From a virus: a stretch of 26,725 nucleotides of DNA. Positions 1 to 26,725 of the stretch are shown piece after piece. Every line of letters begins with the position of its first letter. Position 1 is the first letter of the stretch. The translations under genes were made by a program, and so were the position numbers. Below the pieces are notes generated by a model. That model was not told the DNA's origin. It did not search any database and worked only from the letters and a program-made list of their open reading frames with translations. The stretch lies in IMG/VR virus record IMGVR_UViG_3300002483_000012, positions 12,433 through 39,157 of that record, one strand, 5' to 3'.

Positions 1-726
1 GGTTTTAGAGAATTTGAGCGTAGTGGTTTAGGTAGATACATCACTTCTGTTTCACCTGATAGAGCAAGAGCACAAGCAGCACTATTTAATATGGCTTTAG
101 CAGGTGCAGCTGCAGCAGGAGGAGACACATCACCTGATCTTAGAGCTATATCAGACAAAGACATGCAACTATTCTTAAAAAGAGTAGGCGCAGACGCAAG
201 TAACGCTGAAGACTTTTTAGCGGTTTTCAATGACTTTAGAAGAGACATCATAAAAGGCGAACTTAATTACTATGATGCAGCGCTTGATATGCCTTTAAAA
301 ACTGTAAAAAGAGTAAAAGGTGAAGACGGTTTATTCACGGATCAAGAAGTTAATTTATTTGACGCCAGAGGTTTAACTAAGCAAGTACAAGAAAGACGTA
401 AAGAGTTAGAAGAAGAATTAACAAGATATACTACACCTTCAAAACTAGGTACTACCACTACAACTGGTGCACGTACTTTAAATATTAGTTTAAACCCTTT
501 ACAAACACCACAAGGATCAATATCTCCTTTAGAAAATACTGGGTACTCACTTGAAGGTTTGAATGATGCTACATACGAAGACCTAGTAAACTATGCAGCA
601 ACTTTAGGTATTGACCAAGCTCAAACTTTTAACAAAAATTTAAGAAGATATTTTGCTAGTGTTAATAATCCACAAGGGTTCACTATATACTTGAACTTTT
701 ATAAAAACGCAGGAATTAAAAAATAA
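1..726 (+). CDS. Putative virion (internal/ejection-type) protein, 5'-truncated
   Basis: The frame is open from the first base and has no stop upstream of the methionine at 91, so the gene very probably begins before the window. At least 241 residues are present. The product has Ala/Gly-rich stretches near the start, then a charged helical part with ISDKDMQLFLKRVG, a Lys/Glu-rich helix around the middle and a Tyr/Asn-rich C-terminus. The 'ISDxDM' helix resembles the C-terminal part of large phage internal or ejection proteins; this is a weak resemblance. The next gene starts at the last base of the stop codon (TAATG), so the two are co-translated. No catalytic motif is seen. The virion role rests mainly on neighbours and composition. 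Confidence 0.55.
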   Translation, partial: GFREFERSGLGRYITSVSPDRARAQAALFNMALAGAAAAGGDTSPDLRAISDKDMQLFLKRVGADASNAEDFLAVFNDFRRDIIKGELNYYDAALDMPLKTVKRVKGEDGLFTDQEVNLFDARGLTKQVQERRKELEEELTRYTTPSKLGTTTTTGARTLNISLNPLQTPQGSISPLENTGYSLEGLNDATYEDLVNYAATLGIDQAQTFNKNLRRYFASVNNPQGFTIYLNFYKNAGIKK

Positions 727-3251
727 TGGCAAGAGACGACGTAGTAGATCTAGATCCATATATTGAGGATATTGAAGAAAGTCAATTATTCCAATATCCT
801 GAGGCTGTGGCCACTAGACCGTACAGCGGTGACCGTGTTGGTGATGAATTTAAAAACTTCTTAGTTGAAGATTTAGGTGTGCCAATGAGTGTACTTGATA
901 TAGCGGTCGGTCGTCCTGGAGGTTTTAGACAAAGATTTTTTAGTCCAGGCAGAGGTTTTGATCCGTTAGGTCTACCTCCTGGAGCACCTCTACAGTTTAG
1001 AGGTTTAAGAGAAGCACTTGAACCTACTGATGTGCCTTCAATGCAAGCAAGAGAAGCAGGTATAAAAGAAGACCCACCTTCACAAATTAGTAGAGTGGCA
1101 GCTTTTTTACCAGAGGACAGTTATGACACAGGTGTGCAAAAACTAATACGACAATATTATGCACAAAACTTTGATGTACCTTCTAATTTTAATTACGAGT
1201 TTCAACGTGAGCCTTTTAATAAACAAGTTATTTACAAAGACCCAACCGACAACGAACTAAAGTTTATCAATCCTCCTGGAGTAGATCTGGCTAATTTTAC
1301 AGCTGGGCTTCAACCTTTAGTAACAGAATTTACTGGTTTAGCTCTGGGTGCAGGTGCTGGTAGTTTAGCAGGACCAAAAGGAACTGTGGCTGGTGGACTA
1401 GCTGGTGAAATATTAGGGTCATATGTATGGCGATACAATAATTTAAACGACCTAGCTGAAAAAGGTTTACTTGATGAAAGTTATGATAGCACCAAAATAC
1501 ACAGCACAGCGATGCGTGATGCAGGTATGACCGCTTTATTTTCTTTAGGTGGCGCTACTGTATTTAAAATATTAGCTAAAGGCATGGGTAAAGGAAAAGC
1601 TATTCCTGGAATAAATGAAGATGAGTTTGTTACAGCTTTTAGAGCATTAGAGGCAGAAGCAGATACTGCAGCAAAACGTAAAGTATTAGAAACCGCAACT
1701 GTGCCAGAAATTATGGAAGCTGGGAGTGTAAGTTCGCCCACTGTCCGTCGTGGTTTAGAAGCAGAACTTACAGATGCAGCAGCAAAAGGCGATAAGAGAG
1801 CTGCCGTAGTTGCAGATAGATTAGAAGAAGGTAGAAGAGCTAAAACTGCAGCCGTCACTGAAACTATTGAAGAAGTAGGCGAAGTTATGCCAACCAAAGC
1901 AGGCACAGTATCAGAGGAACTTACAGAACTCAGACCTAGAGAAGTTTTCCGTAAAGAAGAACTTGGGATAGCTATGCGTGAAGAGTTTGATGAAGCTATT
2001 GACCCTAAAATACTAGAAGCAGAAAGAGCTATAGAACAAGCCAGAGGTAATTTTGATTCTCGTTTGAATGAACTCATAGACGAAACAGTTGAACCAGAAG
2101 TAGCTCTCACTAACCTTAGAGGTATAGTAGCGGATATATCTAAAGGCGATAAATCATTACCTGGAACTGGTAGAAGTTTTAAAATCAAATTAAATAAAAT
2201 ACTTTCTGATAATGCTACAGAAGAAAGAATATTAGATAAAGTTTTTGAACTAGCTAAAACTAGTGATAGGGACTTTTTTAAAAGTTTTTTAAATGACCCT
2301 GAGTATACAGAGTCCGCAATACTTTTAAGAAAGGCTCTTAAAAATAAATACAAAAACTCATTGAGTAGAGACGAGGCAGGTAGATTAGTGCCTATGTCCC
2401 GTGAGGCTCATCAAAAATTTGTTAATGATAATAAAAATTTAATAGAAGATTTATTTGACCCTGAAGACGCAAAAGTATTTAGTAGTGCTGGCTCTTATGC
2501 TAGTAGATTAAATAGAGATATAGCAAGTCAAGAAAGAATCATTAAAGATCTACAAAAAGAACCATGGGGCAGTAGCACTGAACCTGAGTTTATTTTCCGT
2601 AATACATGGACTAAAGAAAAAGAAGGTATTACTAAAACTAGAAAAGTAAAAGATATTATAGGCGATAATCAAGAACTAGCTGATGAGTATAGACTACTTA
2701 TACTTAACGACATGCGTAAACAAACGGATAACTTCAGTGGTGATAAAATAGTAGACTATATTGATAATTATGGTGCTATGATGGAGCAGTGGTATCCTAA
2801 ACAAGTAGTCAATAACCTTAGAGACTACTCACAACTTATAAAAGATATGCGTATAGACCCAGGAGCTAAAGGCGGAGATGATTTAGCTGTTGAGGTATTA
2901 AATAAAATGGCTAGAGTTTACGTAGGTTTCTTCACAGCTCCAGGTAGGGCTTTAAGTGCTGCTAAACAATTACTAGGTGTTTATAAAAATTCAAGATTTG
3001 TAGAAACGTTACTCAATCCTAAAAAGTTTCTTAATGATATAGAAAACCGTAAAAAGTTTTTTGATAACGTTTTTGTTAAAGATTTCGCTAGAGGTTTAGG
3101 TAGAACTTACGGTAGAGAAACTGGAGCAGTAAGTGGATTTACTGAACCAGAAACAGGTCAAATAGAAACTACTGATCCTATACTAATAGGTGAAGAACTT
3201 GAACTAAAAGGCGGTGGTAATCCATTAATGGAGTTAAAATATAACTTATGA
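726..3251 (+). CDS. Large putative virion protein (internal/ejection type)
   Basis: This 841-residue protein has no recognisable enzymatic motif. The first ~190 residues are Pro/Phe/Asp-rich. Residues about 200-235 form a Gly/Ala-rich hydrophobic stretch (GLALGAGAGSLAG and on) that could be membrane-active. Residues about 290-480 are Glu/Lys/Ala-rich and probably helical or coiled coil, followed by a mixed C-terminal half. Large size, a glycine-rich hydrophobic patch and long charged helices are typical of phage internal virion or DNA-ejection proteins, but no specific family is recognised. It overlaps the upstream stop by one base (TAATG) and the downstream start by four (ATGA), so the three genes form one operon. 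It could instead be a tail-associated or tape-measure-like protein. Confidence 0.6.
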   Translation: MARDDVVDLDPYIEDIEESQLFQYPEAVATRPYSGDRVGDEFKNFLVEDLGVPMSVLDIAVGRPGGFRQRFFSPGRGFDPLGLPPGAPLQFRGLREALEPTDVPSMQAREAGIKEDPPSQISRVAAFLPEDSYDTGVQKLIRQYYAQNFDVPSNFNYEFQREPFNKQVIYKDPTDNELKFINPPGVDLANFTAGLQPLVTEFTGLALGAGAGSLAGPKGTVAGGLAGEILGSYVWRYNNLNDLAEKGLLDESYDSTKIHSTAMRDAGMTALFSLGGATVFKILAKGMGKGKAIPGINEDEFVTAFRALEAEADTAAKRKVLETATVPEIMEAGSVSSPTVRRGLEAELTDAAAKGDKRAAVVADRLEEGRRAKTAAVTETIEEVGEVMPTKAGTVSEELTELRPREVFRKEELGIAMREEFDEAIDPKILEAERAIEQARGNFDSRLNELIDETVEPEVALTNLRGIVADISKGDKSLPGTGRSFKIKLNKILSDNATEERILDKVFELAKTSDRDFFKSFLNDPEYTESAILLRKALKNKYKNSLSRDEAGRLVPMSREAHQKFVNDNKNLIEDLFDPEDAKVFSSAGSYASRLNRDIASQERIIKDLQKEPWGSSTEPEFIFRNTWTKEKEGITKTRKVKDIIGDNQELADEYRLLILNDMRKQTDNFSGDKIVDYIDNYGAMMEQWYPKQVVNNLRDYSQLIKDMRIDPGAKGGDDLAVEVLNKMARVYVGFFTAPGRALSAAKQLLGVYKNSRFVETLLNPKKFLNDIENRKKFFDNVFVKDFARGLGRTYGRETGAVSGFTEPETGQIETTDPILIGEELELKGGGNPLMELKYNL

Positions 3252-4327
3252 GTATTTACGACAGAATAGATTTAAGCCAGTTAAAGTTTAATCTACCTGA
3301 GCTTAACCGCACGGTCGAGATGCCACCGTTGAATATTCCTACAATGAATCCTAACTTAGGTATTTTAAATATACCTGTGAGCGGTGGAGCTTTAGAGCCT
3401 ACCGTGTTTAATTATCAAGCACCCCCACAAATATCGGCACCTGAACCAGTGTCCGTCAAACCTAAATTAACAGTAGGCGATAACGCCCTGACACGTGAGC
3501 CTTCAGATGTGTTTACACCACCCCCAGTAGAAGAAAGAAATGAAGAAACTCAAAAACTTACTGAACAAGGTGCACCAGAAGCAGTAGTAGAAGATGTAGT
3601 ACCAGTGATGCCCTCTGCCCCAGAACCAGAACTTACTACAGCACCTGTTATGCCTTCTGTTCCTGGAGTAGATACTACTGAAACTAGTGGGGGAATAGCA
3701 GACTTAGTAGCGCCAAGAGGAGTAACTGTTGAGCCTTTAGTCACACCTAGCACTACTGTTATTAGAGAGCCTTTCCAAGAAGAAGCGATAGCACCTCAAA
3801 CTAGTTTAATGGAAACTGCTCAATCAGGTTTAGGTGGCTTTTTTACACCAGCACAAGTTAATCAAATAGTTAATCCTATGTCTATTCCTGTTGATAGAGG
3901 TGCTCAATCAGATATGGGTAGGCTATTACAATTACAAGGCGATACATATAGAAGTTTCTTAGCTCAACCTTCTAATGCTCAAACTACTATGCAACAGGCT
4001 CCTGTATACGACAGTACTAATTATCAAAACATAGCTGGCTCTGGTATTATGGGTACAGCCTATAATCCAGGAACCTCTTTTGATTTTGATTCAGGTTTCG
4101 GTTTTTCACCTTTCTTCCCTAGACCTAGAGATGAGGTAGATCCTTACGCTAATATTTATAGATTATATGACCCTCTAAGGTTTAGTAGTCAAAGAGTCTA
4201 TGACCTTGGACCAGTGTTTGATGATAGTTACTCAGGTTTTACTGGTTTAACTTCTTTAGTTAATAACGATCTTATGAAAATCGCAGCTAATGAAGAAGAA
4301 GCTAGAAGACCACCTATGATGTTTTAG
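3248..4327 (+). CDS. Proline-rich putative virion-associated protein
   Basis: The protein has 359 residues and starts by ATGA overlap with the preceding gene. Residues 1-60 are rich in Pro, Asn and Leu, and about 60-180 are a low-complexity Pro/Val/Thr/Glu region with repeated VMPSAPEPE and VMPSVPG type segments, probably disordered. The C-terminal part is Gly/Phe/Asp/Tyr-rich (residues about 270-310). There is no signal peptide, membrane segment or catalytic motif. Disordered proline-rich proteins at the end of virion operons are often minor capsid or tail components, but nothing specific is recognised. It is the last gene of the plus-strand virion operon. Its stop codon is one base from the end of the oppositely oriented helicase gene, leaving no room for a terminator. 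Confidence 0.55.
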   Translation: MSIYDRIDLSQLKFNLPELNRTVEMPPLNIPTMNPNLGILNIPVSGGALEPTVFNYQAPPQISAPEPVSVKPKLTVGDNALTREPSDVFTPPPVEERNEETQKLTEQGAPEAVVEDVVPVMPSAPEPELTTAPVMPSVPGVDTTETSGGIADLVAPRGVTVEPLVTPSTTVIREPFQEEAIAPQTSLMETAQSGLGGFFTPAQVNQIVNPMSIPVDRGAQSDMGRLLQLQGDTYRSFLAQPSNAQTTMQQAPVYDSTNYQNIAGSGIMGTAYNPGTSFDFDSGFGFSPFFPRPRDEVDPYANIYRLYDPLRFSSQRVYDLGPVFDDSYSGFTGLTSLVNNDLMKIAANEEEARRPPMMF

Positions 4328-4328
4328 G

Positions 4329-5774
4329 TTATTTCAACCAATCACTAAACGTTTCTTCCCCTAATACTAAGTTAGCTATAGATTGTTTTTTACGTAACGC
4401 TTTTACTATCTTTTCGTCCACTGTCCGTTCACAAACTATATCAATATAAGTTACCTTATTAGTTTGACCTATACGATGTGCACGGTCTTCTGATTGTAAA
4501 CGTTTTTCAAGGTCATAGTTATTACTGTAATAAACTACTGTGCTGGCAGCAGTCAAAGTTATACCGTAGCCACCAGTTTGTGTATTACCAACAAAGAAAC
4601 GTAAATCACTATCAGGGTTTTGAAACTCATCAATCACCCTTTCACGTTCACTTTGTTCAACGCCACCGTAGTATGCACCTACACTACCATACCCATAATC
4701 TTCTCTAAGCATATTTACGATACGTTGTATATCATATCTATAATTAGCCCAAATGATTACTTTTCCGTCTGTTTCGTCTAAAATAGAGGACAATTCTGAG
4801 AGTCTTTGTGAAGGTATTTCGGTAGTAACTCCGTCATCTGTAACTGTGAATCCACATGATATTTGGTGTAAACGTATGATTTGAGTTATGACATGATTTA
4901 TGGTAACAGTCTTTTGATTTTTTAATAAAGTAACAGCAAAACGTTGTAATTCTTTATACGCTTTCTGTTGTTCTTTAGTCATTTCTATATTACGCTTGAT
5001 ATAAATCTTTTCTGGTAAATCTAAACAGTCTTTTTTCAAAACTCTATGACTAAATTTATTTAATAACTCATTTAGCTCGTCCATGTTTTTATAACCTGTT
5101 ACAAACTTGTATGTTCTACCTTGACCACGCTTTTCTACCATATCCGCATAACGTGCACGGAAACTATAAAAACTACTAAAGCCTAAAAGTGCAGGATTTA
5201 AAAACATACATTGACTGTATAAATCTAATGGACTTTTAGTAACAGGTGAGCCAGTGAGTATTCTTCTATAGTAAGCGTACTTACCTAGTCGTACACAGTT
5301 CGCTGTCCGTTTGGCTTCTGGGTTTTTGATTGTAGTACTTTCGTCTACTATAAATATAGTTTTATTTTGTTGAATATATCTACTGGCAAACTGTACACCT
5401 TTCTTAGTACTAAAAGCTTCTATATTCATAACTAGTATTTTTAAGTTATGGTCAATAGTAAAAACTTTCTGTAATTCTTTTTCAAACGTTTTAGTGTGGT
5501 TACTTTGCCATTTAACCATATCATACTCAATATGCTCAGGCATATGTGTTGGTATTTCTTTACTGACCCAGTTATCATAAACACCTTTCGGTGCTACTAT
5601 AAGTGCGTTATATACTTTACCATGATTATATAAATGAGCTATGTTGTCAATCACTACTTTTGATTTACCACACCCCATCTCCATAAATAGAGCGTACTCA
5701 TCTTTATCATGTGAAATTTCTAGAGCTTCAAGTTGATGCTCATAAGGCTGAGTCTTGAATTTAAAATCTGTCAT
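4329..5774 (-). CDS. SNF2-type superfamily 2 DNA helicase/translocase
   Basis: This 481-residue protein is an ATP-dependent dsDNA translocase of the SNF2 group. The motifs appear in order: a Q-like motif (PYEHQLEAL, about 10-18), Walker A MGCGKSK (33-39), Walker B with DES in place of DEAH/DExx (144-146, followed by IKN as in SNF2 proteins), motif III LTGSP (173-177), then a RecA2 domain with GGYGITLTAAS and the SNF2-typical arginine-finger motif RAHRIGQ (about 431-437). It is a minimal two-domain protein with no extra DNA-binding domain. Phage members of this family are thought to act in replication, recombination or fork remodelling. It is the only minus-strand gene here, convergent with the virion operon and divergent from the early operon. 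Its start is preceded by AGAGACAAAGAT rather than a strong Shine-Dalgarno sequence. Confidence 0.88.
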   Translation of the reverse strand: MTDFKFKTQPYEHQLEALEISHDKDEYALFMEMGCGKSKVVIDNIAHLYNHGKVYNALIVAPKGVYDNWVSKEIPTHMPEHIEYDMVKWQSNHTKTFEKELQKVFTIDHNLKILVMNIEAFSTKKGVQFASRYIQQNKTIFIVDESTTIKNPEAKRTANCVRLGKYAYYRRILTGSPVTKSPLDLYSQCMFLNPALLGFSSFYSFRARYADMVEKRGQGRTYKFVTGYKNMDELNELLNKFSHRVLKKDCLDLPEKIYIKRNIEMTKEQQKAYKELQRFAVTLLKNQKTVTINHVITQIIRLHQISCGFTVTDDGVTTEIPSQRLSELSSILDETDGKVIIWANYRYDIQRIVNMLREDYGYGSVGAYYGGVEQSERERVIDEFQNPDSDLRFFVGNTQTGGYGITLTAASTVVYYSNNYDLEKRLQSEDRAHRIGQTNKVTYIDIVCERTVDEKIVKALRKKQSIANLVLGEETFSDWLK

Positions 5775-6119
5775 TTATCTTTGTCTCTTATAGGTAACTA
5801 TAAAGTAGTTCCCTAAAAATTAAAAGGTTATTGCACGTTTTATGCCAATAACCTAGTAATACGTTTAGCCAATACGACTCAAACTCTTTTAACTACTAGG
5901 TTTATTTACTACCCTATTGACGCTATTAGCTAAAATTAAAGTTTTAAAAATTTTTACGTGTATAAAAATATTTACGTATATAGGCAATAGGGTTTTATTT
6001 TTATATAGATTAGGTTTATAATTTTTTAAAGTATGGTAGCTTTATATAAGTTATTCATAGTTTATCTCCAGATGAGGTTACGTAACTCGTAGCCTCATCA
6101 CTTAGAGAAAAGAGACAAG
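5775..6119. promoter_or_regulatory. Divergent control region, candidate replication origin
   Basis: This 345-bp noncoding region lies between the minus-strand helicase gene and the early operon and must hold promoters for both. Perfect inverted repeats seen are GGTTATTG/CAATAACC (5826-5833/5846-5853), AACCTAGTA/TACTAGGTT (5850-5858/5894-5902), ACCCTATTG/CAATAGGGT (5911-5919/5985-5993) and TTGTCTCTT/AAGAGACAA (5781-5789/6110-6118). The first two overlap at AACC and cannot form together. Between the arms of the third lies an extremely AT-rich tract with the direct repeat TTTACGTRTATA at 5953-5964 and 5971-5982. AT-rich DNA with iterons and palindromes at a divergent junction is a common origin and switch layout. 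Origin function is inference. Confidence 0.55.
6071..6099 (+). promoter_or_regulatory. Strong 5'-UTR hairpin of the early operon
   Basis: Arms 6071-6082 (GATGAGGTTACG) and 6088-6099 (CGTAGCCTCATC) pair over 12 bp with one G-U wobble, around a 5-nt loop TAACT. It ends 20 nt before the first early start codon. No U-tract follows, so it is not an ordinary terminator. A leader hairpin that stabilises or controls the early mRNA, an RNase III site or a protein-binding site are all possible. Confidence 0.6.
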
Positions 6120-6431
6120 ATGACTGTATATGTAACACAAAAGCCTGACGGCAAAAAGAACATTCTCTCAGCTTCAAAGTTTGGAGACTTTGAAATTATA
6201 TTAGATAAGAATCCTGATATGATTTTTAGTCCTGTTCCTACTGTCGCTAAAATACGTAAGAAATTACAACACTTTTGTGATGACGACTACCTACTCTTAC
6301 TTGGTGATCCAGCTTTAATAGGTATATGTGTACATTATGCTTTACTTAATAATAGAGGTAGGGCTAACTTACTTAAGTGGGATAACCGCGAATATCAATA
6401 TTTTAACATAGAGGTAAATACTAATGTTTGA
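6120..6431 (+). CDS. Conserved small phage protein, first gene of early operon
   Basis: This 103-residue protein starts MTVYVTQKPDGKKNILSA and contains LLLLGDPALIGICVHYAL, followed by GRANLLKWD. From memory the pattern matches a family often found just upstream of phage ssDNA-binding proteins, with no assigned function. No catalytic residues are evident. The ATG is preceded by AGAGACAAG, not by a good Shine-Dalgarno sequence, and the 12-bp leader hairpin lies just upstream. It overlaps the next gene by 8 bp. Its place at the head of the replication operon suggests an early role tied to replication; that is inference. Confidence 0.7.
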   Translation: MTVYVTQKPDGKKNILSASKFGDFEIILDKNPDMIFSPVPTVAKIRKKLQHFCDDDYLLLLGDPALIGICVHYALLNNRGRANLLKWDNREYQYFNIEVNTNV

Positions 6432-6957
6432 ACCAGAAGATAAACCAATGGGCGACGCTTCCCTAAAAGCGTTATCTGAAAAGTCGAACGAGCTACAGAA
6501 ACTAGACGAATCTATAAAAGAACTAGAAGAAAGTTTAGGTAAACTAAAAGCCGAGTATCGACAAATTAGTGAAAACGATATACCTAGCATGCTTAGTGAA
6601 CTAGGCTTAAGTGAAATAACTTTAGCCGACGGTAATAAAATAAGCACCGCTACTTATTACTCAGCACGTATCAGTGAAGAAAAACGTGACGAAGCTTTTT
6701 CATGGCTTAGTGACAATGGCTTTGCTGATATTATTAAAAATACAGTATCAGTAAGTTTTGGCAGAGACGAAGACGACTCTGCTTCAAAGCTCGTGGATAG
6801 CCTAGAGGATAATGGGTACGCTACCGCTCAGAAAAAGTGGGTAGAGCCTATGACACTCAAAGCTTTTGTACGGGAACAGGTGGAAAAAGGCTCCGACCTA
6901 CCTTTAGAAACCTTTAATGTATACATAGGTCAAAAAACAAGGATAATTAAAAAATGA
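6424..6957 (+). CDS. Coiled-coil phage replication-module protein
   Basis: This 177-residue acidic protein has a Leu/Glu/Lys heptad-like segment at about residues 14-50 (ALSEKSNELQKLDESIKELE and on), predicted to be a coiled coil. A compact C-terminal domain contains MTLKAFVREQ and ends with LPLETFNVYIGQKTRI. This layout matches, from memory, a phage family found immediately before ssDNA-binding proteins. It has been compared with Gam-like coiled-coil proteins but has no firm function. The gene overlaps its upstream neighbour by 8 bp and its downstream neighbour by 4 bp. A DNA-associated accessory role is a guess from context. Confidence 0.65.
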   Translation: MFEPEDKPMGDASLKALSEKSNELQKLDESIKELEESLGKLKAEYRQISENDIPSMLSELGLSEITLADGNKISTATYYSARISEEKRDEAFSWLSDNGFADIIKNTVSVSFGRDEDDSASKLVDSLEDNGYATAQKKWVEPMTLKAFVREQVEKGSDLPLETFNVYIGQKTRIIKK

Positions 6958-7730
6958 ACGAGAAAAGTGAAATAAGTGAAAAGAAAACAACTGACATAGC
7001 TGTAGCTTCATTTGTCGATGATGCTAATAGTGGGTTAGAAAATATTACTTCCGAGGATTTAACTATCCCTCGCTTAAAAATACTTCAAGCGTTAAGCCCA
7101 GAAGTAAACAAGCGTGATGGTAAGTATGTGGATGGCGCTTCTGCTGGTGACGTTATTAATACTGTGACCAGTAAACTATATAACGAAGATAACGAGTTGG
7201 TAGTTTTACCAGTTAGTTATAAGCGTTTATTTTTAGAGTGGCAACCACGTGAGTCTGGCGGTGGTTTAATTGCTCAGCATGAAGACCAAGCGATACTTAG
7301 TAAAACTACTAAGAATCAAATAGGTCAAGATATGCTTGATAACGGTAACTACATTCAGACTAGCGCTAATCATTTTGTTTTAGTACTTAACAGTGACGGT
7401 AGCTTTGACCAAGCCATGATTCCTATGGCAGGTACACAGCTTAAGAAGTCACGTACTTGGAACTCTGTGATGGCGAGTCTTAAAATGCGTTCTAATGATA
7501 AGGTGTTTACCCCACCAAGTTTTAGCCATAAGTACAGCATGAAAACTGTGCAAGAGTCTAACGACCGTGGTACTTGGTTTGGTTGGAATATAACTAACCT
7601 TGGACCATTGGGTCAAGATGAAATGTTCTTCTATGAAGCTGCCAAAGAGTTTGCTTCTACTGTTGGAGATATAAATTTATCAAACACTAGTAGCGAAAGT
7701 ACTACTACGTCAGAAGACCAACCATTTTAA
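6954..7730 (+). CDS. Probable single-stranded DNA-binding protein
   Basis: The 258-residue protein has a central globular region with LTIPRLKILQALSPEVNKRDG (about 35-55), aromatic-rich strands such as YKRLFLEWQPRESGGG, and KKSRTWNSVMASLKM (about 160-175). It ends in a low-complexity Ser/Thr tail finishing EDQPF. A flexible tail ending in acidic residues plus Pro-Phe is the hallmark of bacterial SSB and functionally similar phage proteins, where the tip recruits partners. It lies just upstream of the primase and helicase genes. No OB-fold can be proven by eye, so the SSB call rests on the tail, the context and resemblance to phage proteins in this position. A hairpin terminator follows immediately. 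Confidence 0.55.
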   Translation: MNEKSEISEKKTTDIAVASFVDDANSGLENITSEDLTIPRLKILQALSPEVNKRDGKYVDGASAGDVINTVTSKLYNEDNELVVLPVSYKRLFLEWQPRESGGGLIAQHEDQAILSKTTKNQIGQDMLDNGNYIQTSANHFVLVLNSDGSFDQAMIPMAGTQLKKSRTWNSVMASLKMRSNDKVFTPPSFSHKYSMKTVQESNDRGTWFGWNITNLGPLGQDEMFFYEAAKEFASTVGDINLSNTSSESTTTSEDQPF

Positions 7731-7734
7731 TTCT

Positions 7735-7762
7735 TGGGGGCGATAAGCCCCCATCTTTTATC
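7735..7762 (+). terminator. Hairpin terminator after the SSB-like gene
   Basis: TGGGGGC (7735-7741) pairs perfectly with GCCCCCA (7747-7753) around the loop GATAA, followed by TCTTTTATC. The stem is GC-rich in otherwise AT-rich DNA, but the U-tract is short, so read-through into the primase gene is likely. This would make the SSB-like transcript more abundant than the downstream one. Confidence 0.7.
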
Positions 7763-7774
7763 TAGGAGGATATA

Positions 7775-9280
7775 TTGGAACTTGCCGAACAGTTTAGCAA
7801 AATATTTGAAGGCTCTAAACGTGCTCACGGCATATTTAATGTAAACGATCAAAACAACGGTTTAAAACAACAAGGTGTAGCTCGTACTATAAAAACTGTA
7901 GGCGCTACCACTAAAAACTGGGATGACCACCTAAAAGGTCAAGTAGGTCTAGGTATTATCCCTATTAATGAAGATAATTTAGTTAAGTGGGGTGTCATAG
8001 ATATAGACACGTACTCTCTTGATTTACCTAAACTTGTAAAGAAAATAGAAAACTTCAAACTACCGTTAGTGGTGTGTAGAAGTAAAAGCGGTGGCGCTCA
8101 TGTATTTTGTTTTACTACAGATTGGATAAGTGCTGGTGATATGCAAGATAAGCTTAGAGAACTAGCTGCAGGTTTAGGGTACGGTGGTGTAGAAATATTT
8201 CCTAAACAACGTGAGGTTTTAGTTGACCGTGGTGATATTGGTAGCTGGTTAAACATGCCTTACTTTGAAAATGAAACTTCAGTAAGATACGCGTTTAACC
8301 CTAAAGGTCAATCATTAAGTGCTGAAGAGTTTATAGAGTTTGTAGAAAAACGTAAGATTACACATGAAGAACTACTCGACTTATCCGTACCAGAAGTTGA
8401 GGAACTAAAAGATGGACCACCTTGTTTAAAAACACTACTCAAGCAAGGCTTCCCTGAAGGTACACGTAACAACGGTTTATTTAATGTAGGAGTTTATTTA
8501 AAACAAGCTTCTCCTGATAAATGGGAAACTGAGATAGAGGAATATAATAGAAAGTTCGTTAACCCTCCTCTACCTGCACAAGAGGTGCTTACGTTAATTA
8601 GTACGTTAAAGAAAAAAGAATATAACTATAAATGTAATGATGAGCCTATCCGCTCTTATTGTGATGTACAAAAGTGTCGTACTTGTAAGTTTGGAGTAGG
8701 TAAAGGTAATACAGCGCCTACCTTTTCTAGTCTAGCTAAACTAGACACTAAACCACCTTTGTGGTTTTTATCTATTGATGATAAACGTTTAGAACTTACT
8801 ACTGAACAACTACAGAATCAAACTAAGTTTCAACGTGCTTGTATGGAGATATTAAATTTAATGCCACCTAAAACTAATGAACGTGCTTGGCAAGCACAGA
8901 TACAAACACTCATGGATAACGGTATGGAGATTATTGAAGTAAGTAGTGATGTATCCTTAGACGGTCAGTTCCAAGATTTACTAGAATCTTTCTGCACAGA
9001 CTTAGCTCAAGCTAGTACAAAAGAAGAAGTATTATTGGGTAAGCCCTTCACTGAAAAGGGCAACACTTATTTTAGAATCAAAGACTTACGTGAATATTTA
9101 GTTAAACATAGATTCACAGAGCTTGATACTAATAAAATAGCTAGTAAGTTACGAGATTTAAAAGCCAAGCATACTTTCTGGAATCTAAAAGGTAGGGGTA
9201 CTAACGTTTGGTATGTCCCTGAAATACATTTTAAAGAAGAAACTTTAGAGGCTCATGACTTTACAGGAGATTTAATGTGA
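7775..9280 (+). CDS. AEP-type (archaeo-eukaryotic) DNA primase
   Basis: This 501-residue protein looks like a primase-polymerase of the archaeo-eukaryotic superfamily. The catalytic pattern is visible: WGVIDIDTY gives the metal-binding DxD (D76, D78), CRSKSGGAHVF gives the SGxH motif (H109), and VEIFPKQ follows at about 139-145. A cysteine-rich segment at about 287-309 (including CDVQKCRTC) resembles the metal- or Fe-S-binding part of phage and TOTE-type AEP primases. The C-terminal ~150 residues look helical. The start is TTG at 7775, chosen because a perfect AGGAGG lies at 7764-7769. It overlaps the helicase gene by 4 bp. It would make primers for the PolA encoded downstream; no DnaG/TOPRIM primase is seen. 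Confidence 0.8.
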   Translation: MELAEQFSKIFEGSKRAHGIFNVNDQNNGLKQQGVARTIKTVGATTKNWDDHLKGQVGLGIIPINEDNLVKWGVIDIDTYSLDLPKLVKKIENFKLPLVVCRSKSGGAHVFCFTTDWISAGDMQDKLRELAAGLGYGGVEIFPKQREVLVDRGDIGSWLNMPYFENETSVRYAFNPKGQSLSAEEFIEFVEKRKITHEELLDLSVPEVEELKDGPPCLKTLLKQGFPEGTRNNGLFNVGVYLKQASPDKWETEIEEYNRKFVNPPLPAQEVLTLISTLKKKEYNYKCNDEPIRSYCDVQKCRTCKFGVGKGNTAPTFSSLAKLDTKPPLWFLSIDDKRLELTTEQLQNQTKFQRACMEILNLMPPKTNERAWQAQIQTLMDNGMEIIEVSSDVSLDGQFQDLLESFCTDLAQASTKEEVLLGKPFTEKGNTYFRIKDLREYLVKHRFTELDTNKIASKLRDLKAKHTFWNLKGRGTNVWYVPEIHFKEETLEAHDFTGDLM

Positions 9281-10776
9281 CTTGGAACGTTGTTCTTGGA
9301 CCACCTGGAACTGGTAAGACTACCTTCCTTTTAAGAACTGTAGAGTCATTATTTAATAAAGGAATAAAACCTTACGAGTTAGCATATCTTGCTTTTACCA
9401 AAAAAGCTGCAAACGAAGCTTTAGCTAGAGCAGTAAAAAAGTTTGACTACGAGCACGACCAATTAATTTATTTTAGAACTATACATTCTCTTTGTTATTT
9501 TTGGCAAGGCTTGACTAAGTCAGACGTCATGGATAGAAAAGATTTACGAGCTTTTAGTAAAAGCATAGGGGAACGTATTAGCTCTGCATGGGACGGTGAA
9601 AATTTAATGGCGCTTAACTCTAAGGGTGATCAAATGTTATTCTTAGAAAATATGGCTCGTAATATGAATATGAGTTACAGAGATACATGGAATCAAGCAG
9701 GCACAGATATCAGTTGGATACATTTTGATTGGTTTTGTAAAAGTTATACTAATTATAAGTCTATGAATTATTTGATGGACTTTACAGATATGTTATCTGG
9801 CTTTTTAGAGTTTGAAACTAAACCACCTCTAAAGGCTTTAATTGTAGATGAAGCTCAAGATTTATCTGCGTTACAGTGGAAGTGTGTACACAGACTAGCT
9901 CAAGACGTAGAACATGTTTATATAGCTGGTGATGATGACCAAGCTATCTATAAATGGGCAGGTGCTGACCCTGAACACTTTATAGAACTAGAGGGTAATG
10001 AAATATATTTAGAGCAAAGTTATCGTGTCCCTAGAAAGGTACATGATGTGGCTTTAAATATAGTTAAACGCATACGTAATCGTAGACATAAAACTTGGAT
10101 ACCTAGAGAAGAAGAAGGTAGTGTGTCCTATCATAATAGTTATGAGCATATAGACTACAGTGAAGGCGATTGGTTATTCTTAGCTCGTAATAATTATTTA
10201 CTAAACTCAGTAGAAGATCACCTTAGAACTAACGGTCATTTTTATACTCGTAATAACAAATCTTCTGTAAACGAGAACCTATTAGAGGCTATCAAAGATT
10301 GGGAGCTATTACGTAAAGGTGAAAGTGTAGAAGCTCATAAGGTTAAACGTATTTACAATTTTATGAGAGCTGGTAAAGGTGTGAGGACAGGCTATAAAAC
10401 TATGAAACAAGCTGCACCTGATTTAAAAGTAAATATTAATCAGCTAAAGAAAAGTTATGGCTTAATGGTAGATGGTATATGGCATCAGTCATTTGATTTG
10501 ATAGGTGATGCACAACGTGAATATATTATTTCATGTTTACGTAAGGGAGAAAAAGTAAATTCCTCGCGAATTAAATTGAACACTATACATGCTACTAAGG
10601 GTGGTGAGTGCGAAAATGTTGTATTACTTACTGACGTTGCTAATAAAACCTATGAAGAATTATATAAAACTCCTGATAACGAGTGCCGTGCATTCTATGT
10701 AGGAGTTACTAGAACTAAAGAAAACTTACACATAATACAAGGGAGGACGCGCAAAGAGTTTAAAGTTATGATATGA
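9277..10776 (+). CDS. UvrD/Rep-like superfamily 1 DNA helicase
   Basis: This 499-residue SF1A helicase shows the main motifs: Walker A GPPGTGKTT (8-16), Walker B VDEAQD (190-195), motif III AGDDDQAIYKWAGAD (from 217), motif IV LEQSYRVP, motif V LNTIHATKGGECENVVLL and motif VI FYVGVTRTKENLHII near the C-terminus. It is shorter than UvrD/PcrA (about 700 residues), with reduced 1B/2B inserts, which is common in phage members. The start is GTG at 9277, overlapping the primase stop by 4 bp behind AGGAGA. No DnaB-type or gp4-type hexameric helicase is seen, so this protein may serve as the main 3'-5' replicative helicase; that is inference. Confidence 0.92.
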   Translation: MTWNVVLGPPGTGKTTFLLRTVESLFNKGIKPYELAYLAFTKKAANEALARAVKKFDYEHDQLIYFRTIHSLCYFWQGLTKSDVMDRKDLRAFSKSIGERISSAWDGENLMALNSKGDQMLFLENMARNMNMSYRDTWNQAGTDISWIHFDWFCKSYTNYKSMNYLMDFTDMLSGFLEFETKPPLKALIVDEAQDLSALQWKCVHRLAQDVEHVYIAGDDDQAIYKWAGADPEHFIELEGNEIYLEQSYRVPRKVHDVALNIVKRIRNRRHKTWIPREEEGSVSYHNSYEHIDYSEGDWLFLARNNYLLNSVEDHLRTNGHFYTRNNKSSVNENLLEAIKDWELLRKGESVEAHKVKRIYNFMRAGKGVRTGYKTMKQAAPDLKVNINQLKKSYGLMVDGIWHQSFDLIGDAQREYIISCLRKGEKVNSSRIKLNTIHATKGGECENVVLLTDVANKTYEELYKTPDNECRAFYVGVTRTKENLHIIQGRTRKEFKVMI

Positions 10777-10782
10777 CTTTAC

Positions 10783-10806
10783 TTTTACTTTACAAGTAAA
10801 GTAAAA
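10783..10806 (+). terminator. Perfect 11-bp inverted repeat, possible terminator or operator
   Basis: TTTTACTTTAC (10783-10793) and GTAAAGTAAAA (10796-10806) are exact inverted repeats two bases apart, giving about a 10-bp stem with a 4-nt loop. TTTATAATTATATA follows. The GC content is low for a classical terminator, so it may instead be an operator for the modification cluster. TATAAT at 10809-10814 is a possible -10 element, but no convincing -35 is seen. Confidence 0.5.
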
Positions 10807-10833
10807 TTTATAATTATATACGGAGAAATTACT

Positions 10834-11343
10834 ATGAATATATTTTATACTTATACTGATCCAGTGTTTGCCGCACAATCTTTACCAGATAAGCTAGTAG
10901 TTAAAATGCCTCTAGAGTCAGCTCAAATGCTTTCTACTGCTCAACGTTATTACAACGGTGATGACTACTGTGACGAGTTAGGTATTTATAAAACCGCTTA
11001 CCTTAATCACCCTTGTACTATATGGGCTAGAGAAAGCGCTGATAACTATAATTGGCTTTATCGACACTTTGTAGCTTTATGTGACGAGTACACTTATCGT
11101 TACGGTAAAGTACACGCAAGTGATACTAAGCTACGTAAACCGTTGTCAATTATTCCTGACACTATTCCTGACGTTGGTTTTACCCCTGTAGCACAAGCTA
11201 TGCCTGATCAGTACAAAGACTCTGACCCTGTGGTTGCCTACCGTAACTACCTAATAAATGAAAAACACTACGCTGAGTGGAATAAAAACAGGGCTAAACC
11301 TAACTGGTGGAACTTAGACTGGCAAACTAAGGAGTGCGCATGA
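10834..11343 (+). CDS. Conserved phage protein of unknown function in the base-modification cluster
   Basis: This 169-residue protein begins MNIFYTYTDPVFAAQSLPD and contains KLVVKMPLESAQMLSTAQRY (about 21-40), HPCTIWARESADNYNWLYRH, CDEYTYRYGKVHAS and AQAMPDQYKDSDPVVAYRNY, and ends in a Trp-rich segment. The set of conserved His, Glu, Arg and Tyr blocks looks enzymatic. The family is, to my recollection, widespread in phages and some bacteria without known function. It is the first gene of the modification cluster, behind CGGAGAAATT, and overlaps the kinase start by 4 bp (ATGA). Co-translation with the 5-hmdU DNA kinase makes a role in base modification or its regulation plausible. This is inference. 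Confidence 0.75.
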   Translation: MNIFYTYTDPVFAAQSLPDKLVVKMPLESAQMLSTAQRYYNGDDYCDELGIYKTAYLNHPCTIWARESADNYNWLYRHFVALCDEYTYRYGKVHASDTKLRKPLSIIPDTIPDVGFTPVAQAMPDQYKDSDPVVAYRNYLINEKHYAEWNKNRAKPNWWNLDWQTKECA

Positions 11344-12188
11344 TAGACCTAGCTCATGAAAGAGAAGAGGGTATAAAAAGATTTTTTAACTACATCAATG
11401 AACGCCATATGGTGTATCTTAGAAGGCAGAACGGTGTACCTTATCCGTGGACTAGTGACGCTATATTAACTGAGTTTAGTTTTTGTAATGTGTATCGTGA
11501 GCTTGATAAAGTCACTGAGTGGATAAGAGTAAACTGGAGAGAGCCTTATAGCGACCATCAAAATTTACCTTTCGCTATGTCCGTGGCTAGACAAATTAAT
11601 TGGCCAGACACTCTAGAGGAGATAGGCTTTCCTGAAACTTGGGAACCTGAAAAGGTGAAGGCTATAATGCAAGCTAGAAAAGACAGAGGCGAAAAAGTCT
11701 ATACAGGTGCTTACATGTTGACAGGCACGTTAGGTGGCACTAAAATAGAACAAACTGTAGATAAGATACTTACACCTTTATATGAACATCACCCACCTAT
11801 GATTACTTGGTCTTTACATGATACTTGGAAAAACTATCTACAACATAAAGGGTTTAGTGGTTTTATGGCTTATGAGGTAGTTACTGATTTACGTCATACT
11901 AAATGGTTAAGTACAGCAGAAGACATTATGACTTGGGCAAATCCTGGACCAGGAGCTAAACGTGGATTAAATAGGATACACCTAAGAGAACTAGAACAAA
12001 CAGTAAAGAAAGATCAATTAAACTTTGAGATGAAACAGTTACTAGATTATTCACCAGACTATCTTGAGAATCATATGCAACCTCTTGAGATGCGAGATAT
12101 TGAGCATTGTCTATGTGAGTTTGATAAGTATGAAAGGGTGCGTTTAGGTCAAGGTAGACCTCGCGCAAAATATAAACCACAACTATAG
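11340..12188 (+). CDS. 5-hydroxymethyl-dU DNA kinase family (formerly alpha-GPT-Pplase clade 2)
   Basis: This 282-residue protein matches the family first named alpha-glutamyl/putrescinyl-thymine pyrophosphorylase and later shown to phosphorylate 5-hydroxymethyl-dU in DNA. Conserved blocks are ERHMVYLRR (21-29), PWTSDAILTEFSFCNVYREL (36-55), NWPDTLEEIGFPETW, NPGPGAKRGLNRI (201-213) and the C-terminal LCEFDKYERVRLGQGRPR. All are family-typical as I remember it. The product would be 5-phosphomethyl-dU, an activated intermediate. The start at 11340 is preferred over an in-frame GTG at 11334 because AAGGAG (11329-11334) then sits 5 nt upstream and the start overlaps the previous stop (ATGA). No classical Walker A is obvious. 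Identification is by motif memory; exact substrate specificity is inferred. Confidence 0.82.
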   Translation: MIDLAHEREEGIKRFFNYINERHMVYLRRQNGVPYPWTSDAILTEFSFCNVYRELDKVTEWIRVNWREPYSDHQNLPFAMSVARQINWPDTLEEIGFPETWEPEKVKAIMQARKDRGEKVYTGAYMLTGTLGGTKIEQTVDKILTPLYEHHPPMITWSLHDTWKNYLQHKGFSGFMAYEVVTDLRHTKWLSTAEDIMTWANPGPGAKRGLNRIHLRELEQTVKKDQLNFEMKQLLDYSPDYLENHMQPLEMRDIEHCLCEFDKYERVRLGQGRPRAKYKPQL

Positions 12189-12197
12189 GAGAGTATT

Positions 12198-12971
12198 ATG
12201 AGAATTTATATTCCTACTAGGGGAAGAGCGGACAGACAAGTTACTTTATCTTTCTTTCCTGAAGAATTACGTAAAGAAGTAACGTTAGTTGTAGACCATG
12301 ATGAAGCTGACGAATATGGTCAGTATGATTGTCAAATTATGGTTTGTCCTGATACCGTTCACGACATAGCTACTAAACGCTTATACATACACGAAAATAC
12401 TGACGATAATAAAATTGTTATGTTAGATGATGACTTACGGTTTTATATACGTAAAGCTACTAATGATTGGCACCTACGTTATCTAGAGCCTGAGGAATAT
12501 CCTGCATTGTTCGGTTTACTTGATAAGTGGCTTGATGACTATGCCCATTGTGGCGTAAGCGCTAGGGAGGGTAATAACCGTGTTGAACATTTATCTGTAG
12601 AAAATACAAGGTACATGCGCGTGTTAGCGTATAACTTAGACATGTTTGAGGGTATTGAGATAGGTAGAGTTAAAGTTATGGAAGACTTTGACGTAAACCT
12701 TCAATTACTCAAGAAAGGGCTACCCAGTAAAATTAGTTATTACTATGCTCAAGGGCAAGGTAGTAGTAATGCTGCAGGTGGTTGTAGTGAGTGGCGTACT
12801 ATGGAAGTACAATCACAAGGAGCGGAGCGACTTAAAGAGTTACACCCAGAAGTTGTTGAAGTGGTAGAAAAAGAAACTAAAACAGCTTGGGGCGGTGCTA
12901 CTCGTAAAGACGTAAAAGTACAATGGAAAAAAGCATTCAAACTAGGAGCACAAAATGGCGAGTTATTCTAA
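12198..12971 (+). CDS. GT-A-fold glycosyltransferase, TAGT-like
   Basis: The 257-residue protein begins MRIYIPTRGRADRQVTL, the usual N-terminal nucleotide-sugar-binding strand of this group. A DxD-type metal site lies in VMLDDDL (D77-D79), and VMEDFDVNLQLLKKG (160-174) supplies the acidic ED motif typical of GT-A enzymes. A C-terminal part with GGCSEWRT and TRKDVKVQW follows. The pattern fits the TET/JBP-associated glycosyltransferases predicted to glycosylate hydroxymethyl-pyrimidines in DNA. The neighbouring 5-hmdU kinase and TS homologue support a DNA rather than cell-surface target. The sugar is unknown. It could alternatively glycosylate another acceptor. The gene has a good AGGAG site 5 nt upstream and overlaps the next gene by 17 bp. 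Confidence 0.75.
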   Translation: MRIYIPTRGRADRQVTLSFFPEELRKEVTLVVDHDEADEYGQYDCQIMVCPDTVHDIATKRLYIHENTDDNKIVMLDDDLRFYIRKATNDWHLRYLEPEEYPALFGLLDKWLDDYAHCGVSAREGNNRVEHLSVENTRYMRVLAYNLDMFEGIEIGRVKVMEDFDVNLQLLKKGLPSKISYYYAQGQGSSNAAGGCSEWRTMEVQSQGAERLKELHPEVVEVVEKETKTAWGGATRKDVKVQWKKAFKLGAQNGELF

Positions 12972-13176
12972 TATATTAATAGCGTATAAATCACAATTAG
13001 CTGGTGAGCGGGACGCAGTATCAATGAATCTTGAGGTACTTATAGATGAACCTATGAGTATACCTGAACACACTGACTTTATGACTGAGGTTGATAAGTT
13101 AATAGGGGAACTAGCTAACATACAAGAAAAAATAGAAATGACTGAGTTTCTTATAAAAGCTGCGGAGAAAAAATAA
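12955..13176 (+). CDS. Small helical protein of the modification cluster
   Basis: This 73-residue, mostly helical acidic protein has no cysteine, no membrane segment and no recognised motif. It starts within the end of the glycosyltransferase gene behind AGGAG and stops just before the GTG start of the TS homologue. Its conserved place between two modification enzymes suggests an accessory subunit, but no function can be assigned. Confidence 0.6.
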   Translation: MASYSNILIAYKSQLAGERDAVSMNLEVLIDEPMSIPEHTDFMTEVDKLIGELANIQEKIEMTEFLIKAAEKK

Positions 13177-14196
13177 GTGAAAATAATTAATTGTAGAAAC
13201 GTAAATGATGGTTTTATTAAAGGTATGGATTTACTCGGTAGATACAGAGAAGATGTAAAACCTAGTAGAGCAGGGGATGTTATTGAAGTACCAGAGCCTG
13301 TGGCTACTGTGTATGAAAACTCTACAGAAAGAGTACTATTTGAAGATGTGCGTAAAGCTAACCCTTTCTTTCATTTAATGGAAAGTCTTTGGATGCTGTG
13401 TGGTGCTAACGACCTTGAGTATGTAAAAACTTACAATAAGCGTATGGAAGAATATAGTGATGACGGTATTACTCTTCAAGGTGCTTATGGTTTTAGGTGG
13501 CGAGAACACTTTGGTGGTGATCAGTTATCTGTAATTATAAATCGGTTACGTAACGACAATACTGATAGAAGGTCTGTATTACAAATGTGGGATCCGTTAG
13601 TAGACTTAGATGCACATAGTAAAGATGTGCCTTGTAATACTGTTATTTATTTTAAGGTAAGAGAGGGCGAACTAGATATGACAGTAAGTTGTAGGTCAAA
13701 CGATTGTATCTGGGGTACGTTTGGTGCTAACGTAGTTCACATGTCCATACTACAGGAATATATGGCTTATGGTATAGGTGTAAGAATAGGTACATATACT
13801 CAAGTGAGTGATAGTTTACATGCATATACAGATGTGTTTAACCCTATGTATGACGAACTAGCAAGTCAAGATGCTTTTGATTTTTTTAGTCAGTTTAATA
13901 GCGCTAATCCTTATAGCAATAAAGCTATTAACCCTTATCCTTTAATCAATACAAACATAGAAACATGGGAAATAGACCTAAGTAGGTTTATGAGACGTGC
14001 ACCAATGCAAGATGTAGACTTTGTTGACCCCTTCTTTTATGAAGTGGCAGTGCCTCTACAGGATGCTTGGCATTTATATAAGAGCGGAGAGTATGATGAA
14101 GCGCTAATCGAAGTTCAAGGTTGTTCAGCTACAGACTGGGCTACTGCTGGCTACGATTGGTTAAATAGAGCTATAACTAATAAGGAAAGTAAATGA
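13177..14196 (+). CDS. Thymidylate synthase homologue, candidate dUMP 5-hydroxymethylase
   Basis: This 339-residue protein has the folate-dependent thymidylate synthase fold. Visible motifs are QGAYGFRWR (101-109), TDRRSVLQMWDP with phosphate-binding R131/R132, the catalytic cysteine C153 in DVPCN, CRSNDCIWG (172-180) with R173/S174/D176, GANVVHMS with N185, and SDSLHAY (211-217). An Asn rather than Asp at the base-recognition position favours dUMP over dCMP. The C-terminus is longer and unlike that of cellular ThyA, and the RSNDxxWG...GANxVH pattern is that of phage homologues often linked to modified thymine. Beside a 5-hmdU DNA kinase, 5-hydroxymethyl-dUMP synthesis is more likely than plain dTMP synthesis; sequence alone does not settle it. 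The start is GTG behind GGAG; ATGA overlap links it to the nuclease gene. Confidence 0.85.
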   Translation: MKIINCRNVNDGFIKGMDLLGRYREDVKPSRAGDVIEVPEPVATVYENSTERVLFEDVRKANPFFHLMESLWMLCGANDLEYVKTYNKRMEEYSDDGITLQGAYGFRWREHFGGDQLSVIINRLRNDNTDRRSVLQMWDPLVDLDAHSKDVPCNTVIYFKVREGELDMTVSCRSNDCIWGTFGANVVHMSILQEYMAYGIGVRIGTYTQVSDSLHAYTDVFNPMYDELASQDAFDFFSQFNSANPYSNKAINPYPLINTNIETWEIDLSRFMRRAPMQDVDFVDPFFYEVAVPLQDAWHLYKSGEYDEALIEVQGCSATDWATAGYDWLNRAITNKESK

Positions 14197-14873
14197 GCAA
14201 CATACCGCAGTGGTCTTATAGTAGACTAAAAACGTTTGAAGATTGTCCCAAGAAAGCACAGTATGCGTTTATACAACGTATTAAAGAACCTGGAAATAAA
14301 GCTATGGACAGAGGTAAAGATATTCATAAGTTATGTGAAGAGTATATCCGTGGACGTTTTGATGAGATACCTAAACAACTTAGCGACTTTGAAGAAGCTT
14401 TTGATTTATTAAAAGAACTTCACTTAAAAGGTCATGTACTTTGTGAGGGTGATTGGGCTTTTGATACTGATTGGAAACCTACAGGTTGGTTCGATACTGA
14501 TACATGGGGTAGAGCTAAAGTAGATGCCTTTGTACATATTGAAGGTGAAAACAATGCTAGAGTTATTGACTTTAAAACTGGTCGGTACGATGGTAACCAA
14601 GAAGGGCATAGAGAACAGTGTGAGCTTTATGCGAGTGTAGTATTTGAAAGGCTACCTGAATTAGAAACTATAACTACTGAGTTATGGTATCTTGACCATG
14701 GTAAGCTAGACAGGTATCAATACGATAAGCCTACAGTGGATGGTAAGCGTGAGCGTTTAAATCAAAGGGCAGTAGATATGACCACAGCTACTGAGTTCCC
14801 TGCTAAACCCTCACAGTTTAAATGTAAGTGGTGTTATTATGGTAAACAAAATATTTGCCCTAATAGAATTTAA
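14193..14873 (+). CDS. Cas4/RecB-like PD-(D/E)XK nuclease with Fe-S cysteines
   Basis: This 226-residue exonuclease-like protein has the RecB-family core: SYSRLKTFEDCPKKA at the start, GKDIHKL with H45, D111 (KVDAF), VIDFKTG with D126 and K128, and the QxxxY motif Q142-Y146. One N-terminal cysteine (C18) and three C-terminal ones (C211, C214, C222) match the split 4Fe-4S ligand pattern of Cas4 and AddB. No CRISPR or cas gene is nearby, so the role is probably phage recombination or DNA-end processing with the neighbouring polymerase. It starts by ATGA overlap with the TS homologue behind AAGGAAAG. Confidence 0.88.
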   Translation: MSNIPQWSYSRLKTFEDCPKKAQYAFIQRIKEPGNKAMDRGKDIHKLCEEYIRGRFDEIPKQLSDFEEAFDLLKELHLKGHVLCEGDWAFDTDWKPTGWFDTDTWGRAKVDAFVHIEGENNARVIDFKTGRYDGNQEGHREQCELYASVVFERLPELETITTELWYLDHGKLDRYQYDKPTVDGKRERLNQRAVDMTTATEFPAKPSQFKCKWCYYGKQNICPNRI

Positions 14874-14884
14874 TAGGAGATAAT

Positions 14885-15199
14885 ATGTCTGCGGACTTTG
14901 ATAAAATAGAAAAGATAGCTATGCGTGATATTGCTCAGCTTCAACGTGCCGAGAAAAGTTACGGTGATAGTTGGCGTAAGCGTGGTGGCGTTGGTGCTTT
15001 TATGATGTTAGCACGTAAGTTTGATAGGATAGAGAATCAGTCTCAAGCCTGTCATTGGGATGTGTTTGGCGCCATACTTGATGATATGTCGTCTACAGGT
15101 ATATTAGATGACATACGTGATTTACGCTGTTACCTGTTATTAGTTGAAGAGTACGCTACTCGTCTACATCAGGAGTTAAGAAACGAACATGCAGAGTAG
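14885..15199 (+). CDS. Small helical phage protein, possibly all-alpha NTP-PPase/Nmad1-like
   Basis: This 104-residue helical protein contains AEKSYGDSWRKRGGVGAFMM and later LDDIRDLRCYLLLVEEY. The 'YGDSWRKRGGVGAFMMLARKFDR' type block (about 26-48) recalls the DUF1599/nucleotide-modification-associated domain, an all-alpha MazG-like fold, but the acidic metal site is not clearly visible. It lies between the nuclease and polymerase genes, with AGGAGATAAT before the start, and overlaps the polymerase gene by 11 bp. A nucleotide-pool role related to DNA modification is possible and unproven. Confidence 0.65.
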   Translation: MSADFDKIEKIAMRDIAQLQRAEKSYGDSWRKRGGVGAFMMLARKFDRIENQSQACHWDVFGAILDDMSSTGILDDIRDLRCYLLLVEEYATRLHQELRNEHAE

Positions 15200-17075
15200 T
15201 ATGTTTGTAGGTGATAGTGACTGGGTGCCACCTAGTTCTTTACCCAAACTCTCTAACTATAAAGAAGTAGCTATTGACTTAGAAACTTACGATCCGTTAC
15301 TCATGTCCCATGGACCGTCATGGGCTTTTGAGAATAAAGGTTACGTAACAGGTATAGCAGTAGCTACTGAGGACTTTGCTATCTACCTACCTATTCAACA
15401 TTTAGGTGGTGGTAACTTAGACAAGCGAGTCGTTATAAACTGGATGAATAAAGAGTTCAGCCATAATAACGATAAAGTATTTCATAACTCACTGTACGAT
15501 TTAGGTTGGCTCAGACGTTTAGGTGTTGAGGTGAAAGGTAAGATTCACGATACTATGTTTGCTGCCCCACTCGTAGATGAGAATCAGTATGGTTACTCAT
15601 TAAATAAGTTAGGTAATAGGTACGTAGGTGAAGTAAAAGATGAAAGCCTATTAGAAGATGCAGCTAAAGCCTATGGGTTAAATCCTAAAAGTGAGATGTA
15701 TAAACTACCTGCTAAATATGTTGGACCATATGCTGAGCAAGATGCAGCACTCACTTTAAAACTTTGGGGAATACTAAAAGAATTACTAGTAAAAGAAAGC
15801 GCTGAAAAGATATATGAATTAGAAACTGGGCTCATACCTATATTATTAGACATGCGTTGGAAAGGTGTACGTGTTGATTTAGATAAAGCACAAAGAATAA
15901 GTAAGAAACTAGAAAGTGAAGAAAACAAAATACTCAAAGGTATTTATGACGAGTACGGTGTAGCACCTGATCTATGGGCTGCAGCATCTGTTGCTACTGT
16001 GTTTGATAGAGCTGGGTTAAGTTATCCTAGGACACAAAAAACTAACGCACCTAGTTTTACTTCTAGTTGGTTAGAAGGACATGAGCATAAACTAGGTCAA
16101 GACATAGCTAGAGCTAGGCAACTCAATAAAGCTAGAACTACCTTTATAGATAACATGATACTTGACCATAACGTCAACGGTAGAATACATGGGGAACTAC
16201 ATCCTTTGCGCAGTGACCGTGGTGGTACAGTTACTGGTAGATTCAGTAGTAGTAAACCTAACCTTCAGCAAGTGCCAGCTAGACACGATGAGATAGGACC
16301 TCTGATAAGAAGTATTTTTATACCAGAAGAAGGTATGCACTGGGGAGCTTTTGATTACTCTCAACAAGAACCAAGACTTACCGTTCACTATGCCTATAAA
16401 ACTGAACAAGAAGGCGCAGACGATGCAGTTGATGCATATAAAAATAAAGATGCAGACTTTCATCAGGTAGTGGCTGATATGGCTAACATAAGTCGTAAGG
16501 AAGCTAAAATAATAAATCTAGGTCTTAGTTACGGTATGGGTAAGGACAAACTAATTAAACAGCTAGATATATCCCCTCAGGAAGCTGAGGAACTGTTTGA
16601 TACGTATCATAGCCGAGTACCTTTTATAAAAGGTTTGCGTGACCAGTGTGCTAGGCTAGGAGCTAATAGAGGCTATATAACTACTGTGTTAGGACGTAGG
16701 TGTAGGTTTAATTTATATGAACCTAGATATGAGTTCGGCAGTATGCCTTTACCTTATTCAGAAGCTTTGGAAAAATATGGTCAGGACATTAAACGTTCCT
16801 ACACCTATAAAGCTATGAACAGACTCATACAAGGCTCAGCAGCAGACATGACTAAAAAGGCTATGGTAGAACTATATAAAGAAGGTATCTTAGCTCATAC
16901 TCAAATACATGATGAGCTAGATATTTCAGTTGATTCAGTAGAAACTTGTAAGAAGATAATTGAAGTTATGGCAGACTGTGTTCCTCTAGTTGTACCTAAT
17001 AAAGTTGATGCTGAGATAGGGCAAAGCTGGGGTGAAGCTGTTAAAAATTATAAGGAGTATTTTAATGTCGCATAG
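15189..17075 (+). CDS. polA: Family A DNA polymerase with 3'-5' exonuclease (Leu762 type)
   Basis: This 628-residue replicative polymerase has an intact proofreading domain: Exo I AIDLETYD (D30, E32), Exo II NSLYDLGWL (D104) and Exo III YAEQD (Y181, D185). Polymerase motif A is FDYSQQEPRL (D389), motif B is RKEAKIINLGLSYG (436-449) and motif C is QIHDELD (D575, E576). There is no 5'-3' nuclease domain, as usual in phages. The position equal to Phe762 of E. coli Pol I is Leu444, a state common in virioplankton polymerases. The start at 15189 overlaps the previous gene by 11 bp; AGGAG lies 13 nt upstream, so an alternative ATG at 15201 cannot be excluded. Confidence 0.96.
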   Translation: MQSSMFVGDSDWVPPSSLPKLSNYKEVAIDLETYDPLLMSHGPSWAFENKGYVTGIAVATEDFAIYLPIQHLGGGNLDKRVVINWMNKEFSHNNDKVFHNSLYDLGWLRRLGVEVKGKIHDTMFAAPLVDENQYGYSLNKLGNRYVGEVKDESLLEDAAKAYGLNPKSEMYKLPAKYVGPYAEQDAALTLKLWGILKELLVKESAEKIYELETGLIPILLDMRWKGVRVDLDKAQRISKKLESEENKILKGIYDEYGVAPDLWAAASVATVFDRAGLSYPRTQKTNAPSFTSSWLEGHEHKLGQDIARARQLNKARTTFIDNMILDHNVNGRIHGELHPLRSDRGGTVTGRFSSSKPNLQQVPARHDEIGPLIRSIFIPEEGMHWGAFDYSQQEPRLTVHYAYKTEQEGADDAVDAYKNKDADFHQVVADMANISRKEAKIINLGLSYGMGKDKLIKQLDISPQEAEELFDTYHSRVPFIKGLRDQCARLGANRGYITTVLGRRCRFNLYEPRYEFGSMPLPYSEALEKYGQDIKRSYTYKAMNRLIQGSAADMTKKAMVELYKEGILAHTQIHDELDISVDSVETCKKIIEVMADCVPLVVPNKVDAEIGQSWGEAVKNYKEYFNVA

Positions 17076-17379
17076 AGATAAATTAAGAGCTAAGTATTTT
17101 GAAATATTTATGTTAACTATTAATACAGATATGACGCTTGAAGATATAGGTATTAAGTTTAAGATGTCTAAACAACGTGTGTGGCAGATTGTTAGATTTA
17201 ATCACTTAGGAGCAGGAGATTACTACAGAGGATACGAAACATATACTGAGTTTAACAAAGCTTTACTTAATGATACTAATCTTAGTAAAATAGAGCGTAA
17301 GGACATGATGAGAAACTGGCTCAAAGAAAGAGATGTCAGACTCATAAGGAGCAGGCATGACACAAAAGCTACTGCATGA
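17065..17379 (+). CDS. HTH protein resembling sigma factor region 4
   Basis: The protein has 104 residues from the ATG at 17065, chosen because AAGGAG (17052-17057) precedes it; longer in-frame starts have no such site. Residues about 25-45 (TLEDIGIKFKMSKQRVWQIV) form a helix-turn-helix very like sigma-70 region 4.2. The rest is basic and helical. It probably binds DNA as a small transcription regulator or sigma-like factor. It overlaps the polymerase gene by 11 bp and the DUF1289 gene by 23 bp. A target could be the palindrome or motifs in the downstream leaders; no direct evidence. Confidence 0.75.
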   Translation: MSHRDKLRAKYFEIFMLTINTDMTLEDIGIKFKMSKQRVWQIVRFNHLGAGDYYRGYETYTEFNKALLNDTNLSKIERKDMMRNWLKERDVRLIRSRHDTKATA

Positions 17380-17593
17380 AACTACTAGTCTTCATGACTC
17401 CCCTTGCATTGGCATGTGTACTGTTACTCAGTGGGGGACTCGCACCTGTAAAGGATGTGGTAGGACTGCCACAGAAATTAGGGAATGGAACTCTTATACG
17501 GAAGTCGAAAAAAAGTTAATCGTTTTACGTTGTTGGGAAGACTATCTTCCTAGGCAAAAACGTGAGATGTTAAAGAAGTATAAGAACGTTTAG
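17357..17593 (+). CDS. DUF1289 family protein
   Basis: This 78-residue protein carries SPCIGMCTVT followed by CKGCGRTATEIREW, the four-cysteine pattern of DUF1289, a small probably metal-binding family common in proteobacteria. Its function is unknown. The C-terminus is basic and helical. It overlaps the preceding HTH gene by 23 bp, with AAGGAG upstream. The family's proteobacterial distribution gives mild support for a proteobacterial host. Confidence 0.8.
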   Translation: MTQKLLHETTSLHDSPCIGMCTVTQWGTRTCKGCGRTATEIREWNSYTEVEKKLIVLRCWEDYLPRQKREMLKKYKNV

Positions 17594-17600
17594 ATCATCC

Positions 17601-17653
17601 TATAATCACTAATAATTCTACGTATACTAGTACTTACCTACTAAGTTAGTAGG
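17601..17653 (+). promoter_or_regulatory. -10-like box and perfect 17-bp palindrome upstream of the DUF932 gene
   Basis: TATAAT (17601-17606) matches a sigma-70 -10 box, though no good -35 is seen 16-18 nt upstream. Downstream, CCTACTAA-G-TTAGTAGG (17637-17653) is a perfect palindrome with 8-bp arms, ending just before AGGAGAAAAACT and the start codon. Its place between -10 and RBS suits a repressor operator or a leader hairpin. Confidence 0.5.
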
Positions 17654-17675
17654 CAAACAACATAGGAGAAAAACT

Positions 17676-18713
17676 ATGGCACATAATATAGAAACCATGG
17701 CTTACGCTGGGGAAGTACCTTGGCATGGGCTAGGTGTTAAAGTCGGTGCAGACTTGACACCACAAGAAATGCTGAAACAAGCTAACCTTGATTGGACGGT
17801 TAGTAAGCGAAGCATCCTTACCTATAATAATGCCGACAGTGAGAAAGCTGACGACCTTATTATATCCGACGACTATTCCGTACTAGTACGTGATAGTGAT
17901 AATAGTATTCTAGGACCGTGTGGACCTAAGTTCATACCTACCCAGAATGCAGACGCGTTTACTTTCTTTAAAAAGTTTACGGAGGCTGGCGATATGAATA
18001 TGCATACCGCAGGTTCGTTACGAGGAGGTAGACAAGTATGGGGACTAGCAGAAATCAATGACGGCTTTACCCTTCCAGGTGATGACCGTATTGAGGGCTA
18101 CTTACTAGTGTCCGTGTCCCATGAGTGGGGTAAGTCTAACGAGATTAGGTTTACACCTATTAGAGTAGTTTGTAATAACACTCTTTCTATGGCTTTAGCT
18201 GACAGGAGTCAACCTGCTTTTAAAATGCCACATACTAAAGCTTTTGATGAAGACCTTATCGTCTCCGCAGAGAAAGCTCTAGGCTTGGCTAGTACTCGTC
18301 TTGATGAGTATCAAGAAAGCGCTGAGTTCCTCAGTAGTAAACAGTATAACGAAAATAAAGTTGTAAGTTACATAGCTGACGTTATGCAACCTAAACTAGC
18401 TATGCAAGAAAAGATACTACTTGAAAGTGCTAAGACTAGTGAAACTAAAGCTATTGAAACTAGACTTGAAACTCTAGAGAAACTTCAACGTACCCCTTAT
18501 AAAGTATATGAAGCCCTTGAGCAACAGCCAGGAGCTAACCTTAAAAGTTCTAAGGGTACTTGGTGGGGTGCTGTTAACGCAGTTACTTACGTCGTTGACC
18601 ATAAGTGGGGTCATGACCGTGACGCAGCAATGCATAACGCTTGGTTCGGAGCTAGGGCGAGTTTAAAAAACCGTGCTATGACTAAAGCTATTGAGTATGC
18701 ACAAGCAGCATAA
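17676..18713 (+). CDS. DUF932 phage/plasmid-like protein
   Basis: This 345-residue protein has the N-terminal signature AHNIETMAYAGEVPWHGLG, followed by LTPQEMLKQANLDWTV, then VCNNTLSMAL (about 168-177), and a C-terminal NAVTYVVDHKWGHDRD block. These are the hallmarks of DUF932 (phage/plasmid-like protein, TIGR03299 group). The family is frequent in phages and plasmids and has no established biochemical function. It has its own leader with a -10-like box, a palindrome and an AGGAG site, so it is likely separately and strongly expressed. It overlaps the next gene by 17 bp. Confidence 0.88.
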   Translation: MAHNIETMAYAGEVPWHGLGVKVGADLTPQEMLKQANLDWTVSKRSILTYNNADSEKADDLIISDDYSVLVRDSDNSILGPCGPKFIPTQNADAFTFFKKFTEAGDMNMHTAGSLRGGRQVWGLAEINDGFTLPGDDRIEGYLLVSVSHEWGKSNEIRFTPIRVVCNNTLSMALADRSQPAFKMPHTKAFDEDLIVSAEKALGLASTRLDEYQESAEFLSSKQYNENKVVSYIADVMQPKLAMQEKILLESAKTSETKAIETRLETLEKLQRTPYKVYEALEQQPGANLKSSKGTWWGAVNAVTYVVDHKWGHDRDAAMHNAWFGARASLKNRAMTKAIEYAQAA

Positions 18714-19239
18714 CGAGTACTACTTTCTATGCCTTACCACCCCTGACTTTCAGAGGGTGGTTAAGGTTAAGATGAAAGATCTTAATAAAGTTGTAAACTG
18801 TCCTCGTATAGGTGACCCTGATATTTTTTCTGAGATGAACAGTATACCTAAAGAAGATGCGGCAGTTGAGATTTATAATCTACATGCTAAGCGGAAAGTA
18901 AAACAGTTCCGTGACCGCAAAGACTCACAACGTAAGTTGTGGAAGCTGTTAATTGAAAAGGCTGTTGAGCCAGAGGAAAGTGATATGCGAAGAAGTTATC
19001 AAACTAAAGTTGACATTCCTAAACCTAACAATTATTGTAACGTGGTTACTGCTCGTGACCCATACGATACAAGTCAAAAATTAAAACGCACTGATAAAGT
19101 TCCTATGTCTGCTAAGAACAAAGAACGTATGGAACAGTATATTGGTATTAAAACTATTCAAGATGTTTTAGACAAAGGTGTTTTAAATTTAAACGATATC
19201 AAGTATGATATTAAGTTAGGTTATGTCAAAAAGGGCTAA
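18697..19239 (+). CDS. Unknown phage protein with C-terminal 'DxxYDI' module
   Basis: The protein has 180 residues from the ATG at 18697; an in-frame TTG at 18691 is an alternative, and neither has a clear ribosome site, so coupling to the DUF932 gene is likely. It is basic, with a charged middle (KVKQFRDRKDSQRKLWKLL). The last ~30 residues, KTIQDVLDKGVLNLNDIKYD and on, resemble the C-terminus of the gene at 22999. That tail recurs in phage proteins and may be a small interaction module. No enzyme motif is seen. Confidence 0.65.
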   Translation: MHKQHNEYYFLCLTTPDFQRVVKVKMKDLNKVVNCPRIGDPDIFSEMNSIPKEDAAVEIYNLHAKRKVKQFRDRKDSQRKLWKLLIEKAVEPEESDMRRSYQTKVDIPKPNNYCNVVTARDPYDTSQKLKRTDKVPMSAKNKERMEQYIGIKTIQDVLDKGVLNLNDIKYDIKLGYVKKG

Positions 19240-19489
19240 AGAAAACTACGAGACGTTATGGGAGTTGGTGTACCACAACCCTAAAGAAGTAAAAGGAACA
19301 CCAGCTCGTCTTTTAGTAAAAGTAGATACTAACCATCCCCTTTCTCAACAACAAGATTTCTATAATTGGATTGAGAACCACCGTGATCAAATAGCCCAGA
19401 GTGTTATCAAAGCTGTAAGAAATAAAAGCTCAAAGTTTAGGTGTATTAAAATATTTAAAGTACCTTTTTATAGTGACGGCACTTACTAG
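19223..19489 (+). CDS. Hypothetical phage protein
   Basis: This 88-residue basic protein has a Trp/Tyr-containing N-terminus (ENYETLWELVYHNPKE) and a Lys/Arg-rich C-terminus. No family is recognised. It overlaps the previous gene by 17 bp. Its stop codon TAG is the first part of the structured element at 19487-19577. Confidence 0.6.
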   Translation: MSKRAKENYETLWELVYHNPKEVKGTPARLLVKVDTNHPLSQQQDFYNWIENHRDQIAQSVIKAVRNKSSKFRCIKIFKVPFYSDGTY

Positions 19490-19577
19490 GTTTAATGTGA
19501 CCGCTTTATAGCGCTTGATTTACTTAACCCTACTTACCCCTTTACCTACTAGAACAAACGCTCACAGGCGCTTAAAT
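19487..19577 (+). repeat. Structured noncoding element, copy A of a dispersed pair
   Basis: This copy shares with 25603-25694 a 27-nt block (19515-19541) identical at 26 of 27 positions, plus similar flanks. Helix P1 pairs 19505-19514 with 19568-19576 (9 bp, one bulged T). Helix Q pairs 19487-19495 with 19524-19532 (8 of 9 bp). Q's 3' arm lies inside the P1 loop, so together they form a pseudoknot pattern. It follows a gene directly and lies 72 bp upstream of the next start. It may be a regulatory RNA, a processing signal or a protein-binding site. Confidence 0.65.
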
Positions 19578-19648
19578 AAATTAAGATTTAACTATACTAG
19601 ATATACCATCTATACTAATATATAGCTAGTTATATAAAGGAGATTAGT
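19578..19648 (+). promoter_or_regulatory. AT-rich leader of the gene at 19649
   Basis: Noncoding DNA with TATA-rich tracts (ATACTAGATATACC, then CTAATATATAGCTAG) ending in AAAGGAGATTAGT before the ATG. A promoter is likely, but no clear -35/-10 pair can be picked. Confidence 0.35.
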
Positions 19649-19885
19649 ATGACAATCAAAATAGAGGACAATATAGAACTACCAGATCCAGCTTTTAAAA
19701 TCAAGTGGGGCTTCGGTAAACTCGAGGTTGGGCAGAGCTTTGCTATAACCTTTGATGACGAAAGAGAAGTAGTCAGGCTTAGGACTGCTGCCAGTGCTTG
19801 GAATCAAAGACACCGTGTAAGGCTTACTACTCGCACCGTGTATGAAGATGGAATTAAAAAGCTAAGAGTATGGAGGGTTGCCTAA
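19649..19885 (+). CDS. Small conserved phage protein
   Basis: This 78-residue protein contains WGFGKLEVGQSFAITFDDER, then AASAWNQRHRVRLTTRTVYE and a closing KKLRVWRVA. This 'FGxLxxGxSF ... RxAAxxxxxRH ... RVWR' pattern recurs in small phage proteins of unknown function and looks like a compact alpha/beta nucleic-acid-binding fold; the binding role is a guess. AAAGGAG precedes the ATG. Its stop codon overlaps the next start (TAATG). Confidence 0.7.
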   Translation: MTIKIEDNIELPDPAFKIKWGFGKLEVGQSFAITFDDEREVVRLRTAASAWNQRHRVRLTTRTVYEDGIKKLRVWRVA

Positions 19886-20262
19886 TGCAAAAGTCTACTA
19901 ATGAAGACGTAGAAAACTTTTATCAACAACCACGCGTAATGAACTATTACGATTTAAAAGAAGCCAACGATTACGCCATAGAAAACAACTTCAACAGAAG
20001 TATAAATCTAGATAAGTTCACTAACACTATAACTAAGTTCGGGTACAACTATAAAGATTTATCTTACCCTGTTATGCCCTTAGTTATACATGAACACGCT
20101 CAAGGTAAAAAGGTAGAGCCTCATGTACGAGTAAAAATAGTAGGACCTTTTGATGACGATACAGGTCTTGTGGTTCAGGCGATACTTGATTGTTCTTTTA
20201 GTGTCTTCAATAGAATCCCTGTGTATGATATGGAGAAACGCAAACTTATCAGTATGAATTAA
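19885..20262 (+). CDS. Hypothetical phage protein
   Basis: The protein has 125 residues from the ATG at 19885, chosen over an in-frame ATG at 19870 because GGAGG (19872-19876) then lies 8 nt upstream and the start overlaps the preceding stop (TAATG). It is mixed alpha/beta with YDLKEANDYAIENNFNRSIN and a VKIVGPFDDDTGLVVQAILD segment. No family is recognised. Confidence 0.65.
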   Translation: MQKSTNEDVENFYQQPRVMNYYDLKEANDYAIENNFNRSINLDKFTNTITKFGYNYKDLSYPVMPLVIHEHAQGKKVEPHVRVKIVGPFDDDTGLVVQAILDCSFSVFNRIPVYDMEKRKLISMN

Positions 20263-20270
20263 GCTATACT

Positions 20271-20453
20271 ATGTATATGGATTACGACACTATAGAAGAA
20301 TATTGGAGAGCTGAGGAATATGCTACTCCGCTAGACATTATTATACTAAGTAACCAAAACGAAAGTCTAGATAAATTTATAAGACGCAGAGATGTAAGCT
20401 TAGTATTAATCATTGCTTTTAAACACCTTAATGAAGAAAAAACTTACACCTAA
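20271..20453 (+). CDS. Possible small protein upstream of terminase
   Basis: The frame encodes 60 residues, MYMDYDTIEEYWRAEEY and on, with an acidic N-terminus and a hydrophobic C-terminal part (VSLVLIIAF). There is no ribosome site before either ATG (20271 or 20277). It fills a 170-bp stretch that would otherwise be empty and overlaps the terminase start by 23 bp, and translation through it would explain how the terminase gene, also lacking a site, is initiated. It remains uncertain. Confidence 0.4.
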   Translation: MYMDYDTIEEYWRAEEYATPLDIIILSNQNESLDKFIRRRDVSLVLIIAFKHLNEEKTYT

Positions 20454-20952
20454 ACAAGAAAAATTTGCACAGAACGTCGCAAAAGGAATGTCGAAAAAAG
20501 ACGCTGCGATAGATGCTGGGTACAGTGAAAAGAATGCTGTCAAAGCAGGGTATGTTTTAGCAAGTGACGACAACCCACTAGTACAGCAAAAGATTCAAGC
20601 CTTACAAGAAAAAGCCAGTAAGAAAGTGGAGCTAGATTTAGCTACTCACCTTACAGACTTAAAAGATATACGTGAAGGAGCTATGCGTAATGGAGCATGG
20701 TCTGCTGCAGTGGCTGCGGAAGTGGCTAGAGGTAAAGCAGCAGGACTGTACGTCAACCGTAGTGAGTTGACCGTCAACCGTGTGGACGTTATGTCAAAAG
20801 AAGAAGTACTAGAACGTATGAAACAACTCTACCATGATACAGGTGGGATACTACCGACTGGTAAAGTTATAGAACTAGAGAAAGAAGAAACAGAACATGT
20901 CGAATATACACTACCTAAAAGGAGCGCTGAAACAGTTCAATCCGACGTTTGA
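20431..20952 (+). CDS. terS: Terminase small subunit
   Basis: The protein has 173 residues from the ATG at 20431 (KKKLTPKQEKFAQNVAKGMS). The N-terminal helix-turn-helix LTPKQEKFAQNVAKGMSKKD followed by AAIDAGYS is the signature of small terminase subunits (Terminase_2 type), which recognise packaging sites and recruit the large subunit. A helical oligomerisation part follows (DLATHLTDLKDIREGAMRNG), then an acidic tail. No large subunit is in the window. A TTG at 20413 is an alternative start; no ribosome site is seen for either. It overlaps the next gene by 56 bp. Confidence 0.85.
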   Translation: MKKKLTPKQEKFAQNVAKGMSKKDAAIDAGYSEKNAVKAGYVLASDDNPLVQQKIQALQEKASKKVELDLATHLTDLKDIREGAMRNGAWSAAVAAEVARGKAAGLYVNRSELTVNRVDVMSKEEVLERMKQLYHDTGGILPTGKVIELEKEETEHVEYTLPKRSAETVQSDV

Positions 20953-21487
20953 CCGTTGGGACGAACCTGTTGTACGTAAAACTAAGAACGGTATGGTTTA
21001 TGGTAGACCGTCCCGTGGCTTTGGTGATGCACCGTTTGAGTATGCTGGTAAGCATATGGATCCTGAACCGTGGACTAACAGGTATTTCATGCCCAGTATA
21101 AAAACTGCAGCTGAGGAATTAGCTTCTGCCATATACGATAAAGAAGTCAAGTTTACTTTTTGTTTGTGTGGGTTATACCCTGATGAGAAAGGCATACCCC
21201 ACCACAGTGATACTGTACCCACACCAGAAGATATCGTTGTATCAGTGAGTTACGGTGCTCCACGTGTGTTTACTTGGAGAAGATATCAAAACCCTATCAA
21301 AGATCATACTAACACTAGTGACATATATTTTAAAGAGAACTTTTTAAAAGAAGAAACTCACTATATTCTAGAACATGGGGACGTCATAATGTTTGACGGC
21401 TGTAGTCAATTACGCAGTACTCATGCAGTACCAGACCTACCCATGGCAGAAGAAAGAATAAACTTAACATTTAGGACAGGATTATGA
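20897..21487 (+). CDS. AlkB-like 2-oxoglutarate/Fe(II) dioxygenase
   Basis: This 196-residue protein shows the double-stranded beta-helix iron site H103-x-D105 (in PHHSDTVP) with distal H176 (RSTHAVP), and the AlkB-specific 2-oxoglutarate motif RINLTFR (187-193), close to the E. coli AlkB RYNLTFR. NRYFMP and YGAPRVFTWR are also AlkB-like. AlkB enzymes oxidatively remove alkyl groups from DNA or RNA bases. In this phage it may repair the genome or demethylate bases as counter-defence; a role on hydroxymethylated bases is speculative. The start lies inside the terminase gene (56-bp overlap). A later internal start would lose the conserved N-terminus. Confidence 0.85.
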   Translation: MSNIHYLKGALKQFNPTFDRWDEPVVRKTKNGMVYGRPSRGFGDAPFEYAGKHMDPEPWTNRYFMPSIKTAAEELASAIYDKEVKFTFCLCGLYPDEKGIPHHSDTVPTPEDIVVSVSYGAPRVFTWRRYQNPIKDHTNTSDIYFKENFLKEETHYILEHGDVIMFDGCSQLRSTHAVPDLPMAEERINLTFRTGL

Positions 21488-21600
21488 AACCATTAAAGAA
21501 AATTGATGATATACTAAAGGCAGGAAGACTACATAAAGTTATAAAGATAGCTCTAGGTGGTAAGAAGAAAAATGTCAAAAACAAAAAACTTAAAACATAA
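21484..21600 (+). CDS. 38-residue basic microprotein
   Basis: A short frame starts by ATGA overlap with the dioxygenase gene and encodes a very basic peptide (MKPLKKIDDILKAGRLHKVI then a Lys/Asn-rich tail, GGKKKNVKNKKLKT). The overlap start is the main support. The basic tail suggests nucleic-acid binding. It overlaps the following gene by 29 bp. Confidence 0.45.
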   Translation: MKPLKKIDDILKAGRLHKVIKIALGGKKKNVKNKKLKT

Positions 21601-21742
21601 ACAAGTAATGAAGCTTGTTGTCATGACAGAAGAAGACGTCTTTGGCGATAAGCAAACTTTGGCTGAGATGATGGAAATAGTAGCTGACGCAATCAAACAA
21701 AAGCGTTTCTACTTTGAATTAATAAATCCCGCGAAAAAATAA
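21572..21742 (+). CDS. Small hypothetical phage protein
   Basis: The protein has 56 residues from the ATG at 21572 (MSKTKNLKHKQVMKLVVMTE). A GTG at 21557 is a weaker alternative. The first residues are basic, the rest an amphipathic helix (TLAEMMEIVADAIKQKRFYF). The purine-rich AAGAAGAAAA acts as a poor ribosome site. No family is recognised. Confidence 0.5.
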   Translation: MSKTKNLKHKQVMKLVVMTEEDVFGDKQTLAEMMEIVADAIKQKRFYFELINPAKK

Positions 21743-21744
21743 TC

Positions 21745-21792
21745 AGCCTTTATTTTAAAGATTTAGCTTTATTCAAAAGCTAATCTAAGGCT
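21745..21792 (+). terminator. Long two-part hairpin between small genes
   Basis: The outer arms AGCCTT (21745-21750) and AAGGCT (21787-21792) enclose an inner stem, GATTTAGCTTT (21760-21770) with AAAGCTAATC (21776-21785), which has one bulged T and the loop ATTCA. No U-tract follows, so it may protect an mRNA 3' end or regulate the next gene rather than terminate strongly. Confidence 0.5.
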
Positions 21793-21827
21793 AAATAACT
21801 ATATAAACTAACTATAAGGAAAGTACA

Positions 21828-22124
21828 ATGAAACCAAAACTGAGACTCGTGAGTAATAATCCCGACCTTAAAACTTACTACGTTCCCTTTACTACCATGC
21901 AAGTAGATTACTATCCAGTAAAAGCTACGTCACCAGAACAAGCTATACTCAAAGCTAACGACGGTGAGTTTGAGCGTATAGAGAAACGTGTATCTTTAAC
22001 CGAGACTAAAAGCAACGTGGTGTATGACCATCTAGACATAGACCATAACGAGGCTCTGTGTAGAAATATAGATATCTATGACATAACTGAAAGGTCATAC
22101 GATGATATTTTTAAAAACGGTTGA
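21828..22124 (+). CDS. Hypothetical phage protein
   Basis: This 98-residue acidic protein has an N-terminal strand-rich part (LKTYYVPFTTMQVDYYPVKA) that resembles the short beta/alpha 'xxxxYPVxAxSxEEA' domains seen in small phage proteins, followed by SPEQAILKANDGE. No function is known. AAGGAAAG lies 6 nt before the ATG. Confidence 0.65.
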   Translation: MKPKLRLVSNNPDLKTYYVPFTTMQVDYYPVKATSPEQAILKANDGEFERIEKRVSLTETKSNVVYDHLDIDHNEALCRNIDIYDITERSYDDIFKNG

Positions 22125-22153
22125 TGTAACTTATACTTTAGTTATAAATAATT
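22121..22153 (+). promoter_or_regulatory. Candidate promoter with shared TATAAATAATT box
   Basis: TTGATG (22121-22126) and TATAAA (22143-22148) are 16 nt apart, a fair sigma-70 arrangement. The -10 region TATAAATAATT (22143-22153) is identical to boxes at 23356 and 24701, each just upstream of a ribosome site. AAGGAG follows at once, giving a very short leader. Confidence 0.55.
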
Positions 22154-22166
22154 TAAGGAGAAAATT

Positions 22167-22373
22167 ATGTTAAACGAAAACCAAAAGCTACTAGAAGCCA
22201 TAAAGGTAGTAAACGAAGCAGTTAAGGATATACTCGACAAAGAGGAAGACCCTCAAAAAGGTGCGTCACTTAACTCTAGTATAGAAATGGTCACTGTAGC
22301 TGTTAGCGGTTATACGCTACTAAAAGAAATGATGACTCTACCTTTACCTAGTGAAAAAATAGCTAATGAGTAA
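22167..22373 (+). CDS. Small acidic helical protein
   Basis: This 68-residue protein is mostly amphipathic helix (NQKLLEAIKVVNEAVKDILD), with no cysteine or membrane segment. A good AAGGAG lies 8 nt upstream, and its promoter is close. It overlaps the next gene by 8 bp (ATGAGTAA). No family is recognised. Confidence 0.6.
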   Translation: MLNENQKLLEAIKVVNEAVKDILDKEEDPQKGASLNSSIEMVTVAVSGYTLLKEMMTLPLPSEKIANE

Positions 22374-22548
22374 CGGACATATAAATCAAGATACTTGTCT
22401 ACATGACTGGCGAGACTCTTATTATATAAATTCATCAGCGACCTTGTCACCTTCTCACGAGTGTGAGAAGTGTGGCTTACGAACTCATCAAAAGGGGGAG
22501 CGTTCTATTATCCCCTTACATATACCTGTTCCCCCTGACGATGATTAA
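22366..22548 (+). CDS. Small zinc-ribbon-like protein
   Basis: This 60-residue protein has C10, H12 and a CEKC motif (residues 33-36), a likely Cys/His metal site similar to small phage zinc-finger proteins, and an acidic PPDDD end. Translation is probably coupled through the ATGAGTAA overlap with the upstream gene. Its own stop overlaps the next start by 8 bp. Function unknown. Confidence 0.55.
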   Translation: MSNGHINQDTCLHDWRDSYYINSSATLSPSHECEKCGLRTHQKGERSIIPLHIPVPPDDD

Positions 22549-22921
22549 ACTTTGTGCTTCCTGCGGTAAAGAGCTTCCTGAACGTAAACAGGGCGGAACT
22601 AAATTCAGGAAGTACTGTTCTAAAAAATGTCTAAAAGAATGGGGATATAACCAATATAAATCCGTATACAAAGCAGCAGGACTCGGTGAAGGTGGACCGT
22701 CTGGCATTTATGAAGGGGAATACACCACTAACACCTATGCTTGTTCTTATGATGAGTATCCTGTTGATCCTGAAATACTAGCCCAAGCTGAGTTGAACGA
22801 AGCTAGAAGTGATAACACATACAGGGCATCACTTTCAAAAACTAAAGGCATGCGTATGAACAGAGGTGGTAAAAGCTGGGGCAGACCAGTATCAATTAGA
22901 AACCTCAATAGGTTCACTTAA
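22541..22921 (+). CDS. Zinc-finger (treble-clef-like) protein
   Basis: The protein has 126 residues from the ATG at 22541, chosen because it overlaps the preceding stop (ATGATTAA); an upstream in-frame start at 22463 would run inside the previous gene. The N-terminus CASCGKELPERKQGG followed by KYCSKKCLKEW gives a CxxC...CxxxC zinc site like those in phage HNH-type or zinc-finger proteins, but no HNH catalytic residues are seen. The C-terminus is basic. DNA or RNA binding is likely. Confidence 0.6.
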   Translation: MIKLCASCGKELPERKQGGTKFRKYCSKKCLKEWGYNQYKSVYKAAGLGEGGPSGIYEGEYTTNTYACSYDEYPVDPEILAQAELNEARSDNTYRASLSKTKGMRMNRGGKSWGRPVSIRNLNRFT

Positions 22922-22998
22922 AACTTTCCGAACATACTTTACTTTCCTATACTCTTATATATCATTTATATATTAGTAATTAATTAATGGAGAAAATT
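22922..22998 (+). promoter_or_regulatory. AT-rich leader of the gene at 22999
   Basis: Noncoding, with TATACT and TATATATC tracts and a final TGGAGAAAATT ribosome site. A promoter is plausible but no clear hexamer pair is seen. Confidence 0.3.
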
Positions 22999-23277
22999 AT
23001 GAGTAAGACTAATACAGCTACTAAGAAAAAAAGTTTACTTAGTAGTGCTAAGCAGCAAGTAAAAGCTGCGAAAACTACACCGAAAGTTAGATTCGGTAAA
23101 TTCGACCCTGATGCTAAATTAAAAGCTACAGGCAAGAAAGTAACAGCAGAAGCTAATAATAAAAGAGTGGAAGCTGTTGACGGCAAGACTGTTCGTGACG
23201 CTATCGCGACTGGCTTGTATTCTATGGCGGACTTAAGATATGACATTGAAAAGGTCAAAACTCTCGAGATCGTTTAG
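22999..23277 (+). CDS. Basic protein with C-terminal 'DxxYDI' module
   Basis: The protein has 92 residues from the ATG at 22999, preferred over the ATG at 22987 because TGGAG lies about 8 nt upstream of it. The N-terminal two thirds are Lys/Ala/Thr-rich (KKKSLLSSAKQQVKAAK), reminiscent of small DNA-binding proteins. The C-terminus KTVRDAIATGLYSMADLRYD and on matches the tail of the protein at 18697. A strong terminator follows, so it probably has its own abundant transcript. A nucleoid-like or regulatory role is possible. Confidence 0.65.
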   Translation: MSKTNTATKKKSLLSSAKQQVKAAKTTPKVRFGKFDPDAKLKATGKKVTAEANNKRVEAVDGKTVRDAIATGLYSMADLRYDIEKVKTLEIV

Positions 23278-23290
23278 ATTACCTCCTCAA

Positions 23291-23328
23291 AAAGTGGGGT
23301 TTATAAAAGCCCCACTTTCCTTTATTTT
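23291..23328 (+). terminator. Rho-independent terminator
   Basis: AAAGTGGGG (23291-23299) pairs perfectly with CCCCACTTT (23310-23318) around a 10-nt loop, followed by the pyrimidine-rich tract CCTTTATTTT. This is the clearest terminator in the window. Confidence 0.85.
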
Positions 23329-23332
23329 CCCT

Positions 23333-23366
23333 TTGATCAACGCTAAATTTTACTATATAAATAATT
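23333..23366 (+). promoter_or_regulatory. Candidate promoter with shared TATAAATAATT box
   Basis: TTGATC (23333-23338), a 17-nt spacer and TATAAA (23356-23361) within TATAAATAATT. It sits between a terminator and the AGGAGGTATAT ribosome site of the gene at 23382, exactly where a promoter is needed. Confidence 0.65.
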
Positions 23367-23381
23367 ACCTAGGAGGTATAT

Positions 23382-23762
23382 ATGAAAGAAGTTAAGGATG
23401 GGTTACGTGCTATACTCATTGACCCTTTTAAAGAAAAAATAAGAGTCGCGTATTTACCACGTGATACTTACATAGAAGAAATAAAAAAGTGGATGGAAGT
23501 TGACTTAATTGATATCGTCACGGTTAACGAAAATAACCAAATGGTACTTGATGACGAAGGCTTACTAAAGTCAAACAACCGTTTTTTCCACTGGTCACCT
23601 TTAGCCACCGCTTATGCTGGTAAAGCAGTAATAGTGGGTTACGATAAGGACGGTGAAACTACTGACGCTAGTTATCACTTGCCTGTAGTTGAAGACGAGT
23701 TAGTTGAGTGGTTACCTGAAGGGTTCACTAAAAAACCATACATGCAGTTTGTGGGTCTATGA
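23382..23762 (+). CDS. DUF3846-like protein
   Basis: This 126-residue protein has DGLRAILIDPFKEKIRVAYL at the start, VLDDEGLLKSNNRFFHW in the middle (about 55-71) and AGKAVIVGYDKDGETTD, a pattern like DUF3846, a small phage/plasmid family without known function. A very strong AGGAGG site and its own promoter suggest high expression. ATGA overlap couples the next gene. Confidence 0.65.
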   Translation: MKEVKDGLRAILIDPFKEKIRVAYLPRDTYIEEIKKWMEVDLIDIVTVNENNQMVLDDEGLLKSNNRFFHWSPLATAYAGKAVIVGYDKDGETTDASYHLPVVEDELVEWLPEGFTKKPYMQFVGL

Positions 23763-23938
23763 GTAATTTATTTAACGAACTATTTTTAGAAAACGAGTAT
23801 CAAAAAGGTCTAGCCTTCTTTGAGAAGCTAGATACCGAGTCAAAGCGACGTAGATACCTAAAACATTTTAATGCCACTAGCAAAGAAGAGTTTGCTAAAA
23901 AGTGGGCGAACAGAGAACTGTATAACCGAGGCAACTAA
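23759..23938 (+). CDS. 59-residue hypothetical protein
   Basis: An intact frame (MSNLFNELFLENEYQKGLAF and on) starts by ATGA overlap with the DUF3846-like gene and ends 2 nt before the next start. It is helical and strongly charged (KLDTESKRRRYLKHF), with no recognised domain. Codon use is like its neighbours. The overlap start and perfect fit into the gap support it. Confidence 0.65.
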   Translation: MSNLFNELFLENEYQKGLAFFEKLDTESKRRRYLKHFNATSKEEFAKKWANRELYNRGN

Positions 23939-23940
23939 CT

Positions 23941-24129
23941 ATGACGCAATATAAAACCATAGTAGAAGAACGTAGGCAGGAACTAGATTACTCTAGGCAC
24001 AACCGTCCTACATGGGTCAGGGATTTAAGTAACGATTACTGGGACTTATATTACCCTGACGGTAGCATCATTCGCACCTACAAAGATAAACGTAGGAAGG
24101 ATGAAGTTATCAAGGAGGCTTTTTGTTAG
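23941..24129 (+). CDS. Small hypothetical protein
   Basis: This 62-residue charged protein contains RPTWVRDLSNDYWDLYYPDG and a basic KDKRRKDEV helix, an aromatic-rich pattern of the 'W...YW.LYYPDGS' type seen in small phage proteins. Function unknown. Its 3' end forms part of the pseudoknot-like element at 24112-24163. Confidence 0.6.
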   Translation: MTQYKTIVEERRQELDYSRHNRPTWVRDLSNDYWDLYYPDGSIIRTYKDKRRKDEVIKEAFC

Positions 24130-24163
24130 TGGGTTTTTTACCTCCTTATTTAATCCCACTAAC
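24112..24163 (+). promoter_or_regulatory. Pseudoknot-like element with an embedded anti-Shine-Dalgarno sequence
   Basis: AAGGAGG (24112-24118) is complementary to CCTCCTT (24141-24147). GTTAGTGGG (24125-24133) is complementary to CCCACTAAC (24155-24163). The arms interleave, which is an H-type pseudoknot order with 7- and 9-bp stems. The sequence ACCTCCTTA (24140-24148) equals the 3' end of bacterial 16S rRNA. It spans the stop codon of the gene at 23941 and the start of a possible microprotein, so it may sequester that ribosome site or act as a terminator. Confidence 0.5.
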
Positions 24164-24188
24164 CGACCCAGAGTTATGGCATGAGTAA
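24129..24188 (+). CDS. Possible 19-21-residue microprotein
   Basis: GTG at 24129 overlaps the previous stop by one base (TAGTG) and lies 10 nt after AAGGAGG. TTG at 24123 is an alternative, 4 nt after it. The peptide is hydrophobic then acidic (GFLPPYLIPLTDPELWHE). Its stop overlaps the next ATG by 8 nt. Support comes only from the strong ribosome site and tiling with neighbours. Confidence 0.3.
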   Translation: MGFLPPYLIPLTDPELWHE

Positions 24189-24243
24189 CTCTATACTACA
24201 AGACTGGCTCACTTGTGGTCGCAACGAGCCACTTAAATTATGA
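24181..24243 (+). CDS. Possible 20-residue microprotein
   Basis: This frame (MSNSILQDWLTCGRNEPLKL) starts within ATGAGTAA, the same coupling overlap used at 22366 in this phage, and ends by ATGA overlap with the next small gene. There is no independent ribosome site and no recognised motif. It could simply carry ribosomes to the downstream gene. Confidence 0.3.
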   Translation: MSNSILQDWLTCGRNEPLKL

Positions 24244-24347
24244 AGACAATTATTTTATTAGCAATATCATTATTCATAGGCATCAACATAGTATGCATGG
24301 GCATAGCTTTAGTTGCCTTACATTACACTAAAGACAGGGAGTTATAA
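24240..24347 (+). CDS. 35-residue single-pass membrane protein
   Basis: The frame encodes MKTIILLAISLFIGINIVCM followed by GIALVALHYTKDREL. Residues 3-27 are an uninterrupted hydrophobic span and the C-terminus is charged, so it is probably an inner-membrane microprotein. It starts by ATGA overlap and its stop overlaps the MazG-like start by one base (TAATG). A role in lysis timing, superinfection exclusion or host membrane interaction is possible but unsupported. Confidence 0.55.
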   Translation: MKTIILLAISLFIGINIVCMGIALVALHYTKDREL

Positions 24348-24673
24348 TGTACAAAGAAAAAGACTTAGTTGCCTTAGAGCATCTTATTACTAAATGGGCT
24401 AGAGAACGTGGTCTACTGACCGCTGACGTTCAGCCTGAAAAACAAATGTTAAAGCTAGTTGAGGAAGTAGGCGAGCTCGCCAAAGGTGTAGCCTACCGAG
24501 ACAAGTGGTCTAGCTCTGACGGTATCGGTGACGTGTTTGTGTGTTTAGTTGTACTGGCTGAGCAGTTAGATATGACCTTAACTGAGTGTGTTAACCAAGC
24601 TTATGATGAAATTAAAAACCGTAAGGGAGTACTAGAAGATGGGCTGTTTAAAAAAGAAAATGATATACCTTAA
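24347..24673 (+). CDS. MazG-like nucleoside triphosphate pyrophosphohydrolase
   Basis: This 108-residue all-alpha protein shows the MazG metal site: LVEEVGELAKG with E39, E40 and E43, followed by DGIGDVFVCLVVLAE with D58 and D62 (EExxE...DxxxD). Single-domain phage MazG-like enzymes hydrolyse dNTPs or NTPs to monophosphates, or may affect ppGpp. In this phage it could also trim the nucleotide pool feeding the modified base, which is inference. It is translationally coupled to the microprotein upstream (TAATG), behind GGGAG. Confidence 0.85.
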   Translation: MYKEKDLVALEHLITKWARERGLLTADVQPEKQMLKLVEEVGELAKGVAYRDKWSSSDGIGDVFVCLVVLAEQLDMTLTECVNQAYDEIKNRKGVLEDGLFKKENDIP

Positions 24674-24700
24674 CCATCTAGGGCATCGCGGTTAATATTA

Positions 24701-24711
24701 TATAAATAATT
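24701..24711 (+). promoter_or_regulatory. Third TATAAATAATT box
   Basis: An 11-nt box identical to those at 22143 and 23356, followed by AAAAGGAGATAATT and the ATG at 24726. No good TTGAC-like -35 is visible here, so it may rely on the -10 alone or on a phage factor. Confidence 0.45.
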
Positions 24712-24725
24712 AAAAGGAGATAATT

Positions 24726-24992
24726 ATGCAAAAAGAAGCCATATTTAGTGTCCCCGATAAGGGGGAGTGTATTAGAGTTACTAACTCGCCTAAGTATGAT
24801 GGCTTGTGGTACATTGATAGTGCTACTCGCTATTTAGAACGTGAGGTAAAGAAGGGTGTTTACGACGTCCACACTACCTTAAGCAATGACCGTGTGCTAC
24901 AACAACTCTATTACGAGTTGGGTAACCGCAAGTGGGGTAGCGTAGGTCAAGATGATTTATTGGAGGGGTACGACCTAAATAAGTATGAGTAA
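24726..24992 (+). CDS. Hypothetical phage protein
   Basis: This 88-residue acidic protein contains CIRVTNSPKYDGLWYIDSAT and a Tyr-rich C-terminus. No domain is recognised. A strong AAAGGAG and a shared promoter-like box precede it. It overlaps the next gene by 8 bp (ATGAGTAA). Confidence 0.6.
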   Translation: MQKEAIFSVPDKGECIRVTNSPKYDGLWYIDSATRYLEREVKKGVYDVHTTLSNDRVLQQLYYELGNRKWGSVGQDDLLEGYDLNKYE

Positions 24993-25248
24993 ACCTATTG
25001 TAAACATGCTACCTGTACGTAGACAACTAGACTATTGTGACGGCTGTCAACAGATGGGAGAGGCACAAGTGAGCGGTGTTAAACGTCATCGTAACTTACC
25101 TTTAGATACGTGGCTCGTGGAACTACATTGTGAGGAGTTTACTAGTACTCCTGAGACCGTACTCTGTGCTAACTGTATTGAAGACGCCAGTAAAGAAGAG
25201 TTCATGAAACTTACTAAAACCGACCACTACCAAGGAATAAAAATATGA
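24985..25248 (+). CDS. Small zinc-ribbon protein
   Basis: This 87-residue protein has CDGC (18-21) and CANC (about 67-70) in a two-knuckle zinc-ribbon arrangement, with a basic, aromatic middle (VKRHRNLPLDTWLVELH). It starts in an ATGAGTAA overlap and overlaps the following zinc-ribbon gene by 4 bp. Such proteins often bind RNA polymerase or nucleic acid, but no specific family is recognised. Confidence 0.6.
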   Translation: MSKPIVNMLPVRRQLDYCDGCQQMGEAQVSGVKRHRNLPLDTWLVELHCEEFTSTPETVLCANCIEDASKEEFMKLTKTDHYQGIKI

Positions 25249-25424
25249 GTGTAGGTTGTTGCAACGAGTGTGGCTATAAAGCTGATTACATCATAGATAA
25301 AAATAACTATGAGGCTCATGGCTACGAAGATTTAGATAAAGTACCGCAAGACAAAATATTGTGCGGTGCTTGTTATGAAGCGAGTGAAACAAATTTATTT
25401 ATTTTTGGGAGTGAATATGAGTAG
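25245..25424 (+). CDS. 59-residue zinc-ribbon protein
   Basis: The frame begins MSVGCCNECGYKADYIIDKN and contains CGAC (40-43). CNEC and CGAC make a four-cysteine zinc ribbon. It starts by ATGA overlap with the previous gene and its stop overlaps the next start by 8 nt (ATGAGTAG). The Cys pairs and coupling make it a convincing gene of unknown function. Confidence 0.65.
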   Translation: MSVGCCNECGYKADYIIDKNNYEAHGYEDLDKVPQDKILCGACYEASETNLFIFGSEYE

Positions 25425-25596
25425 ACTTAAAGATTTATTAATAGACTTTGAGCAAGACGTTCCTACCGCTCTTGAGAAAGCTGTAGACTTTGATTCGTTT
25501 AGGAAAAATATGTGTAAGATTAATCCTCTTTACGAGCTTAATATGTGGAAGGATGAGCTAAAAGACGCTTACTTTAAAGGTAGCCCTAGTAGATGA
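25417..25596 (+). CDS. Small hypothetical helical protein
   Basis: The protein has 59 residues from the ATG at 25417, which lies in an ATGAGTAG overlap with the zinc-ribbon gene and has GGGAG upstream; a longer in-frame reading from 25366 would run inside that gene. The sequence (MSRLKDLLIDFEQDVPTALE and on) is helical and charged. No family is recognised. The structured element B starts 7 bp after it. Confidence 0.6.
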   Translation: MSRLKDLLIDFEQDVPTALEKAVDFDSFRKNMCKINPLYELNMWKDELKDAYFKGSPSR

Positions 25597-25602
25597 GTTA
25601 TA

Positions 25603-25694
25603 TAGGGCTTAATGTGAGCGTTTTTAAGGCTTTGATTTACTTAGCCCTACTTACCCCTAACCCCTATACATCAAACGGTGTGACCGCCTAAAAG
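25603..25694 (+). repeat. Structured noncoding element, copy B of a dispersed pair
   Basis: This is the partner of 19487-19577. The conserved block is at 25632-25658. Helix P1 pairs 25622-25630 with 25686-25693 (8 bp, one bulged A). Helix Q pairs TAGGGCT (25603-25609) with AGCCCTA (25643-25649). Base pairs that differ from copy A change on both sides. It lies after a gene end and 81 bp before the next start, the same setting as copy A. Confidence 0.65.
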
Positions 25695-25775
25695 ATTATT
25701 AACATGATACTTAACCATCAGCTAGATCGCGCTTACTATAAATTATTAATAAATAGCGTTACGGAGGAGGTAACT

Positions 25776-26036
25776 ATGAATATAAAAAATATGTATACGG
25801 AGGAAGGCTGGTCTAAACCTAAAGGTGACGGCAGTGACTTTCAAATACTGGAAGATTTATCTAAGCTTCCTAACCACCTAAAAGATGAATTAGGTTTTAA
25901 TTTATCTACCGACCGTTATTACGGTCTATATATTAAGCACGTAGATGAGTACTGGACTCATAGTAATTACATCACGGTTACTTATCTTACGCTTGATATG
26001 GGCGGTGCTAAACACTACATGAGGCATACCCCATGA
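25776..26036 (+). CDS. Hypothetical phage protein
   Basis: The protein has 86 residues from the ATG at 25776, chosen because GGAGGAGG (25763-25770) lies 5 nt upstream; an in-frame ATG at 25704 has no such site. It is aromatic-rich (DRYYGLYIKHVDEYWTHSNY), probably alpha/beta, with no recognised family. ATGA overlap couples the next gene. Confidence 0.6.
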   Translation: MNIKNMYTEEGWSKPKGDGSDFQILEDLSKLPNHLKDELGFNLSTDRYYGLYIKHVDEYWTHSNYITVTYLTLDMGGAKHYMRHTP

Positions 26037-26236
26037 GTAGTGTACCGTGTAGCATTTGTAAATTGACTAAGCTAAGTCCAGAGCGTGCAGCTCTGGGCTA
26101 TAGCACTTGCTTAAGTTGTGGTGAGGAGTTTGCTCAAAAGTTAGCGAACACACGTAGAAAGCAAGTAGCACCTGCTTATAATAAAGGTGCTTACCAATAC
26201 ATAACGACTAATGATCTTAAGACTATTGGTCGTTAG
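26033..26236 (+). CDS. Conserved small phage zinc-ribbon protein
   Basis: This 67-residue protein has CSIC (6-9) and CLSC (26-29) with RAALGYSTC between them, then a basic stretch and NKGAYQYITTNDLK. This 'CxxC...ALGYxTCxxCG...NKxxYxxI' pattern is, from memory, widespread in podo- and siphophages. Function is unknown. It overlaps its upstream neighbour by 4 bp and precedes the structured leader. Confidence 0.72.
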   Translation: MSSVPCSICKLTKLSPERAALGYSTCLSCGEEFAQKLANTRRKQVAPAYNKGAYQYITTNDLKTIGR

Positions 26237-26449
26237 AGCGCTGGGTGTTCTCCTCCAAACTGTATATTCCAGCGCAAAGAGGTGGGGCGTATAACCAGCG
26301 TCCTTAAAAGCGAGAGTGGTTCACTTGTCCTCGACTAAACGAACCACTAGTTTAGTGGTGTGTGAGGGTATAGTAGCTACACGTACACTTAATGAGGACC
26401 AAAAGCAGTTGCGTACCTAATCCTCGCCACGCCTTATTAGGAGAAAGAT
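26237..26449 (+). promoter_or_regulatory. Highly structured 213-nt noncoding leader
   Basis: No gene is found here. Perfect complementary arms are: GCGCTGG/CCAGCGC (26238-26244/26269-26275); AGTGGTTC/GAACCACT (26315-26322/26341-26348); ACCACTA/TAGTGGT (26343-26349/26353-26359), which excludes the second; GTCCTC/GAGGAC (26327-26332/26394-26399), which would form a pseudoknot; and CCTAAT/ATTAGG (26416-26421/26436-26441), which covers part of the AGGAG ribosome site at 26439-26443. Alternative stems ahead of a masked ribosome site are the hallmark of a regulatory leader RNA. No known riboswitch class or tRNA is recognised. Confidence 0.6.
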
Positions 26450-26683
26450 ATGAAAATAACTATTAATGAAAAACATTATAAAGAGTATCAAATACGTAAA
26501 ATCAACAAAACTGTATGGTACGCCACCGTTACAGCAACCAGCTGGGAAAACGCTGAGGAAATAGGTCATACCGACCTTGACGTAAACTGGGAGCTACAAA
26601 CTGAAAACGATGATATAGATGTAATGGGTAGCCCTAACGATCATGAAGTACCTAATAGCGGAGAACACTATGACCCTTATTGA
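26450..26683 (+). CDS. Hypothetical acidic phage protein
   Basis: This 77-residue protein has a strand-rich N-terminus (KYEYQIRKINKT-like, with VWYATVTATSWENAEE) and an acidic C-terminus with HEVPNSGEHYDPY. The 'ATSWENAEE' segment resembles the short 'AxSxEEA' domains of small phage proteins. It lies after the structured leader, with AGGAG partly in a stem, so its translation may be regulated. Confidence 0.6.
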   Translation: MKITINEKHYKEYQIRKINKTVWYATVTATSWENAEEIGHTDLDVNWELQTENDDIDVMGSPNDHEVPNSGEHYDPY

Positions 26684-26725
26684 TTTTATTTTAACCTTAA
26701 TGCTTAGCGCGTTGCTAGTGAATAT
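26670..26725 (+). CDS. Start of a hydrophobic protein, cut by the window end
   Basis: ATG at 26670 follows GGAG by about 6 nt and overlaps the previous gene by 14 bp. The readable part is hydrophobic (MTLIDFILTLMLSALLVN), suggesting a membrane segment or signal peptide. The frame runs off the window. Confidence 0.45.
   Translation, partial: MTLIDFILTLMLSALLVN

Follow-up and report, generated by a model that had tools for sequence, protein, structure and literature searches.

Gene content of the cassette

The window analysed here is a stretch of 26,725 nucleotides (positions 12,433–39,157) of IMG/VR virus record IMGVR_UViG_3300002483_000012, a 59.7 kb and possibly incomplete record. The DNA is that of a marine phage and carries a five-gene cassette at 10834–14196, all five open reading frames of which were confirmed on the + strand. 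The cassette genes, in order, and the genes downstream of them are as follows.

10834–11343 (+): Pyr_excise-like protein, 169 aa (PF03013, 9e-10; phrog_624, 5e-58)
11334–12188 (+): PF18723 helical protein (HMUDK_hel or 'aGPT-Pplase1'), 284 aa, GTG start (PF18723, 2.6e-47)
12198–12971 (+): TAGT-type GT-A glycosyltransferase, 257 aa (PF20691, 1.6e-18; phrog_842, 6e-51)
12955–13176 (+): 73-aa protein (phrog_1811, 1e-8)
13177–14196 (+): uracil-type thymidylate synthase (TS) homologue, 339 aa, GTG start (PF00303, 7.5e-21; phrog_5131, 6e-115)
14193–14873 (+): PD-(D/E)XK exonuclease, flanking (PF12705, 6e-21)
15189–17075 (+): DNA polymerase A, flanking (tblastn, 55% to the HTVC023P-type phage 023Pt_psg01)

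Short overlaps had been described as joining the genes; these were found at three junctions (10 bases between the first two genes, 17 between the glycosyltransferase and the 73-aa protein and four between the TS homologue and the exonuclease), and the remaining two are a 9-base gap before the glycosyltransferase and an abutting pair formed by the 73-aa protein and the TS homologue. The profile searches suggested at the time were run and matched PF18723, the TAGT family PF20691 and PF00303 in the cassette; NCBIfam held no useful model for four of its five proteins. The first protein, originally left as unknown, belongs instead to the Pyr_excise family (PF03013/phrog_624), a relative of the T4 endonuclease V superfamily that was present in 604 phage records; it is common across phages and not specific to hypermodification. 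The tiny protein noted upstream of the TS homologue was recovered as a member of phrog_1811 and is missing in many relatives (e.g. from the cassettes of loci L022, L028 and L032).

The TS homologue carries the catalytic cysteine (C153) and the asparagine for uracil (N185), as had been noted, and both residues are kept in 171 of 172 aligned homologues; it is the only TS-superfamily gene found in the record. Its 45% identity to gp58 of M6, a phage with proven bases derived from 5-hydroxymethyl-dU (5-hmdU), extends over 100% of the length, and on the strength of this full-length match it is predicted to be a hydroxymethyl-dUMP synthase. The glycosyltransferase likewise contained the expected DDD and ED motifs (D77-D78-D79 and E162-D163); D77–79 forms the metal-binding acidic motif, a triad that is invariant (D76–78 in the numbering of alignment A3), and the predicted fold is GT-A/GT2-like with Z scores of 12–13. 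From its family, it is predicted to glycosylate 5-hmdU in DNA. The exonuclease is a flanking replication gene and not clearly part of the pathway; the polymerase is expected to copy DNA containing 5-hmdU. The helicase–polymerase interval is without the cassette in MW574966 and OR003939.

The PF18723 helical protein

The PF18723 profile matched the second protein across the full domain (162 bits against a cut-off of 25), and the protein is 41% identical to M6 gp55 over 94%. Conserved residues of the family, including GPG and C-E-x-x-K-Y, are present in it (invariant columns in alignments A1 and A2); positions invariant in 13 diverse relatives are R24, F50, R55, D58, N89, F177, D185, G205-P206-G207, C261, E262, K265 and Y266. 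A scan of genome contigs returned only three relatives. The Pfam name of PF18723 is '5-hmdU DNA kinase, helical domain'.

The assignment to the HMUDK_hel family was thus upheld and the kinase activity attached to it was not: the latter reading does not follow because the match is to the helical family and no Walker A/P-loop motif ([AG]xxxxGK[ST]) was found at 11334–12188. In M6 the P-loop (GCNGSGKT) lies in gp54, which Pfam places in PF18748, and the neighbouring gp55 belongs to PF18723, a separate family; in phage ViI the PF18748 gene adjoins thyA and the helical gene lies ∼49 kb away. With neither a Walker A motif nor a PF18748 match, a P-loop 5-hmdU DNA kinase is not supported as the identity of the helical protein, which is of the gp55 and not the gp54 type, and no kinase of PF18748, PF18751 or PF02223 was found anywhere in the 59.7 kb record. 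The amino-acid:DNA transferase (ADDT) was also not found in the whole record, so that the reported lack of an aminoacyl-transfer enzyme extends beyond the window; neither of the genes that characterize M6-type amino-acid hypermodification, the P-loop kinase and ADDT, was found in it. Neither a radical-SAM gene nor a TET gene was found in the record.

Structure prediction, also proposed earlier, yielded a model of the helical protein (pLDDT 95.4) with a fold resembling the helix-hairpin-helix (HhH) DNA-glycosylase type. The nearest solved structures were 8z2n/8z2m, the phage 5-PmdU glycinyltransferase PUGT, followed by 8-oxoG glycosylases (Z 10–11); VIA-align gave Z scores of 11.5 to 8z2n and 10.6 to 3knt, which are below the safe level for helical folds. 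Many HhH glycosylases matched at Z 8–11, moderate values for an all-helical protein. Foldseek gave no significant match, the HhH fold being visible only after VIA re-alignment, and PDB sequence searches using the helical protein, M6 gp55 and the alignment profile as queries found no relative. Comparing the PF18723 and ADDT profiles gave only a weak match, so common descent of the two is suggested by the predicted fold and is not apparent in the sequence.

Partner genes across PF18723 loci

IMG/VR contains at least 579 PF18723 loci; a census of 83 distinct ones was scored on all six-frame open reading frames. These loci have the PF18723 protein and the TS in common and differ in the adjoining gene: this slot holds a P-loop kinase, a GT-A or GT-B glycosyltransferase or a class-I or FkbM methyltransferase, in some cases with radical-SAM genes. 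A kinase alone was present in 16 of the 83 loci, another transferase alone in 61, both in one and neither in five; in four loci no partner was recognized within 7 kb. The avoidance between kinases and other transferases was significant by Fisher's test (p = 6e-12) and gave p = 2e-4 after clustering at 65% and p = 0.008 after clustering at 50%. The partner class changes at least 11 times on a tree of 69 rows, and an in-place swap is seen between L113 (GT4) and L106/L108 (TAGT), the helical proteins of which are 79% and the polymerases ∼80% identical. GT133 was rejected as a separate partner class, since it aligns lengthwise with the GT4 group, and L133 versus L148 was for this reason not counted as a swap.

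The synteny of the helical gene, TAGT and TS is kept in dozens of loci, and the helical gene is present in 72 of 76 TAGT loci. The complete circular phage ctUhy936 (MW202897) encodes a TS of the uracil type and a TAGT with 43% identity and has no PF18723 gene, so TAGT may be active without the helical protein. Proteins in which the helical domain is directly fused with a transferase were sought and not found, nor was a physical interaction.

As relatives pair the helical protein with differing slot enzymes, it is better read as a general 5-hmdU-presenting partner than as a kinase. It is tentatively proposed that PF18723 could be a universal 5-hmdU-presenting subunit, beside which phages exchange the group transferase (kinase, GT-A, GT-B or methyltransferase). 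If so, phage DNA would hold many unseen thymine ethers, including glycosyl-5-hmdU in this phage and methoxymethyl-dU in those lineages that carry methyltransferases; what is labelled a 'kinase' family would act as a common module that presents the base, and the partner enzyme would decide the modification, which would correct a misleading annotation and make the chemistry readable from the slot gene.

Proposed pathway and its alternatives

The cassette is probably, by a modest measure of confidence, a glycosyltransferase-type thymidine-hypermodification cassette in which TAGT adds a sugar to a base presented by the helical protein. The TS homologue would make 5-hydroxymethyl-dUMP (judging from homology and N185), which host kinases would charge and the phage polymerase would place into DNA. 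The HhH-glycosylase-like helical protein would then bind 5-hmdU in DNA and expose its hydroxymethyl group without ATP, and TAGT, by analogy with its family, would move a sugar onto it from a host nucleotide-sugar, probably UDP-glucose. The product would be glycosyl-5-hmdU, a base-J-like nucleoside that would protect the DNA of the phage against nucleases. Among relatives, the slot is taken by a P-loop kinase (as in M6), by a GT-B glycosyltransferase or by O-methyltransferases, each of which would be served by the same helical protein. The original prediction of a thymine bearing a sugar or a phosphate is accordingly retained for 5-hmdU hypermodification and the sugar (the TS is of the uracil type and M6-related, and the glycosyltransferase of the DNA type) and dropped for the phosphate. 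Because no such kinase was found in the record, neither the competing products nor the sugar-phosphate adduct then envisaged is called for; 5-hmdU carrying just a sugar in ether linkage would be a simpler product.

A less probable reading is that the helical protein is a separate HhH-fold DNA-modifying or editing enzyme, for example a transferase resembling PUGT or a glycosylase whose targets are damaged or unmodified bases, and that TAGT glycosylates 5-hmdU alone. This would agree with the nearest solved folds (a transferase, then true glycosylases), with invariant acidic and C-E-x-x-K-Y residues that could be catalytic and with the gene content of ctUhy936; however, the helical gene is kept beside enzymes whose chemistries are unrelated (kinases, glycosyltransferases, methyltransferases), which a shared step fits better than a fixed extra product. 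It is very unlikely that the helical protein is itself the 5-hmdU DNA kinase, with phosphate and sugar competing for or combining on one hydroxymethyl group. The Pfam name and the kinase activity proven for phage M6 (PMC6449724, PMC7653180) speak for this, but the protein has no P-loop, the P-loop kinase of M6 is the separate gp54, PF18748 kinases and other transferases almost never co-occur and a paper citing Lee 2018 (PMC6336734) lists kinases apart from pyrophosphorylase-type proteins. Equally improbable is a set of neighbours without a joint pathway, in which the TS homologue would supply normal dTMP and the target of TAGT would be cytosine or something else; the TAGT of T6-like phages acts on glucosylated hydroxymethylcytosine (PMC13216743, PMC13390438). 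That no TET gene was found in the record, that the only TS found there is of the uracil type and of a family common to M6, and the conserved synteny argue against it.

The proposed glycosyltransferase cassette resembles the M6/YuA/PaMx11 type of thymidine hypermodification (Lee 2018; Flodman 2019, PMC6449724) in having a uracil-type TS and a PF18723 protein beside DNA polymerase A, and differs in that TAGT stands in place of the P-loop kinase, ADDT and radical SAM. Its gene set has already been reported in HTVC023P-type pelagiphages (PMC9599517), a wider lineage of which the window is part; the available text of that report took the genes as M6-like and is silent on the lack of a kinase and on the exchange of enzymes in the slot, and no report of either was found in the literature searched, which lay outside the main pathway papers. 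The TAGT of T6/T2 (beta-glucosyl-HMC-alpha-glucosyltransferase) and the TET-linked TAGT share PF20691 and the GT-A fold with the enzyme of the window, whereas the known ones act on cytosine and here only a uracil-type TS and no TET gene were found. The predicted product, glucosyl-5-hydroxymethyluracil, is like base J of kinetoplastids, in which a TET-like JBP oxidizes T before a glucosyltransferase acts; here 5-hmdU would enter during replication, and a widespread marine lineage would, if this is right, have base-J-like DNA without TET chemistry. Brevibacterium phage LuckyBarnes, in the genome of which PF18748, PF18751 and ADDT were not found, has TS, two TAGT and PF18723 genes in one run (gp38–gp41) like the cassette of the window, and differs from it in host and backbone, in the second TAGT copy and in a helical protein that is just 27% identical.

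Gene content of the cluster

The five open reading frames predicted at 10834–14196 (+) were confirmed at these coordinates, as were C153 and N185 of the thymidylate synthase (TS) homologue. The junctions had all been described as overlaps; the tight junctions within the cluster comprise two short overlaps, a gap of 9 bases and a pair of genes that abut.

Genes of the cluster (+ strand), in order
Gene 1: Pyr_excise-like protein (phrog_624)
Gene 2: helical protein (PF18723 HMUDK_hel match, 2.6e-47)
Gene 3: glycosyltransferase (TAGT, PF20691 match, 1.6e-18)
Gene 4: small protein (phrog_1811)
Gene 5: TS homologue (phrog_5131, 6e-115)

The first protein, previously regarded as unknown, could thus be assigned; phrog_624 is present in 604 phage records and the protein is therefore not special to the pathway. 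Asn occupies the N185 column in all but one of 172 aligned TS homologues, nearly all drawn from helical-gene loci. The predicted structure of the TAGT has a GT-A fold with D77–D79 in the usual place.

Gene 2 had been read in the original prediction as a 5-hmdU DNA kinase, a name that in Pfam covers two different families. In phage M6, which has proven 5-hmdU-derived bases, the P-loop protein gp54 belongs to PF18748 and the adjoining gp55, without a P-loop, to PF18723. No P-loop was found in the window protein, which is a relative of gp55 (41% identity) and not of gp54, and the kinase assignment was abandoned. Salmonella phage ViI has its PF18748 gene next to thyA and its PF18723 gene ∼49 kb away; PMC6336734, which sums up Lee 2018 with regard to a ViI relative, names a kinase alongside the dUMP hydroxymethyltransferase and gives the pyrophosphorylase-type proteins as a separate entry. 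Across the window's whole record there were zero matches to the kinase families PF18748, PF18751 and PF02223, to amino-acid:DNA transferase (ADDT), or to radical SAM and TET; apart from the UvrD helicase, no noteworthy ORF with a canonical P-loop was seen. Validated bacterial defence systems include a '5-hydroxymethyluracil kinase' domain, a name that may stand for PF18723 or PF18748, and a thymidylate synthase domain (PMC13092281).

The helical protein was modelled with AlphaFold2 using 44 relatives, giving a confident all-helical structure (pLDDT 95.4). Foldseek returned nothing significant for this model; re-alignment to solved chains placed the phage 5-PmdU glycinyltransferase PUGT (8z2n) at the top (Z 11.5, 218 residues, 3.8 Å), followed by archaeal 8-oxoguanine glycosylases (Z ∼10) and many other HhH glycosylases. 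For a helical protein, the Z of 11.5 to PUGT is suggestive of an HhH fold, short of proof. Fourteen residues are invariant across 13 diverse helical relatives, whose partners span kinases, glycosyltransferases and methyltransferases.

Partners of the helical gene

Window-like and M6-like queries were used to collect PF18723 loci (L numbers) from phage records and public virus contigs, and genes within 7 kb were scored; all counts describe this sample, not nature. The helical gene and the TS homologue are constant in nearly all gathered loci and the other gene varies.

Occupants of the variable slot
M6-like phages: P-loop kinase and ADDT
Window lineage: TAGT
L125-type: TAGT and SPASM radical SAM
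L052, L113, L129: GT4
L057-type: class-I methyltransferase
L062: FkbM
L114: mixtures

A kinase without the other transferases accompanies 16 of the 83 distinct helical proteins, and other transferases without a kinase accompany 61 (both, 1; neither, 5). This alternation gave a Fisher p of 6e-12 (2e-4 when clustered at 65% and 0.008 at 50%), and at least 11 partner-class changes are needed on a 69-row tree from which the longest branches were left out. The slot differs between L113 and its close relatives L106 and L108, with a GT-B enzyme in the first and TAGT in the other two; their helical proteins are 79% and their polymerases ∼80% identical.

In 60-kb relatives (L057:7141–7983; also L056–L061 and L190–L193) the class-I methyltransferase lies upstream of the helical gene at the kinase/glycosyltransferase position, and 5-methoxymethyl-dU is a conceivable product. 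An FkbM-type methyltransferase adjoins the helical gene, alone or with TAGT or GT4, in L062 (8776–9498), L194, L106, L108, L113, L139 and L187. SPASM or B12-binding radical SAM enzymes stand beside TAGT in L125 (7706–8740) and relatives, L146 (7855–9189) and L114 (9097–11160, also with GT61), suggesting further sculpted sugars. In Microbacterium phage BouleyBill (L071) PF18723 is immediately preceded by a PF18751 P-loop kinase; the TS homologue of this phage aligns Asp, not Asn, at the uracil/cytosine position (local alignment uncertain), and the set is possibly a cytosine version. Rhodococcus phage Tonitrus (L278) combines a TET-like gene (below the Pfam cut-off), ADDT and a PF18751 kinase followed by a gene for a 293-aa protein; PF18723 was found nowhere in its genome.

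Lee 2021 reportedly deals with how hypermodification genes are permuted in metagenomes, and earlier notice of the interchangeable slot, there for example, is possible. In the literature compared, no mention was found of the missing kinase here or of PF18723 standing beside an interchangeable transferase. The passages of Wittmers et al. (2022; PMC9599517) on HTVC023P-type pelagiphages report TS, aG/PT-PPlase1 (PF18723) and glucosyltransferase together, taking the set as M6-like with a possibly broader function.

Proposed pathway

We propose that the TS homologue would make 5-hmdUMP, that 5-hmdU would enter DNA, and that the helical protein would present the base to the TAGT, which would add a sugar, both substrate and sugar being putative. 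According to PMC6449724, glucosylated 5-hmdU had not been reported from phages, and a text search for later accounts gave none.

The pathway is challenged most strongly by ctUhy936 (MW202897), a complete circular 40-kb genome with TAGT, a uracil-type TS and an HD-domain gene, in which no PF18723 gene was found. Close TAGT loci without the helical gene number 4/76, all short 6–7 kb fragments; because ctUhy936 is not such a fragment, TAGT may work without the helical protein in some phages. Numerous solitary TAGT homologues of unknown role have been described (PMC13216743). A natural test case of the proposed pathway is the isolated phage LuckyBarnes, which carries the helical gene, a TS and two TAGT copies and in which searches for the kinase families and ADDT found none.

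The virus record and its relatives

The window occupies 12433–39157 of a 59,718-base virus record. With genes for terminase, portal, head and tail in the flanks of the window, the record looks nearly complete, although an exact repeat was not detected at its ends. Its DNA polymerase A is 49–55% identical to those of HTVC023P-type pelagiphages and freshwater phage DSL-LC04, and MW574966 and OR003939 have the helicase–polymerase site without the cassette. The only long minus-strand gene of the window (4329–5774) encodes an SNF2-family helicase. An AlkB-like 2OG-Fe(II) oxygenase (PF13532; window 20897–21487, L024:6900–7478) lies beside or near the cassette in many relatives.

Follow-up and report, generated by a model that had tools for sequence, protein, structure and literature searches.

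The stretch of viral DNA analysed here (26,725 nucleotides, referred to as the window) is part of a 59,718-base phage record. The DNA polymerase A of this phage has its nearest named match in phage 023Pt_psg01 (54.6%), and DSL-LC04 and the Pelagibacter phages HTVC023P and HTVC027P are also found among the nearest. The region of interest, 26237–26449, lies between a gene for a protein of 67 aa (26033–26236), which the window has in common with loci L246, L252, L270, L271, L288, and L294, and a plus-strand gene for a protein of 77 aa without a Pfam match (26450–26683). No open reading frame of at least 60 aa, the cut-off used, is contained in this region. A promoter-like site (TAGAAA, 16 nt, TATAAT) is present upstream on the plus strand at 26155–26182, such sites being no more frequent in a scan of the region than expected by chance. 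Elsewhere in the window, at 23291–23318, a 12-bp terminator-like hairpin is followed by T-rich sequence.

An earlier note on this DNA described the region as a leader containing five perfect complementary pairs, and exactly five perfect Watson–Crick stems of at least 7 nt are indeed located within it: 26238–26244/26269–26275, 26248–26254/26439–26445, 26315–26322/26341–26348, 26343–26349/26353–26359, and 26334–26340/26350–26356. Mononucleotide shuffles contain a mean of 0.84 such stems, and 1 of 200 reached five. The finer details of the description are also borne out: the third and fourth stems have 26343–26348 in common and are mutually exclusive, the fifth enters the loop of the fourth, and the second spans the ribosome site AGGAGAA. 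These stems speak for a translational switch, specific to the window's phage, that would use all of 26237–26449. The total folding energy of the leader is unremarkable (z −1.33 for the plus strand and −1.20 for the minus strand), the five-stem arrangement is not conserved in relatives, and we regard such a switch as very improbable.

Relatives of the region were recognized through L008, one among 80 polA relatives, in which a noncoding stretch, set in a gene context unlike that of the window, aligns with the 3′ part of the leader at 79% identity across 48 nt. A shared-motif scan of viral contigs gave 13 stretches, L095 and L101 among them being chance matches. Two further loci, L023 (E 1.1e-10) and L050 (E 6.8e-6), came from a covariance model made from 9 sequences; neither had been fetched by any pattern at the time of the model search. 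The changed helices of these two led to broader patterns, giving 63 stretches and then 64 stretches. The resulting family comprises 63 sequence records. Besides the window's phage and Marine virus AG-345-A17, it takes in 61 further IMG/VR contigs. A final covariance model, built from 42 sequences, was run on 100 sources; all 63 classed members match at E ≤ 6.8e-9 and the 37 non-members (29 chance pattern hits and 8 phage relatives) give no match at E ≤ 0.1, a consistency check rather than independent proof, because 42 of the 63 served to train the model and most of the others are near copies.

Other searches returned little. No relatives were found via the window's downstream and upstream proteins, and BLAST of the leader and other cores against named phages gave no member except Marine virus AG-345-A17. 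There was no convincing match in four named polA relatives, nor in P-SSM2, P-SSM5, AG-345-E15, and AG-345-L05. A pattern for the 5′ half produced chance hits only, beyond members already known, and a pattern scan of genome contigs gave 81 stretches, 4 of which had GTGGYG in the 60 nt upstream and, on inspection, did not fit. The covariance model run on 4 genomes, and on 385 genomes of one bacterial class, came back empty, a result that is uninformative there according to the tool itself.

Comparative analysis shows that 26355–26430 encodes, on the plus strand, a conserved RNA core with a predicted fold, as judged from covariance-model matches and from covariation in 42 sequences. The pairings establish, at the level of predicted structure, a tight three-way junction formed by P1 (GUGGU, 26355–26359, with GCCAC, 26426–26430), P2 (GUGUG, 26360–26364, with UACAC, 26384–26388), and P3 (GAGGA, 26394–26398, with UCCUC, 26421–26425). 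The joint J2/3, UUAAU (26389–26393), supplies its sole spare bases. A predicted pseudoknot between GGGU (26366–26369) and ACCU (26415–26418) pairs GGU of P2 with ACC of the P3 loop, tying both arms together. The next gene starts 20 nt past P1.

Across the 42 aligned sequences 97.5% of the cells are paired, compared with 79.4% when shuffled, although such pair counts lean towards the model structure because the alignment was fitted to it. The covariation score is 0.483 against 0.141 in shuffles, none of which was as high, and the best slid control gave 0.134; similarly, there are 146 two-sided cells against 38.2, again with no shuffle as high. Two-sided changes are seen in 11 of 19 pairs compared with 9.6 in shuffles, a number equalled or exceeded in 63 of 500. 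The corresponding values for a previous set of 33 rows were 98.1% paired cells and a covariation score of 0.411.

Individual helices differ in how they vary. Two-sided changes occur in four of the five pairs of P2 and in four of the five pairs of P3, the latter being paired in 100% of cells with variants that include GAGGA/UCCUC, GAGAG/CUCUC, GAGGG/CCCUC, GAGAA/UUCUC, GAUAG/CUAUC, and GAAGA/UCUUC. The outer two pairs of P1 covary (AU/UA/GC) and the inner GGU/GCC is invariant, with a U–G wobble. In the pseudoknot 96.4% of cells are paired; two of its four pairs never vary, the third departs by one unpaired cell, and the fourth, varying as UA/GC/GU, is the sole covarying one. The joint UUAAU is identical in all aligned members and was also in the search patterns. 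These patterns fixed UUAAUGAG or CUUAAUGA, ACC, and CGCC, so that the invariance of exactly those bases is partly built in, which does not apply to the covariation of the P1 outer pairs, P2, and most of P3. The family fold is absent from the window's own minimum-energy fold, and L103 has, by eye, no good P2.

All 42 rows have the U–G wobble of P1, which on the opposite strand would be an A–C; this fits the plus strand acting as RNA. A reverse-strand RNA was considered and rejected, the single reverse match (L267) being the mirror of the palindromic fold. The earlier note had named an unrecognized gene as a possible explanation of the sequence; a coding explanation is rejected, since no open frame of at least 100 codons spans the core in any of 44 loci. 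A DNA element, such as an origin or a recombination or protein site with RNA-like inverted repeats, would suit the inverted repeats, the palindromes, the single copy per record, and the apparent swapping of cores at a fixed locus. This swapping is observed in L256 and L259, where the gene families on both sides are the same as those of L008 and the core is now of the window's type, as if exchanged in place. The invariant wobble, the pseudoknot, and the co-orientation of 69 of 88 core flanks (2 opposite, 17 unclear) argue against a DNA element, and it is highly unlikely.

The tip of P2 contains the self-complementary sequence GUAGCUAC (26373–26380), a proposed homodimer contact. Of 26 distinct P2 tips, taken as the bases that separate the pseudoknot strand from the P2 3′ strand, 23 contain a palindrome of at least 6 nt, compared with a mean of 7.66 and a maximum of 15 in 500 dinucleotide shuffles, a comparison in which the rows are related and hairpin tips alone already favour palindromes. 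In the P3 loop (L3), taken as a control, a palindrome is found in 2 of 28. Seven self-complementary central tetramers are present in the P2 tips (CUAG, UCGA, AGCU, UGCA, CAUG, GUAC, and CGCG). Taken as a comparison of predicted structures, these observations show that the P2 tip has been held self-complementary in evolution. Neighbouring loop bases are unable to pair with each other in the same chain, and a homodimer joined by a kissing contact through the P2 tip is likely. In OLE and GOLLD, switching of palindromic tetranucleotides serves as evidence for intermolecular kissing loops that join a homodimer (PMC12286853), and the P2 tip has the same self-complementary loop with palindromic covariation.

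Several known RNAs offer comparisons with the core. OLE and GOLLD are similar to it in being noncoding RNAs with symmetric kissing loops in which palindromic bases switch (PMC12286853), the contact in the core being predicted from sequence. GOLLD and ROOL are phage and prophage noncoding RNAs that are often near tRNA islands (PMC12286853), whereas a tRNA is beside the core in 2 of 41 loci, and OLE, GOLLD, and ROOL are hundreds of nucleotides long, in contrast with the core of ∼76 nt that has no Rfam match. The OLE, GOLLD, and ROOL models of Rfam gave no match in the window or in the members tested. T4-like cyanophages carry CFrI, PhotoRC-II, wcaG, and glutamine riboswitch RNAs (PMC9602691); the core resembles these as a structured marine phage RNA and differs in being without an Rfam match and not bound to one gene.

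The earlier note recognized no known class, and this holds across the catalogue: searches of Rfam 15 found nothing for the window at gathering scores or for 26037–26600 at E ≤ 5, nothing for L089, L098, L090, L105, L103, L093, L334, L319, L314, and L336, and sub-threshold matches only for slices of L105 and L246 at E ≤ 10. The SRP Alu domain has a closing helix, two hairpins with pairing loops, and a short joint UGUNR; its topology is similar to that of the core, which has UUAAU as its joint and no Rfam match. The antitermination RNA put of HK022 is a short folded phage RNA, possible at a transcript start, and differs in being described as two stem-loops. No description of this RNA family was found in the literature, most subscription-journal papers and all bioRxiv preprints being outside the scope of the search.

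The genes surrounding the core are diverse. There are 42 downstream proteins in 25 clusters (three members without a downstream protein left out) and 40 upstream proteins in 22 clusters (five members without an upstream protein left out), and neighbours include DNA polymerase A, a DnaB/toprim helicase-primase, an SU10-type portal, and tryptophan halogenase. The halogenase of L319 has Synechococcus phages as its nearest named matches (45.2%), and this contig is on that account probably a cyanophage. Carriers range over a pelagiphage-like lineage, phages with DnaB/toprim or SU10-portal genes, and this probable cyanophage. A search of 40 records gave exactly one strong match in each of 29 and two in none of them; the other records gave a weak match or no match. 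A weak second match in the window's phage (L006:3152–3242, minus strand, E 0.05–0.06) is probably due to chance. ARAGORN found no tRNA or tmRNA in the window; among 41 loci, tRNA genes start 8 nt (L257) and 13 nt (L273) downstream of the core without overlapping it, and no tRNA is beside the core in the other 39.

An alternative, unlikely although deserving of weight, is that the core belongs to a 5′ leader that acts in cis, either riboswitch-like or bound by a protein. A ligand would be bound by the conserved joint and the P3 loop, and the leader would control the translation or transcription of the next gene. Such a leader also fits the 14 of 45 members that have an ATG with an RBS-like sequence 20–28 nt past the core, the aptamer-like concentration of conserved bases in the joint and loops, and L050, where the core begins at a predicted transcription start with a gene behind it. 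Against this, the scatter of downstream genes over 25 clusters provides no conserved link to one gene type, in other members the downstream gene is from 50 to >600 nt away, tRNA genes directly follow the core in two loci, and none of the records searched carries two strong copies.

A sequestering arm is not shared either. The sequence of the 5′ region (26237–26354, plus strand), which holds the remaining stems of the earlier note, is not conserved across the family; the conserved fold is not among the five perfect pairs, two of which compete with its P1. An upstream arm of at least 5 bp competing with the P1 5′ strand is found in 6 of 37 members compared with 2.1 expected, and the predicted promoter of L050, which places the transcript start at P1, leaves no 5′ arm at all in that transcript. 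The complement to the ribosome site is 7 nt in the window and at most 6 nt in 12 other members with a close downstream gene. Since relatives do not share the masked ribosome site or the mutually exclusive stems, these are rejected as conserved structure. The architecture of a translational switch proposed in the earlier note is not supported; its broader suggestion of a structured, uncatalogued RNA, with a stand-alone small RNA among the options named, is supported. The competing stems and ribosome-site complement may be important in this one phage.

An intergenic element of phage mRNA, such as a processing site, a self-cleaving RNA, or a put-like antiterminator, is less probable than a cis-acting leader and seems to us doubtful. 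The core is often tightly placed between co-oriented genes or ahead of a tRNA, and the predicted start of L050 at P1 would also be in keeping with such an element. It would leave the P2 palindrome unexplained, and no Rfam ribozyme matches the window or members tested. Furthermore, the T-rich sequence following the core in 8 of 35 members (a count without a control) suits an RNA end in some of them and not readthrough.

Additional structures are found around some cores. In L090 and L100, the 67 bases just past the core form an extra folded insert, GTGGGG...CCGCCTCAC, with the same CACGCCTTTTA end, as if RNA modules had been added in tandem. Ahead of the core in L319 (8370–8428) is a 5′ module of which 28 nt are 100% shared with a noncoding gap of Prochlorococcus phage P-SSM2 (56010–56037; L334:2001–2028), where a different 3′ segment follows, without the core. 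In L023 (5223–5335) an 11-bp stem, GTACTAGAAGT/ACTTCTAGTAC, closes a separate 5′ domain ahead of the core. In L246, L271, L280, and L288 a direct repeat, CCTTAATGAATTAA or a close variant, occurs before and partly after the core. Past the core, L008 has two more strong hairpins without a gene (18340–18540), and in L105, whose phage encodes a DnaB/toprim protein, a stretch of ∼300 bases (560–850) lacks a clear gene and could be a second RNA.

The reading that we favour, with about even confidence, is that 26355–26430 represents a new, non-Rfam family of phage RNAs, probably a stand-alone, self-dimerizing noncoding RNA. Two copies would join through the P2 tip as a kissing homodimer, and the joint UUAAU together with the P3 loop (about CUAAA...UGC) would present a surface for recognition of a partner. 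As a discrete molecule, either cut out of a longer transcript or transcribed on its own, the RNA would work at a distance from the adjoining genes; because the neighbour genes keep changing and none of the records searched has more than one strong copy, we infer that it acts stand-alone, in trans. Hosts probably differ, including cyanobacteria and others, and our guess on this basis is that the partner is most likely a conserved host machine, such as the ribosome or RNA polymerase. Somewhat more tentatively, the family can be pictured as a minimal homodimeric phage RNA of ∼76 nt, with a pseudoknotted junction and a palindromic tip, present once per genome, swapped as a module among very different ocean phages, and having a conserved host component as its target in trans.

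Self-assembling folded phage RNAs are known mainly as giants of hundreds of bases. At 76 nt, and with covariation behind its fold, the core is of a size that allows probing, native gels, and structural studies together, and marine transcriptomes can be searched with the covariance model as it stands. The spread of this RNA over different ocean phages suggests a shared, as yet undescribed step of infection.
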